The position numbers were made by a program, and so were the translations under genes. The notes under the pieces were generated by a model. That model worked only from the letters and a program-made list of their open reading frames with translations. It was not told the origin of the DNA and made no database searches. Shown piece after piece: positions 1-54,454 of a DNA stretch of 54,454 bases. Source of the stretch: Saprospirales bacterium (GTDB lineage: Bacteria > Bacteroidota > Bacteroidia > Chitinophagales > Saprospiraceae); contig PAAY01000077.1 in the NCBI GenBank assembly GCA_002698985.1, positions 1-54,454 of the forward strand, in the 5' to 3' direction. Position 1 is the stretch's first letter. Each line of letters begins with the position of its first letter.

Positions 1-136
1 TGCAAGCGGCCAATTTTATCCTGCACTTCGTTAAATTTTTCGCCGGATTACCCGTATCCGCCTGCAAAATTTGCCTCGTTCAGAATAAAATTTTCTCGCT
101 TTCGCTCAAGCATGAAAATCTAAACAGGCTCTAAAG
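1..136. repeat. right half of a long imperfect palindrome at the contig end
   Basis: Bases 1-69 are identical to the last 69 bases of the window in the same orientation. Joining the two ends at this overlap gives an element of about 170 bases. Its outer arms match perfectly over 15 bases: TAAACAGGCTCTAAA at 121-135 is the reverse complement of 54354-54368. Weaker pairing continues inwards to a short stem around 42-58 (CGGAT/ATCCG). The contig therefore breaks at the centre of a MITE-like palindrome. No gene is seen in 1-174. Confidence 0.75.
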
Positions 137-174
137 CTTGATCACCTGGCGGCCCAAACCTCTACTTTTCAGGC

Positions 175-1446
175 CTATTTTCCTATTTCTTCAATATCAG
201 GCGCTTTCCAGTTGGTGAATCCCACGGGCACATCAGTGGCTTTTTTGATGGCCTTGATGCTGCGGTTCTTGTCCCAAACCAGGGCAAAGGTCATCAGCAG
301 GCTGGTGGTGATGATGATGAAGAGCAGGATGCCCGGGTCAAAGAGATCGGTTTCCAGCTGTTTCGGAATGTTGTAGAACAGCAGGATGGTTATCAATCCT
401 CTGGGAGCGATGAAAAGCTGCGGCAGGATGTCTTTGCCAAGGATGGGCCGCAGCAGGGCATAGCGCACGGCGTAAATTGAGACGACGATGGCACCGCTGA
501 TTAAAGCGACCTTCAGGCTGAGCAGTGAACTGAGGGTAATGGTTATTCCGAATATTACGAAGAAAAAAGTCCTCACGACAAAAGCGGTTTCGACGGTGAT
601 TTCGTGCAGGCCTTCATAAACGCTGTTGGCTTTTTCAAGGTGGAGCCATTTGCTGAGCCTTCCTTTAAAGAATAATTCCAGGTTGGCGATGACCAGTCCG
701 AAAACCAGGATTATCAGCAGCGCTGAAAGGTGCATTTGCTTGCTGACTGCGTACAATAGGAGCAGCACTGAGATCAGCAAAAAGAGTTTTGCCTGGCTTT
801 TGATATTCTGAAAAATAAAGACGATCAAATAGGAAGCTATAAATGCTATTGCAATGGTCAGGAAAAGGGTGATCAGAAAGCCACCGAAACCGTTGCTTTC
901 CGCTCCGTTTTCCACTTTCGCAGCCAGGTAGTAAAACAGCATGATGCCGAGGATGTCGCTGAAGGTGCTTTCGTAAATGTGAAATTCTTTTTTCTTCAGT
1001 GAAAGTCCCGACACACTTGGGATGATAATGGCGCTCGAGAGGATCGAGAGGGGAGTTGCGTACATCCAGGCTTGCAGGCTGCTCATTTCAGGAATAAAAT
1101 ATTGGAGAATGGCTGCCGCCACCCAGGCGGACAACAGCAGTCCGGCCAGGGCAATGAATAGCGCCGTGGCGATCGGAATCATTTTTTCCGGCTTCAGTTC
1201 CAGTTCCAGGGCTGCCTCCAGCACGATCATGATCAGACCCACAATGCCCAGCACTTCCAATATCGGCAGGAAATTCAGGTTGCTGATCCCTGCAGAATCC
1301 ATCCCTATTTTCAATACAATGCCAAGAACAATCAGCATCAGCACCGAAGGCACGTTGGTCTTTCTCGATATTTCATTGAAAAGAAAAGAAAGAATGATGA
1401 TAATCGAGGCAGCTATAATGAGGTTGTAAGAATTCAGTATTTCCAT
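175..1446 (-). CDS. cation:proton antiporter, CPA family
   Basis: Predicted inner-membrane Na+(K+)/H+ exchanger of 423 residues. It is almost wholly hydrophobic, with about 12 membrane segments, and carries motifs I associate with the Na_H_Exchanger family: an early VPSVLMLIVLGIVL helix pair, TPLSILSSAIIIPSV in the middle and APRGLITILLFYNIP near the C-terminus. There is no cytosolic TrkA-N/RCK domain, so it is the short form. The frame is open upstream, but the ATG at 1446 is preferred because translation then begins with a membrane helix and 11 bases after the stop of the upstream gene. It is the last gene of a three-gene leftward operon. The transported ion and direction cannot be read from sequence. 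Confidence 0.88.
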   Translation of the reverse strand: MEILNSYNLIIAASIIIILSFLFNEISRKTNVPSVLMLIVLGIVLKIGMDSAGISNLNFLPILEVLGIVGLIMIVLEAALELELKPEKMIPIATALFIALAGLLLSAWVAAAILQYFIPEMSSLQAWMYATPLSILSSAIIIPSVSGLSLKKKEFHIYESTFSDILGIMLFYYLAAKVENGAESNGFGGFLITLFLTIAIAFIASYLIVFIFQNIKSQAKLFLLISVLLLLYAVSKQMHLSALLIILVFGLVIANLELFFKGRLSKWLHLEKANSVYEGLHEITVETAFVVRTFFFVIFGITITLSSLLSLKVALISGAIVVSIYAVRYALLRPILGKDILPQLFIAPRGLITILLFYNIPKQLETDLFDPGILLFIIITTSLLMTFALVWDKNRSIKAIKKATDVPVGFTNWKAPDIEEIGK

Positions 1447-1457
1447 TTGAATTGTTG

Positions 1458-2165
1458 TTAAGCTCGTTTTGCGTTGTACCCCGATTCTTTCAGTGTTTCG
1501 AGGAGTTCCGGAAGGTTGTCGGGGAAGTACAGGTGGCAATGCACCATGCTGTAGGTTTCATTGGATTCGATTTTACAGCTGAAATTGGTGTCGATGTACG
1601 GCGACTCGGCCAGCAGGTCTTTCAGGCTGTCGGCAGGTTTTTTTTCTTCGTCATTTTCGACGATCAGTTTACAGGAAAAGCTTCCCGGATCATCAGGGAT
1701 GATGGTGTATCCTTTGTTGAGCAGGTTGGAATAGGAAATGTGGTTGATCCCGGAATTGCTCAGCACCTGAATGCCCAGGTGTCCGCAGCGGGTGATGGTT
1801 CCGCTGATGTCGTTGTAGCTGATTTTTTTTTCGGGAGTGATGGTTCCATCCAATAGTACCAGGCGGCCGCTCAGGTAGTTTTTCAGGTGCAAAAAGCTGA
1901 ATAGCAAAACCAGTCCCATGATAACCCCGTGCAGCAGCGGGTTGATGAATACTAAAACGCTGAGTGCTATGATGAACGCAAGCGGCTGGAAAACGGTCAA
2001 AAATTTATGCAGTAAGGTCAGTGCAATATTTTTGAATTCGGAAAACATGGGGATTTTTTCCAGGCCCTTTTTCAACAGTTTGAAAAACCAATAGGCTACG
2101 ATGAGTAGCACTATCAGTTTGGTAAACTGCTCCCAGGTGAAAATATGCGTCAGGTTTTCGTCCAT
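1458..2165 (-). CDS. small MscS-like membrane protein
   Basis: 235 residues with hydrophobic segments near residues 15-30, 55-75 and 78-95. A stretch at about 94-160 (KNYLSGRLVLLDG, a GTITRCGHLGIQVL strand pair, then SNLLNKG) resembles the MscS beta domain, where NYISG..., a G-x-V strand and an IPNSKLVN-like loop follow the pore helix. It is shorter than classical MscS (about 280 residues), and the C-terminal soluble part (about 165-235) resembles the alpha/beta domain only loosely. The start overlaps the upstream stop as TAATG, so translation is probably coupled to the ATPase gene. Role inferred: a mechanosensitive or ligand-gated channel. Alternative: a membrane protein that kept only the MscS fold. 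Confidence 0.65.
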   Translation of the reverse strand: MDENLTHIFTWEQFTKLIVLLIVAYWFFKLLKKGLEKIPMFSEFKNIALTLLHKFLTVFQPLAFIIALSVLVFINPLLHGVIMGLVLLFSFLHLKNYLSGRLVLLDGTITPEKKISYNDISGTITRCGHLGIQVLSNSGINHISYSNLLNKGYTIIPDDPGSFSCKLIVENDEEKKPADSLKDLLAESPYIDTNFSCKIESNETYSMVHCHLYFPDNLPELLETLKESGYNAKRA

Positions 2166-4585
2166 TATTTTACGATGTATTTTATCAGGTTATTAGCGTG
2201 CAATATCCTTCCCAGGTCGTTGACCATCAATTCGTTGGGTTCCAGCATGCCCTTTTGGTTGCGCACCAGCACGCCCAGGTGCGCCAACCTTCTGACCACA
2301 GGAGAGTAACGGGTGGAAAACGCCGGCCCAAACCGCTTGCGCAATTGATATTCGGTGGTGGCTTTGCTTTTGAATATGCTGGCCAGAAGCAGGCCGTTGT
2401 CATGGTCCAGAAAATCTGGTAAGCCCCAGCGGTATGGACAGACGAATTGCACTTCGTCCTTTTTTTCTTTGGCAATGGCAGAGGCCCATAGGTTCAGGGC
2501 GTCCCCGATATTGCCCTTTGATTGCAGGTAAATGCGCCTGATGAACCTTTTCATGGTCTCGTCGCTGATGGGTTTACCTTTGGTGTCAACCAGGTCCATG
2601 TGTGTGGCATCATGCCGGATGATGATGGCATTCATCACCTCTGTGAGCGGCATTTTATCCAGGTTGATTTCTGCCTGAAAAGCAGCTGTGAATGGCATTA
2701 ATTTCTCGAGGTGGTTGCGCGCAGCATTGTTGATGGCCACCATGTAAAAGGCCGCATTGCTGTAGTTGTCGATGTGGTGAAGCAAAGACCTGACGTTTTT
2801 TAGCCATGAATGCTGCCGGTTGGCCCACAATTCGATGTCGTCAATCCAGATGAGCGGCCGCTCCGTGATGGTATTCTTTCTGATAAATTCCAGCGCCTCA
2901 CCCAGGTTGTAAGTGGTGGTGAAAGACCTGCCATCGATGGAAATTTCCGTATTTGGAGCAAGGCGGATGGCATTGTCCTGGAAATGACGGAGGAAAGTTA
3001 ATTCGCCAAGCAGGGTTTTTCCGCTGAGCCTTTTCCCTGAAAGCAGCAGGGCTCCTCTGTAACCCTCTCGCCAGTTTTGTATTAAATTCTCAATTCTCCT
3101 GATTTCTCTTTCCCTTCCGGCAATGAATGATTCGCCGACAAAACCCCTGGTCAGAAATATAGAAGTGTAATGGGAGTTGTCAGTGGAAATGCTTCTGGCT
3201 TTCAGGTAGCGCACCACCATTTCTGATAGGCTGAGGTCTTCTGCCTCTCTGAGGATGGTTATTTTTCGTTGAATATTGTTAATCCGCTTTTTTCCCCATT
3301 TTACAATGGCGCCCAGCCATTTATTTTTTTCAACAGCTGCTTTCTGAAGCGAGAACTGAAAGGGCACCTCCAGGAAGTCATCGGAATTTTTGAAAATATT
3401 GGCGATGATGAACTCTTTGGCAAACCTGCTTTTTGCCAGGTTCTCCAGGTCGCTTGTCGCATTTTCCGCATCGTCTATATTTTCTGCTGCCCGGTCCAGT
3501 ACAGCAATGATCTTTTTTCGTTCAACCTGGATATAGGCTTCAGAAGTGGGATCACCCGCCAGAACCTGTGCCTGGTTTTGGATATTTGAGATGGCCAGGT
3601 TAAGCCTTTGGGTGGTTGTGTCGAGCGATTCCCATACTTCATAAATGAGCGGAAACACCTGGTATTCAAGCCATTCCTTCGTTCTTCTTCGCAGGTTCAG
3701 CTCGTGCTTTTGCAGCAATCCACCGTTTTTACCGATGATGAGTTCAGGTGTTTTGGGCAATTTTTCAACGATGCTCTCGAGGTGGTTGATGATGAAGTTG
3801 AGTTGGGCAATCGGTGTGAACTCTTTTTTGAGCGATTCGAGTTGCTCGGCCATCCGGGCAAAGTTCTCCACGGATTTTGCCTGGCAGTTTTCGTCCACGA
3901 TGTTCCGGGCCTTTTCATTGAGGGATTTGATGGCCTGGTACTGAAGGAGCGCATTTTTGAAATTGTCGAGGCTGCTCGTTTTTATATTGGCGTAAATGCG
4001 CTGAGCTTTTCGCAGAACTTCAAAATTGCCTTTTATCGCTTCAACCTGTGCAATGATGGTCTGAAACTGTTGGCTGTAGGTTGGCCAGGGGTTGAGTTGA
4101 TGCTGCCATTCTTCACGCTTTTTCTCAAATGAAAGGTCGGATTGATTGAACAATTTTGCGCTTGCTTCCGAAAAATTGTTTTTCGCTTTGCGCATCGATT
4201 CATCCGATAGGTTGAGAAAGGCCTCAAACTGCTCTTTGCTCACCTGTTTGTCTTCGTAAAAAACGATGGCTTTTGAAAGTTCAAAGCATTGATCTCTGAG
4301 AAAAAGTGAAAAGCCTTTGAGTATTTCCGGCCATTCGTAGGTGCTGATCAGGCAGGTTTTCGAAGGGGGCGTCTCCTGCTGCAGAAGTTGGTAGGCAGCC
4401 TGTCCCAGTGCTGTGGCTCCCTCGATGAATTGCGAAGTGAAGCTGACGAGGTTGGCAAATCTTTCTGCGGGCTTTTTCGCAGCGTTTATTGCTTCGATGT
4501 CCAGACCTGAAAGCAGTCTGTTCAAGCTTTCCAAGTCCACAGATTGAAGTTGATCTGTCAGTTCCAGTTGCCTCGTTGGTTCCAT
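2165..4585 (-). CDS. large coiled-coil P-loop ATPase, first gene of channel/antiporter operon
   Basis: 806 residues from the ATG at 4585. Residues 1 to about 460 are charged and helical (predicted coiled coil) with no family I recognise. A linker of about 485-500 carries GREREIRRIENLI, as seen just before ORC/STAND-type ATPase modules. Walker A is GKRLSGKT (517-524) and Walker B is LIWIDDIE (578-585). The last 75 residues look like a winged helix (TEYQLRKRF, then VVRRLAHLGVLVRN). An in-frame ATG at 4684 exists, but a -7 promoter element (4655-4662) lies inside that extension, so 4585 is chosen. It is co-transcribed with a MscS-like protein and an antiporter, which suggests an ATP-dependent switch acting on membrane ion flux. 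That role is inference. Confidence 0.8.
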   Translation of the reverse strand: MEPTRQLELTDQLQSVDLESLNRLLSGLDIEAINAAKKPAERFANLVSFTSQFIEGATALGQAAYQLLQQETPPSKTCLISTYEWPEILKGFSLFLRDQCFELSKAIVFYEDKQVSKEQFEAFLNLSDESMRKAKNNFSEASAKLFNQSDLSFEKKREEWQHQLNPWPTYSQQFQTIIAQVEAIKGNFEVLRKAQRIYANIKTSSLDNFKNALLQYQAIKSLNEKARNIVDENCQAKSVENFARMAEQLESLKKEFTPIAQLNFIINHLESIVEKLPKTPELIIGKNGGLLQKHELNLRRRTKEWLEYQVFPLIYEVWESLDTTTQRLNLAISNIQNQAQVLAGDPTSEAYIQVERKKIIAVLDRAAENIDDAENATSDLENLAKSRFAKEFIIANIFKNSDDFLEVPFQFSLQKAAVEKNKWLGAIVKWGKKRINNIQRKITILREAEDLSLSEMVVRYLKARSISTDNSHYTSIFLTRGFVGESFIAGREREIRRIENLIQNWREGYRGALLLSGKRLSGKTLLGELTFLRHFQDNAIRLAPNTEISIDGRSFTTTYNLGEALEFIRKNTITERPLIWIDDIELWANRQHSWLKNVRSLLHHIDNYSNAAFYMVAINNAARNHLEKLMPFTAAFQAEINLDKMPLTEVMNAIIIRHDATHMDLVDTKGKPISDETMKRFIRRIYLQSKGNIGDALNLWASAIAKEKKDEVQFVCPYRWGLPDFLDHDNGLLLASIFKSKATTEYQLRKRFGPAFSTRYSPVVRRLAHLGVLVRNQKGMLEPNELMVNDLGRILHANNLIKYIVK

Positions 4586-4654
4586 GTTCGTTTGATCTTT
4601 TGCCTGAGACCTTCGGCTTGCCGGCAGGTCACCTTGTGTTTTTTCAGGCGCTGA

Positions 4655-4662
4655 CAAAAATA
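4655..4662 (-). promoter_or_regulatory. putative -7 promoter element of the ATPase operon
   Basis: On the minus strand this reads TATTTTTG and fits the Bacteroidota -7 consensus TAnnTTTG. It lies 70 bases upstream of the ATG at 4585 and inside the longer alternative ORF, so it decides the start. I see no good TTTG at the -33 position. Confidence 0.45.
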
Positions 4663-4778
4663 GGTGCTGGATGTGATATGACATGCTACCGGCCAGCTTT
4701 ACCGAAGGAGCTCTGCCATTTTTACGTAAAAGAAGAGGTCTGGGATGCGTTTGCGGAATGGTGGGGTGGTGGAAGGCT

Positions 4779-4786
4779 TACCTTTG
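4779..4786 (+). promoter_or_regulatory. putative -7 promoter element of hemB
   Basis: TACCTTTG fits TAnnTTTG and ends 17 bases before the hemB ATG at 4804. A TTTG at 4750-4753 lies 25 bases further upstream, slightly far for a -33 element. The short leader supports 4804 as the start; the frame is open back to 4489. Confidence 0.45.
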
Positions 4787-4803
4787 CCCAAAATTTGAAA
4801 ACC

Positions 4804-5796
4804 ATGTTCAGAAGACCACGAAGAAACAGGGTCAGTGCGGCTGTTAGAGCCATGACCACCGAAATCCACCTGAATGCCCAGCATTTGGTTCAACCCATTT
4901 TTTTAGTTGATGGGCAGGGAATCAAAAACGAAGTTCCTTCACTACCGGGTTCTTTCCGCCTTTCGCTGGACAATGTTCTGAAGGAGGTAGAGGAATGCCT
5001 GACATTGGGCATTCAATCCTTCATCATGTTTCCAGCTGTAGCTGATGAGTTGAAAGACAAAACCGGCACTTACGGATACAGGCCCGATAACTTTTACCTG
5101 AAAGCCGCCACAGAAATCAAAAAGCGCTTTCCTGAAGCCTGCCTCATCAGTGATGTAGCGCTGGATCCTTACAGCAGTGATGGGCACGACGGTATCGTTC
5201 GGGGAGGTAAAATCCTGAACGATGAAACACTGGAAGTGCTGGCAAAAATGAGCGTGGCTCAAGCCGAAGCGGGATTTGACATTCTCGGGCCTTCAGACAT
5301 GATGGACGGCAGGGTAGGGGCCATGCGCCTGGCGCTGGATGAGGCTGGATTTACAGATACAGCCATCATGTCCTACACAGCGAAGTACGCCAGTGCTTTT
5401 TACGGCCCCTTCCGCGATGCATTGGACAGCGCTCCAAAAGCTGATGCCGACATCCCGGCTGATAAAAAGACCTACCAGATGAACCCGGCCAACAAGCGGG
5501 AGGCACTCATCGAAGCTGAATTGGACACGGTAGAAGGTGCCGATTACCTGATGGTGAAACCTGCATTGAACTACCTGGACGTGATTCACCTGCTCAGGGA
5601 AAACTCAGAACTGCCCATTGCTGCTTACCACGTCAGTGGTGAATGTGCCATGCTGCTGGCTGCCTGCAGAAACGGCTGGCTGGATTATGACAAGGCCATG
5701 CCAGAAACGCTTTTGTCAATCCGCCGCGCCGGAACGGATGTGATCATCACCTATTTTGCGAAGGATTTTGCCAGGAAATTTCCTGCAGGAATTTAG
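4804..5796 (+). CDS. hemB: delta-aminolevulinic acid dehydratase (porphobilinogen synthase)
   Basis: Joins two 5-aminolevulinate molecules to porphobilinogen in cytosolic tetrapyrrole (haem) synthesis. The 330 residues match the family's normal length, and the N-terminus MFRRPRRNR is typical. Both Schiff-base lysines are present: K194 in SYTAKYAS and K252 in YLMVKPALNYLDVI. The metal loop reads DVALDPYSSDGHDG, with Asp/Ser in place of the cysteines of zinc enzymes, so this is the magnesium-type form. The gene stands alone between a divergent ATPase operon and a bidirectional terminator. The longer open frame back to 4489 overlaps the opposite operon and is rejected. Confidence 0.97.
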   Translation: MFRRPRRNRVSAAVRAMTTEIHLNAQHLVQPIFLVDGQGIKNEVPSLPGSFRLSLDNVLKEVEECLTLGIQSFIMFPAVADELKDKTGTYGYRPDNFYLKAATEIKKRFPEACLISDVALDPYSSDGHDGIVRGGKILNDETLEVLAKMSVAQAEAGFDILGPSDMMDGRVGAMRLALDEAGFTDTAIMSYTAKYASAFYGPFRDALDSAPKADADIPADKKTYQMNPANKREALIEAELDTVEGADYLMVKPALNYLDVIHLLRENSELPIAAYHVSGECAMLLAACRNGWLDYDKAMPETLLSIRRAGTDVIITYFAKDFARKFPAGI

Positions 5797-5800
5797 ATTG

Positions 5801-5899
5801 GAGTAGGGAGTAGGGAGTAGGGAGTAGGGGATGCTAGCTCTTTCATCCCTCAACCCTCAACCCTCATCCCTCATCCCTCATCCCTCATCCCTCATCCCT
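5801..5899. repeat. two opposed heptamer arrays downstream of hemB
   Basis: Four copies of GAGTAGG (5801-5828) are followed by eight copies of CATCCCT/CAACCCT (5844-5899). The facing edges AGGGGATG and CATCCCT can pair as a hairpin. The first array has four G-runs spaced by four bases on the plus strand. The second has eight such runs on the minus strand, so both can form G-quadruplexes. Confidence 0.85.
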
Positions 5900-5931
5900 G
5901 AGTAAGTATTTGGCGGAGTAGACTGCCTGGA

Positions 5932-5972
5932 AATCCTCAGTTCTTCAGTTCTTCAGTTCTTCAAATCCTCAT
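5932..5972. repeat. octamer array (CAGTTCTT)n flanked by AAATCCTCA words
   Basis: Three direct copies of CAGTTCTT sit between AAATCCTCA at the left and CAAATCCTCAT at the right. The same words recur at 20422-20455. It is non-coding and lies just before a terminator. Confidence 0.7.
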
Positions 5973-5973
5973 A

Positions 5974-6018
5974 AAAAAGCCCCTGGACCGATGAAGGGAT
6001 TCGGTACCAGGGGCTTTT
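5974..6018. terminator. bidirectional rho-independent terminator
   Basis: Stem AGCCCCTGG...CCAGGGGCT with flanking A-run on the left and T-run on the right. It can end hemB transcription from the left and the leftward small-ORF transcript from the right. Confidence 0.85.
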
Positions 6019-6037
6019 GCTAATTAAACTGTTTTTC

Positions 6038-6184
6038 TCAGCCAGCGAAGATGCAGAAGTACACACCTAGGGCACCAACTGCGATCATCAGGAGAGAAGC
6101 CAGTGTTTCAAGCGATTTGCTCTTTGTAGCAATCTCTGCGTTGCCATTGAATGGCATGGTGTGGGGAGTAGTCTTGCTGATCAT
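6038..6184 (-). CDS. possible 48-residue membrane peptide
   Basis: Not recognised. From the ATG at 6184 (or an in-frame ATG at 6157) the frame encodes a polar N-terminus and one C-terminal hydrophobic segment (LASLLMIAVGALGVYFCIFAG). The frame is also open upstream to a TTG at 6355, but that part lacks coding character. It ends 20 bases before a strong terminator and lies downstream of the consensus leftward promoter at 6710-6742, so the region is probably transcribed. It could be a short membrane peptide or chance. Confidence 0.4.
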   Translation of the reverse strand: MISKTTPHTMPFNGNAEIATKSKSLETLASLLMIAVGALGVYFCIFAG

Positions 6185-6457
6185 ACGTTCATGGGTTAGA
6201 TAAAGTAAGTAAATGGGATTACAAGCTGCTTCGATGTCAATACCGGTCAGTGCTGAAGTACGTCTCTTCAGCCTGGCACTTAAAGTGCTGTGGCTAATTA
6301 ATGCCCGGCCCTGTTGAGGAACGGAATCAAAAAGCCTCCTGTAGAGCAATGTCAATTGCCCACGGTTTTTGTTTTAGGTAGTTTTCGGAATGCGTCTTGA
6401 GAGCCTAAAAAGGTGAGTTGTTCTGTGTTTCTGTTCTGACTGTACCGGTGTAGGGGG

Positions 6458-6598
6458 TTAAGACAAAAGAATGTCTTTTGGTGCGGTCAATAATCGCCTT
6501 GGATATTCAGAAAACAGCCGCCCGGATGAGCGGGTAGATAAGACAGTTTTTTCAGAAAGGGATAATTCATGGGTTCCCTCAGGTGTTCTCAGTTCCAT
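6458..6598 (-). CDS. possible 46-residue leader peptide
   Basis: A short frame from the ATG at 6598, beginning MELRTPEGTHELSLSEK and ending ILLS, is the first ATG-initiated frame of this size I traced below the leftward promoter at 6710-6742. A small hairpin (AAAAGA/TCTTTT, 6465-6479) overlaps its end. No family is recognised and this may be non-coding. It is listed because the promoter upstream is unusually good. Confidence 0.2.
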   Translation of the reverse strand: MELRTPEGTHELSLSEKTVLSTRSSGRLFSEYPRRLLTAPKDILLS

Positions 6599-6709
6599 CG
6601 TCTGCGTGTTTCAAAAGTGTGATCAAACGTCAGTCAATTCTCCACAGGACCAGGTCCTGTTCAGTAGTGTCCAATTCTCCTAGAGTTGTCTTTTTGTCAA
6701 TCAGCTGCA

Positions 6710-6742
6710 CAAAGGTAATCAAATGTATGTGAAAAAATCAAA
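6710..6742 (-). promoter_or_regulatory. consensus Bacteroidota promoter, leftward
   Basis: On the minus strand TTTG (6739-6742), 21 bases, then TACCTTTG (6710-6717): a full match to the TTTG-N19-21-TAnnTTTG consensus. The transcript would start near 6703 and run left through about 700 bases to the terminator at 5974-6018. The rest of the 6185-7069 gap shows no recognisable RNA gene and a perfect small dyad, CAGGACC/GGTCCTG, at 6645-6659. Confidence 0.65.
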
Positions 6743-6928
6743 TGTTTAAAGAAAAAATTTTCACTTCCTTGAGTTGCCAGCCTTTGCAAAAGACAATTAG
6801 TGATACGGGTGAACAAAATGGGTGTTTCAACACATTATGATTTTTTGTTAATTTTCTTTTACCCCTTCAGGTGGGAAAAATAATTGCAAAATCTCGATTT
6901 GAATTGCAGAAGCTTGGAAGGGAGGCAT

Positions 6929-6936
6929 TATCTTTG
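6929..6936 (+). promoter_or_regulatory. putative -7 promoter element of the giant secreted protein gene
   Basis: TATCTTTG fits TAnnTTTG. A weak -33 match (ATTG, 6903-6906) lies 22 bases upstream. The leader to the ATG at 7070 would be about 125 bases. Confidence 0.5.
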
Positions 6937-7010
6937 GCCTGTCTTTGCAAGACTTACACACAATCCCGCCAACCGATTACCACAGGACATCTATGTAGCA
7001 TTGCCATGCT

Positions 7011-7028
7011 CATTGCCTTCGGGCAATG
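7011..7028 (+). other. UUCG-tetraloop hairpin in the 5' leader
   Basis: CATTGCC, loop TTCG, GGCAATG form a perfect seven-pair stem 41 bases before the start codon. It is probably an RNA stabiliser or translation modulator; the function is unknown. Confidence 0.45.
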
Positions 7029-7069
7029 CAAGAGAACCGACTCCAATTAACAAATTGTAATCTCAGGAA

Positions 7070-10000
7070 ATGACGAATCTTACAATCCCAGCCTCAACGA
7101 GGTATGTCCAAAACTTGATGCTCATCTTGATTGGCCTTTTCTCGGTCAATCTGCCGGCACAAACCACTTGTGATCCGGCTGCAGAATTCAGCTACGATGC
7201 TTCGGCCTATTGTCAGAACGGTGCCAATCCGGTAGTTTCCCACACTACGGGGGTTGACGGATCGTACACCTACGTCGTTGTGTCAGGTGGTCCCACCTTG
7301 TCGCTCAACCCATCCACCGGTGATGTTGACCTCAGTGCCAGCGACGCCGGCATTTACGAAGTGACCAATACAGTCAGTTCCGGTGGCGGCAACGGTCCCA
7401 TGCTCATTGCCGGCGTCGTTGACGGCCCCTTGAGTGGCGGCACACCCAAAGCCATCGAATTTTATGTAGGAACCGCCATCAATGACCTCAGTGAATACGG
7501 CTTCGGCTCCGCCAACAATGGTGGTGGCTCTGACGGGCAAGAGTTTACCTTCCCCGCAATAGCTGTTCCGGCTGGCACCCGCATCTGGGTGGCTTCGGAA
7601 ACGGCCAATTTCAACGCATACTTCGGTTTTAACCCCGATTATACCTCTTCAGCCGCCAGCATCAATGGCGATGATGCCATCGAGTTGTTCCACAATGGCG
7701 TGGTGATCGATGTGTTTGGCGACATCAACCAGGATGGCTCCGGCACGCCCTGGGAATATACAGATGGCTGGGCATACAGGGTCAACAATACCGGCCCTGA
7801 CGGCAGTACATTTATCCTTTCAAACTGGACTTTCAGCGGCCCAAATGCATTGGATGGCACCACCACCAATGCCACGGCACCCAATCCATGGCCGATTGGC
7901 ACCTATACTTCAGGTTCAGCTGCTGCCACCTGTACCCAAACCATAGAAATAGTAGCCCCGCCAACCGCTGACGCCGGCCCCAATCAATTGGTTTGCGAAG
8001 GCGATTTTGCACAACTTGCGGCAAGCGGCTCCGGTACCTGGTCAGGAGGAGCAGGCTCCTTTTCTGACGTAAATGATCCTGCGGCCACGTACACTCCTGC
8101 AGCTTCCGAAGCCGGTTCTGTGGTTGTTCTGACCTGGACGGTTACAGCGGCAGCCACCGGAGTTTGCACCAGTGCCATCGATGAAGTGAATATCACAGTG
8201 CTGGAGGCGCCCGATGCGGAGTTTTCCTACGATGCCAGTGAATACTGTCCCAATGCTGCCAATCCCGTGGTTTCACATACTACCGGCTCCGATGGGGTCT
8301 ATACTTATGTAGCTGTCAGTGGCGGCCCAATGCTGGCCCTCAACTCCGAAACCGGTGCCATCGACATTGCCTCCAGTGACAACGGCACTTACGAAGTGAC
8401 GAATACCGTAGGTGGCTGCGGCAACCTGGTTATTTCAGGTGTTATCGATGGACCCGTGACGGGAGGTTTACCGAAGGCAGTAGAATTCTACGCCCTTACC
8501 GACATTCCGGACCTGAGCATTTATGGCTTCGGCTCCGCCAACAATGGTGGTGGTTCCGATGGTCAGGAATTCACTTTTCCTGCAGATGCGGTGTCTGCTG
8601 GCACCTACATTTGGGTGGCCACTGAAGCCGCTGTTTTTGAAAGCTTCTTCGGCTTTCCGCCAACTTATACGGACAACCTGGCCCCGTCCATCAACGGCGA
8701 CGACGCCATCGAGCTGTTCTGCAACGGAATGGTGATTGATGTTTTTGGTGACATTAACCAGGATGGTTCCGGAACAGCCTGGGAATATACAGACGGGTGG
8801 GCTTACCGCCAAAACGATACCGGCCCTGACGGATCCTTCTTCAACATCAATAACTGGAGCTTCAGTGGGCCGAATGCCCTGGACGGCTTCAATACCAATG
8901 CAGCCGCAAACAACCCATTTCCCGAAGGAACATTTTCTTCTTCGTCAAATGGGATTTGTGCCGATGACCAACATACCGTAACCATAACTATTGATGACAC
9001 GGAAGCCCCGGTGCTCAGTTGCCCGGAAGACATGGTCATTACCCTCGGCCCTGGCCTGTGTTCCAAAATTGTCAACTTCTTCATTACAGCTACCGACAAC
9101 TGCGATCCGAACCCCGTCATCGAGCAAACCGGAGGTGATGTTGGATCCGGTGATCATTTCTACATCGGTGTGCACACCCTGGAATACACTGCCACCGACA
9201 CCGAGGGAAATCAGGGCACTTGCACCTTTACCGTTACAATCGAGGAATACCCGAACCCCGTGAGCACCCTTAGTTGCAACGACGATGTCCAGGCATCCCT
9301 GGATGGCAACGGCCAGGCTGTAATCGGAGCCGATATGGTACTGGAAGGTGGCCCTTATGGTTGTTACGATGATTACCTCGTTGACGTGTTGAATGAAAAT
9401 GGCGAGTCGCTTGGAAACATTCTGACTTGCGAAGACATCGGGTACAACTACACGGTAATGGTAACCGATCCGGATACCGGCAACAAGTGCTGGGGTCATG
9501 TCAAAGTGGAGGACAAAATGCCTCCGACCATCGATTGTTTTGACAGAACAATAGCCTGCTCACAGGATGTGGCACAGGTGCCTGCACCTGCCGCTTACGA
9601 CAACTGTGATGCTTCGCCGAGCGTGCAACTGGTGGAACTGGTATTGATCGACAATGATGCCTGCGACAACGATACCGTAACCTATCGCCGCACATGGGTG
9701 GCTTATGACGATTACGAAAATGAATCCCTCACTTGCAGCGAGCTCGTTTATGTCATTCGTCCAAACAATGTGAATTTCCCCAATGACATCGCCTGGCACT
9801 GTGAGCAGTACGCTGCTTATCCCAACATTACAAATGCTACTTCGCTTCACAGTGGGGTCACCGATACCGATCCGTCAGATTATGACATCGATGTGTCTGC
9901 CAATCTTTCTCCTTTCATCTTGCAGGCTACTGGCTCCGGCATTCCCGAAGGGCTGGATGGCGAACACTGCATGTACGGCTATGTTTATGCCGACGAGATC

Positions 10001-13000
10001 CTCGAAATCTGCGGAGGGGCACCCGGTGTGTTCAAGATCAAGCGCACCTGGACGGTGCTGGATTGGTGCACCAACAGCATCATTACCGAAGGTTTTGACG
10101 ACGAAAACGGCAACGGTGTGCAAGACCCCGGCGAAGAAACCGAAGACAACATTCAGGTCATCAAAGTGGCAGACTACCTGCCTCCGGTCATCACTGTGGC
10201 CGATGTGACCGTCAATGCCAACGTGCCTGCCACGCATCCGGATGTTTGCCGCAGCACCCAGGCCATGCCGCTGCCACTGGTCACTGACAATTGCTCAGGT
10301 GTGGCCGACGTAAAAATTCTCACCCCAATTGGAGAGGCCATCAACGGCTACATCCCGCAACCGGGTCTTCCTTTGGGAACGCATACTATTACTGTATCAG
10401 CCGGTGATGCCTGCGGCAATTACACCACGGCTACTTTCACCCTTACAGTAGTGGATGGCATTGCTCCGACAGCCGTTTGCGACGAAATAACAGACGTAAA
10501 TCTTTCATCTGACGGACTTGCCGAAGTGTTCGCCGAGACCTTTGATGATGGCAGCCACGACAATTGTTGCCTCAGCCATTTTGAAGTCAGAAAAATGGAA
10601 GACAACTGCAACGACGGCCACGACGACACCGTATTCGGCCCGTCGGTAGTCTTCTGCTGCGAGGATGTGGAAAACAATCCGGTGACTGTAGTCTTCCGGG
10701 CTTATGACTGCTTCGACAACTACAACGATTGCATGGTTCAGGTGAATGTCAACGACAAGCAAAAGCCCGTTCTGCTCACCTGTCCTGGATCAGACCGCAT
10801 CAACTGTGATTTCTATGCTGAAAATATCGAGACCCAAATAGCTGGCCTCAGCGCTGAAGAGCAGAGCATTTTCCTCGACCAGTATTTCGGCTCGCCAACT
10901 TTCTCTGACAACTGCTTTTTCGACATCAATCGCACTGTGAATGTCAACATCGATCAGTGTCTGGAAGGATCCATTACAAGAACATGGCAGGCTGAAGACC
11001 CTGCCGGCAATACTTCCGGAACCTGTTCACAGACCATCTTCGTTGACCACGTTTCCGACTGGGTAGTGGAGTTTCCCGCTGACATCACCGTTGAGTGTGG
11101 ATCCACCGTACCGGATTTCGGCGAACCGGAGATTTTCTTCGAAACCTGTGAACTGGTGGCTGTTTCTTACGACGATGAGGTTTTCACCACGGTGCCGGAT
11201 GCCTGTTACAAAATACTCCGTACCTGGACCATTATCAACTGGTGCGTGGTAGGCGATGCCATCGACGAAGAAGTGGTGGAACAACCGGAAAGCCAGTTGG
11301 GCCTTCCTTTCCCCGCCTGCGACCTGGACGGCGATGGCGATTGCGACGACAGAACTTTCCGTGACAGCTGGAACGCTGATTCACAGCCCGGAGCCAATCA
11401 GGCTACTCAAATCACGGACCCGGACACCGACCTCGACTCTGACCCGTGGGATGGTTACATTACTTATCAGCAGACCATCAAAGTGATTGACACCGTTGAT
11501 CCGGTTTTCGCATTTGGTTGTGTCATTCCGGATGTAGTATTCAACAATTCTGATTGTTCTGCAACTTTCGAACTGCCAGAGCCGCCCGTTGACGAATGCA
11601 GTGGAGTTGTGAGCTTTGAAGTGACAAGCGACCTCGGAAGCGGATTCGGTCCTTTCAGCAATGTGGCTCCCGGCGTTTACAACGTCACCTACAAAGCCAT
11701 TGACAATTGCAACAACCAGGCAATCTGTGAGAGTACCGTCACCGTAAAAGACGGCAAGAAACCGACGCCCTACTGCAAGACCGGCATCGTTACCGAACTG
11801 ATGGACATGGATCCGCCGATGATCGAGGTATGGGCTTCTGACCTGGACGAGGGCAGCTTCGACAATTGCTCCACCGACCTGATCTATTCCTTCTCACAGG
11901 ATGTGAACGACCAGACTTTCACATTTACCTGCGACCATGTCGGCACCATCGTGGTGAACATGTGGGTAACAGATGAGGCCGGCAACCAGGATTACTGCCA
12001 GGTTTTCGTCGTGGTTCAGGACAACCTCGGACTTTGTTCCGGAACGCCGCTGGTTGCACTTGGCGGTAACATTGCCAACGAGGAGGACACACCGATACAG
12101 GATGTTTCCGTAACACTCAGTGGTACCAACAGCTCTGTTGCCACCACAGGTGCTGATGGCTCCTATGAGTTCAGCGGCATCGAGCAGGGCGGTGATTACA
12201 CCGTAGTTCCTGCCAAATCGTCAAATCCATTGAACGGTGTGACCACTTTCGATTTGGTTCTGATCACCAAACACATTTTGGGAACCCAGCCACTGGATTC
12301 TCCATACAAGATCATTGCAGCTGATGCCAACAAGTCGAACAGCGTGACCACCTTCGACCTTGTGGAATTGCGCAAACTGATCCTGCTTGTGAACGACGAG
12401 CTGCCGAACAATTCTTCCTGGCGTTTCGTTGACCGGAACTTTGTGTTCCCCAATCCGGCAGATCCGTTCCAGACTTCCTTCCCGGAAATCTACAATGTGA
12501 ACAACCTGCCGAGCGACAAGCTGGATGCCGACTTCGTGGCCATCAAGGTTGGAGATGTAAACCTCAGTGCGGTGCCCAATTTCAATGGTGGAGCTGAGGA
12601 ACGCAGCTTCAACGGAGAGTGGGGCCTGCGCACTGATAGCCGCAAATTCAAAGCCGGGGACTTGCTGGAAATTCCTGTGACCCTGGACGATGAAGCAGTT
12701 GAAGGCTTCCAGTTTACCATTGATTTTGACAACCGCAGCCTCGAGTTCGTGGATCTCAGCTCCGAGGTGCTTTCCAAAGAAAACTTCGGATTCAGGTTTA
12801 CCGAAAGGGGTGCCCTGACCGTAAGCTGGAACAGCCCGGATGCATCGTCTCAGCTTTCTGACGGTACTGAGCTCTTCAAGCTCGTTTTCAAAGCTGTTGC
12901 CGAAGGTGAATTGAAAAATGCACTCAGAATCAATTCCCGCTATACCCCTGCTGAAGCGTATGGCAACAGTGGTTCATTGATTAAACCGGTTCTGAGGTTC

Positions 13001-13276
13001 GATGATACCGATGAGGAGGTGTTGGTGTTGAGCAATTCGCCCAACCCCTTCAACGAAAGCACGACGATCTCTTTCAACATGCCGGAAGCCGGACAGGCCA
13101 GACTGACCATCAGCGACTTGTCGGGCAAACAGGTTTTGGTGATTGATCGTACCTTTGCAAAAGGATTGAACCAGGTGACCATCGGCAAAAACCAATTGCC
13201 AGGCACTGGGGTTTATTTTTACTCGCTTACAGCGGAGAATTATTCAGCTACGAGGAAAATGGTGCTGATCCACTAA
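7070..13276 (+). CDS. giant secreted HYR-type protein with dockerin, cohesin and T9SS sorting domain
   Basis: 2068 residues, predicted extracellular or cell-surface. An N-terminal signal peptide (about 1-31) is followed by two near-repeats, each a CNA/PKD-like strand region plus a lamin-tail-like module (about 38-285 and 383-628), then many cysteine-containing HYR/PKD-type beta domains marked by TDNC/DNC motifs (about 640-1650). A carboxypeptidase-regulatory-like domain (about 1660-1720) precedes a dockerin-like pair (two VTTFDLV helices, about 1722-1775; only the second has a near-complete calcium loop, D-x-N-x-S). A cohesin-like domain (about 1845-1965) and a T9SS type A sorting domain (about 1985-2068) end the protein. 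Asp/Asn/Cys richness is normal for such surface proteins. The cargo or ligand is unknown; adhesion or matrix roles are inference. Confidence 0.88.
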   Translation: MTNLTIPASTRYVQNLMLILIGLFSVNLPAQTTCDPAAEFSYDASAYCQNGANPVVSHTTGVDGSYTYVVVSGGPTLSLNPSTGDVDLSASDAGIYEVTNTVSSGGGNGPMLIAGVVDGPLSGGTPKAIEFYVGTAINDLSEYGFGSANNGGGSDGQEFTFPAIAVPAGTRIWVASETANFNAYFGFNPDYTSSAASINGDDAIELFHNGVVIDVFGDINQDGSGTPWEYTDGWAYRVNNTGPDGSTFILSNWTFSGPNALDGTTTNATAPNPWPIGTYTSGSAAATCTQTIEIVAPPTADAGPNQLVCEGDFAQLAASGSGTWSGGAGSFSDVNDPAATYTPAASEAGSVVVLTWTVTAAATGVCTSAIDEVNITVLEAPDAEFSYDASEYCPNAANPVVSHTTGSDGVYTYVAVSGGPMLALNSETGAIDIASSDNGTYEVTNTVGGCGNLVISGVIDGPVTGGLPKAVEFYALTDIPDLSIYGFGSANNGGGSDGQEFTFPADAVSAGTYIWVATEAAVFESFFGFPPTYTDNLAPSINGDDAIELFCNGMVIDVFGDINQDGSGTAWEYTDGWAYRQNDTGPDGSFFNINNWSFSGPNALDGFNTNAAANNPFPEGTFSSSSNGICADDQHTVTITIDDTEAPVLSCPEDMVITLGPGLCSKIVNFFITATDNCDPNPVIEQTGGDVGSGDHFYIGVHTLEYTATDTEGNQGTCTFTVTIEEYPNPVSTLSCNDDVQASLDGNGQAVIGADMVLEGGPYGCYDDYLVDVLNENGESLGNILTCEDIGYNYTVMVTDPDTGNKCWGHVKVEDKMPPTIDCFDRTIACSQDVAQVPAPAAYDNCDASPSVQLVELVLIDNDACDNDTVTYRRTWVAYDDYENESLTCSELVYVIRPNNVNFPNDIAWHCEQYAAYPNITNATSLHSGVTDTDPSDYDIDVSANLSPFILQATGSGIPEGLDGEHCMYGYVYADEILEICGGAPGVFKIKRTWTVLDWCTNSIITEGFDDENGNGVQDPGEETEDNIQVIKVADYLPPVITVADVTVNANVPATHPDVCRSTQAMPLPLVTDNCSGVADVKILTPIGEAINGYIPQPGLPLGTHTITVSAGDACGNYTTATFTLTVVDGIAPTAVCDEITDVNLSSDGLAEVFAETFDDGSHDNCCLSHFEVRKMEDNCNDGHDDTVFGPSVVFCCEDVENNPVTVVFRAYDCFDNYNDCMVQVNVNDKQKPVLLTCPGSDRINCDFYAENIETQIAGLSAEEQSIFLDQYFGSPTFSDNCFFDINRTVNVNIDQCLEGSITRTWQAEDPAGNTSGTCSQTIFVDHVSDWVVEFPADITVECGSTVPDFGEPEIFFETCELVAVSYDDEVFTTVPDACYKILRTWTIINWCVVGDAIDEEVVEQPESQLGLPFPACDLDGDGDCDDRTFRDSWNADSQPGANQATQITDPDTDLDSDPWDGYITYQQTIKVIDTVDPVFAFGCVIPDVVFNNSDCSATFELPEPPVDECSGVVSFEVTSDLGSGFGPFSNVAPGVYNVTYKAIDNCNNQAICESTVTVKDGKKPTPYCKTGIVTELMDMDPPMIEVWASDLDEGSFDNCSTDLIYSFSQDVNDQTFTFTCDHVGTIVVNMWVTDEAGNQDYCQVFVVVQDNLGLCSGTPLVALGGNIANEEDTPIQDVSVTLSGTNSSVATTGADGSYEFSGIEQGGDYTVVPAKSSNPLNGVTTFDLVLITKHILGTQPLDSPYKIIAADANKSNSVTTFDLVELRKLILLVNDELPNNSSWRFVDRNFVFPNPADPFQTSFPEIYNVNNLPSDKLDADFVAIKVGDVNLSAVPNFNGGAEERSFNGEWGLRTDSRKFKAGDLLEIPVTLDDEAVEGFQFTIDFDNRSLEFVDLSSEVLSKENFGFRFTERGALTVSWNSPDASSQLSDGTELFKLVFKAVAEGELKNALRINSRYTPAEAYGNSGSLIKPVLRFDDTDEEVLVLSNSPNPFNESTTISFNMPEAGQARLTISDLSGKQVLVIDRTFAKGLNQVTIGKNQLPGTGVYFYSLTAENYSATRKMVLIH
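7181..8950 (+). repeat. tandem duplication inside the giant secreted protein gene
   Basis: A module of about 740 bases beginning at 7181 (protein AEFSYDASAYC) recurs at about 8215 (AEFSYDASEYC). The two share long identical peptides such as YGFGSANNGGGSDGQEFTFP and VIDVFGDINQDGSGT. They are separated by a spacer of about 95 residues carrying one beta domain. Confidence 0.85.
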
Positions 13277-13313
13277 AAGCACCTGACACATACAAGAGAA
13301 TAACCAATGCGAA

Positions 13314-13342
13314 GGGGTGCCGCTGTGGCGGTGCCCCTTTCT
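13314..13342 (+). terminator. rho-independent terminator of the giant protein gene
   Basis: GGGGTGCCGC, loop TGTG, GCGGTGCCCC then TTTCT. The stem contains two G-U pairs in RNA. It lies 38 bases after the stop codon. Confidence 0.75.
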
Positions 13343-13356
13343 GTTGTTTGGAATTT

Positions 13357-13410
13357 GAGGATTATGAGGATTATGAGGATTATTAGGATTATAGGGATTA
13401 TGAGGATTAT
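13357..13410. repeat. nonamer array (GAGGATTAT)x6
   Basis: Six units of GAGGATTAT, two of them varied (TAGGATTAT, AGGGATTAT), followed by a G-run. The reverse complement words ATAATCCTC recur in the array at 45120-45180. Confidence 0.85.
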
Positions 13411-13449
13411 TGAGGGGGGGAGGCTCCAGCCGTTTGCGATCAATATCTT

Positions 13450-13527
13450 CCCTAAACCCTAAACCCTAAACCCTAAACCCTAAACCCTAAACTCTAAACT
13501 CTAAACTCTACACCCTAAACTAAACAG
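13450..13527. repeat. plant-telomere-like heptamer array (CCCTAAA)n abutting a start codon
   Basis: Six perfect CCCTAAA units (13450-13491), then CTCTAAA twice, CTCTACA, CCCTAAA and CTAAACAG. The array runs directly into the ATG at 13528 with no spacer. The minus strand holds six consecutive TTTAGGG units. Confidence 0.9.
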
Positions 13528-13752
13528 ATGAATCAGGAAATCGGAAAATGGCTTTTGGTTGCAGGTCTGCTGCTGATCGTGGCGGGTCTCATTGTCTTTT
13601 TCTTCGGAAACAAGCTGGGCTGGATAGGGCATTTGCCCGGCGATATCCGGATAGAGCGGGAGAACTTCCGTTTCTATTTCCCGATCACCACCATGATTCT
13701 GTTCTCCATTGTGTTGTCCTTGATTTTAAGGTTGATTAGGTCCATCCTGTAA
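13528..13752 (+). CDS. DUF2905 family small membrane protein
   Basis: 74 residues with two membrane segments (about 7-26 and 52-72). The central motif LGWIGHLPGDIRIERENFRFYFPITT is the hallmark of DUF2905, an inner-membrane family of unknown function with a normal length of about 70. The start ATG is preceded without gap by the heptamer array, so the ribosome would meet repeat RNA. It is tail-to-tail with the Ton operon across a shared terminator. Confidence 0.88.
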   Translation: MNQEIGKWLLVAGLLLIVAGLIVFFFGNKLGWIGHLPGDIRIERENFRFYFPITTMILFSIVLSLILRLIRSIL

Positions 13753-13757
13753 CAAAG

Positions 13758-13784
13758 AAAGGGCAGGAACCACGTCCTGCCCTT
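13758..13784. terminator. bidirectional terminator between DUF2905 gene and tonB
   Basis: AAAGGGCAGGA, six-base loop, TCCTGCCCTTT. The near-perfect stem with A/T flanks serves both convergent genes. Confidence 0.8.
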
Positions 13785-13810
13785 TCAGAGTAATGGTAAT
13801 GGATTGAAAC

Positions 13811-14680
13811 TTATTTCAGACGGAACTCATAGCGAATGGTTCCGCACTGTTTGTCAACATTTCCTTCGGAAAAGCGCCATGCGAAGGCATTTTGCTTGGC
13901 CAGGCTGATCAATTTGGTATCAGCGGTAGTTGAGCCTTTGAGCAGGTATTCGGCACTGATCACCTTTCCGTTCTTGTCCACGCAAACTTCGAGGACTACT
14001 GTGCCTTGTTCCTGGCTGTTGTCTTTGATGGGGGGGCCTTTGCGCATCACACCACGGCCGCTCAAGCCACCTCCGACCACACCGGCGCCACTGGAGATGC
14101 CTTCGAGGGCGCTGGCATTGGGATCACCGCTAGGATCTCCCTGGTTGCCGGGCTTACCGGTGTTGCCTTTGCCTTTGCCGGAACCGCTGAGGCCGCCTGC
14201 AATCTGATCTTTCAGTCGCTGAGCTTCAGCTTCCTTGCGTTTGCGCTCTTCCTCTGCTTTACGATTGGCTTCAGCTTCTGCCTCTTTGCGTTTGCGCTCT
14301 TCTTCTGCCTTTTTTCGGGCTTCTTCTTGTTGCTTTTTCTTGAGCGCAGCAGCGGCCGGGTCTTCGGTGGTCTTCACTTCTTTTTGCACCGGTTTTTCTT
14401 CGGCCTTTGGCTGTGGTTTGGGAGGAGGAGTTGCTTCCTCTTGCGGTTTTTCTGCAACTTCCTTCACAGGTTCTGCCGGGCTGCTTTCAGCGGCATTTTC
14501 ATCACCCTGACCAACATCGGGTATGCCCAGGTTAACGAGTATCCCGCCGGGTTCAGGTGGTGGCACCTGGTATTTGAAACCGTAAAAGGCTGCGATGAAA
14601 ATAATCAGCGTGTGAAACACCACGCTGAAGATGAGTCCTTTGCGTTTGTTTTCCTTTTCAGTTCTGGTTACCTCTTCCAT
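13811..14680 (-). CDS. TonB-family energy transducer
   Basis: 289 residues. The N-terminal cytoplasmic stub is followed by one membrane anchor (about 16-36), a proline/glutamate-rich and then Lys/Glu/Ala-rich coiled stretch (about 60-155, with KAEEERKRKEAEA repeats), a Gly/Ser-rich linker with GKGKGNTGKPGNQGD, and a C-terminal TonB-like fold (about 220-289: GTVVLEVCVDKNGKVISAEY). It would carry proton-motive energy from ExbB/ExbD to outer-membrane receptors such as SusC. A GTG one codon upstream also exists; the ATG at 14680 is preferred. It is the last gene of the exbB-exbD-exbD operon. The Lys/Ala-rich middle also recalls TolA, so a Tol-like role is possible. Confidence 0.88.
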   Translation of the reverse strand: MEEVTRTEKENKRKGLIFSVVFHTLIIFIAAFYGFKYQVPPPEPGGILVNLGIPDVGQGDENAAESSPAEPVKEVAEKPQEEATPPPKPQPKAEEKPVQKEVKTTEDPAAAALKKKQQEEARKKAEEERKRKEAEAEANRKAEEERKRKEAEAQRLKDQIAGGLSGSGKGKGNTGKPGNQGDPSGDPNASALEGISSGAGVVGGGLSGRGVMRKGPPIKDNSQEQGTVVLEVCVDKNGKVISAEYLLKGSTTADTKLISLAKQNAFAWRFSEGNVDKQCGTIRYEFRLK

Positions 14681-14793
14681 CACAATAAGTTTTGATGTAT
14701 GAATAACGCCGGAATGGTGGGGTCAAGTTGCATTGCCATACCTTTTTCCGAAGAGACAATAAGATGATGCACCCATTGCCGGGATTGCACAAT

Positions 14794-15192
14794 TTACTCT
14801 TCAGCGGCCAGGATGGCGTTGATCTGGTAGCGCATGGCAATGTCCATCACAAAGGCGACGTGCTTCACAGGCGTGCCTTTGGCCGGCGAAATGGTGATGT
14901 CAAGTGTGCCGGAAGACCTGCCTGCTTTCTTTGCCAGCGCTTCCTCGAGGGCTGTTGCACTCACCCTTTTCCCGTTCAGGTAGAAGTTTCCGCTTCGTGA
15001 AATGGAAACGTCGTCGGTTTTACTGTCCGATTTCAACCTGGCCTGCGAGGTGCCCGGCAGCTTCAGATTCAGCGAGTTGGGGGCCACCACACTTGAATTG
15101 AGGACGAAAAATATCAACAACAGAAAGATCATGTCCGTCAGTGAGGCCATGCTGAATTCTGCGTTGACTTTGCTCCGTTTTTTTAATGCCAT
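14794..15192 (-). CDS. ExbD/TolR family protein (second copy)
   Basis: 132 residues. Short cytoplasmic N-terminus (MALKKRSK), one membrane helix carrying the conserved proton-path aspartate D20 in ASLTDMIFLLLIFF, then a periplasmic domain of about 90 residues. It would work with the ExbB homologue as the ion-driven motor. It lies 108 bases after the first exbD copy. The N-terminal 35 residues of the two copies are nearly identical while the periplasmic parts differ, which suggests duplication followed by specialisation. Confidence 0.93.
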   Translation of the reverse strand: MALKKRSKVNAEFSMASLTDMIFLLLIFFVLNSSVVAPNSLNLKLPGTSQARLKSDSKTDDVSISRSGNFYLNGKRVSATALEEALAKKAGRSSGTLDITISPAKGTPVKHVAFVMDIAMRYQINAILAAEE

Positions 15193-15300
15193 GATTGGTT
15201 CATGCTTTTATATTCCTTGCCGGAAGTAGCCTGCTGTTCAGTTCCAATCAGTAAGTGGAATTCGCTATTAGCTGCTGGTCAGGCCACTTCAGTTTTGGCA

Positions 15301-15705
15301 TCAGCTGTTTTGTCGGGGCTGGGTAGCCAGGATGGCTTTCACCCTGAGCTTACCGGCCAGTTGAATAAGGTCCACAACGTGGTCAAAAGCCACGTCCTTT
15401 TGTGCAGCGATGGTCAAGGTGATTGAGGAAGATTCTTTTTGCTCTTTGATCCTCGACCTCAGTGCCTGCTCTATGGAGCGCAAGCTGCTGACTTGCCCTC
15501 CGTACAGGTATTGACCATTTTCGTCAACTTCAACCACCATGGTCACCGGGGCCACCGTGGTGGAATCTGATTCTGGCAGTTCAAAATTTGACAACTTGAC
15601 CAGCTTTGACGTTAAGACGAAAAAGATCAACAGCAGGAAAATGACATCGGTGAGCGATGCCATACTGAATTCTGCACTGGTCTTATTTCTGCGTTTAAGC
15701 GCCAT
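15301..15705 (-). CDS. ExbD/TolR family protein (first copy)
   Basis: 134 residues. One membrane helix with D20 in ASLTDVIFLLLIFFVLTS, then a periplasmic domain including VVEVDENGQYLYGG and the C-terminal VDLIQLAGKLRVKAILAT typical of ExbD. It lies 54 bases downstream of the exbB-like gene in the same operon. Having two ExbD proteins per ExbB is common in Bacteroidota and may give mixed ExbD dimers. Confidence 0.94.
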   Translation of the reverse strand: MALKRRNKTSAEFSMASLTDVIFLLLIFFVLTSKLVKLSNFELPESDSTTVAPVTMVVEVDENGQYLYGGQVSSLRSIEQALRSRIKEQKESSSITLTIAAQKDVAFDHVVDLIQLAGKLRVKAILATQPRQNS

Positions 15706-15759
15706 GGATAGTGGGATTGTGTTTTAACGATGAAGGAATTGGCCTTCGACAGGACCCGG

Positions 15760-16443
15760 TCAGGAAGAAGGCTCCTGCAGCAGGTCCATAAACTCCATGG
15801 TATAACGCTCCATTTTGTAAACAACCTTGTCAACGTTGACCACAAGCACATTGTAGGCGATGAATGCAATGATGCCCACGATCAAACCAAGTGCTGTGGT
15901 GATGAGGGCCTGGTAAATACCGCCAGCCAGCAATTGTGGCGTTACGTTCTGCTCTTTGGCCATGTTGAAAAAGGCGATGATCATACCCGTAACCGTTCCG
16001 AGGAATCCGATCATCGGGGCGGCACCTGCGATACTGGCCACGGTGGACAGGTTTTTCTCCAGTTTGAAGATTTCGAGGTTGCCTACGTTCTCGATGGCGG
16101 CGTCGATGTCGCGTAGGGGTTTGCCGATGCGGGCAAGACCCTTTTCCACCATTCTGGCAACGGGGGTGTCTGTGTTCTGACAGAGGGTGCGTGCAGCCTG
16201 GATGTTTCCGGAACTGACGTTTGCCCGGATGTTGTTCATGAAGTTCTGGTCAACCTGGCCGGCCTTTTTGATGGTCAGGTAACGCTCAATAAATATGTAA
16301 AGCGCTATCACTGACATGACCAGCAATACGATTACGATTATGACCCCAATCGGGCCTCCTGCAAAAAGTAGATCGAGAATGGATTCTTGTTCTGTGGTAC
16401 GCTCGATGTCGGTTACCTGCAAAAACAAGGTGTTTGGAAACAT
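15760..16443 (-). CDS. MotA/TolQ/ExbB proton channel family protein
   Basis: 227 residues, with three membrane helices at about 30-52, 130-160 and 178-200. The TolQ/ExbB signature GFLGTVTGMIIAF sits in the second helix and the third begins ALITTALGLIVGI. It forms the proton-conducting pentamer of the Ton (or Tol) motor with the two downstream ExbD proteins. It is the first gene of the operon, divergent from fadN across 315 bases. I found no strong -7 element for it; TAACTTTC at 16601-16608 on the minus strand is the nearest match. Confidence 0.94.
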   Translation of the reverse strand: MFPNTLFLQVTDIERTTEQESILDLLFAGGPIGVIIVIVLLVMSVIALYIFIERYLTIKKAGQVDQNFMNNIRANVSSGNIQAARTLCQNTDTPVARMVEKGLARIGKPLRDIDAAIENVGNLEIFKLEKNLSTVASIAGAAPMIGFLGTVTGMIIAFFNMAKEQNVTPQLLAGGIYQALITTALGLIVGIIAFIAYNVLVVNVDKVVYKMERYTMEFMDLLQEPSS

Positions 16444-16692
16444 GGGTGTTGGTTTTAGTTTTTACGTAGTTATGCTTGTTGATTGAATAAGCCCTGACCA
16501 CCATTTGTTCAGGCTTTTTCCGCCTTTTTTCGGCTGAGTATCAACTTGAAAAGTGGCCAGAGAACGACAGAACTTGCTGGAAAAGTGTCGCAAGCGGTGC
16601 GAAAGTTAGAGCTTTTTATGAATTCAAAGTCTAATATGGTGCGGATTGTGTTTTAGCAGCAAAATTGATGTTGGTAATCAATGACAGCTTGT

Positions 16693-16700
16693 TATTTTTG
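16693..16700 (+). promoter_or_regulatory. putative -7 promoter element of fadN-fadA
   Basis: TATTTTTG fits TAnnTTTG. It lies downstream of an in-frame ATG at 16681, so that ATG cannot be the start of the main transcript; the ATG at 16759 is chosen. Confidence 0.5.
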
Positions 16701-16758
16701 CCAGCATCGGCGAATTTTCGCCAGCTTATTTTCTTCCACCAATTTTCAATACAAAACA

Positions 16759-19149
16759 ATGAGAAGAATCAAGAAAGTAGCAGTGTTGGGGTCCGGCATC
16801 ATGGGCTCCGGACTCGCCTGCCATTTTGCCAATGTGGGTTTGGATGTACTCATGCTGGACATCCTTCCGCCGGGGGCCAGTGAAGAGCAATTGAAAGATC
16901 CAAAAGTTCGGAACAGCATGGCTGCCAATTCACTGGCCAAAGCCATCAAATCCAAACCGGCACCTCTGTACGACAAGTCTTTCGCCTCCCGCATCACCGT
17001 TGGCAATTTTGACGATGATCTTCCAAAAATAAAAGACTGTGACTGGGTGCTGGAAGCCGTTGTTGAGCGGCTTGACATCAAGCGCCAGCTTTTTGAAAAA
17101 GTGGAGCAGCACCGCAAACCCGGCACGCTCATCAGCTCCAACACATCGGGCATTCCCATTCACATGATGGCCGAAGGACGGAGTGAGGATTTCCGTAAAC
17201 ACTTTTGCGGAACGCACTTCTTCAACCCGCCCCGATATATGCGCCTTCTGGAAGTGATTCCGACAGCCGATACCGACAGGGAAGTGGTGGATTTCTTCAT
17301 GCACTTTGGCGACATCATTCTCGGCAAGCAAACCGTGCTTTGCAAGGATACGCCTGCCTTCATCGCCAACAGGGTGGGGGTGTACGCCATGGCCAAGATA
17401 TACCAGTTGACCACCGAAATTGGACTGAGAATAGAGGAAGTGGATGCCATTACCGGCCCCGCCATCGGCAGGCCGAAAACGGGTACCTTCCGGCTGGGCG
17501 ACCTCGTGGGGCATGACACTGCCGTGAAAGTCATCAAAGGCATCAAAGAAAACTGCCCGGACGACGAGCAGGCAAGTGCTTTTGATGTGCCGCCTTACCT
17601 TGATTTTCTTCTTAAAAACAACTTCTTCGGTAACAAGACTGGCCAGGGCTTTTACAAGCGAACGGATGAAAAAGATGAAAATGGCAAGCGCATCATCTAT
17701 GCCCTGAATCTGGAGACACTGGAATACGAGCCTTCGGTAAAAGCCAAACTGCCATCGGTGCAAATTGCGAAGCAAACCGATGACCTGGCCAAGCGCGTTC
17801 AGGCGGTTTTCAATGCACAGGACAAGGGTGGGGAACTGGTGCGCCGTTCATTGCTGGGGCTGTTTGCCTATGTGTCTAACCGGATTCCCGAAATAGCCGA
17901 CAACCTGTACAGCATCGATGATGCCCTTCGTGCAGGTTTTGCATGGGAGCTCGGCCCCTTTGAGTATTGGGATGTAATTGGTGTGGAAAAAGGCATCGAG
18001 CTGGCAGAAAAGCAAGGAGAGTCCATTGCCCAATGGGTGAAGGACATGGTTGCCAAAGGCATCAAATCATTTTACAAAAGGGCAGAAGGAAAGCGCTACT
18101 ACTACGACCTTGCCACCGGCGACTACAAAGAGGTTCCCGGAACGGAGGACTTCATCATCCTCGATAATTACCGGGATAAGAAACCGGTCTATCAAAATGC
18201 TGAGGTCACCCTCCACGACATTGGAGATGGGGTCTTGTGTCTGGAGTTTCAGAGCAAGGCCAACTCCATTGGCGAAGGTGTGCTGACGGGTATCAACAAG
18301 TCCATTGAAATTGCCGAAGAGGGCGAATGGGCCGGCCTGGTCATCGGCAACAATGCCAAGAATTTCTCTGTCGGTGCCAACCTGATGATGATTGCCATGA
18401 TGGCCTACGAGCAGGAGTGGGATCAGCTGAACTTCGCCGTTCAGATGTTCCAGAACACCGTGATGCGCCTGCGTTATTCCAAAATTCCGGTGGTGCTTTC
18501 AACGCAGGGCTATGTGTTCGGTGGTGCCTGTGAAAGCCTGATGCACAGCGATGCCGCCGTTTGCGCAGCTGAAAGTTACATCGGACTGGTAGAGGTAGGT
18601 GTGGGCCTGATTCCGGGTGGAGCCGGTACCAAAGAGTTTGCCTTGCGCACCAGCGATGAGTTTTGCGAAGGCGATGTTCAGATTCCTACCCTCATCAAAA
18701 ATTTCAAGACCATTGCCATGGCCAGCGTGGCCACCTCTGCTTATGAAGGCTACAACTACGGCTACCTGAAACCTGAAAAGGATTCAGTGGTGGTGAACCA
18801 GATGCGCAACATTGCGCAAGCGAAGAAAAAGGTACTCGAACTGGCACCCAACTACGTGATGCCTTCTGAAAGGAAGGATGTGCTGGTGCTGGGCAGGGGA
18901 GGCCTTGCCGCCTTGTACCTGGCTGCCAATGAGCTGAAACTCGGCAACTGGGCGACCGACCACGATATCAAAATTGCGAAGAAAATAGCATGGGTCATGT
19001 GTGGAGGTGATCTCACAGGAGCCCAGCGGGTGTCGGAAAGGTACTTGCTGGACCTCGAAAGGGAGGCCTTCCTCAGCCTTTGCGGTGAGCAGAAAACCCT
19101 GGAACGCATCCAGCACATGCTCACTACCAACAAACCGCTTCGCAACTAA
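16759..19149 (+). CDS. 3-hydroxyacyl-CoA dehydrogenase / enoyl-CoA hydratase (FadN/FadB type)
   Basis: 796-residue bifunctional beta-oxidation enzyme that hydrates enoyl-CoA and oxidises the 3-hydroxyacyl-CoA with NAD+. The dehydrogenase comes first, as in Bacillus FadN: the NAD site GSGIMGSG is at residues 11-18, and catalytic-region HFFNPPRYMRLLEVIP follows. The hydratase is C-terminal, with FSVGANLMMIAM, GGACES and LVEVGVGLIPGGAG supplying the two glutamates. The order is the reverse of E. coli FadB. Start chosen from the promoter position and from MRRIKKVAVLGSG. The thiolase gene follows 33 bases later, forming a classic oxidation pair. Confidence 0.95.
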   Translation: MRRIKKVAVLGSGIMGSGLACHFANVGLDVLMLDILPPGASEEQLKDPKVRNSMAANSLAKAIKSKPAPLYDKSFASRITVGNFDDDLPKIKDCDWVLEAVVERLDIKRQLFEKVEQHRKPGTLISSNTSGIPIHMMAEGRSEDFRKHFCGTHFFNPPRYMRLLEVIPTADTDREVVDFFMHFGDIILGKQTVLCKDTPAFIANRVGVYAMAKIYQLTTEIGLRIEEVDAITGPAIGRPKTGTFRLGDLVGHDTAVKVIKGIKENCPDDEQASAFDVPPYLDFLLKNNFFGNKTGQGFYKRTDEKDENGKRIIYALNLETLEYEPSVKAKLPSVQIAKQTDDLAKRVQAVFNAQDKGGELVRRSLLGLFAYVSNRIPEIADNLYSIDDALRAGFAWELGPFEYWDVIGVEKGIELAEKQGESIAQWVKDMVAKGIKSFYKRAEGKRYYYDLATGDYKEVPGTEDFIILDNYRDKKPVYQNAEVTLHDIGDGVLCLEFQSKANSIGEGVLTGINKSIEIAEEGEWAGLVIGNNAKNFSVGANLMMIAMMAYEQEWDQLNFAVQMFQNTVMRLRYSKIPVVLSTQGYVFGGACESLMHSDAAVCAAESYIGLVEVGVGLIPGGAGTKEFALRTSDEFCEGDVQIPTLIKNFKTIAMASVATSAYEGYNYGYLKPEKDSVVVNQMRNIAQAKKKVLELAPNYVMPSERKDVLVLGRGGLAALYLAANELKLGNWATDHDIKIAKKIAWVMCGGDLTGAQRVSERYLLDLEREAFLSLCGEQKTLERIQHMLTTNKPLRN

Positions 19150-19182
19150 TCTTTTCATTTTCAGACAAAAAACACCTGCGTC

Positions 19183-20358
19183 ATGCAAGAAGCATATATC
19201 GTAAAAGCATACAGAAGCGCCGTTGGCAAAGCCAAAAAAGGTGGCTTCCGCAACTACCGTTCGGATGACCTGGCGGTAGATGTCATTCAGCACATCCTTA
19301 AGAATACCCCGGAGCTCGATCCGGCCATGGTGGACGATTGCATCGTCGGCTGCGCCAACCCGGAAGGGGAGCAGGGACTGCAAATCGGCCGGATGATTTC
19401 GGTAAGGGTTTTGGGCAAGTCCGTGCCCGGTGTAACCGTGAATCGCTACTGCGCCTCTGGCCTGGAGACCATCAGCATTGCCGTGGCCAAAATCCGGGCT
19501 GGCATGGGGCATTGTTTCATTGCCGGAGGTACCGAAAGCATGAGCATGATACCCATGACCGGCTATAAGCTGGCCCCCAACTACAAAGTGGCTTCCACCA
19601 CGCCCCAATACATGACCGGCATGGGGAATACCGCTGAGGCTGTTGCCGAGAAATACAAGATCAGCCGGGAAGCCTCCGATGAATTTTCCTACCAGTCGCA
19701 CATGAAAGCCGCTGCAGCCATCGACGCCGGGAAATTCAAAGATGAAATCGTGCCCGTGGAGGTGCCAGAGGTGTTTGTTGAAAATGACAAGCGCAAAGAG
19801 AAAACCTTCGTGGTGGATATGGACGAAGGAGTACGACGCGATACCACCATCGAGGCTCTGGCAAAACTGCGCCCGGTTTTCAAAAATGGTGGCGTTGTCA
19901 CCGCCGGTAACTCATCTCAAACCTCCGATGGTGCCTCATTCGTGCTGGTGATGAGCGAGGAAATGGTGAAAAAACTGAACCTGACTCCCATTGCCCGACT
20001 GGTATCCTGTTCGGTGGCTGGTGTGGATCCGCTTTACATGGGCATTGGTCCTTGTGCCGCCATTCCAAAGGCATTGGCGCAAGGCGGTCTCAAACTGGAT
20101 GACATCGACCTGATCGAGCTCAACGAGGCCTTCGCTGCGCAAGCGCTCGCCGTCATTCAGGAAGCACATTTGAATCCGGAGATCGTCAATGTTAACGGCG
20201 GTGCCATCGCATTGGGTCACCCGCTAGGCTGCACCGGAGCGAAACTTACTACCCAGATCATCAATGAATTGCGTCGCCGGAAAGCCAAATACGGCATGGT
20301 GACAGCCTGCGTTGGCGGTGGGCAGGGCATTGCCGGAGTTATTGAGCTTCTGAATTGA
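19183..20358 (+). CDS. fadA: acetyl-CoA C-acyltransferase (3-ketoacyl-CoA thiolase)
   Basis: 391 residues, normal thiolase length. It cleaves 3-ketoacyl-CoA with CoA to release acetyl-CoA, the last step of beta-oxidation. The nucleophile C90 (NRYCASGLE), catalytic H346 (GHPLG) and C376 (CVGGGQG) are all present, as is NEAFAAQ. It is co-transcribed with the fadN-type gene. The acetyl-CoA transferase direction (AtoB) cannot be excluded from motifs alone, but the partner supports degradation. Confidence 0.95.
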
Positions 20359-20360
20359 TT

Positions 20361-20460
20361 GTTGAGAGGGGTTTAGAGAGGTTTAGAGTAGTTTAGAGAG
20401 GTTGTGCAACCAGTTGCGCTCAAATCCTCAAATCCTCAGTTCTTCGGTTCTTCAATTCCA
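20361..20460. repeat. decamer array (GTTTAGAGAG)n plus octamer words
   Basis: GTTGAGAGGG, GTTTAGAGAG, GTTTAGAGTA, GTTTAGAGAG, GTTG (20361-20404), then CAAATCCTCAAATCCTCAG and TTCTTCGGTTCTTCAATTCC. The decamer recurs at 46661-46711 and the octamer words at 5932-5972. It lies between convergent fadA and pfkA and holds no gene. Confidence 0.85.
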
Positions 20461-20469
20461 CAATCCAAT

Positions 20470-21564
20470 TCAATCCCCAAACGAAATCCCAACCGACCGG
20501 GCGGTTTTGATAAGGTAGTGATTGGGGTCGAGGTATTTGTATTGGCTGATGGCTTCGGTAATTGGCACGCTCTCGATGTTGTTGTTCCGGAAGGTGACCA
20601 TTTGGCCGAATTGGCCATCCCGGGCCATTTCAAAAGCCTTTACTCCCATTCCTGTTGCCAGGATGCGGTCGAAGGCAATGGGGGTGCCACCCCGCTGCAC
20701 GTGGCCCAGAATAGTGGTGCGCACCTGTGCCGGACAATTGTTTTCTTCCAGTTTCCAGCGCAGAAAATTGCCTACTCCTCCCAGTTTTACATGCGGGTCG
20801 CCGATGTCGTGAGCTTTTTCTCCAATCACTTCCCCTCCGGCGGGTTTTGCCCCTTCGGCAATGACGATGTTGGCAAAGCCACGGCCTTTGTGGTAGCGCT
20901 TCAGGATCTTTTCCATGATCTTGTCAATATGGAAGGGGATCTCCGGGATGAGGCACACCTCGGCACCACCGGCGATGGCCGTGTGCAAGGCTATCCATCC
21001 GGCGTCCCGTCCCATCACTTCCAGAATCATCACCCGGTGGTGGCTTTCGGCAGTGGACACCAGCTTGTCAAAAGCATCGGTGGCGATTTGAACCGCCGTC
21101 GAAAAGCCAAAAGTCAGGTCGGTGGCTGACAGGTCGTTGTCTATCGTTTTCGGAACGCCAATGATTGGAAGGCCTTTTTCAAACAGGGCCTGTGAAATGC
21201 GCTGACTGCCATCGCCGCCTATGTTGATGACTGCGTCAATGCCCAGTTTGCGGATGTTATCGATCAATTCATCAGAGCGATCGATGGTGGTCCAGCTCCC
21301 GTCTTCTTGTTGAACCGGATAAGCCAGCGGATTGCCTTTGTTGGTGGTTTTCAGAATGGTGCCGCCTCGTACATGGATCCCGGCAGTTTTCTTGCGAGTC
21401 AGTTTTACGATCTCAGGCGGGTATTTCAGAATGCCGTTGAAGGCTTCGATGCTACCCCAGACTTCCCATTCTTTGCTTCTTTTTGCAGCTTTTGTGATGG
21501 CTCTGATCACTGCATTAAGTCCCGGGCAGTCGCCCCCTCCGGTGGCAATGAGAATTTTTTTCAT
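20470..21564 (-). CDS. pfkA: 6-phosphofructokinase
   Basis: Phosphorylates fructose 6-phosphate in glycolysis. 364 residues, longer than E. coli PfkA (320) and similar to actinobacterial/mixed-group enzymes. Motifs: GGDCPGLNAVIR (10-21), GGDGS (116-120), PKTIDND (138-144), MGRDAGWIALH and LGHVQRGG. G119 matches E. coli G104, which indicates ATP use. K139 matches the position that is Gly in E. coli but Lys in pyrophosphate enzymes. The Gly/Lys pairing is the one I recall for ATP-dependent Streptomyces PFK, so ATP is the likely donor. Confidence 0.94.
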   Translation of the reverse strand: MKKILIATGGGDCPGLNAVIRAITKAAKRSKEWEVWGSIEAFNGILKYPPEIVKLTRKKTAGIHVRGGTILKTTNKGNPLAYPVQQEDGSWTTIDRSDELIDNIRKLGIDAVINIGGDGSQRISQALFEKGLPIIGVPKTIDNDLSATDLTFGFSTAVQIATDAFDKLVSTAESHHRVMILEVMGRDAGWIALHTAIAGGAEVCLIPEIPFHIDKIMEKILKRYHKGRGFANIVIAEGAKPAGGEVIGEKAHDIGDPHVKLGGVGNFLRWKLEENNCPAQVRTTILGHVQRGGTPIAFDRILATGMGVKAFEMARDGQFGQMVTFRNNNIESVPITEAISQYKYLDPNHYLIKTARSVGISFGD

Positions 21565-21635
21565 GGTTTTAAGTTTGTTTTTTTGTTAGCTGCGGCAAAT
21601 TGCGGAAAGATTGCAAAAGAAGGGAATTTGTCCTT

Positions 21636-21690
21636 CAACAATCTCAACAATCTCAACAATCTCAACAATCTCAACAATTCAACAACTCAA
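21636..21690. repeat. nonamer array (CAACAATCT)n
   Basis: Four perfect CAACAATCT units, a fifth varied unit (CAACAATTC) and decayed copies leading into the palindrome at 21693-21721. It is open in one frame into the macro-domain gene (repeated Ile-Ser-Thr), which is not taken as coding. Confidence 0.85.
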
Positions 21691-21692
21691 CT

Positions 21693-21721
21693 CCCGAAAG
21701 CCGATAGCTATCGGCTTCGGG
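21693..21721. repeat. palindromic element with conserved flanks (copy 1)
   Basis: The core GCCGATAGCTATCGGC is a perfect palindrome, extended by CCCGAA/TTCGGG with a single A bulge. The flanks GTTGATCCCGAA and TCGGGAGTTGAG (minus strand) recur around a different palindromic core at 45053-45100. Confidence 0.8.
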
Positions 21722-21733
21722 ATCAACAACTCC

Positions 21734-22246
21734 ATGAATCGCATCAAGCTCATCAAAGACGACATCACCCGGTTAGACGTCGATGCCATCGTCAACGCTG
21801 CCAACCGCAGCTTGTTGGGTGGGGGAGGAGTGGATGGTGCCATCCATAGAGCGGCAGGCCCTGAACTGTTGGCCCATTGCCGTACCCTGGGCGGTTGTGA
21901 AGCCGGTGAGGCCGTGATCACCCCCGGATTCAGGTTGCCGGCCAGGTATGTCATCCACACTGTGGGGCCGGTTTATGGTAGCATGCCTGCCGCAGAAGCG
22001 GAGCGCTTGCTGGCCAATGCTTACCGCAACAGCCTAGAGCTGGCCGCCGGGCACCAGCTGAAAGTCATTGCTTTCCCTAACATCAGCACCGGCGTTTACG
22101 GTTTCCCGAAGGAAAAGGCAGCTGAGATTGTCATTTCAACCGTCAGGGAATTCCTTGCTGGGTCGGAATTGCCGGAGGAGGTCATTTTTGTCTGTTTTGA
22201 CGATGAGAATTTCCGGATTTATGAGCGCATGCTCGGCGTGAATTGA
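21734..22246 (+). CDS. macro-domain protein (ADP-ribose / O-acetyl-ADP-ribose hydrolase type)
   Basis: 170 residues, one complete macro domain. The binding motifs [22 protein letters not shown] (about 17-38) and [12 protein letters not shown] (about 116-127) match MacroD/YmdB-type hydrolases that remove ADP-ribose or deacetylate O-acetyl-ADP-ribose. Start is the ATG at 21734; the open frame upstream is tandem repeat. It lies 88 bases before coaD, on the same strand and possibly the same transcript. The exact substrate is not readable. Confidence 0.92.
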
Positions 22247-22334
22247 CGGAACTCTGAAAGGCTGGAATTTGGTCCGAGCATAAAAATTCCAATCTTTGCC
22301 GACCGGACAATCAACTATCACCTACCACCTATTT

Positions 22335-22808
22335 ATGCGCATTGCTGTATTCCCCGGTTCTTTCGATCCCATCACCGTAGGGCATGTGGACATCGTCAGG
22401 CGTGCCCTTCCGCTCTTCGACAAAGTGGTGGTTGCCGTCGGCGTCAATTCACAGAAGAAAACCCTGTTTTCTTTGGAACAACGGATTTCCTGGCTGGAAG
22501 AAGTGTTTGCCAGTGAGGACAAAGTGGATGTTGCAAGTTTTGAGGGGCTGACTGCCCATTTTTGCAACAAGATCGGAGCGAGGTACCTCATCAGAGGCCT
22601 GCGGAATGCTTCCGACTTCGATTATGAAAAAACCATTGCCCAACTGAATTATACAGTGGGTCACGAACTGGACACAGTTTTCCTCATCAGCCACCCGGCT
22701 TTCTCGCACATCAGCTCTACCATCGTCAGGGAGCTCATCCGGGGGGGCGGTGATGTAAGTCCTTTCGTACCATCAGAAATCAAAATTCCAGCAGTAGATG
22801 ATAAGTGA
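22335..22808 (+). CDS. coaD: phosphopantetheine adenylyltransferase
   Basis: 157 residues, normal length. Transfers AMP from ATP to 4'-phosphopantetheine, the penultimate step of coenzyme A synthesis. Nucleotidyltransferase motif PGSFDPITVGH (7-17), the RGLRNASDFDYE loop and the C-terminal FSHISSTIVREL are all diagnostic. Start is the ATG at 22335 directly before RIAVFPGSF. Its last 11 bases overlap the following exchanger gene, so translation is probably coupled. Confidence 0.97.
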   Translation: MRIAVFPGSFDPITVGHVDIVRRALPLFDKVVVAVGVNSQKKTLFSLEQRISWLEEVFASEDKVDVASFEGLTAHFCNKIGARYLIRGLRNASDFDYEKTIAQLNYTVGHELDTVFLISHPAFSHISSTIVRELIRGGGDVSPFVPSEIKIPAVDDK

Positions 22809-23763
22809 TGTGCTATCACTGGTTGCAGGATTCGCAATCATACTTTACGGTGCAAAGATCCTGGTAGATGGAGCCTCCTCCATTGCGAAGCGATTCAACA
22901 TTTCTGATCTGATCATCGGATTGACGGTGGTGGCTTTTGGGACCTCTATGCCGGAACTGGTCATCAATGTGTTTTCAGCCCTAAAAGGAAGTACCGGCCT
23001 CGCCATCGGCAACGTCATCGGTTCCAACATTTCCAACATCTTGCTCATTCTGGGGATTGCTGCCCTCATCCGGCCCTTGACACTTTCTGTAAACACACAA
23101 TGGAAGGAAATCCCCTTTAGCTTATTGGCGGTCATTGTCTTAGGCATCATGGCCAACGATGTGTGGTTCAACCATGACCACGACGGCAACCTGATCTCGA
23201 TGAGCGACGGACTGGTGCTGCTTTGTTTCCTGGCCATCTTCATGGTGTACACCTTCGAAATGGCCAAGTTCAACCCGGAACCTGCCGAGGAATTCAAGTC
23301 CCGGCCGCTCTACGCCAGTGTGTTGATGTTCGTATTGGGTGCAGTTGGGCTCTATTTTGGCGGCCAGTTTTTGGTGGACGGCGCCATCGGCATCGCCAAA
23401 ACTGCCGGCCTCAGCGACAGGATCATCGGCCTTACCATCGTTGCAATTGGTACTTCATTGCCGGAGTTGGCCACATCGGTAGTAGCGGCTTGGAAGAATC
23501 AATCGGGCATGGCCATTGGCAACGTCATTGGCTCCAACATCCTCAATGTTTTTCTGATCCTCGGCGTGACGGCCATCATCGAGCCGCTCCCATTCCAGAC
23601 GCCCCTGATGAACCACGACCTGGGGGTGGTTGTACTCGCAAGCATCCTGCTGTTTGTCACTGCACAGATTTACTCCCCCCGGCGGATTGGCAGAAGAGCA
23701 GGTGGCCTGTACGTCGTTCTTTACGTCTCCTACATCGTTTCACTAATCTTCGTCAATGGCTGA
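22798..23763 (+). CDS. calcium/sodium antiporter, CaCA family (YrbG type)
   Basis: 321-residue inner-membrane exchanger with about ten membrane helices. It has the two internally homologous alpha repeats of the family: GTSMPELVINVFSALKG with GNVIGSNISN (about 48-78), and GTSLPELATSVVAAWKN with GNVIGSNILN (about 222-252). The paired glutamates bind the cation. A His/Asp-rich loop (FNHDHDGN) separates the halves. Overlaps: 11 bases with coaD, 8 bases with the next gene. The ion pair is inferred from the family. Confidence 0.93.
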   Translation: MISDVLSLVAGFAIILYGAKILVDGASSIAKRFNISDLIIGLTVVAFGTSMPELVINVFSALKGSTGLAIGNVIGSNISNILLILGIAALIRPLTLSVNTQWKEIPFSLLAVIVLGIMANDVWFNHDHDGNLISMSDGLVLLCFLAIFMVYTFEMAKFNPEPAEEFKSRPLYASVLMFVLGAVGLYFGGQFLVDGAIGIAKTAGLSDRIIGLTIVAIGTSLPELATSVVAAWKNQSGMAIGNVIGSNILNVFLILGVTAIIEPLPFQTPLMNHDLGVVVLASILLFVTAQIYSPRRIGRRAGGLYVVLYVSYIVSLIFVNG

Positions 23764-24472
23764 CCACAAATACACCAGCATCTTTTTCGATGCCGATGAT
23801 ACCATTCTTGATTTTCGTCGCTCCGCAACGGTGGCCCTTCAGCAAACGCTGGAAGAGCACGAGCTCCCGGTTACCGAAGAAAGCCTGGAAATCTATCACC
23901 GCATCAACCACGACGTTTGGCTGGCTTTTGAGCGGAAAAAGATTACGGCTCCGGAGCTGCGCCTGCTTCGTTTTGAACGCTTTCTGGATGCCATTGGCGA
24001 GTACAGGGAACCCGAATTGCTCAGCCGGCGCTACCTACACCTGCTCTCTCAATCCTGCATTTTCATCGATGGCGCCACAGAAGTGCTGGATGAACTGAAG
24101 AGCAGGGGATTCCGGCTGGCACTCATTACCAACGGCTTGAAAGAAGTGCAGCGGCCTCGCTTCGCAAATGCCCGCATGGAGCAGTGGTTTGACACCATCG
24201 TCATTTCCGACGAAATAGGCGTTGCAAAACCCGATAAACGATTTTTTGACCACGCCTTCGAACAAGCCGGTCAGCCGGGTGTCAGCGAATCACTGGTGGT
24301 GGGCGACAGCCTTCAATCGGATATACAAGGGGGGAATAGCTACGGCGTGGATACTGCCTGGTTCAACCCCGATAACAAGGAAAATCTTTCGGGCCACAGG
24401 CCCAAATACGAGGTGAGCAACTACCGCCAGTTGATGAGCCTCATTTTTGGAAATGAGGACCAGGGAAGGTGA
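23756..24472 (+). CDS. YjjG-type HAD pyrimidine nucleotidase
   Basis: 238 residues, HAD superfamily with a four-helix cap. Motif I FFDADDTILDF supplies nucleophile D12 and D14; ITNG is motif II; the lysine in VAKPDKRFF is motif III; VGDSLQSDIQGG is motif IV. The length and the D-A-D-D-T start match YjjG, which removes phosphate from non-canonical pyrimidine monophosphates. Other HAD hydrolases share the motifs, so the substrate is uncertain. It is the last gene of the coaD overlap cluster. Confidence 0.88.
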   Translation: MADHKYTSIFFDADDTILDFRRSATVALQQTLEEHELPVTEESLEIYHRINHDVWLAFERKKITAPELRLLRFERFLDAIGEYREPELLSRRYLHLLSQSCIFIDGATEVLDELKSRGFRLALITNGLKEVQRPRFANARMEQWFDTIVISDEIGVAKPDKRFFDHAFEQAGQPGVSESLVVGDSLQSDIQGGNSYGVDTAWFNPDNKENLSGHRPKYEVSNYRQLMSLIFGNEDQGR

Positions 24473-24505
24473 CTTTTGTGCCTGCTTTCAGCAGCATGAT
24501 TTTGC

Positions 24506-24513
24506 TACCTTTG
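24506..24513 (+). promoter_or_regulatory. putative -7 promoter element of pruA
   Basis: TACCTTTG, 83 bases before the ATG, shortly after the yjjG-like stop. A TTTG (24475-24478) lies 27 bases upstream, longer than usual spacing. Confidence 0.4.
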
Positions 24514-24596
24514 CCTGCCTTCGGAAAATGCCCGGGGGCCCTTGCAAAACCGATTGAAATTCAGATAACCATTTAATCCAAATACAAATCACACCC

Positions 24597-26228
24597 ATGT
24601 CAAACGCAATTTTCACTGTTCCCAAAGCATACAATGAGCCGATATTGTCTTACGCACCCGGCTCAGCTGAGCGCGCCGAACTGAAAGCCGCCCTGAAAGA
24701 ACTCAAAAGCCAGGTTTTGGAAATTCCAATGACCATTGGTGGTGAGAAGATTTTTGGAGAAGGCCGCTATGCCATCCATCCTCCTCACGAACTGAGCCAT
24801 GTCCTGGGTTACCACGGCAAAGCTGACAAGGCATTGGTCAACAAAGCCATTGACGCTGCATTGGCCGCCAGGGCCGAATGGGAAGCCACGCCCTGGCAGG
24901 ATCGTGCCGCCATCTTCCTCAAAGCTGCCGACCTGCTGGCTGGACCCTACAGGGCCAAAATGAACGCTGCCACCATGTTGGGGCAGTCAAAAAATGTTTT
25001 TCAGGCTGAGATCGATTGTGTTGCCGAGCTGTGCGACTTCTTCCGATTCAACGTGCAGTTTATGACCGAAATCTACCAGCAGCAACCCGAGTCGGCAAAA
25101 GGCATCTGGAACCGCATGGAATACCGGGGGCTGGAAGGATTCATTTTCGCCCTCACTCCATTCAACTTCACCTCCATTGCAGGTAACCTGCCGGGTTCTC
25201 CAGCCCTCATGGGCAACACCGTAGTCTGGAAGCCTGCCAACACTCAGATCTATTCTGCAGCGGTTATCATGGAAGTGTTGGAAGAAGCCGGCCTGCCTCC
25301 GGGAGTCATCAACCTCGTGTTTGTTGACGGCGCCCTCGCCGGAGAGGTGGTCTTCTCCCATCCGGATTTTGCTGGCTTGCACTTTACCGGAAGCACCGGA
25401 ACCTTTCAGCACCTCTGGAAAACCATCGGTCAGAATATTTCACAGTACAAAGGTTACCCCAGAATCGTTGGGGAAACAGGCGGTAAGGACTTTGTCATTG
25501 CCCATGCCAGTGCCGATGCAAAACAGGTTGCCACTGCGCTGAGCCGTGGAGCTTTTGAGTTCCAGGGTCAGAAATGCTCAGCGGCTTCACGGGCTTACAT
25601 TCCCAAATCCATGTGGCCGGCCGTGAAGGATTACCTCGTGGCTGATTTGAAATCCATGAAGATGGGCAGCCCTGAGGATTTCACCAACTTCATCAATGCG
25701 GTGATCGACGAAAAGGCATTCGACAAGATCAGCAGCTACATTGCCGAAGCTAAAAACGATCCCAACATTGAACTCATCGCCGGTGGCAATTACGACAAGT
25801 CAAAGGGCTATTTCATCGAGCCCACCGTGCTGTTGACGAAAGACCCGAAAACCCGCACCATGTGCGAAGAGATTTTCGGTCCTGTTCTGACGATTTACGT
25901 TTACGACGATGAGAAATATGTGGAAACACTGGAGCTGCTTGATTCGACTTCACCTTATGGTTTGACGGGCGCTGTGTTTGCCAAAGAGCGCAGTGCAGCC
26001 AAACTTGCCGAAGAAAAACTGCGCCACGCAGCCGGTAACTTCTACATCAACGACAAACCGACAGGAGCGGTAGTTGGCCAACAGCCCTTCGGCGGTGCCA
26101 GGGCTTCAGGTACCAACGACAAGGCTGGCTCCGTCTGGAACCTGTTGCGTTGGGTGTCTCCACGAACCATCAAGGAGAATTTCAACCCACCGACAGATTA
26201 CCGTTACCCCTTCCTCGGGGAGGAATAA
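24597..26228 (+). CDS. pruA: L-glutamate gamma-semialdehyde (1-pyrroline-5-carboxylate) dehydrogenase
   Basis: 543-residue NAD+-dependent aldehyde dehydrogenase that turns glutamate semialdehyde into glutamate, the second step of proline breakdown. Catalytic C327 (GQKCSAASRAY), general base E293 (GETGGKD) and the FALTPFNFTSIAGNLPGSPALMGN cofactor region are all intact. The length and the QPFGGARASGTNDKAGS end match the stand-alone P5CDH group and not the PutA fusion. No proline dehydrogenase gene lies in the window. Confidence 0.96.
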   Translation: MSNAIFTVPKAYNEPILSYAPGSAERAELKAALKELKSQVLEIPMTIGGEKIFGEGRYAIHPPHELSHVLGYHGKADKALVNKAIDAALAARAEWEATPWQDRAAIFLKAADLLAGPYRAKMNAATMLGQSKNVFQAEIDCVAELCDFFRFNVQFMTEIYQQQPESAKGIWNRMEYRGLEGFIFALTPFNFTSIAGNLPGSPALMGNTVVWKPANTQIYSAAVIMEVLEEAGLPPGVINLVFVDGALAGEVVFSHPDFAGLHFTGSTGTFQHLWKTIGQNISQYKGYPRIVGETGGKDFVIAHASADAKQVATALSRGAFEFQGQKCSAASRAYIPKSMWPAVKDYLVADLKSMKMGSPEDFTNFINAVIDEKAFDKISSYIAEAKNDPNIELIAGGNYDKSKGYFIEPTVLLTKDPKTRTMCEEIFGPVLTIYVYDDEKYVETLELLDSTSPYGLTGAVFAKERSAAKLAEEKLRHAAGNFYINDKPTGAVVGQQPFGGARASGTNDKAGSVWNLLRWVSPRTIKENFNPPTDYRYPFLGEE

Positions 26229-26267
26229 GTAGGATTACTCATCCAGGGTAATAAATCCTGGAAAGTG

Positions 26268-26305
26268 ACTGCCGGTCTGAATGATTCATTCGGGCCGGCA
26301 GTTTT
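26268..26305 (+). terminator. rho-independent terminator of pruA
   Basis: ACTGCCGG...CCGGCAGT followed by TTT, with an inner GAATG/CATTC pairing. It starts 40 bases after the pruA stop. Confidence 0.75.
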
Positions 26306-26415
26306 GGTATTCGGACAGATCAGTATAATTTCCCAATTGTTCGGTTTACATTTACGCCGGCAAACCGCAAGGCTTGTCCGACATCTAAACCTGAACAAAG
26401 CGGCACCAGCATACT

Positions 26416-27258
26416 ATGAGTAAGTACCTGTCACCGGCAGCTATCATCGCAATGGTCGTATGGTTGGCCTTTTGGTCGTGGTACCTCTCGGGTGAATATC
26501 TCACGGTTTATGGCCGCAGCCTTCAGCAGGCACCTGTTTTCAGATTGCAACACGGACAACTCAAATATACCGGCCAGGAAGTCTTTTCTTTCAAACCATC
26601 AACTGCCATTCCTCAACTCAATCCGGAACATCATCAGCTGCTCAACTCGGTCAGCCGTTACCTGCGTACCCATCCCAACCTGTATTTGCGCCTCAAAGGC
26701 CTCTGCGCCAGCTTTGAAATGAACGGCACATCATACGATGATCTGGGGCTGGCAAGGGCTGAAGCTTTGAAGGGATTGCTGGTTGCGGCCGGAGCTCCGC
26801 CACGGCGCATACTTTCAGAAGCCGAACAATTTGACAACCTTATTTCCGTGGAAGGGCAGCTTCACGGGGCTGTTCTGTTTTCATTCTCTGAAAATGGATG
26901 GGAAAAGCCCGTCTCCTTTAAATCCTTCATTGCCAACCAGGAGCAAGCACGATACACGCTCCATTTTCCCGAAGGCAGGTACGAACTGCAAGAGACCGCT
27001 GAAAAAGCCACGCCCTTGCTGGATTCCCTGATTGTATTTGTTGGCCGCAGGCCGAAATCAAAGGTTTTGATTACCGGTTTCTCTAACAGCCAGGAAGAGG
27101 AAAAGACGCCGTATAATCTGGCCGAATTGCGGGCCAGGGCTGTCAGGCAATACCTGCTTACGCATGGACTCGATCGCAAACGGGTGGACATGCGCTTTGT
27201 GTTGCATGAGAGCAATTCTACAGATTATAGCAAGGTGGAGCTGAAGATTAAAGAATGA
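26416..27258 (+). CDS. single-pass protein with two degenerate OmpA-like domains
   Basis: 280 residues. One membrane anchor (about 8-26), then two OmpA-C-like halves: about 55-137 (FSFKPSTAIPQLNPEHHQLL, LARAEALKGLLVAAG, PPRRI) and about 180-270 (LHFPEGRYELQE, LLDSLIVFVGRRPKSKVLITGFSN, LAELRARAVRQYLLTHGLDRKRV). The first lacks the usual GHTD loop (it has LKGLCASF), and the second has ITGFSNS there, so peptidoglycan binding is doubtful. It is followed 63 bases later by a coiled-coil membrane protein. No close family is recognised; a periplasmic scaffold is a guess. Confidence 0.7.
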   Translation: MSKYLSPAAIIAMVVWLAFWSWYLSGEYLTVYGRSLQQAPVFRLQHGQLKYTGQEVFSFKPSTAIPQLNPEHHQLLNSVSRYLRTHPNLYLRLKGLCASFEMNGTSYDDLGLARAEALKGLLVAAGAPPRRILSEAEQFDNLISVEGQLHGAVLFSFSENGWEKPVSFKSFIANQEQARYTLHFPEGRYELQETAEKATPLLDSLIVFVGRRPKSKVLITGFSNSQEEEKTPYNLAELRARAVRQYLLTHGLDRKRVDMRFVLHESNSTDYSKVELKIKE

Positions 27259-27321
27259 TATATTATCTTGCGCTTGATTTGTTCGAGAAAACTACACCGC
27301 TGAAACACTAAACAACATACT

Positions 27322-27804
27322 ATGAGCTTTCCTGCCTTGTTGTTCCTTGCCTTGCTTGGTACTGCCGTTCTGGGATTTATCAGTGCCTGGTTCCTGCAAA
27401 ATGAAAAGATGAAAGCCCTCAAAGAAGAGAACGCCCGGCTTGGGTCGGATTTGTCCGAGCTGAAAGAGCGCCATGCTGAGCTGGCCCGGGAGAGTGAAAT
27501 CAACGCGCTGACGGTGGAAAACTTGCAGCACCTCCTGCTCGATTACGAACAAAAAGTGTTCGATTTGCAACGCAAGCTCATCGAGCCTAAACCTGCCTCC
27601 AATGGACAGGTGGTGGATGAAACGAAGCCAAAATACAGCCTGCCCAACATTGTTTTGGAACATGACGAGCCCATCGAGGAGCAGCCTACGGAACCATTGG
27701 TGAAGGTGATTAAAAACCAGCCCGATGAGGAACCCATTAACGACGAGCTCATCCAGGCTTTCAAAAGAGGTGTTGAAACCGAAAAAGCTGGAATGAGTTC
27801 CTGA
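27322..27804 (+). CDS. membrane-anchored coiled-coil protein, unknown function
   Basis: 160 residues: an N-terminal membrane helix (about 4-25), a Lys/Glu/Leu-rich coiled coil (about 28-88) and an acidic, proline-containing tail ending in an IQAFKRGVE helix. It resembles the general plan of LapA-like or envelope spacer proteins but has no motif I recognise. It is probably co-transcribed with the tandem OmpA-like gene. Its stop lies only four bases from the stop of convergent bshC. Confidence 0.65.
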   Translation: MSFPALLFLALLGTAVLGFISAWFLQNEKMKALKEENARLGSDLSELKERHAELARESEINALTVENLQHLLLDYEQKVFDLQRKLIEPKPASNGQVVDETKPKYSLPNIVLEHDEPIEEQPTEPLVKVIKNQPDEEPINDELIQAFKRGVETEKAGMSS

Positions 27805-27808
27805 GACT

Positions 27809-29404
27809 TTATTCGTCGTCAATAACCACGACGAACTTTTTCTCCAGGGGGTGCAAATTGTCGAAGAGAACCTCGAAAAATCTTTCCTGATACTTCAGGT
27901 AAAAAGGAATGAAGTTGTCGTAGCGCTCTTGCAACCCGTTTCCGGGGAACAATTTTTCTTTGATGGACCGGATTTGATTGACGGCAGTTTCATGCTTTTG
28001 CTTGCCTGCCCTGACCAGCCTGGATTCCAGTGAGCCCAGCGAGTTCAGGATCTTTGCCTGTTCGGCAAGAACCGTTTTCACCAAAGATGGATCGAGGGAT
28101 TTGGTTTTCTCCGCAAGTGAGGAGAACAAAGCTTCCACTGCCTTTTTCTCTTCGGTCAATTCTATTTCAACACTGGCATTTTCCGCAAGGTATTTTCTGA
28201 TCAGCGCATCGGTATCGGCCCAAAGGTCATCTGTGGTGAAACCCAGCTTTTTCATCTTTTTTGCCGTACCCCGGTCCACCCACATGGCAGAGCTGCGCCT
28301 TACCAGCATGGGGTAGTTGATGCCAAAATGCTCGAACTGAGCCTTTCGTTCCAGCCAGTAGGCCAGTTCTCCACCACCTCCGATGTAGGCCAGATTGGGA
28401 AGGATCTTTTCCTGGAAGAGGGGGCGCATCACCACATTGGGGCTGAAGCGATCCGGATGGTTTTCAATCTCTGCTTCCATTTCCAACCTGGAAAAGTTGA
28501 TGCCTGTGTTCAGCACCCAAAATCTGTCGTCTTCCCAAACGATGCGTTCGCGCAGGCCATCGCCGAGGTAGAAGAAATTGATTTCCCGGGGGGTGGCCTG
28601 CGGATGGAAACCCGCTTCAATTATTTTTTCGATGGTGCTGTTGATGATGGGATGCGAAACCTGGTTGAGGATTTCTTCCTTCATCTCATCGATGAAGAGT
28701 CCCTTCAACCGGGCATCGAATGTGTTCAGCACCACCAGTCCATGGTCTTTGAAAAAGTCGTGAGCAAGATGGCAGGCGGCCGTGCCGTAATCCGGGTGTG
28801 CCTGATGAATGTTGGCAATTCTGGCATACAGCGCTTTTGCCTCCTCCTGTTCTCCAAGAATATTTTTCAGCTCCGCCAAAACGGGCTCCAGGCTGGCAGT
28901 GGACATCTTTCCCACCGGCCCCTTTTCATCTGTTTGCCAGGTGAGGGTTTTTCCGAAGAGATGGCAGTGGTTGATTTCTTCAAAATCATGGTCTTCTCCT
29001 CCGGAAATGAACACCGGAACAAAATTGTATTCCGGATAAGCCGATTTCAACTGGCCGGCAAGGTTGATGGCAGCTACAATTTTGAAGATGTAATACAATG
29101 GCCCGGTGAAAAGACAGGGCTGGTGAGCAGTGACAACCGTGAAGGTATTGTCCTTGCGAAGCGATTCGATGTTGGCCAGAACTTTTTCCGAAGGAGTGTA
29201 CCTGGCATACTGGTCCAGCAACACTTCAACCAGCACCTCCCGGTTGATTTCAGCTTTTGATTTGTCATTTATGACTTCAGAAAAGCTTTGCAGGTCGGTG
29301 TCGTATTTGAAGAAAGGCCGGAGGGCAGGATTTCCATTTACGTAGGCTACATCAACGGTTGAGCATTGCGGAATGGCAGCGTAGTCGAATTTCTGTATTC
29401 TCAT
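27809..29404 (-). CDS. bshC: bacillithiol synthase, cysteine-adding enzyme
   Basis: 531 residues, normal BshC length. Adds cysteine to glucosaminyl-malate in the last step of bacillithiol synthesis. Diagnostic features are TAHQPCLFTGPLYYIFKI (about 91-108), PVFISGGEDHDFEEINH, the FSPNVVMRPLFQEKILPNLAYIGGGGELAYW block and a C-terminal coiled coil. Start is the ATG at 29404 (MRIQKFDY); a TTG six codons upstream is rejected. No bshA or bshB is nearby. Bacillithiol is typical of Firmicutes and many Bacteroidota. Confidence 0.95.
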   Translation of the reverse strand: MRIQKFDYAAIPQCSTVDVAYVNGNPALRPFFKYDTDLQSFSEVINDKSKAEINREVLVEVLLDQYARYTPSEKVLANIESLRKDNTFTVVTAHQPCLFTGPLYYIFKIVAAINLAGQLKSAYPEYNFVPVFISGGEDHDFEEINHCHLFGKTLTWQTDEKGPVGKMSTASLEPVLAELKNILGEQEEAKALYARIANIHQAHPDYGTAACHLAHDFFKDHGLVVLNTFDARLKGLFIDEMKEEILNQVSHPIINSTIEKIIEAGFHPQATPREINFFYLGDGLRERIVWEDDRFWVLNTGINFSRLEMEAEIENHPDRFSPNVVMRPLFQEKILPNLAYIGGGGELAYWLERKAQFEHFGINYPMLVRRSSAMWVDRGTAKKMKKLGFTTDDLWADTDALIRKYLAENASVEIELTEEKKAVEALFSSLAEKTKSLDPSLVKTVLAEQAKILNSLGSLESRLVRAGKQKHETAVNQIRSIKEKLFPGNGLQERYDNFIPFYLKYQERFFEVLFDNLHPLEKKFVVVIDDE

Positions 29405-29495
29405 GAATGTGTTTGTGGTCAATGGCCGGTTGGTCAGAAAACGAGTTTAGCAACAGTCAAGCAGCGGAAAAGATTGATCGATTACCGTCCTGTGT

Positions 29496-29996
29496 TCATT
29501 TTTTTGTCCGTTTCCTGAACGACCAGGTGATGTGGATCTTACAAACCGTCTCTCCTTTCAGGTTTACACCGGTTGCAGTCATCGTAATTGTTTTGCCTTC
29601 GCCTGTGGCAATGGCTTCGTCAACGACTTTGTGCGCCTCAAGGCCTTGGTTGCAGGTGAAAATGATTTTTCCGTCAGCCTTTTTTACGAATTCAGCACTT
29701 TGATCCACTACCAGCATGGAGATGCTTCCTTTGCCGAGTCTGGCCATATTGGCCAGGGTACCGGTGGCCAGTTCGCCAGCACCAGCCAGCGCTGCGAAGT
29801 AGATGGAATTAAAAGGGTTCTGGGTTCTCCAGTTGAATGGAATACTGACTTTGCAAAAAGCAGGAGAGGCTTCAATTACCCTCAGACCCCACCAAAATGC
29901 CGTGGGCAAATTCTTCAGAAAATACAATCTGATCTTCCAGTTCGACCGGATGTCATCGAGGTACTTCTTTGCTTCGTTTGTCAACTTCAATTCCAT
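29496..29996 (-). CDS. DUF4442 hotdog-fold protein
   Basis: 166 residues. The sequence FNWRTQNPFNSIYFAALAGAGELATG followed by a long strand region (ISMLVVDQSAEFVKKADGKIIFTC) and GETVCKIHITWSFRKR matches DUF4442, a hotdog-fold family related to acyl-CoA thioesterases. Activity on acyl-CoA is inferred from the fold only. Start is the ATG at 29996 (MELKLTNEA); the upstream open stretch is basic and cysteine-rich and is not convincing. It lies between bshC and the receiver-CRP gene on the same strand. Confidence 0.8.
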   Translation of the reverse strand: MELKLTNEAKKYLDDIRSNWKIRLYFLKNLPTAFWWGLRVIEASPAFCKVSIPFNWRTQNPFNSIYFAALAGAGELATGTLANMARLGKGSISMLVVDQSAEFVKKADGKIIFTCNQGLEAHKVVDEAIATGEGKTITMTATGVNLKGETVCKIHITWSFRKRTKK

Positions 29997-30080
29997 CTTT
30001 TTCAAAAACTTTTGATCGCAGTTGTTTGCGAAGCAAAGAAAGTCTTTCCTGCATAAAATCAGGCCCGGCAACCCATAAAT

Positions 30081-31130
30081 TTAAAGGGGCAAGGATTCGA
30101 GCTTTGCCCTGTCAAGAATGCGGATGTATCCGTCCTTGATTTCGATGTAGCCATCGTTCTTGAATTCGGTCAGCATCCTGATCACGCTTTCTTTTGCCGT
30201 TCCGACGATATGAGCCAGGTCTTCACGGAGGATCTGAATGTCTTGCCGGCCTTCTTTCACATAGCGGTCGTGAAGCAAGAGGATGGCTTCACCAACTCTG
30301 CGCCGCACAGAATTGTAGGCCAGGCTGAGAAGTTGTTCTTCTTTTTCGGCAACATTGTCCGCCAGCATTTTGATCAACCTGGAGGATACATCCCGGTTGG
30401 CATAAAGCAGTTGCAAGAAATCTTCTTTGGGAATGAGGCTCAGTTCAGTGGGTTCCAGTGCAGAAGCAGAGAAGCCGTATGGCTCGTCTTTGATCAGGGC
30501 CGTGTAGCCAATGAAATCGCCTTCTGTTCTGATGTTGATGATAAATTCTTTGCCGATGTCATTGGTCTTGAAAATCTTCACCTGCCCTTTGTTGACAAAA
30601 TAAAGGTAGCGGGGAATGTCACCTTCTTCAAAGATGAGGTTCCGCTTGTTGTAAGATTTTGTCCTTCGGTCAACGGAGAGCTTTTTCAATTCTTCATAGC
30701 CTTTGGCCTCGTTGATGAAGGCGCTCAATCCGGAATCTGTTTTGGCGAAGTTCTTCAACCGGTCGGCTTTGGCCAGTCGGGTGGTAACAGCCTGAATGAG
30801 CTCCTCTTTGGAGAAAGGCTTGGTGATGTAGTCATCGGCACCCAGGTTCATGCCTTTGCGGATGTCCTCTTTCTCGGTTTTTGCCGTGAGAAAGATGAAG
30901 GGAACATCGGAGGTTTCTGGCCGCTTGCTCAGAATGTTCAGCACAGTGAAGCCATCCAGGCGTGGCATCATGACGTCACAAAGGATCAGGTCTGGCTTGT
31001 GTTCCAGTGCCATGTCCACACCAACTGCACCGTCTTCAGCTGTCAGCACTTCAAAACCTGATATTTCAAGGAGTTCAGCAATGTTTTCACGAACATCGCT
31101 TTGGTCTTCAATCACAAGAATTTTTTTCAT
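30081..31130 (-). CDS. receiver domain fused to CRP/FNR-type transcription regulator
   Basis: 349 residues. Receiver domain at 1-120 with acidic pocket E8/D9, phosphoacceptor D52 (LILCDVMMP) and lysine in YITKPFS. A linker leads to a cyclic-nucleotide-binding-like beta roll (about 150-255, with FEEGDIPRYLYFVNKGQVKIF) and a CRP winged helix (about 270-345) whose recognition helix reads TAKESVIRMLTEF, keeping the Glu and Arg used by FNR/CRP for DNA contact. There is no FNR cysteine cluster near the N-terminus. It would switch genes in response to phosphorylation by the kinase encoded 25 bases upstream. Start is ATG 31130, just before KKILVIEDQ. Confidence 0.93.
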   Translation of the reverse strand: MKKILVIEDQSDVRENIAELLEISGFEVLTAEDGAVGVDMALEHKPDLILCDVMMPRLDGFTVLNILSKRPETSDVPFIFLTAKTEKEDIRKGMNLGADDYITKPFSKEELIQAVTTRLAKADRLKNFAKTDSGLSAFINEAKGYEELKKLSVDRRTKSYNKRNLIFEEGDIPRYLYFVNKGQVKIFKTNDIGKEFIINIRTEGDFIGYTALIKDEPYGFSASALEPTELSLIPKEDFLQLLYANRDVSSRLIKMLADNVAEKEEQLLSLAYNSVRRRVGEAILLLHDRYVKEGRQDIQILREDLAHIVGTAKESVIRMLTEFKNDGYIEIKDGYIRILDRAKLESLPL

Positions 31131-31155
31131 CACAACGGGTTTTGATTTCAGTTGA

Positions 31156-32451
31156 TCACACCGGGTATTCAAATGATTCTTCGGAATATTTGAGCGGGAT
31201 TTTCAGAAAAAAAGAGGTTCCCTTCCCCGGTGTGCTCTCAAATTTTATGTCTCCATCCATTAGTTGGATGTAGCGTTTCACAATGTTGAGTCCAAGGCCT
31301 GTACCCTGAATGTTCTCCACATTCTTGGCCCTGAAAAAACGGGTAAACAAAAATTGCTGATCCTCTTCGGGAATGCCAATTCCCTGATCTGTCACTTCTA
31401 TGTGCATCTCCTCACCGTCGTCCTCGATTTTCAAAAAAATCGGTTTTCCTTCCGGAGAATATTTGATGGCATTCGACAGCAGGTTGTAAAGGATGTTTTT
31501 GAGAATGTTCCTGTCAATAAACACCTCGCCCGTTTTCGAGGTGTTCACACATTCAAGGCTCTGGCCTTCTTTCAGCAGGCCGTGCATTTCATCTTTCAAC
31601 TCTTTCACGAACTCCTCCAGGTTAGTGCTCACAATTCGTTTCTCAACCCTGTTTTCCTCCAATTTGCTGAGCGAAAGGAAGTCGTTGAGAATGGTGATCA
31701 TGTTGTTCACCGAACTTCTGATTCTTCCAACGTGTTTGAGCCGTTTGTCTTCGGGGTCTTTGGTATAAGCTTCTATCAAATCGGCCGAAGAGAGTATGGA
31801 GGTCAATGGGGTTCTGAACTCATGCGAAGCCATGGTGACAAATCGGGATTTCAGCTCCGACAATTCCTTTTCTTTCTCCAATGCCTGGCGCAGTTCCTCT
31901 TCACTGTTGCGCAATGCCTCCTCGATCATCTTGCGCTCCTGGATTTCTTTCAGCAGTTTTTGATTTGAATCCAACAACTTGTTGACAACCTTGGCCAGCT
32001 CCTCAGTTCGGTCGGCAACCTTGGATTCGAGTTCCTTGTTCAGGTGCCTGATCCTGCTTTCCACCTCTTTTATTTCGGTGAGATCTTGCAGGGTTCCGAT
32101 GAAAATTCGCTTATCATCAACCCATGCTTCACTGACAGCCAACCGAACGGGAATCAATCTTCCATCTTTGGTGAGCCCAGTTACCTCTCGTCCAATGCCT
32201 ATTATCTTTTTATGACCAGTCGTCAGGTAATTGTGCATGTACTGATCATGGTTTTCCCGGTCGGGAGAGGGCATTAGCATCGAGATGTTGTTACCTATCA
32301 TCTCCTCTTGAGAATATCCGAACAACTTCGTAGTAGCCGGATTGACGTATTCAACGATGCCCCTTTCGTCGATGGTCACAATAGGATCAATACTGCGGTT
32401 AATGATCAGCTCGAGGTATTTCCGCGGAAATTTCTTCTCAGTGATGGTCAT
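31156..32451 (-). CDS. FixL-like PAS sensor histidine kinase
   Basis: 431 residues, no membrane segment, so cytosolic. PAS domain at about 13-128; coiled coil at about 130-200; HisKA with H210 in TMASHEFRTPL; HATPase with NLLSNAIKYSP (N box), DQGIGIP and GTGLGLNI. Aligned by eye with Bradyrhizobium FixL, H68 (NHDQY) falls on haem ligand H200, R88 (GIGRE) on R220, and I83, L104 and V106 on the hydrophobic pocket; N74 replaces R206. A haem oxygen or redox sensor is therefore possible, although many non-haem PAS domains share this consensus. It is co-transcribed with the receiver-CRP gene. Confidence 0.92.
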   Translation of the reverse strand: MTITEKKFPRKYLELIINRSIDPIVTIDERGIVEYVNPATTKLFGYSQEEMIGNNISMLMPSPDRENHDQYMHNYLTTGHKKIIGIGREVTGLTKDGRLIPVRLAVSEAWVDDKRIFIGTLQDLTEIKEVESRIRHLNKELESKVADRTEELAKVVNKLLDSNQKLLKEIQERKMIEEALRNSEEELRQALEKEKELSELKSRFVTMASHEFRTPLTSILSSADLIEAYTKDPEDKRLKHVGRIRSSVNNMITILNDFLSLSKLEENRVEKRIVSTNLEEFVKELKDEMHGLLKEGQSLECVNTSKTGEVFIDRNILKNILYNLLSNAIKYSPEGKPIFLKIEDDGEEMHIEVTDQGIGIPEEDQQFLFTRFFRAKNVENIQGTGLGLNIVKRYIQLMDGDIKFESTPGKGTSFFLKIPLKYSEESFEYPV

Positions 32452-32548
32452 CTAACAGGTCTTAACAAATGCAATTTCGTTTTTTAGAGCGCTGCCAAAA
32501 TACTTTCGGCGTTCGCACAGGCGGAAAGATATAAATCATTTGAGCATA

Positions 32549-32562
32549 ATGACAAAAGTCAT
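32549..32562. promoter_or_regulatory. perfect 5-4-5 dyad, candidate CRP/FNR-type operator
   Basis: ATGACaaaaGTCAT is a perfect inverted repeat with a four-base spacer, the geometry of FNR/FixK boxes. It sits in the 228-base divergent region between the PAS kinase gene and the CBS gene, 98 bases upstream of the kinase start and 117 bases upstream of the CBS start. Confidence 0.45.
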
Positions 32563-32679
32563 CTTACGCCCTTTGCACATAACCCAACTTGCAGCCGAAA
32601 TACATCTCCAAACACATTGAACCCGGCTAAAGGTCAAACACAAAGACTGTAGTAAACCTAAAGCCCCAAATTTCAAATT

Positions 32680-33141
32680 ATGAACCTGATAGCTCCAGTT
32701 TCAACCATCATGACAAAAAACGTCATCGCCGTAACACCGGAGGATGACCTCATGAAAGTCAAAGAGATTTTTGACAACTACAACATCCACCACTTGCCTG
32801 TGGTGAAGTACAAGCAACTGGTTGGGATTATCAGTAAAACGGATTTTCTTCACTTCCTCCATGGTTTCAAAGGAAATGACGTTGACAAGTTCCTGGACGA
32901 AACCAGACTCAAAGCCTGGAAGGCTGAGGAAATAATGACCAAAGGTCTCGCAAAAGTTGACAGTGAGGAACCCATCAGAACCATTCTGGATGTTTTCCTT
33001 ATCAACCGCTTCCATGCTGTTCCTATCGTCGATAAAAATGACGAACTGGTTGGCATCGTGACAACTTACGACATCATCAAGGCCCTAGCTGCTGAACCCA
33101 TTACGCTCGAAGATTACAAGAAAGCAAAGTCCCCCCAGTAA
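32680..33141 (+). CDS. CBS-domain pair protein
   Basis: 153 residues made of two CBS domains (about 8-62 and 84-143). Markers are TIMTKNVIAVTPEDDLMKV, IHHLPVVKYKQLVGIISKTD and FHAVPIVDKNDELVGIVTTYDIIKAL. CBS pairs bind adenosine ligands such as AMP or ATP and regulate partners. No catalytic domain is attached. It stands divergent from the PAS kinase and 95 bases ahead of a universal stress fusion protein, which suggests an energy-stress role (inference). Confidence 0.93.
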   Translation: MNLIAPVSTIMTKNVIAVTPEDDLMKVKEIFDNYNIHHLPVVKYKQLVGIISKTDFLHFLHGFKGNDVDKFLDETRLKAWKAEEIMTKGLAKVDSEEPIRTILDVFLINRFHAVPIVDKNDELVGIVTTYDIIKALAAEPITLEDYKKAKSPQ

Positions 33142-33164
33142 GATGGAAGGGGCTTGAGATGATT

Positions 33165-33195
33165 CCGGCACTTTATGTATGAAGTAAAGTGCCGG
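33165..33195 (+). terminator. strong hairpin between CBS and USP genes
   Basis: CCGGCACTTTA, nine-base loop, TAAAGTGCCGG: 11 perfect pairs. There is no clear T-run after it, so it may be a partial terminator or an mRNA-stabilising stem between two co-transcribed genes. Confidence 0.55.
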
Positions 33196-33236
33196 ACAAA
33201 CTTTTATGACGATGACCGAATAGATATACCCAAAGA

Positions 33237-34328
33237 ATGACCACTGTACAATTGTTAGGTGTCGAGGGGTCGGAGAAAATGAAAAAACTCCGGAACAATG
33301 TGGAGACCGCATTGTCGAGGCTTGGTATGGACGCCAGTGTCAAAGTCGTGTCAGATGTAGAGGAATTGATGCGTTTCAAAATCAATGGCATACCAGCATT
33401 GGTTATCAACGGCAAGGTGGTGCTCCAAAAGGTAGTTCCGGAAGTTGAAGACCTGCAAATCCTGTTGAACCTGTTCAAAGACAAATTTTCGAAATCATTT
33501 GATATGAACGATATACTGGTTCCTACGGATTTTTCCACCGTTTCTGCAGATGCCCTGAAGTTTGCTGTGAACCTGGCATCAGCTGGCAATGGTTCAGTAA
33601 CTGTGCTTCACATCTCCCATCCCGAATTCGACCCCAACCTGCTGTTTCCGGAAATGAATTTTCAGGATCTCGAAGCTTTCCAAAAGGACCGGATGGATCA
33701 CTTCCTCAAAGAAGTATTCGGGGAGGAAATTCCTGAGAATATCAATTCCAAAGTGGAAATAGGCTTTGCCGTCGAGCAAATCGTAAAACACTCTGCTTCC
33801 GGTGAATTCGACCTCATCGTAATGGGGGGCAGGGGAGACAAAGGCACTTTGGAGAAATGGTTTGGCTCCGTATCAACCAGTGTGACCCAGCTTGCCAAGT
33901 GCCCCGTATTGCTCATTCCGCAAGGCACCATATACGAGCCTTTCAAACACATCCTTTTCGCCAGCAATTTTGAAAGTACCACTCCCGAAACACTGTCTTA
34001 CCTTTCAAGCATTGCAACGACCTTCGGAGCTGACGTTCACTTCGTGCATGTGCAGGATGAGTCGAGTTCAAAACAGTACAAAGAAATCGAGAAGCGCCTG
34101 TTCGAAATTTTGTTCGAAGGCGGAGAGCCGGCCTTCTCATTCACAATGACTACGGTTGAAGGGGAGTCGGTGAGTGAGGCTTTGAATGAGTATGCCAACA
34201 AGCACAACATCGACCTCATGATCATGGTGCATCCACACCGGTCATTCTGGGAAAACATCTTCCACAAGAGCGTTACCAAATCAATGGCATTCAATACCAG
34301 AATACCTTTGATGGTAATTCCTGCCTGA
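33237..34328 (+). CDS. thioredoxin-fold domain fused to two universal stress protein domains
   Basis: 363 residues. Residues 1-85 resemble the small redox Thioredoxin_3 family (VQLLGVEG start, cis-proline loop GIPALVING with P53), but the CxxC position reads S-E-K-M (12-15), so no disulfide chemistry is expected. USP domain 1 (about 90-232) begins NDILVPTDFS and has the full ATP motif G197-x2-G200-x9-G210-S211. USP domain 2 (about 236-363) lacks that motif (MVHPHRSFWENIF). M90 could start a stand-alone double USP. It follows the CBS gene. Confidence 0.88.
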   Translation: MTTVQLLGVEGSEKMKKLRNNVETALSRLGMDASVKVVSDVEELMRFKINGIPALVINGKVVLQKVVPEVEDLQILLNLFKDKFSKSFDMNDILVPTDFSTVSADALKFAVNLASAGNGSVTVLHISHPEFDPNLLFPEMNFQDLEAFQKDRMDHFLKEVFGEEIPENINSKVEIGFAVEQIVKHSASGEFDLIVMGGRGDKGTLEKWFGSVSTSVTQLAKCPVLLIPQGTIYEPFKHILFASNFESTTPETLSYLSSIATTFGADVHFVHVQDESSSKQYKEIEKRLFEILFEGGEPAFSFTMTTVEGESVSEALNEYANKHNIDLMIMVHPHRSFWENIFHKSVTKSMAFNTRIPLMVIPA

Positions 34329-34351
34329 AAACAATCCTTCTGATAAAAAAT

Positions 34352-34385
34352 AAGCCGGGATTCTTCCAAAGGATCCCGGCTTTTT
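34352..34385. terminator. bidirectional terminator between USP gene and sus locus
   Basis: AAGCCGGGAT...ATCCCGGCTT with a T-run to the right and an A-run to the left. It ends the USP transcript and the leftward galactan locus. Confidence 0.9.
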
Positions 34386-34403
34386 CGATTCGTTCTATCC
34401 AGA

Positions 34404-35438
34404 TCAGTTCTTGGTGATCTTGTAAGTGTATTTCGGAACATTCAGAATGAGCTCGATGGTGTAATTGCCATCTTCGGCAATCTGGATGTTGGCTCCGTCG
34501 TATTCCAGGGTCTTGTTGGCATCGTTGTCACCGAGGTTGATGGCCCAGTCGTCGTTGGCCCTGAACTTGATTTCTCCGGCCACCAGGTCCAGGGTAATGG
34601 ACCAGATTCCTGTGTCGGGATCATAGGTCATGTCCTGGTCGCTGTCCCAGCCGTTCGGCGTGGCAGAGCCGATGAGGCCCCAATCCGTCTTTACGAAGGA
34701 ATGCGTCAGCGCATTGAGGTCAACATTCAACTTGTAAACACCGGCATTTGCAGCCACAATATTGGCCCCGTTCGGCTCAAGTGTTCCATCGGCACCATCA
34801 TCTCCCCAGTTGGTATCCCAGCTTGGTCCAAGCGTGTATTTGAATTCCGTGTTGGGATCGGGGAAGTAGATGTAGCCTTCGTACTTGTCATCGCTCTTGA
34901 CTGACCAGATCACCGTGTTGTTGTTGGAAGGGTCCCAGCCCTGATAGGAGCCCGGAACCTGCAGCTGCGGGTAATTGATGACAACGGTATAGGGGGTAAT
35001 CGTCAGGGTGATGGGAGCTGAAATCAGCGGGTCCACCTCCGGGCTTACTGTGGCAATTACGCGCACTTCCACATTGGCGGGAGTTTCGCCCGGCAGTTCT
35101 TTGGCCAGCAGGATGTTGTTGACTTTTTCAACGGTGACATCCAGCGTATTGCCAGAGGTGGTTCCCAAAGTCACGGCGTCGTTGAAATCATTGCCTGCAA
35201 GGTCCATTTCCACCTCATAGGTGATGGCAGCCTGGTAGCCAAAATCAGCCGAAGACCAGGTGAAGGTCGTCAAAACGTCGGCGGCGTTGTCAAGCAGGAG
35301 TTCAAAGCTGGAGCCATCGGCAGGGCTGGTGATTTCAGGAGCATTGCCCAGTTGCAATACCGGGCCGAATTCGTCGTCTTTGCAGGCGGTGAGGCCCGCA
35401 ATGACCAACAAGATCAGCAAACTATATTTTCGGATCAT
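34404..35438 (-). CDS. SusE/SusF-type outer-membrane glycan-binding lipoprotein
   Basis: 344 residues. Lipoprotein signal with lipobox LTAC (C19), then a SusE-type Ig-like domain (about 30-150: APEITSPADGSSFEL, FTWSSADFG). The C-terminal half (about 157-344) has two SusF-like carbohydrate-binding modules with GYQGWDP-type, WGDDGADGTLE and WGLIGSATPNGWDSD motifs. It would sit on the cell surface and hold glycan for the SusCD pair. The C-terminal half is closely similar, also at DNA level, to a segment inserted in the neighbouring SusD. Start is the ATG at 35438; a TTG three codons upstream is rejected. It is the last gene of the locus. Confidence 0.9.
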   Translation of the reverse strand: MIRKYSLLILLVIAGLTACKDDEFGPVLQLGNAPEITSPADGSSFELLLDNAADVLTTFTWSSADFGYQAAITYEVEMDLAGNDFNDAVTLGTTSGNTLDVTVEKVNNILLAKELPGETPANVEVRVIATVSPEVDPLISAPITLTITPYTVVINYPQLQVPGSYQGWDPSNNNTVIWSVKSDDKYEGYIYFPDPNTEFKYTLGPSWDTNWGDDGADGTLEPNGANIVAANAGVYKLNVDLNALTHSFVKTDWGLIGSATPNGWDSDQDMTYDPDTGIWSITLDLVAGEIKFRANDDWAINLGDNDANKTLEYDGANIQIAEDGNYTIELILNVPKYTYKITKN

Positions 35439-35509
35439 GATTTTCAAAATTTAAAGTTTGAATTGACCGGGCAGCAGGTTTATCCTGTTGCCCGGTTTGT
35501 TCATGTTAC

Positions 35510-37708
35510 TCAATAACCTGGGTTTTGCGTCAGGTTGGGGTTGGCGCCGAGGTCTGAGGCCGGAATCGGATAGATGTCGTAAAAAGACTCTACTGACCGT
35601 CCCTCGGGCACACCTCCTTTCCAGGGCCACAGGTAGTCGGTGTTGGAGAATTTGCCGAAGCGCACCAGGTCTGTGCGGCGGGTAGCTTCCCACAGCAATT
35701 CACGGGCACGCTCATCGAGGATGAAGTCGAGGGTGAGCTCGCTCTGGTCGATGTTGCCGCTGGCATCACCATAGGCTCGTTCCCTTATCTGGTTGACGTA
35801 GTTCACCGCATCAGCCATTGAACCGTTGCCGCCACGCAATACGGCTTCGGCATACATCAGGTAAACATCAGCCAGGCGGAAAAGCGGGAAGTCCGTGTCA
35901 CAGTGGGTGAGGTCCTTCCCGGCTGAGCCGGAACGGGTTACGTTTTTGAACTTCGTCACTGCATACCCTTCGGTAAACTGTGAGATGTCGGCAATTTCAA
36001 GCGACTGCCCGTCGGTGTAGAACATGGCCCGCTTGTCAAAGCTCGGACGCTCGATGGAGTAAGTATAGTCCGGCTTGTCCAGGTAGAGCTTGATGGTGTA
36101 GGTACCATCTGAAGGGATGGCGATGTTGTCACCATCTCGTTCCAGAATGGCATCGGCACCGCTGTCACCGTAGTTCAGGGCCCAGTCGTCGTTGGCACGG
36201 AACTTCACCTCTCCGGCCACCAGGCTGGTGGTAATCACCCAGGCACCTTCTGCGGGGTCGTAGGTCATGTTCTGATCGCTGTCCCAGCCATTGGCGGTAG
36301 CCGAGCCGATCAAACCCCACTGGGTTTTCTCGATGGTGTAGGTATGGTCGTTGAGGTTCACATTGATTTTGTAGAAACCATCTTCGGCAACGCTGATGTT
36401 GGCTCCGTTGGCTTCCAGGGTGCCGTCAGCACCATCATCGCCCCAGTTTACATCCCAATTGGGCATTTCAGTGAATTTGAACTCGGTGCCGGCATCGAAC
36501 CAGAAGTAGCCTTCGTAGTTGTTGTCGCTGTTGGGTGAGGTCATCACCGTGGCAGGATTGGCGGGATCCCAGCCCTGGTATCCGCCCGGTACGTAAATCC
36601 TTGGATAGGAGTCGGTATTTCCCTCATTGGGTGATACGAGGGTGCTGCCACCACCCACTGCCGGAAATTTTCCGACGATGGCGCTGGTGGTGCGGGTGCC
36701 GCCCCAGCCTCCATCGATACCGAAATCCGCCGGATTCATGTTGCCACCTACAGCGGCGTGGATGATGAAGGTGGTTCCTCCCCAGGTTTTGGTTGAAACA
36801 CCATCAAATGCAATTGGGAAAATGATCTCGTTTGTAGCCAGGTCGTTGTCAGCCAGGAAGAGGTTCTGAAACTCCGGTTCCAGTGTGTATCCGGCATCGA
36901 TTACCTTCTGGCAGTACTCGATACATTCTGAATATTTAGCCTGTCCAATGTACTGTTCGGCGTTCAGGTACAGCTTGGCCAACAGGGTCCAGGCTGCTGC
37001 CTGGTCTGCCCGTCCGTATTCGTTCTGACGGGGCGGAACCATGCCCTGGGCTGCATCGCGCAATTCCTGCTCGATGAAAGCGAACAAGGCATCGGCGCTG
37101 ATCTGCTCCGGGAAGAAAGATCCAACATTGTCCTCTTCGGTAACGAAGGGCACCGCACGGAAGAGGTCCAATGCATGCCAGTAACTCAGCGCACGCAGGA
37201 AACGGGCCTCGGCACGGTAGGTTTTGATTTCGGCACGCAGGGCAGCGTCCACGTTGCGGCTGTCCAGCTTGGCGTCGGTCGTTTCCCGAAGGAACTCATT
37301 GCAAAGTGCAATCTGGTAAAACACCCGGCTGTAAAATGCCTGGATGAAAACATCCTGGGCATCCCAGTCCTGCTCGTGAAAATCCTTGATGGTACGGTCG
37401 TTCCAACCGATTACGGCCTCGTCGGTCGGCAACTCCTGCAGGTACCAGTAACCACGGAGGTATTGTCCGAATCCTTCATCGATACCCGAGATATCAGGCT
37501 GGCCGGCGGGGCCTTGCTGGCCGGTCACTGCCAGGCCTGCATACAGTTTGGCAAGCACCTGCTTGTAAGAGGCGGGGTCGTCGTAAACCACCGCCGAAGT
37601 GATCTCGTCGGGGTCCAGTGGCACGGTGTCCAGGTCTTTGAAACAGGCACTCAATGAGAGCATGACCCCGGTGATGAACAGTATTTTGAATTTCATGAAT
37701 GATTTCAT
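35510..37708 (-). CDS. SusD/RagB family glycan-binding lipoprotein with inserted SusE-like binding modules
   Basis: 732 residues, about 190 more than a usual SusD. Lipobox SLSAC (C22); helical TPR-like SusD body at about 25-350 (YRAEARFLRALSYWHALDLFRAVPFV), resuming at about 557-732 with DKRAMFY, PLFRLADVYLMYAEA and DERARELLWEATRRTDLVRFGKF. Between them, residues about 368-554 are a copy of the SusE C-terminal half: GGYQGWDP, NWGDDGADGTLE, WGLIGSATANGWDSD, VKFRANDDWAL. The frame is intact across both joints. It forms the lid of the SusC pore; the insert probably adds glycan-binding surface. It starts 21 bases after susC. Confidence 0.93.
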   Translation of the reverse strand: MKSFMKFKILFITGVMLSLSACFKDLDTVPLDPDEITSAVVYDDPASYKQVLAKLYAGLAVTGQQGPAGQPDISGIDEGFGQYLRGYWYLQELPTDEAVIGWNDRTIKDFHEQDWDAQDVFIQAFYSRVFYQIALCNEFLRETTDAKLDSRNVDAALRAEIKTYRAEARFLRALSYWHALDLFRAVPFVTEEDNVGSFFPEQISADALFAFIEQELRDAAQGMVPPRQNEYGRADQAAAWTLLAKLYLNAEQYIGQAKYSECIEYCQKVIDAGYTLEPEFQNLFLADNDLATNEIIFPIAFDGVSTKTWGGTTFIIHAAVGGNMNPADFGIDGGWGGTRTTSAIVGKFPAVGGGSTLVSPNEGNTDSYPRIYVPGGYQGWDPANPATVMTSPNSDNNYEGYFWFDAGTEFKFTEMPNWDVNWGDDGADGTLEANGANISVAEDGFYKINVNLNDHTYTIEKTQWGLIGSATANGWDSDQNMTYDPAEGAWVITTSLVAGEVKFRANDDWALNYGDSGADAILERDGDNIAIPSDGTYTIKLYLDKPDYTYSIERPSFDKRAMFYTDGQSLEIADISQFTEGYAVTKFKNVTRSGSAGKDLTHCDTDFPLFRLADVYLMYAEAVLRGGNGSMADAVNYVNQIRERAYGDASGNIDQSELTLDFILDERARELLWEATRRTDLVRFGKFSNTDYLWPWKGGVPEGRSVESFYDIYPIPASDLGANPNLTQNPGY

Positions 37709-37729
37709 TGCAATTAGTTTTTATGGTTA

Positions 37730-40708
37730 TCAGAATCCGGCATTTACACCAAAGAGGAAAGTCCGGGAGCGGGGATAGACATTGTTGTCAATACCGCCAA
37801 AGACTTCGGGGTCTATCCCGTCGTAATTGGTGATGAGCACCGGATTTTGCATGGTGATGTAAAACTTCAGCAAACTCACTTTCTCAACCATGGAGCTGAA
37901 ATCATAGCCCAGGGTGATGTGGTCCAGTCTGAGGAATGAACCGTTTTGCACGAAGTGGTCGCTGAAGTATTGCGGATTCACGAAGTCCAGCTCTGTGGCC
38001 ACCTTGTTCACGTTGCCGAGATAGCCGGTAGGATGGTAGAGGTTGTTGTAGCTGGCACCGTTAGACTGTACGTTGTTGTAAACGTAGTTGTTGATGTTGG
38101 CCCTTCCGGCAAAAGTCAGGTCGAAGTTGCCGTAGCGCAGGTAAGAGTTGAAGCCGAGGAAGACATCCGGCGCAGGTTTTTCGAGCCTGTACAGGTCTTC
38201 GTTGTTCACCTGGCCATCGCCGTTGCGGTCAACATAAAGGCCTTCGATGGGTACCCCATTGGCGTCGTAAACCTGCTCATAAACATAGAAGGAGTTGGCA
38301 GGGTAGCCCACGCTGTGGATCTGGATGGTGTTGCCAACGGCACCGGAAATGCCACCAACCAATACCCCCTGGTAGTTGGGATCGTCCGAGGCGGTCAGCC
38401 TGGTGATCTTGTTTTTGTTGTAGGTGGCATTGAAGCCGAAATCCCAAACCAGGTCGGCAGCTTTCAGGATGTTGGCATTCAGGCTCAGTTCAACACCCCT
38501 GTTTTCCAGGTCACCCACGTTGGTGTTGATGAAGTTGGTCAGGTTGGTACCTGCCGGAACGGGGATGAAGTTGATCAGGTCTTTGGTTTTCCGAAGGTAG
38601 TATTCCAAAGAGCCGGTGAGCCTGTCGTCCATGAAGCCGAAGTCGAGGGCGGCATTGTAGGTGGTTGTCTCCTCCCACTTGATGTTGTAGTCGTAACCTT
38701 CCGGACGGAGGGTGGTGATGAACTCGTTACCAAACTGGTAGCGGGCATTGTCGAAGCTGGCCAGGTACCGTGGCAGGTAGAGGTAATACCCACCCACGTC
38801 CTGCTGGCCGGTTACACCGTATCCCAGGCGCAGTTTGAGGTTGGAAATGCTGCCAACGCCATTGTTGTCAATCAGCTTCACACCCAGCGCAGCGGCCGGG
38901 AAAAGTCCCCAACGTGAGTCCGGTGAGAACCTGGAAGTACCGTCACGGCGCAGGGTCAGGGTGAGCAGGTAGCGGTCTGCATAGGTGAGGTTCATACGGC
39001 CGTAAAGCGAGAGCAGGAACAGCTCGCCTTTGCTGTCGCCTTCGGTAACGTCGATACCGGCTATATCGGAATTGATGAAGTTGTCAGAGAAAAAGAAACG
39101 CTGCCAGGAGTAACCTGCCATGGCATCCAGCTTCAAATCGTCGAACTCCTTCACGTAATTCATGTAAAATTCGAGCAGCTCATTTTTCTTCTCCTGGCTG
39201 TACTCGTTTTTGACCCCGCCGCCGGTCTGGGCATCATAGGCAAAAGAAGCATTGCCAGGCACATTCACTGTACCCTCGCCTTTGCTGTAATCGTAACCCA
39301 TGTTCAGGTTGAAACGCAGCTCCGGCAATGATTCCAGGCGGTAATCGATCGAACCATTGAGCAGCAGGCGCTTCACATTCGACTGGTCATCCCGCATCTC
39401 GATGAGGGCAAGGGGGTTGGCCGGAGCCAGCGGGTTGGGGTCGCCATTTTGCTGGGTCCAGGTGAAATACCCGCCGTAAGGATTTCCTTCGTCGTAAACG
39501 GGGTGGGTTGGATCAAAGAACAGCGCCGCACCAATGGCCCCGCGGTTGGCGAAGACGTTGTCGGTGTTCATGCCCTTCACATTGAAGTTGATCTGGAGCC
39601 GGTTGTCCAGAAAACCCGGAGAAAGGTTGAGCGCAGCGGTTGTACGCTTGAAGTTGTCCGTTTTCAGAATACCGTTTTTGTCGGTATAACCCAGTGAAAC
39701 CCGGTAGGGAACCTGCCCAATGCCACCTGAAATGCTGAGGCTGTGGTCGTGTCCACTGGCATCTTCGTAAATCACATCCTGCCAGTCGGTATCAGCATTG
39801 CCCAGCAGCGCTCTGGCCGGATGTCCTTCCGGATAGCGCTCTTCGATGAGGGCACGGTATTCGGCGGCGTTCAGCACATCCACCGTCTTGATGGGACTGC
39901 TGATGGAGTAATTGCCCGAGTAGTTGACGCCGATGGTTTTTCCGAGGTGTCCTTTTTTCGTCGTAATGAGAATGACGCCGTTGGAAGCCCGTGAGCCGTA
40001 AATAGCCGTTGCCGAAGCGTCTTTCAAAACCGTGAAGGACTCGATGTCATTCGGGTTGATGAAGTTGAGGATGTTGCGCTCACCGGAGATGCCCCCGTTG
40101 TCAACGGGTACGCCATCCACCACAATCAGCGGATCGTTGGAGGCACTCAAAGAACTGCCGCCACGGATTCGTATGGCAGCGCCTCCTCCGGGGTCTCCGC
40201 TGGTCACGATCTGCACACCGGCCACTTTACCGGAGAGCAATTCCTGCGCACCGGTGATGGCTCCTCGGTTGAAGACTTCGGAATCAACCGTTTGCACAGA
40301 ACCAGTGGCGTCTTCCCGCTTTACTGTACCGTAACCAATCACCACAATCTCGTTGAGCACGGAGCCTGGCTCCAGTTGAATGTCAATGGTGTTGGAAGCG
40401 CCGATGGGAACTTCCAGGGTGCGGTAACCCGTGTAACTCACCTGGAGGGTGGTAACACCTTCCGGAACTTCAAGGGTGAAACTTCCGTCGATGTCAGTAA
40501 TCGTTCCGGTGCTGGTTCCCACAGCAAGGATGTTAGCACCGATCAGCGGCTCGCCGTTGCTTGCATCGGTAACGGTACCCGTGAGGGTGCGTTGACCGTA
40601 CAGCATTACAGGTAGCATACCTGCAACGACTGCCAGCACTTTCAGCATTGTTCTAAGCTTCATACAGTTAGTCGTTTGGTTTAGAATAGAATTTGAAATC
40701 TGGTTCAT
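37730..40708 (-). CDS. SusC/RagA family TonB-linked outer-membrane transporter
   Basis: 992 residues. Signal peptide (about 16-38), carboxypeptidase-regulatory-like domain (about 42-115: TGTVTDASNGEPLIGANI), TonB-box region EIVVIGYGTVKRED, plug domain (about 150-255: RIRGGSSLSASNDPLIVVDGVPVD, SATAIYGSRASNGVI) and a 22-strand barrel ending in FLFGVNAGF. It imports oligosaccharide using Ton energy. The first ATG (40708) overlaps the GH53 stop as ATGA, which implies coupled translation; the ATG at 40663 gives a more usual signal peptide and may be the true start. Confidence 0.95.
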   Translation of the reverse strand: MNQISNSILNQTTNCMKLRTMLKVLAVVAGMLPVMLYGQRTLTGTVTDASNGEPLIGANILAVGTSTGTITDIDGSFTLEVPEGVTTLQVSYTGYRTLEVPIGASNTIDIQLEPGSVLNEIVVIGYGTVKREDATGSVQTVDSEVFNRGAITGAQELLSGKVAGVQIVTSGDPGGGAAIRIRGGSSLSASNDPLIVVDGVPVDNGGISGERNILNFINPNDIESFTVLKDASATAIYGSRASNGVILITTKKGHLGKTIGVNYSGNYSISSPIKTVDVLNAAEYRALIEERYPEGHPARALLGNADTDWQDVIYEDASGHDHSLSISGGIGQVPYRVSLGYTDKNGILKTDNFKRTTAALNLSPGFLDNRLQINFNVKGMNTDNVFANRGAIGAALFFDPTHPVYDEGNPYGGYFTWTQQNGDPNPLAPANPLALIEMRDDQSNVKRLLLNGSIDYRLESLPELRFNLNMGYDYSKGEGTVNVPGNASFAYDAQTGGGVKNEYSQEKKNELLEFYMNYVKEFDDLKLDAMAGYSWQRFFFSDNFINSDIAGIDVTEGDSKGELFLLSLYGRMNLTYADRYLLTLTLRRDGTSRFSPDSRWGLFPAAALGVKLIDNNGVGSISNLKLRLGYGVTGQQDVGGYYLYLPRYLASFDNARYQFGNEFITTLRPEGYDYNIKWEETTTYNAALDFGFMDDRLTGSLEYYLRKTKDLINFIPVPAGTNLTNFINTNVGDLENRGVELSLNANILKAADLVWDFGFNATYNKNKITRLTASDDPNYQGVLVGGISGAVGNTIQIHSVGYPANSFYVYEQVYDANGVPIEGLYVDRNGDGQVNNEDLYRLEKPAPDVFLGFNSYLRYGNFDLTFAGRANINNYVYNNVQSNGASYNNLYHPTGYLGNVNKVATELDFVNPQYFSDHFVQNGSFLRLDHITLGYDFSSMVEKVSLLKFYITMQNPVLITNYDGIDPEVFGGIDNNVYPRSRTFLFGVNAGF

Positions 40709-42144
40709 CTGCTCAAAATGACCCGGCCCGACACCAGTGGCCTGTCGTCAACAAACAGCGTAACCACCAGCATCCCTGCGGGCAGTTCAGGCAACCTGAG
40801 CAGTATCTTGCTTTGGTTTTGGGTTTGTCGTTCTTCGGTTTCGCTGCGCAAAATAATCCGCCCGCTGGAATCTGCCACCTGGATGAGCTTTTTCCCTTCG
40901 GGTAAAACAGGCACCGTGGTCAGGGTCAGCAGGTTGCTGTCGGCATCCAGGCTGATGTTGACTTCCAACTCACCGGCCGTGGGCAACTGAGACGTGGCAC
41001 TGGTATAATTGTGCTGCATCCATGCGATGCCGCCATTTTCCATCAGCTCGTTCTCAAAGTCAAAGAAAGCAGCGTTTTCAGCGTGTGAACCCTGACCCCA
41101 TTGTGTATGGCAGGGAGACGAAACCCAGGCCGGCTCCCAATAGATCACCCCTGATCCGCCGGCATCCATGACGGCTTGTGTCAGGTCAACCATCCAGTCC
41201 TTCTGCGTCTGGGGGCTGGGCGGCGAGTAATCCGGGTGGATGTCGGTGTAAATGTTGTTCGCCGCGTCGTTGTTGGCCCAGGTCCACAGGTGCGCCGTTT
41301 CAAAGACCATCACCTCTTTGTCCGGGTATGAAGTGCGGAGTTGGCTGATGATCTCTCCGGTTTGTGCAATGGTGGTGGGTTTGTGCCATGCCCAGTAATA
41401 GGAAATGCCGATGATGTCAAAGTCAGTGACACCATTTTCGATAAAATCTTTGATGAGCCAGGTGGCATTGTCCGGCCCGGCCGGATGAATGGCAACTTTT
41501 ATGGATTTGCCGCTGGCCTGTTCCACATCCCGCACGGCCTGAATGGCGGCGTTGAAAAGTGCTGCATTGCGGTCCCAGTCCAGCACCCACCCGCTTTGGT
41601 CATCCTCCGGTGAGAGCAGGATGCCTTTGTTGGTCTCGTTGCCGATCTGTACCAACTCCGGCAACAAGTTATCAGCATCGAGGGCTGACAAGGTGGAGTG
41701 GATGTAGTTGTAAAGCGAATCCTGGAGCAGAGGCAGGTTGTCCACAACGGCCAGCCAGGCAGCTGGTACCCTTTGTTTGCCGGGGTCGGCCCAGTTGTCT
41801 GAAAGGTGGAAATCGAGCAACACCTGCATTCCCTGCGCCTTGGCCCGTTGGATGCTCTTTTTTACATCGGCAAAGTCCGAATAGCGTTTTCCGGTGTCGA
41901 GGCTGTCGTACCAGGAAGGTGTGTGCCACAGCCGCAGCCTGACGAGATTACAACCATGTTCGGCAAAAATGGAATAAGGGTCTTTGGCAGTGCCGTTTTC
42001 AAGGTAGATGACCCCGCAGTCTTCCATCTCGTTGACATAGGAAAGGTCGTTTCCGAAGTAGAAACCCTGCCCGAATAAAAACGGATTGAGCAGCAAGCCA
42101 AAGAATACTGGCAGGGTGGATGAGATAAGTTTCATGTTTACCAT
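40705..42144 (-). CDS. GH53 arabinogalactan endo-beta-1,4-galactanase with T9SS tail
   Basis: 479 residues. Signal peptide (about 1-25), then a GH53 barrel: GNDLSYVNEMEDCG, RLRLWHTP, DFHLSDNWADPGKQRVPAAW. Acid/base E170 is in QIGNETNKG, nucleophile E282 in VFETAHLWT, and GVIYWEPAWV ends the barrel. The last 80 residues or so (about 395-479) look like a T9SS type A sorting domain (LPEGKKLIQVADSSGRII, LPAGMLVVTLFVDDRPLVSGRVIL). It would cut beta-1,4-galactan outside the cell. It is the first gene of the sus locus and identifies its likely substrate. Confidence 0.93.
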   Translation of the reverse strand: MVNMKLISSTLPVFFGLLLNPFLFGQGFYFGNDLSYVNEMEDCGVIYLENGTAKDPYSIFAEHGCNLVRLRLWHTPSWYDSLDTGKRYSDFADVKKSIQRAKAQGMQVLLDFHLSDNWADPGKQRVPAAWLAVVDNLPLLQDSLYNYIHSTLSALDADNLLPELVQIGNETNKGILLSPEDDQSGWVLDWDRNAALFNAAIQAVRDVEQASGKSIKVAIHPAGPDNATWLIKDFIENGVTDFDIIGISYYWAWHKPTTIAQTGEIISQLRTSYPDKEVMVFETAHLWTWANNDAANNIYTDIHPDYSPPSPQTQKDWMVDLTQAVMDAGGSGVIYWEPAWVSSPCHTQWGQGSHAENAAFFDFENELMENGGIAWMQHNYTSATSQLPTAGELEVNISLDADSNLLTLTTVPVLPEGKKLIQVADSSGRIILRSETEERQTQNQSKILLRLPELPAGMLVVTLFVDDRPLVSGRVILSR

Positions 42145-42233
42145 TCAACGCAACGATAATGGTTCGGATTGACAGACTGCTGGCTGTGGGCAAGGAACCA
42201 AAAGCGTGAAGGTTTGATTTGGTTAGGTGGCCG

Positions 42234-42241
42234 CAAGGATA
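42234..42241 (-). promoter_or_regulatory. possible -7 promoter element of the galactan locus
   Basis: On the minus strand TATCCTTG, one mismatch from TAnnTTTG, 89 bases before the GH53 start. A TTGG lies 19 bases upstream. No regulator gene of the locus is seen. Confidence 0.3.
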
Positions 42242-42321
42242 ATACAAGGCCCGTAGTTCTCCAATGATAATTCTCACCAATTTTTACCGAAGGGAATACA
42301 GGAAAAGGCCGGCGCACTGAA

Positions 42322-43596
42322 TCAGGGCTGGAAAAACGGCCGCTTCCGAAATATCCTTTTGAAATCACCTTCCGGCAATGAAGCTGCGGCCCTCGCTTGT
42401 TTCCATTTTCCGAAGAAATTCATAAAAACGAGGGCGTACAAACCGAGAAAGGGAATGACCAAAACCAATGCAGCCGACCACCAGGATCCGGTTGTTGTGC
42501 CCAGCACAACGGCAATCACAGCCACATAGATCATCCAGAAAAGGCTTGCAAAAACACCTGCCATGCTGGCAATGAATTCAATGGAAGGAGCCAGTCGTTC
42601 GGCCAGCAAACGGCCGGCTTTCAATGGCAGGTAATTCAGCGCATAGCCAACTGCAAACGGCAGCCAACCCAGCAAGACCAGCAGGGTGGTGGAGGGTTTG
42701 AAAAACCCGCGGTTGAGCAGGCCGAAATCGGTGACGTGGTGCTGTTTCAACAATTTGAAGTACTGATCCACCCGCTGCCTGAGGGCGTCTTTGTCAGGCC
42801 CGGTCATTCTGTTGATCCCTTCGGCAATGGCAATTTCTCGCCGCAAGGGAGCATCGGTGTGTTCCACCACCGGCAGGGGGGCTTCCGGAAAGTCGTTGCG
42901 GGAAAGTTCCAGCAAGTGCTCCACCAAATCCTCGTCCTCAATCCTTTCAATGTGTACCATGCGGCTGCGGATGCGCACAGCCAGTTCCTGGGTGAGTTCG
43001 GTAATGGCCCTGGCGGGGTTTTCCCGGTAACGCTCGGTGTACTCGGTGGCCTTGATGGGCGGTCCGAAATCCAGCATGGCTATAGAGCGGAATTCATCGG
43101 GGTTGGAATAGGTGACGCCAACCGGAATCACATGTACGTCCTGGTCACCGTATTTTTCCAGCATGGAAAAAACGATGCGGGCAGTGCCCTTTACCACCGG
43201 CCGCAACCGCTTTTCATGCTTTACCCTGCCTTCGGCCAGGATCATCACCATCCGCTTTTTGGAGAGGGCGTCCAAACAGCGATCAAAAGAGTGGTAGTTG
43301 TTTTTGACATTGCTGTAGCCGGCATCCACTATCCTGAATACCGGAATCAGATGGTACCAGTCGTACAGCTTTCTGATGAATGGATTCTCAAGGTATAGAT
43401 CACCGCGTGCCAGAAAACTCAGCGGCTTGGGCAGCCAGCAAGCCATGATGCATGGCTCGATAAAGGCCGTGGGGTGATTGGTAGCCAACACCACCGGTTT
43501 GTCCAGAGGTACGTTTTCCAGGTGGGAGAGGTACAACTTACGGAAGTACACCTGGAAAGCTATTTTTGCAACGGGCTTGGTTAGTTGATACAGCAT
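42322..43596 (-). CDS. lysophospholipid/glycerol-phosphate acyltransferase (PlsC-like)
   Basis: 424 residues. The acyltransferase domain (about 25-220) has NHPTAFIEP as the catalytic box (His then Glu where Asp is usual), ARGDLYLENPFIRKLYDWYHLIPVFR, ILAEGRVKHEKRLRPVVKGTARI and VIPVGVTYSN. A helical segment follows, then three to four C-terminal membrane helices (about 300-400). This plan is common in Bacteroidota acyltransferases that acylate glycerol 3-phosphate or lysophosphatidate. The His-to-Glu spacing (HX5E) differs from the textbook HX4D, but HX5D variants are common in this subgroup. It has its own promoter element at 43620-43627. Confidence 0.88.
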   Translation of the reverse strand: MLYQLTKPVAKIAFQVYFRKLYLSHLENVPLDKPVVLATNHPTAFIEPCIMACWLPKPLSFLARGDLYLENPFIRKLYDWYHLIPVFRIVDAGYSNVKNNYHSFDRCLDALSKKRMVMILAEGRVKHEKRLRPVVKGTARIVFSMLEKYGDQDVHVIPVGVTYSNPDEFRSIAMLDFGPPIKATEYTERYRENPARAITELTQELAVRIRSRMVHIERIEDEDLVEHLLELSRNDFPEAPLPVVEHTDAPLRREIAIAEGINRMTGPDKDALRQRVDQYFKLLKQHHVTDFGLLNRGFFKPSTTLLVLLGWLPFAVGYALNYLPLKAGRLLAERLAPSIEFIASMAGVFASLFWMIYVAVIAVVLGTTTGSWWSAALVLVIPFLGLYALVFMNFFGKWKQARAAASLPEGDFKRIFRKRPFFQP

Positions 43597-43619
43597 GGGC
43601 CTTTTTTTCTGAAGGGCCG

Positions 43620-43627
43620 CAAAAATA
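43620..43627 (-). promoter_or_regulatory. putative -7 promoter element of the acyltransferase gene
   Basis: On the minus strand TATTTTTG fits TAnnTTTG and ends 23 bases before the ATG at 43596. It lies in the short divergent region with miaA. Confidence 0.45.
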
Positions 43628-43685
43628 GGGTATTCGAAATTTAAGCCTGCTTTTACTGACGAAACGCATTCAACCGCTCTTGTAA

Positions 43686-44606
43686 ATGCCTGAAAACAAA
43701 TTCCTGGTTGTGGTCGGAGGGCCTACTGCCTCCGGCAAAACAAAGGTTGCCATCGATCTGGCCAGGCATTTCAATACCCACATCCTTTCAACTGACAGCC
43801 GCCAGTTTTACCGGGAGATGAGCATTGGCACTGCTAAACCCACTGCAGAAGAACTGTCCCGGGCCCCTCACCATTTCATCAACAGCCTTTCCATCCACGA
43901 ATCCTACGACGTTGGAAAATACGAAGCGGATGCCTTGCAATTATTGGAAGAATTGTTTGAGCAGAACGAGGTGGTGGTAGTTGCCGGAGGCAGCGGGCTG
44001 TTCATCAGGGCATTGACCGAAGGCTTGGACAACCTGCCACGGGTTCCGGCATCACTTTCGGCCCGGGTCAGGGCTGACTATGAGGTGCATGGCCTTGCAT
44101 GGTTGCAGGAGCAGCTCTTGCAGGCCGACCCGGAATATTTTGCGAAGGTGGACAAACAAAACCCACGGCGCCTGATGCGTGCCTTGGAGGTTTGCCTGGC
44201 CACCGGCAGGCCCTTTTCTGATTTTCTTCGTCAAAATCCGCATCCCCGGTCGTTTCGGGTCATTGGTGTGCTGCTGAACTGGGAGCGGGAACAACTGGTG
44301 AAGCGCATCGAGAAAAGGGTGGACCTGATGATGGAAAACGGCCTGCTCGAAGAAGCCAGAGCCTTGTACCCCCATCGCCATCTGAATGCCCTTCAGACGG
44401 TTGGGTACCAGGAGTTGTTTGATCATTTTGACGGTAAGATGAGTCTGGAGGAGGCAGTAGCGAAGATAAAAACCAATACCCGCCGCTACGCCAAACGCCA
44501 AATGACCTGGTTCCGCAAATACGGGGAATGGAAAGCTTTCTCTCCGGAGGCGTTTGACCAGATCGGTGATTTTGTCGAGCAACAGATGAAACAAAAGTCA
44601 TTCTGA
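43686..44606 (+). CDS. miaA: tRNA dimethylallyltransferase
   Basis: 306 residues, normal length. Transfers a dimethylallyl group to A37 of tRNAs reading UNN codons. P-loop GPTASGKT (12-19), STDSRQFYREMSIGTAKP, AGGSGLFIRALTEGL and the C-terminal QTVGYQELFDH plus TRRYAKRQMTWFRK are diagnostic. The start ATG precedes PENKFLVVVGGPTASGKT. ftsB/divIC follows 81 bases later with its own promoter element. Confidence 0.97.
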   Translation: MPENKFLVVVGGPTASGKTKVAIDLARHFNTHILSTDSRQFYREMSIGTAKPTAEELSRAPHHFINSLSIHESYDVGKYEADALQLLEELFEQNEVVVVAGGSGLFIRALTEGLDNLPRVPASLSARVRADYEVHGLAWLQEQLLQADPEYFAKVDKQNPRRLMRALEVCLATGRPFSDFLRQNPHPRSFRVIGVLLNWEREQLVKRIEKRVDLMMENGLLEEARALYPHRHLNALQTVGYQELFDHFDGKMSLEEAVAKIKTNTRRYAKRQMTWFRKYGEWKAFSPEAFDQIGDFVEQQMKQKSF

Positions 44607-44658
44607 CCTTGGCAGCGCTTTTCTTACCATCTTTCCTCTGTTCATCGGTCAAAGGTTT

Positions 44659-44666
44659 TAGCTTTG
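44659..44666 (+). promoter_or_regulatory. putative -7 promoter element of the ftsB/divIC gene
   Basis: TAGCTTTG fits TAnnTTTG and lies 21 bases before the ATG at 44688. A TTTC (44632-44635) lies 23 bases upstream. Confidence 0.5.
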
Positions 44667-44687
44667 CGACCAACAACATAACCAGCC

Positions 44688-45014
44688 ATGGCCAGAAAGC
44701 CTGCAAACAATCCATTTGAATCTTTATTGAAACAGGTGCCAAAACCTTTGCGCAACAAGTATGTGCTGACCTTGTTGGCGTTCCTGGCCATCCTGCTGGT
44801 TTTGGACAAACACGATTTGTACACCCAGTGGAAACTCCATAAGTCTGTCAAACAACTGGAAAAAGACAAGGAGTATTACCACGAGAAGATCAACGAAGCC
44901 AACCGGGACAAAGACGTGATCGAAAACAACCAGGAACGGTTTGCCCGGGAGAGTTACCAAATGCACAAATCAGATGAGGAGGTTTTTGTGATTCCGGATG
45001 AGGATGAAAAATAA
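44688..45014 (+). CDS. FtsB/DivIC-type septum formation initiator
   Basis: 108 residues, typical length. A basic N-terminus, one membrane helix (about 25-41), a coiled coil (about 50-85: LEKDKEYYHEKINEANRDKDVIENN) and the family ending ARESYQMHKSDEEVFVIPDE. It would act in the FtsQLB/DivIB-DivIC-FtsL complex that activates septal wall synthesis. The next gene, sucD, is separated by a repeat region. Confidence 0.9.
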   Translation: MARKPANNPFESLLKQVPKPLRNKYVLTLLAFLAILLVLDKHDLYTQWKLHKSVKQLEKDKEYYHEKINEANRDKDVIENNQERFARESYQMHKSDEEVFVIPDEDEK

Positions 45015-45037
45015 TCAGGCCCTTCAGATGTGAAGGG

Positions 45038-45185
45038 ATGGTTTGTTGAGAGGGGTTGATCCCGAATCCCGAAAGCTTTCGGGATCGGGAGGTTGAGAGA
45101 GGTTGAATCGAAGCCTCCTAAACCCCCATAACCCTCCATAATCCTCCATAATCCTCTATAATCCTCCATAATCCTCCTCAATAAA
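45038..45185. repeat. decamer array region with nested palindrome (copy 2)
   Basis: TTGTTGAGAGGGG leads into the perfect 20-base palindrome ATCCCGAAAGCTTTCGGGAT (45066-45085), then GGTTGAGAGAGGTTGAATCG, then CATAATCCTC-type units from about 45127 to 45178. The flanks of the palindrome (GTTGATCCCGAA and TCGGGAGGTTGAG) match those of the element at 21693-21721. No gene is seen between 45015 and 45222. Confidence 0.85.
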
Positions 45186-45222
45186 TTGACTCAAACAACT
45201 AACACAACTAAGAACCAACGAC

Positions 45223-46113
45223 ATGGCTGTACTAGTGAACAAAGATTCCCGGGTGATCGTCCAGGGATTTACCGGAAAGGAAGGAACTTTCCACGCTACC
45301 CAAATGATTGAATACGGAACCAATGTGGTGGGCGGTGTCACCCCCGGCAAAGGCGGTCAGACACACCTCGACCGTCCGGTTTTCAACACGGTTGAAGATG
45401 CCGTAAAAAAGGCCGGTGCTGACACCTCTGTGATTTTCGTTCCGCCACCATTTGCCGGTGATGCCATCATGGAGGCAGCCGCTTCAGGTATCAAAGTGAT
45501 CATTTGCATTACCGAAGGCATTCCTGTTCAGGACATGGTAAAAGTAAAAGCCTACCTTGAAGACTTCGAGGATGTCCGCCTGATCGGACCCAACTGTCCG
45601 GGCGTTATCACCCCCGGCCAAGCCAAATGCGGCATCATGCCCGGCTTCATCCACACGCCGGGGCGCATCGGCATCGTCAGCCGGAGTGGTACCCTTACTT
45701 ACGAAGCCGTTGACCAGGTAACCAAAGCAGGCATGGGGCAAAGCACCTGCATCGGTATCGGTGGTGACCCCATCGTCGGAACCACTACCAAAGAAGCCAT
45801 CGAACTGCTGATGAACGATCCTGAAACGGATGGCATCATCATGATCGGTGAAATCGGCGGTGGCATGGAGGCCGAAGCTGCCTATTACGTCAAGGAGCAC
45901 GGAACCAAACCCGTTGTTGGCTTCATAGCCGGCCAGACGGCCCCCAAAGGCCGCAAGATGGGACACGCCGGCGCCATCATCGGTGGCAAGGATGACACCG
46001 CCGAAGCCAAAATGAAAATCATGGCTGAATGCGGTATCCACGTCGTGAAATCTCCGGCAACCATTGGTGAAACCATGCGCCGGGTGATTCAGGGTGAGCC
46101 GGTAGAAGGTTGA
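45223..46113 (+). CDS. sucD: succinyl-CoA ligase alpha subunit
   Basis: 296 residues, normal length. TCA-cycle enzyme that makes ATP or GTP from succinyl-CoA with the beta subunit SucC (not in this window). CoA-binding [52 protein letters not shown] and the phosphohistidine H248 in [11 protein letters not shown] are all present. It is monocistronic: repeats precede it and a terminator follows. Confidence 0.97.
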
Positions 46114-46156
46114 TTGAGATTTGACTGAAAATAGCAACCGGCTTAAGCCGCAAACA

Positions 46157-46185
46157 AAAAAGGCAGGATTAAAGTCCTGCCTTTT
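46157..46185. terminator. bidirectional terminator after sucD
   Basis: AAAAAGGCAGGA, six-base loop, TCCTGCCTTTTT. Suits sucD and the convergent PF04020-type gene. Confidence 0.9.
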
Positions 46186-46243
46186 TCTATTCCAAGTTTC
46201 CTGGGAAAAGGGAGCTCAACCCCTTTAATCCAGCACCGGTCAC

Positions 46244-46579
46244 TTAATGTATTATCCAGTGAAACAGGCTGTTGACCACAGCGATGATGACTGCCAGTCC
46301 CAGGGCGTACCAGAAGTTTTTGATTTTAAGTCCCTTGAGGAAATAATCGGCTACCATTAGCACCACTGCGTCAACCACAAAGCTGAAAAGCCCAAGGGTG
46401 ATCCAGCGCATCGGGGTGCTGATCCAGTCGAGGAAATTGCCAAGGGTAGCATTGAGCAGCACCAGTACCAGGCCGGTAACGACTGCTCTTCCAAAATCTT
46501 TGATTTCAACGCCGGCCAGTATTCTTGCACCCAACCACACAGCCAGGGCGTTGATGAGAATGGTGAGAATGAAATCCAT
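46244..46579 (-). CDS. four-helix membrane protein, phage holin family 4 (PF04020) type
   Basis: 111 residues, four membrane helices. The pattern ILINALAVWLGARILAGVEIKDFGRAVVTGLVLVLLNATLG and ISTPMRWITLGLFSFVVDAVVLMVADYFLKGLKI is typical of the widespread family labelled mycobacterial 4TM phage holin. Despite the name, members are chromosomal genes of unknown function, and no phage gene is nearby. Start ATG 46579. Confidence 0.9.
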   Translation of the reverse strand: MDFILTILINALAVWLGARILAGVEIKDFGRAVVTGLVLVLLNATLGNFLDWISTPMRWITLGLFSFVVDAVVLMVADYFLKGLKIKNFWYALGLAVIIAVVNSLFHWIIH

Positions 46580-46660
46580 GTCAATTAGTTATTAGTGATT
46601 CAATTGTTTCAGTCCCCTGCAAAAAGCCATTTTCAGTTGGAGTTGTCTGCAATAATCGTT

Positions 46661-46770
46661 GGTTTAGAGAGGTTGAGGTCGGCCTACGGCATTGGTTTAG
46701 AGAGGTTTAGAGGTATTCGAGTACAACCTCTCTCAACTCCTCTAAACCTCTCTCAACTCCTCTCAACCCC
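46661..46770. repeat. inverted decamer arrays (GTTTAGAGAG / CTCTCTAAAC family)
   Basis: Two rightward blocks (GGTTTAGAGAGGTTGAGG and GGTTTAGAGAGGTTTAGAGG) face CAACCTCTCTCAACTCCTCT, AAACCTCTCTCAACTCCTCT and CAACCCC. They can fold into a long hairpin. The same decamer occurs at 20371-20400. Confidence 0.85.
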
Positions 46771-46796
46771 TGAGCGCACTTTTTGCAGTGCGCTCA
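46771..46796 (-). terminator. hairpin, likely terminator of the leftward coiled-coil gene
   Basis: TGAGCGCACT, six-base loop, AGTGCGCTCA: ten perfect pairs, 11 bases beyond the stop at 46807. There is no strong U-tract after it in the leftward direction. Confidence 0.5.
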
Positions 46797-46806
46797 TTGT
46801 TTTACT

Positions 46807-47166
46807 TCATTGCGCCTCGGTAGTAAGCTGCTTCTCCAACTCTTCGATCCGGTTCCGCAACTCCTCGTTTTCCTCCATCAGCCCTTTGATTTTCAATTCC
46901 TGTTCACCCACCAGTTTTTTCAGGTTGGAAATTTCTTCCTCAGCAGTGCCGGATTCAGTTTTGGTGGGTTCTTTTGGAATTTCTGTGGTGTCATCGTCCT
47001 TGACTGAAGGATTTTCGGCAAGGTCAATCCCAACCAGTTGTTTCAGCTTGGCCCAGCCGTCTTCGCCGTTGTAATAAGCGGCTCCCATAAAAGCGAGAGG
47101 AGCCACAATGATCATGATGAGCAAAAACCTGGTAAAGGGGGTAAGTCTGAGGGATCTTCTGGCCAT
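46807..47166 (-). CDS. membrane-anchored coiled-coil protein, unknown
   Basis: 119 residues: a basic N-terminus (MARRSLRLTPFTR), one membrane helix (about 14-33), an acidic linker and a C-terminal coiled coil (about 77-115: ISNLKKLVGEQELKIKGLMEENEELRNRIEELEKQL). Not recognised. Start is the ATG at 47166; the open frame to 47280 is rejected because a -7 element (47206-47213) lies within it. Confidence 0.65.
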   Translation of the reverse strand: MARRSLRLTPFTRFLLIMIIVAPLAFMGAAYYNGEDGWAKLKQLVGIDLAENPSVKDDDTTEIPKEPTKTESGTAEEEISNLKKLVGEQELKIKGLMEENEELRNRIEELEKQLTTEAQ

Positions 47167-47205
47167 AAGTGCGTTGTAGTTTTTTTGATCGTGAAGGATG
47201 TGAGC

Positions 47206-47213
47206 CAAATTTA
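47206..47213 (-). promoter_or_regulatory. putative -7 promoter element, leftward
   Basis: On the minus strand TAAATTTG fits TAnnTTTG, 39 bases before the ATG at 47166. Confidence 0.4.
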
Positions 47214-47309
47214 GTTTCCGTTGGGGGAATTCCCATTGAATTCTTCTACTTGCTTCTTGAAAAGCCGGATGAAGAATCATTTCACGGGCATGTCAGTTTG
47301 TTGATTCTT

Positions 47310-47317
47310 TAATTTTG
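47310..47317 (+). promoter_or_regulatory. putative -7 promoter element of the DUF4340 gene
   Basis: TAATTTTG fits TAnnTTTG, 47 bases before the ATG at 47365. Confidence 0.45.
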
Positions 47318-47364
47318 CGCCTCACTCAGCCAAAATTTCCTTTTCAAACCCAAACGATAAAGCT

Positions 47365-48291
47365 ATGAATAACAAGGTTTTACTTTTGGTACTTGTGGCG
47401 TTGCTGGCTGTTTATGGTGTGTATGAGCTGGCATCCGGCAATGAGAGCAGGACTTTCGATCCGGAAATCACAAAGTTTGAAAAAGGCGCTGTGACGGAGC
47501 TGCGCTTTCGCTCAAAAGCCGACAGCCTGGGTCCGTTTGCTTTGAAAAAGGAAGGGGAAAGATGGACGGTGAGCCGGGGCGATCACAGTTTGCCGGCCAG
47601 TAATGATGCAGTGGATGAAGTGCTGAACAACCTTTTGGCACTGAGGGCAGCCTACATTGCTGCGAAGAGCAGCGACAAATGGCCGGAATACGAACTCACA
47701 GAGGAGCAGGCCACTTCGGTTCAGGCTTTTGCCGGCGGCAAGAAAGTAGCCGATGTGCGGATTGGAAAATTCAGCGCCAATCCGCAAACCCAGCAGTTGA
47801 AGTTTTTCGTCAGAACAGGGGAGGGTGACAACGTTTATGCCGTGGAAGGAATGGCCGGCATTCTCCTGAACAAGTCTTTCGATGATTTCCGGGACAAGTC
47901 AGCATTGGATTTCGACCTCCACAATGTTGACGAGTTGATTTACGGTGGAGAATCCCAATACACCGTTTCCAAAACTGCCAACGGCTGGAAACTCGATGGA
48001 ACGGAGGACCTGGATTCAACGCGGGTGCAGAATTTCCTGATGAACCTTCACCGGATGAGCGGAGACGAGTTTGCCGATGGTTTTGAATCGAAGGCAAGTC
48101 AGCTCAGCCCGTTCAGGACCCTGACCATCCGGGGTGCCGGGCTGCCCGAGGACATTGTTGTAAAATGCTGGCAGGATACCACCCGTGAAAAACCTTTCGT
48201 TATCCAGACCTCTCAGTTTCCTGAATCTTATTTTGCAAGTGATACCTTGCGGCTTTACAAACGCATTTTCAAACCGGTTTCAGAATGGTAA
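47365..48291 (+). CDS. DUF4340 domain protein
   Basis: 308 residues. An N-terminal membrane anchor or uncleaved signal (about 4-22), then repeated units of the DUF4340 type: a strand pair, WTVSRGDHSLPASNDAVDEVLNNLLALRAAYIA and a later ...WKLDGTEDLDSTRVQNFLMNLHRMSGDEF. DUF4340 proteins are often encoded with gliding or ABC-transport genes (GldG region), but none are present here. The last seven bases overlap the next gene. Function unknown. Confidence 0.82.
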   Translation: MNNKVLLLVLVALLAVYGVYELASGNESRTFDPEITKFEKGAVTELRFRSKADSLGPFALKKEGERWTVSRGDHSLPASNDAVDEVLNNLLALRAAYIAAKSSDKWPEYELTEEQATSVQAFAGGKKVADVRIGKFSANPQTQQLKFFVRTGEGDNVYAVEGMAGILLNKSFDDFRDKSALDFDLHNVDELIYGGESQYTVSKTANGWKLDGTEDLDSTRVQNFLMNLHRMSGDEFADGFESKASQLSPFRTLTIRGAGLPEDIVVKCWQDTTREKPFVIQTSQFPESYFASDTLRLYKRIFKPVSEW

Positions 48292-49004
48292 TCTCAAAAT
48301 TTTTCGGCCTGAAGGCATGCTTTTCCACCGCCCTGGCACTTTCTTTTTTGCTCTTCGGCCTTCCGGCCAACGGCCAGGTTGGCTTGTCGGGCGGCTACCT
48401 GAACTTCAAAGCTTCTGACTGGCTGGATGCCGCCGGTGAGCGCACGAACAAAAGCATTGCTTCGCTGGCAGGCTGGCAAGTGGGAGCCGACTACTGGTTC
48501 AGGCTGCAGCAAAAGAGAGTGGAATTCACCGTGGAAGCCAATTATTCCTCTTACTCCGAATCCGGTTTGCCATCAGGCAATCAGCTTGAAATTGCAGCGT
48601 ATGGCTTACAACTCAACACCGCTTTGTACCCCCTCGATTTTGGCAGCGATTGCAACTGTCCCACCTGGTCGAAAAGCGGGGATGTGTTTGCGAAGGGCTT
48701 TTTCATTCAGCTGATAGCCGGTGGTGTTTACCAGGATAAAAAACTGGTCAGTGCTGATTTTTCGTCGGAACAACAGGACCTGGCCCTGAAACTGGGTGCC
48801 GGTATCGGGCTGGACATCGGCATCAGCGATTTTTTCACGGTAACTCCTTTGGTGCGTTACGAGTATTTCCCGAAACTGACCTGGGAGGGCCTTGCCACGG
48901 ATACTGTTGGCAAAGATGAAACCACCGGAAACCAGATTTTTGCAGGCATCCGGCTGGGCTTCCGTTTCGACGAGCTCTACAAGTATTCCATTCGTTCTTA
49001 CTGA
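48285..49004 (+). CDS. outer-membrane beta-barrel protein
   Basis: 239 residues. Signal peptide (about 1-30, ending PANGQ), then alternating strands typical of an eight- to ten-stranded barrel: VGLSGGYLNFKASDW, WQVGADYWFRLQ, VEFTVEANYSSYS, FIQLIAGGVYQDKK, LALKLGAGIGLDIGI, QIFAGIRLGFRF. The cysteines in DCNCPTWSK are unusual for a barrel. Overlaps DUF4340 by seven bases, so translation is likely coupled. The function is not known. Its stop overlaps the convergent ribH stop region by seven bases. Confidence 0.75.
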   Translation: MVISKFFGLKACFSTALALSFLLFGLPANGQVGLSGGYLNFKASDWLDAAGERTNKSIASLAGWQVGADYWFRLQQKRVEFTVEANYSSYSESGLPSGNQLEIAAYGLQLNTALYPLDFGSDCNCPTWSKSGDVFAKGFFIQLIAGGVYQDKKLVSADFSSEQQDLALKLGAGIGLDIGISDFFTVTPLVRYEYFPKLTWEGLATDTVGKDETTGNQIFAGIRLGFRFDELYKYSIRSY

Positions 49005-49525
49005 CCGGTCCTGAACCCAACAGATTTTGCGGGCTTTTTGACTTCGTACTTCAACGCTGCCATCCGGATGGCGGTGACGGCGCCTTCCACTCCTTTGTTG
49101 CCATGTTTGCCACCGGCCCTTTCTTTGGCCTGCTCGTAAGTGTTTGGAGTGAGTACTCCGAATATGCAGGGAATGCCGCTTGCCACACCCAAACCCATCA
49201 GGCCTGTTGCCACGGCGTTGGAAATGTATTCGTCGTGTTTGGTCTCGCCCTTGATCACGCAACCGATGCAGACCACTGCATCCAGCTTGAAATTGCTGAG
49301 GAGCAACTTTGCCCCGGAAGGTAATTCAAAAGCCCCCGGAACCTGAATGGTCTCGATGTCCTCCGGCTTTGCCCCGTGCTTTACAAGGGTATCAAAACAA
49401 GCCTCGTACAGGGCATGGGTGATTTCCTGGTTCCATTCAGACACTACTATTCCGAATTTCAAGCCTTCGGCCGAAGGCAAGGTAGAGTCGTCGTATTGGG
49501 AAAGGTTTTTCAGTGCTGATGCCAT
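48998..49525 (-). CDS. ribH: 6,7-dimethyl-8-ribityllumazine synthase
   Basis: 175 residues. Condenses 5-amino-6-ribitylaminouracil with dihydroxybutanone phosphate in riboflavin synthesis, usually as a 60-mer shell. Motifs: VVSEWNQEITHALYEA, VPGAFELPSGAKLLL, CIGCVIKGETKHDEYIS, and GVLTPNTYEQAKERAGGKHGNKG with the catalytic-region His in KGETKHDEY. Start is the ATG at 49525; the open frame upstream has no support. Confidence 0.97.
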   Translation of the reverse strand: MASALKNLSQYDDSTLPSAEGLKFGIVVSEWNQEITHALYEACFDTLVKHGAKPEDIETIQVPGAFELPSGAKLLLSNFKLDAVVCIGCVIKGETKHDEYISNAVATGLMGLGVASGIPCIFGVLTPNTYEQAKERAGGKHGNKGVEGAVTAIRMAALKYEVKKPAKSVGFRTGQ

Positions 49526-49560
49526 GATTGATACAGGATTTTGCGAAGCGTAAAAAAACA

Positions 49561-49594
49561 AAAAAGGCAAGACTCAACGGGGAATCTTGCCTTT
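49561..49594 (-). terminator. terminator of the TPR protein gene
   Basis: AAGGCAAGA...TCTTGCCTT; read leftwards the stem is followed by a long T-run. It lies 25 bases beyond the stop at 49619. Confidence 0.8.
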
Positions 49595-49618
49595 CAGGTG
49601 GTTGATCTTCGGTTGTGA

Positions 49619-50308
49619 TCAGTCCTCCAGACGAGCCAATTGCTTTTCAGCATCGTTGGCTTCCGGAGCGAAAGGATATTTCTGCTTTACCTTTTTCCAT
49701 GCTTCGATGGCATCTGAATTGTTGCCAAGTTTAGTGCTCAGCATGGCGTACTTCTTCAGGTAGTAAGGTGCAGTGATTTCGTTTTCACTGGCGTTAGCGG
49801 CCTTCTTGTAGTAGCTGAGGGCCTTGTCGAGGTCCCCTTTTTCAGCATAGGCATCTCCCAGTGCACCGTTTTTTGTGGCGGCAGTGAGGTCGTCGTGAGC
49901 GCTGTAATCGTCCAGGTAGGAGATAGCAGCATCGTATTGACCGAGGTTCAGACAGCAAACACCTGCATAATACAAGGCAACATTACCGGCCGGAGTGCCG
50001 CCGTAGTTTTTGGCGATGTCAGCAAAGCCAGGGTAACCGGCTCCCGGATTGGCCAGTGCCAGGGCAAAGGAGTCACGTTGAAACTGGAACTCGGCCTGTG
50101 CCATTTGCTCGATGGCCTCTTTGTTTTTGGGAACCTGATAAGCATTCTTGTAAATGAAATACCCGCCAACCAAAACGACGAGGGCAGTGATGCCAATGAA
50201 AATCTGCTTCTGGTATTTTTCCATGAAGTCCTCAGCCTGACCAGTTACCTCGGTAATGTCAATGAGTACTTCTTCTTCTTTTTTGGACTTTCTCTTCCGT
50301 TTAGCCAT
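49619..50308 (-). CDS. membrane-anchored TPR protein (YfgM-like plan)
   Basis: 229 residues. A very basic N-terminus (MAKRKRKSKKEEE), one membrane helix (about 36-53), then TPR-like helices (about 65-229), including NVALYYAGVCCLNLGQYDAAISYLDDY and GALGDAYAEKGDLDKALSYYKKA. The overall plan matches YfgM/BamD-like periplasmic TPR proteins that assist envelope proteins. The role is inferred. A promoter lies at 50378-50406. Confidence 0.85.
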   Translation of the reverse strand: MAKRKRKSKKEEEVLIDITEVTGQAEDFMEKYQKQIFIGITALVVLVGGYFIYKNAYQVPKNKEAIEQMAQAEFQFQRDSFALALANPGAGYPGFADIAKNYGGTPAGNVALYYAGVCCLNLGQYDAAISYLDDYSAHDDLTAATKNGALGDAYAEKGDLDKALSYYKKAANASENEITAPYYLKKYAMLSTKLGNNSDAIEAWKKVKQKYPFAPEANDAEKQLARLED

Positions 50309-50377
50309 TTAATTGAAATGATTTGGTGAAAACATTGCGAAGGGCCTCATTTTCCAATGCCTTTTCGCAGAGCGGCG

Positions 50378-50406
50378 CAAAAATAAATAAACTTTGGAAC
50401 GGCAAA
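50378..50406 (-). promoter_or_regulatory. Bacteroidota-type promoter of the TPR gene
   Basis: On the minus strand TTTG (50403-50406), 17 bases, then TATTTTTG (50378-50385). The spacing is two bases shorter than the consensus. Confidence 0.5.
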
Positions 50407-50480
50407 AGCGATCGGTGGAAACTTGTAAGTATTAAGAAGGAAACAAGCTGTCTGCAACCCTTTTTTGCTCAATAAACGCG

Positions 50481-50519
50481 CAGAATGCCTGCTCCTTTCC
50501 TAAAGAATCAGGCATTCTG
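50481..50519 (-). terminator. strong hairpin downstream of pdhA
   Basis: CAGAATGCCTG and CAGGCATTCTG pair perfectly over 11 bases around a 17-base loop, 30 bases beyond the pdhA stop. It lacks a U-tract, so it may protect or end the message. Confidence 0.55.
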
Positions 50520-50548
50520 ACAATAAATAGAGCCTGCACTCCTGACAA

Positions 50549-51598
50549 TTAGTCTTTCATGAACGGGTAATCGGGTTGAACGTAATTGTCGGTGTACAAC
50601 TCTTCAGGAGCCGGATATGGAGATTCATCTGCAAATTTTACGGCTTCTTTAATTTCCTCTTTGATGGCCGCCTGGATGTTTTCGAGTTCATCCTGGCTGA
50701 TCTCCCCGCTGTCGAGCATTACCTTCTCCACCATTTTGATGGGGTCTTTTTCCATGTATGATTTCAATTCCTCACGGGTGCGGTAATGCCCGGGGTCAGA
50801 AACCGAGTGGCCTTTGTAGCGGTAGGTTTTGATCTCGAGGAAGTAAGGTCCTTTTCCGCTTCTGATGTGCTCTGCGGCTTTTTTTACAGCTTCGTAAACG
50901 GATTCCGGCCGCATGCCATCCACCTGCTCGCTGGGCATGTCATAAGCCAGTCCCAACTTGTAAATGTCCTGGACGTTGCTGGTGCGGGTCACGGAAGTAC
51001 CCATTGCATACTGGTTGTTTTCACAAATGTAGAGCACAGGCAGTTTCCAGGTCATGGCCATGTTGAAGGCCTCGTGCAGGGCTCCCTGGCGGGCGGCCCC
51101 GTCGCCGAACATGGTCACGCAAAGGTTATTGGTGCCTTTGTATTTTTCAGCGAAGGCGATGCCGGTTCCGATGGGGATTTGTGCTCCAACGATGCCGTTG
51201 CCTCCGAAATACTTGTGTTCTTTGGAGAAGAAGTGCATGGAGCCGCCCTTGCCTTTGTTGACGCCGGTAGCTCTGCCGAAAAGCTCTGCCATGCATTCTT
51301 TGGTGGTGCATCCTCTTCCGATGGCCGTGCCGTGTTGGCGGTAACCTGTTATGATCCCGTCACCGGGAATCAAGGCTGATTCGATGCCGGCAGCAACGGC
51401 CTCTTGTCCGATGTACACGTGCAGGAATCCACGGATTTTTTGCTGGTTGTAAGCGAGCAGCGCTGCTTCTTCGAAACGGCGGATACGCAGCATAAGCTCA
51501 TACCAGCTCAGGTATTGCTCTTTGGAATAGGCGAGTTTGCTCTTGCTGTTCTTTTTGGTGGAGGTGCCAGACTTCTTCTTCTTTGATTCAGCTACCAT
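50549..51598 (-). CDS. pdhA: pyruvate dehydrogenase E1 component, alpha subunit
   Basis: 349 residues. Thiamine-diphosphate decarboxylase subunit that passes the acetyl group to E2 lipoate. RRFEEAALLAYNQQKIRGFLHVYIGQEA, YRQHGTAIGRG, the TPP motif GDGAARQGALHEAFNMA...ENNQ and YRYKGHSVSDPGHYRTREE are diagnostic. The Lys/Ser-rich first 20 residues are an extension common in Bacteroidota. The beta subunit and E2 are not in the window. A minus-strand TAAATTTG (51606-51613) sits only seven bases before the ATG and might drive a nearly leaderless message. Confidence 0.96.
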   Translation of the reverse strand: MVAESKKKKSGTSTKKNSKSKLAYSKEQYLSWYELMLRIRRFEEAALLAYNQQKIRGFLHVYIGQEAVAAGIESALIPGDGIITGYRQHGTAIGRGCTTKECMAELFGRATGVNKGKGGSMHFFSKEHKYFGGNGIVGAQIPIGTGIAFAEKYKGTNNLCVTMFGDGAARQGALHEAFNMAMTWKLPVLYICENNQYAMGTSVTRTSNVQDIYKLGLAYDMPSEQVDGMRPESVYEAVKKAAEHIRSGKGPYFLEIKTYRYKGHSVSDPGHYRTREELKSYMEKDPIKMVEKVMLDSGEISQDELENIQAAIKEEIKEAVKFADESPYPAPEELYTDNYVQPDYPFMKD

Positions 51599-51803
51599 TG
51601 TGGCTCAAATTTAAAATTGAGGTGTTTGTTTGATTGAATTTGGCAGGGCTGGAAAACGAATTTTACCGAAGGCAAAAGTCGGTAGTTTTTGAGGGATGTA
51701 ATAATGCGATTCCGACAATTGTCTGCATTGACAAACACCCTCCTTCAAAAGCGGTTGCAAAAAAACCGAATTTCTTCCAGATGAAAAAACATAGAAAGTC
51801 CGG

Positions 51804-54341
51804 TTACCTGCCGGAACGGTCAATGAAATTCGACCCCGCCTGCTGGGTGCTGAACATGAAAATGTCCTGGATATTCACATGCGGAGGCCGGGTGGCGATG
51901 TAATAGATAGCATCGGCCACATCGGAGGCTTTCAAAGGCTGGAAGTTTTCATATACGGCAGCGGCTTTTTCCACATCCCAGTCAAAGCGCACCCTTGCAA
52001 ATTCGGTTTCTTCCACATGGCCCGGTGAAACCTGGCTGACCCGGACATTGTGTTTGAACAGGTCCAGCCGCATGGATTTTGTCAGTGCATCCACCGCAAA
52101 TTTGGTGGCACAATAGACGTTGCCACCCGGATATACCTCTTTGCCGGCGCTGCTGGCTACATTGATGATGTGGCCACTTTTTCTGGCTACCATTTGCGGA
52201 GCTATGGCCCGCGTCATGTAAAGCAAACCCTTGATGTTGGTGTCGATCATTGTGTCCCAGTCTTCGGGTTTGCCCTCATGGATGGGGGCAAGTCCCCGGG
52301 AAAGGCCTGCATTGTTGATGAGGATGTCCACCTGACTCCATTCTTCCGGCAGATTGCCGATGGCCTCTTTCACGGCATCGAGGTCCCTGACGTCGAAATG
52401 AAGCAGGAGCACGTCGCTGTTGAATTCTTTTTGGTACCGTTCTTTTTGTTGCTCCAGTCTGTCCAGCCGGCGGCCCGTTATAATGACCCTGAATCCATTC
52501 TTCGCAAACAGGTCGGCGGTGGCTCTTCCAATTCCGGCCGTTGCGCCGGTGATGAGTACTGTTTTGGGTCCTTCAATCATTGATTTGGTAGTTTCAGTTT
52601 TCGGTTTTTGCGTTTCGTCCTGTGCCTTCTCTTCTGAAGGAACGGCTTTGTTTCCGGTTGTTGCATTGCCCTCATGGCTTATTTGCTGGGATGGCTTTTT
52701 GCTTATGCCCAGCTTGAACACCCTGTCGTTGTGCGGGGTACGAAGCTCTGGATTGACCGCTATTGCACGTTGGTAAAAGCGGTATGCCAATTCTCCTTTG
52801 CCCATTTTGTGGTAAAGCACCGCTATTTCGTACCAGGCAAAGCGGTGTTGAGGTTTCAACTCTTTGGTGACCATGAAATGGCTGATAGCCTGGGCGGGAT
52901 CGTTCAGGTGTTCGGCATACAAGGTGCCGAGGCAGTAATGGGCGTCGGCGTTGTTGTGGTCCAGTTGCACGGTCTTTTCAAGGTGATACAGCGCCTCATC
53001 TTTTTTGCCTTCGCTGTGGAATAAATACAAGATCCCAAGCCGGTAGTGAGCCCCCGGAAAATCGCCGTCGATGTCCAGAACCTGATGGTAGGCGGCAATG
53101 GCTTTTTCGTAGTCTTTCTGGTGCTCCGCAAGCTCTCCCCGCAGGAAAAGGGCTTCTATAAACCGGGGATGCTCAGCCAAAATATCATCCAATTCGTTGA
53201 CGGCGGCGTCGAGGTTTTTCTCATACCTCGCCAGGGCGTAGGCATAGTAGTAGCGCAATGTCGGGTTAGCCGGTGCAGCGTCAACCGCTCCTTTCAGAAA
53301 ACCCAAAGCCTGGCTGGTTTTTCCAGCGTTGAAAAGGCCGACAGCCACCTCCATGACTTCTTCCGGTGCTGGCGGATCCTGCGGTTTTGGAGCCCTCTTT
53401 CTAAGTTTCGGCTTTGCCTGTGTGAGCGGTTCGTCGCTTTCATCTTCGCCGAACAATTCATCCAGCAGCGCATCTTCCTCCTCTTCGGAAAAATAGTCCT
53501 CCTCATCCTCGCCATCGTCCAAAACGATCATCAATTCTTCCTCCTCCTCAGCATTCAGTTCGTCAATGAGGCGTTCGGTCATCTCCGAAGGGTCTTCTTC
53601 CGCAGTCTTGGGCTGCACAACCGGTTCTTTGTTGGCTGATTCCAGCTCGGTGTTCTCGGCAAGGAGATCCTTGGAGGATTTGGTGATGATTTCAATCAGG
53701 GTGGCATTGTCCTTTACCTCTTCTTCCTTTTTTAAAATTCTCATCAGCTTGTCGTGTCCCTGCGGATCGTTGAGCCTGCTGAAGAAGTACTCGTAGGTGT
53801 TCTGAAGAAACGCTTCCAAACGGATGCAGGGCAGCTCATTGAAGAAGTTGAGGATTGAACTGATGTTGGCCGAAATATCCTTGACAACTTCGACTTCCCG
53901 TTCCAATTCCCCGTCGGGTTCACTGAGGTGGATGAGTTTTTCCCTGAGGTCAAGGTAGCGCGTGTGCCAGTATTTCATGTAAACCAGCATCTGGTTCACC
54001 TGCCCGATCTGCGTAGGGATTTCCCTTTTTGTGCCGTCTTTGTCTCGTGCTATGCCAGGTGCCAGCACTGCAATGAGCCGGTTTTTCTCCTGAAGATCTT
54101 TGAGCACGGGCAGACACCTGTAAAGGCAAGCCGTTTTCCGAAGGAAGTTGTCACTCAGCAATACGACGACCTGCCCCCGGGTTTCGGGAATGTCACGGTA
54201 AAAAGCCCCTTCTTCGAAATTATCGGAAAACTGGTACTGGTGGAGCTGATAGCCCGCTTTGCTGAGGTCGGACGTAACCTCTTGCCCGAGCCTTTGGTTC
54301 TCGGGACAGAAGACAATAGCATGATTCTTCTGCACGGGCAT
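51804..54341 (-). CDS. TIR-like / TPR / short-chain dehydrogenase fusion protein
   Basis: 845 residues in one unbroken frame. Residues about 5-130 look TIR-like: HAIVFCPENQRLGQEVTSDLSKAGY, then VVVLLSDNFLRKTACLYRCLPVL, where the usual WCxxE reads ACLYR, so the NADase glutamate is replaced by R75. A helical segment (130-235) and a very acidic linker (240-305) follow. Six or so TPR units fill about 325-545. Residues 588-845 are a complete classical SDR: TGATAGIG (598-605), NNAG (676-679), S730, Y743 and K747 (YCATK). M588 could begin a free 258-residue SDR. It shares no operon with pdhA by clear evidence (205-base gap). Function unknown. Confidence 0.85.
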   Translation of the reverse strand: MPVQKNHAIVFCPENQRLGQEVTSDLSKAGYQLHQYQFSDNFEEGAFYRDIPETRGQVVVLLSDNFLRKTACLYRCLPVLKDLQEKNRLIAVLAPGIARDKDGTKREIPTQIGQVNQMLVYMKYWHTRYLDLREKLIHLSEPDGELEREVEVVKDISANISSILNFFNELPCIRLEAFLQNTYEYFFSRLNDPQGHDKLMRILKKEEEVKDNATLIEIITKSSKDLLAENTELESANKEPVVQPKTAEEDPSEMTERLIDELNAEEEEELMIVLDDGEDEEDYFSEEEEDALLDELFGEDESDEPLTQAKPKLRKRAPKPQDPPAPEEVMEVAVGLFNAGKTSQALGFLKGAVDAAPANPTLRYYYAYALARYEKNLDAAVNELDDILAEHPRFIEALFLRGELAEHQKDYEKAIAAYHQVLDIDGDFPGAHYRLGILYLFHSEGKKDEALYHLEKTVQLDHNNADAHYCLGTLYAEHLNDPAQAISHFMVTKELKPQHRFAWYEIAVLYHKMGKGELAYRFYQRAIAVNPELRTPHNDRVFKLGISKKPSQQISHEGNATTGNKAVPSEEKAQDETQKPKTETTKSMIEGPKTVLITGATAGIGRATADLFAKNGFRVIITGRRLDRLEQQKERYQKEFNSDVLLLHFDVRDLDAVKEAIGNLPEEWSQVDILINNAGLSRGLAPIHEGKPEDWDTMIDTNIKGLLYMTRAIAPQMVARKSGHIINVASSAGKEVYPGGNVYCATKFAVDALTKSMRLDLFKHNVRVSQVSPGHVEETEFARVRFDWDVEKAAAVYENFQPLKASDVADAIYYIATRPPHVNIQDIFMFSTQQAGSNFIDRSGR

Positions 54342-54352
54342 TTGGTAAGTCG

Positions 54353-54454
54353 TTTTAGAGCCTGTTTAAATTCCCATTACTTGGCTGCAAGCGGCCAATT
54401 TTATCCTGCACTTCGTTAAATTTTTCGCCGGATTACCCGTATCCGCCTGCAAAA
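54353..54454. repeat. left half of the terminal palindromic element
   Basis: Begins with TTTTAGAGCCTGTTTAA (54353-54369), the outer arm that pairs with 121-135. Bases 54386-54454 repeat bases 1-69 exactly. It lies 11 bases upstream of the TIR/TPR/SDR start codon at 54341, so the element may carry or disrupt that gene's promoter. Confidence 0.75.

Follow-up and report, generated by a model that had tools for sequence, protein, structure and literature searches.

A TIR–TPR–SDR fusion gene in Saprospiraceae

In the bacterial family Saprospiraceae, a TIR domain and a TPR array are joined in one reading frame to a classical short-chain dehydrogenase (SDR). We studied the fusion in a Saprospirales bacterium, where it lies at the end of a contig of 54,454 nucleotides (PAAY01000077.1), the whole of which is called the window here. 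The architecture is conserved in the family, the TIR domains fall on one side of a single branch of their tree, the glutamate of the NADase motif is mostly lost, the SDR active-site residues are intact, and the gene shares its locus with stand-alone SDRs. Bacterial TIR domains have been studied mainly as NAD-cutting immune parts. We lean towards the reading that a TIR–TPR part was captured once by an SDR of the NADP(H) type, mostly lost its glutamate and may now assemble or position the enzyme.

The gene is a frame of 845 codons plus a stop on the minus strand, running from an ATG at 54341 down to 51804 with no internal stops (Table 1). Its start is 113 bases from the contig end, yet the gene is complete. 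A first-pass annotation, made from the sequence letters and their open reading frames, had described a single 845-residue frame without giving its strand; the frame proved intact, and the strand is added here. A genome of the same genus (G061) has an identical frame layout, with a protein 77% identical to that of the window. Pfam TPR families match within residues 338–534 of the window protein (best E 5.2e-17), and the acidic linker and TPR array of the earlier description both hold, the array comprising six TPR units by Pfam and structure model. In the full-length model, the TIR domain, the six TPR helix pairs and the SDR are well folded and strung like beads (pTM 0.44), and the acidic linker is mostly of low confidence (pLDDT below 50 at residues 221–252, 265–284 and 298–320). 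With disordered linkers and a pTM of this size, no fixed packing between the domains is predicted. The second connector differs among close pairs of relatives, residues 551–588 being 19–33% identical in three of six pairs and 59–76% in the other three. As a whole, the layout bears out the initial picture, in which a TIR/TPR part tethers a redox enzyme linked to NAD(P).

Table 1. Features of the fusion gene and its downstream neighbour in the window
Feature	Position in the window	Strand	Basis or remark
Whole TIR–linker–TPR–linker–SDR gene	51804..54341	-	845 aa + stop; same-genus relative
TIR domain with long C-terminal helices, residues 1–170	53832..54341	-	alignment, profile, AlphaFold2, Foldseek
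Residues 171–325: helices to ~228, then acidic linker	53367..53831	-	full-length structure model
Six TPR helix pairs and capping helix, residues 326–542	52716..53366	-	Pfam, structure model
Disordered connector, residues 547–589	52575..52703	-	pLDDT<50
Classical SDR, YdfG-like, residues 590–845	51807..52574	-	Pfam, NCBIfam, PDB match
Pyruvate dehydrogenase E1 alpha (pdhA), downstream neighbour	50549..51598	-	identical order in same-genus genome

Distribution of the fusion

We surveyed 150 Saprospiraceae genomes, including that of the window, taking SDR matches over 240 bits as orthologs. An SDR ortholog was found in 128 of them, the TIR of the fused gene in 87, and both in 83. One uninterrupted TIR–SDR frame is present in 76 of these 83 (76 of all 150), with a TPR match in 75; the frame in G005 has none. 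One further genome (G059) has a stop inside the fused frame, and four (G022, G110, G123 and G132) carry TIR and SDR pieces at contig ends. The SDR occurs without the TIR in 45 genomes, neither part in 18, and the TIR without the SDR in 4, three of these at contig ends and the other being G102. Two genomes of one genus (G048 and G148) have a natural split version, in which TIR–TPR and SDR are adjacent genes on one strand (L135 1408–3920 and L136 1045–3509). G102 encodes a TIR–TPR protein of the fused-gene clade lacking an SDR domain (L137 1197–3725, 843 aa). The TIR-bearing genomes are the larger ones, with a median of 5.4 Mb in 83 genomes as against 4.1 Mb in the 45 that have the SDR only (p 6e-6, in a comparison that ignores kinship).

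A second, named set came from scanning a single genome of each species, which gave 123 relatives, 80 of them kept; it overlaps the set of 150. Their titles include Saprospiraceae, Saprospirales, Lewinellaceae, Phaeodactylibacter, Lewinella and Flavilitoribacter, and the remainder are loose (Chitinophagales, Bacteroidetes/Bacteroidota/Bacteroidia, or just bacterium). Twelve of the 80 loci are cut by a contig end, and in 67 of the other 68 a single frame contains all three parts; in the last, L223, they are spread over two frames. The architecture search proposed at the outset shows that homologues are not always encoded separately, so that this ground named for refuting the fusion falls away. 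Misassembly or chance joining is ruled out by the 76 of 83 family genomes with one uninterrupted frame. Outside the family, the TIR profile matched 4 of 395 genomes at class level, 5 of 395 at phylum level (G378 being counted in both) and 2 of 149 at order level, and no SDR lay in the TIR's frame among the non-family matches read further, a group that leaves out G598 and G911.

A shared locus

Immediately upstream, and on the same strand, there is a redoxin-domain gene at 60 of 76 fused loci, 55 of 67 uncut named loci and 40 of the 45 stand-alone loci of the family (a set leaving out L089, which is fused, and L078, which is contig-cut), and at none of 28 class outgroup loci. The misses have too little upstream sequence at 2 fused, 4 named and 0 stand-alone loci, and enough of it at 14, 8 and 5, respectively. 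Two examples of this gene were scanned with Pfam and matched Redoxin/AhpC-TSA. Since fused and stand-alone SDRs follow the same redoxin gene, they occupy one locus, at which the TIR–TPR part was probably added. The short gaps suggest that redoxin and SDR gene belong to one operon.

Besides redoxin, the neighbours of the window gene are pdhA, a TPR gene and ribH. The order in the same-genus genome is redoxin, TIR–TPR–SDR gene, pdhA. In the window's own genome, a redoxin 87% identical to the same-genus one is found on another contig (G000:C88:206-1570, minus strand), 205 bases from its end. Given this gene order and the position of the redoxin, contig C88 probably abuts the right end of the window, beyond 54454.

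Fold of the TIR domain and loss of the NADase glutamate

One sequence alone does not settle the identity of the N-terminal domain, since the first 258 residues of the window protein match Pfam TIR_2 only at E 0.022 (15.7 bits), below the cut-off of 28 bits, and residues 1–202 match no Pfam family at E<=0.01. We therefore turn to the family. TIR_2 matches 39 of 67 fused members at E<=0.01, and a profile built from an alignment of 67 fused relatives finds its best PDB matches by sequence in MyD88 TIR chains (E 7e-6). AlphaFold2 modelled residues 1–202 with a pLDDT of 93.8 and a pTM of 0.89. The best Foldseek match of this model is the plant L6 TIR (E 8e-5, rmsd 8.3), with moderate TM-scores (query 0.48, target 0.56). 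Ranks 3–5 are proteins that we take not to be TIRs, and further down TIRs are interspersed with other alpha/beta folds; taken by itself, the structural match is therefore of moderate strength. Structure prediction, the check suggested for the annotated TIR fold, returned that fold, and profile, AlphaFold2 and Foldseek all speak for it; the extent first given, residues 1–130, did not stand, as the module covers about 170 residues including extra helices.

The box 2 region reads LSDNFLRKTAC, and the box 3 region contains Y121 and W125. Parts of the core motif (N15, S63, D64 and N65) are conserved in the fused family, and W125 is present in 67 of 67 members. In six close pairs of relatives, the TIR is 78–88% identical in four and 71–72% in two, and residues 206–327 of the linker are 24–59% identical. 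The TIR dN/dS is 0.04–0.06 in the three pairs where dS was computable, at a high dS of 1.5–2.3. Together with the invariant W125, these ratios indicate that the TIR is not decaying.

In the 67-member alignment, position 75, the glutamate of WCxxE, is Arg in the window protein, as had been pointed out from the single sequence. Glu75 is absent from 66 of the 67 fused members, the exception being L065, and is found in 4 of the 80 named relatives, a set overlapping the 67; all 20 of the related TIRs from other architectures, some of them near copies of each other, have it. The loss is not absolute, Glu75 having been kept or regained in a few members. Those bearing it, fused or contig-cut, are L065, L148/L205, L149/L230, L223 and L227; three of these (L148, L149 and L227) cluster in the TIR tree. 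The Trp position before Cys (position 71) is variable in the fused family. In SARM1 the corresponding Trp binds the ligand, and SARM1 is the sole animal TIR with known NADase activity, according to PMC7075850. A lost Glu75 is no proof of lost ligand binding.

An intact, YdfG-like SDR

Pfam adh_short covers residues 593–785 of the window protein (E 2.4e-58). The motifs T598GATAGIG605 and N676NAG679 and the tetrad N702, S730, Y743 and K747 are all in place, which confirms the full SDR, with TGxxxGIG, NNAG, Ser, Tyr and Lys, described in the first-pass annotation. Catalytic S, K and N are found in 77 of 77 fused SDR rows and Y in 76 of 77, and active-site residues are as conserved as in the stand-alone copies. 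An RR follows SDR strand 2, a motif that we take to be typical of NADP use. Within the family, fused and stand-alone copies share a complete C-terminal SGR, which occurs in none of 28 outgroup rows.

The nearest solved structure is PDB 3asu (E 3.6e-66, 241 of 256 residues covered), presumably E. coli YdfG. The best NCBIfam model is likewise YdfG (NF007829), at 259.4 bits; this is below its cut-off of 411, so that analogy is the only guide to the substrate. In vitro, the E. coli enzyme YdfG uses NADPH to reduce malonate semialdehyde, according to PMC8113886. The SDR of the window would use NADP, and on the YdfG analogy its substrate may be a 3-hydroxy acid or a semialdehyde. The SDR part alone matches 156 of 198 class genomes at E<=1e-60, two of the 156 being from the window's family. 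Among the matches listed elsewhere in the class, the frames are 237–493 aa long and mostly stand-alone, two long ones measuring 493 aa (G321) and 362 aa (G171). The window SDR represents a class-wide housekeeping gene within its family.

Evolutionary history of the fusion

In a TIR tree that includes 19 relatives of other architectures, leaves out the partial L317 and drew a program warning of long branches, a single branch (SH-aLRT 99) separates the 78 TIRs belonging to the fused gene, its split version and G102 from the relatives. In the free SDR trees, fused and stand-alone rows are intermingled; the two trees take 20 and 15 changes and have many weak branches. The 20-change tree, of 253 columns, counted L038 (stop-split) and L078 and L289 (contig-cut) as stand-alone, rows that the 15-change tree leaves out; it is poorly resolved, and its well-supported branches alone force at least five changes. 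Holding fused and split rows in one clade gave an SDR tree 13 lnL better (p-AU 0.606), which makes one fusion the simplest reading. We infer a single fusion of TIR–TPR to SDR, with later losses being possible. Many independent fusions, or many losses, are not put forward as a firm claim, because the held-together tree is better and is not rejected. In the SDR and the TIR trees alike, the split pair is placed with fused members around it, and it may be a fission.

TIR–TPR frames with the glutamate and without an SDR occur in other families (L308, L309 and L310), and this form is a plausible donor of the fused module. Five TIR relatives of other architectures were scanned by Pfam; two are TIR alone, and the other three carry SLFN_AlbA_2, EAD11, and LRR-Roc-COR with EAD11. 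Relatives of this kind include L131, L134, L139, L321 and L322, with a dynamin-like GTPase part recognized by eye in L321/L322.

Proposed explanation and alternatives

We propose that a TIR–TPR module from a Glu-bearing TIR group would have been fused to the N-terminus of a conserved SDR in Saprospiraceae, at the existing SDR locus, after which the NADase glutamate would mostly have been lost. The TIR would be a weak self- or hetero-association domain, a scaffold as in MyD88, and the TPRs would bind a partner. Flexible acidic linkers would allow clustering, placement or switching of the intact SDR while leaving its chemistry unblocked. As the glutamate is mostly gone, the TIR is under selection, and TPRs and flexible linkers are present, a scaffold role is the best-supported one; with the NAD-cutting residue mostly lost, the TIR may gather proteins instead. 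We more tentatively consider a domesticated TIR signalosome, in which signal-dependent TIR–TIR assembly with a TPR-bound partner, and perhaps with the neighbouring redoxin as well, would cluster and switch the housekeeping NADPH dehydrogenase. If true, this doubtful elaboration would give bacteria an equivalent of MyD88-type assembly, the output being an oxidoreductase.

The main rival makes the TIR a ligand sensor that regulates the SDR by binding NADPH or a nucleotide derived from NAD, which it would leave uncut. Conservation of N15, S63, D64 and N65 agrees with this, and the attached SDR is expected to use the same cofactor class, but the variable position 71, the mostly lost Glu75 and the absence of predicted domain coupling in the full-length model make it unlikely. 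The missing acid at position 75, in the window and most members, argues against the TIR being an active NADase that relies on some other catalytic acid; a few members do keep Glu75, and acidic residues are common near box 3 (e.g. 113, 117, 127 and 131), yet we consider this reading very improbable. If the N-terminal part were instead a passive tether or an inert passenger, it would be no surprise that 45 of 128 SDR-bearing family genomes lack any such TIR. A passenger is quite improbable, however, given W125 in every one of the 67 members and a TIR that is 71–88% identical in close pairs whose linker has diverged to 24–59%.

An anti-phage or conflict protein, whose SDR would be an effector draining NADPH, is suggested by the related TIRs joined to SLFN_AlbA_2, EAD11 or LRR-Roc-COR, which we take to be typical conflict-system partners. 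We consider it very improbable. PADLOC models gave no match for the TIR part of the window protein, and over the whole protein they returned only PD-T4-6 (15.5 bits, E 0.0013, residues 569–640) and a TPR model (9.3 bits, E 0.11). A profile search found one copy of the TIR in the window's genome, the gene lies mostly at the same locus as stand-alone SDR orthologs, and its active site is conserved to the same degree as theirs; the uninterrupted frame is present in 76 of the 150 family genomes surveyed, unlike patchy defence genes. The defence-like module first suggested for this gene is thus unsupported, its neighbours being metabolic and its SDR class-wide; the sensing role named beside it may apply.

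Comparison with known systems

Full-text literature searches, whose scope takes in few subscription papers, yielded no description of a TIR–SDR fusion, in agreement with the earlier remark that no system with the order TIR, TPR, SDR had been described; in PMC7159879, a paper that does contain the terms concerned, dehydrogenase appears only within the reference list. Proteins with a TIR and C-terminal TPRs (group 6 of PMC7075850, and L308–L310) have the same TIR-then-TPR order and lack the SDR. Group 6 is described in PMC7075850 as having no conserved boxes and as mainly actinobacterial. Bacterial TIR_2 proteins of other architectures share the profile, the CM region after box 2 and the aromatic-W box 3 region with the fused family; they differ in having Glu75 in 20 of 20 cases and no SDR in frame. 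On the enzyme side, the SDRs YdfG and YMR226C (PDB 3asu and 3rku) resemble the SDR part of the window protein, and are chains of about 250–290 aa without TIR or TPR.

Natural fused, split and stand-alone versions, with a few Glu-bearing members, provide built-in controls. The large set is apparently vertically inherited, and places a TIR on a core metabolic enzyme with the cutting residue mostly lost and kept in relatives. Whether bacterial TIRs act as scaffolds outside immunity, as in animals, thereby becomes a directly testable question. The MyD88-type scaffold TIRs, the best PDB matches of the TIR family, signal by higher-order assembly, according to PMC8635717. The window TIR is joined to TPRs and an enzyme, whereas that of MyD88 is joined to a death domain.
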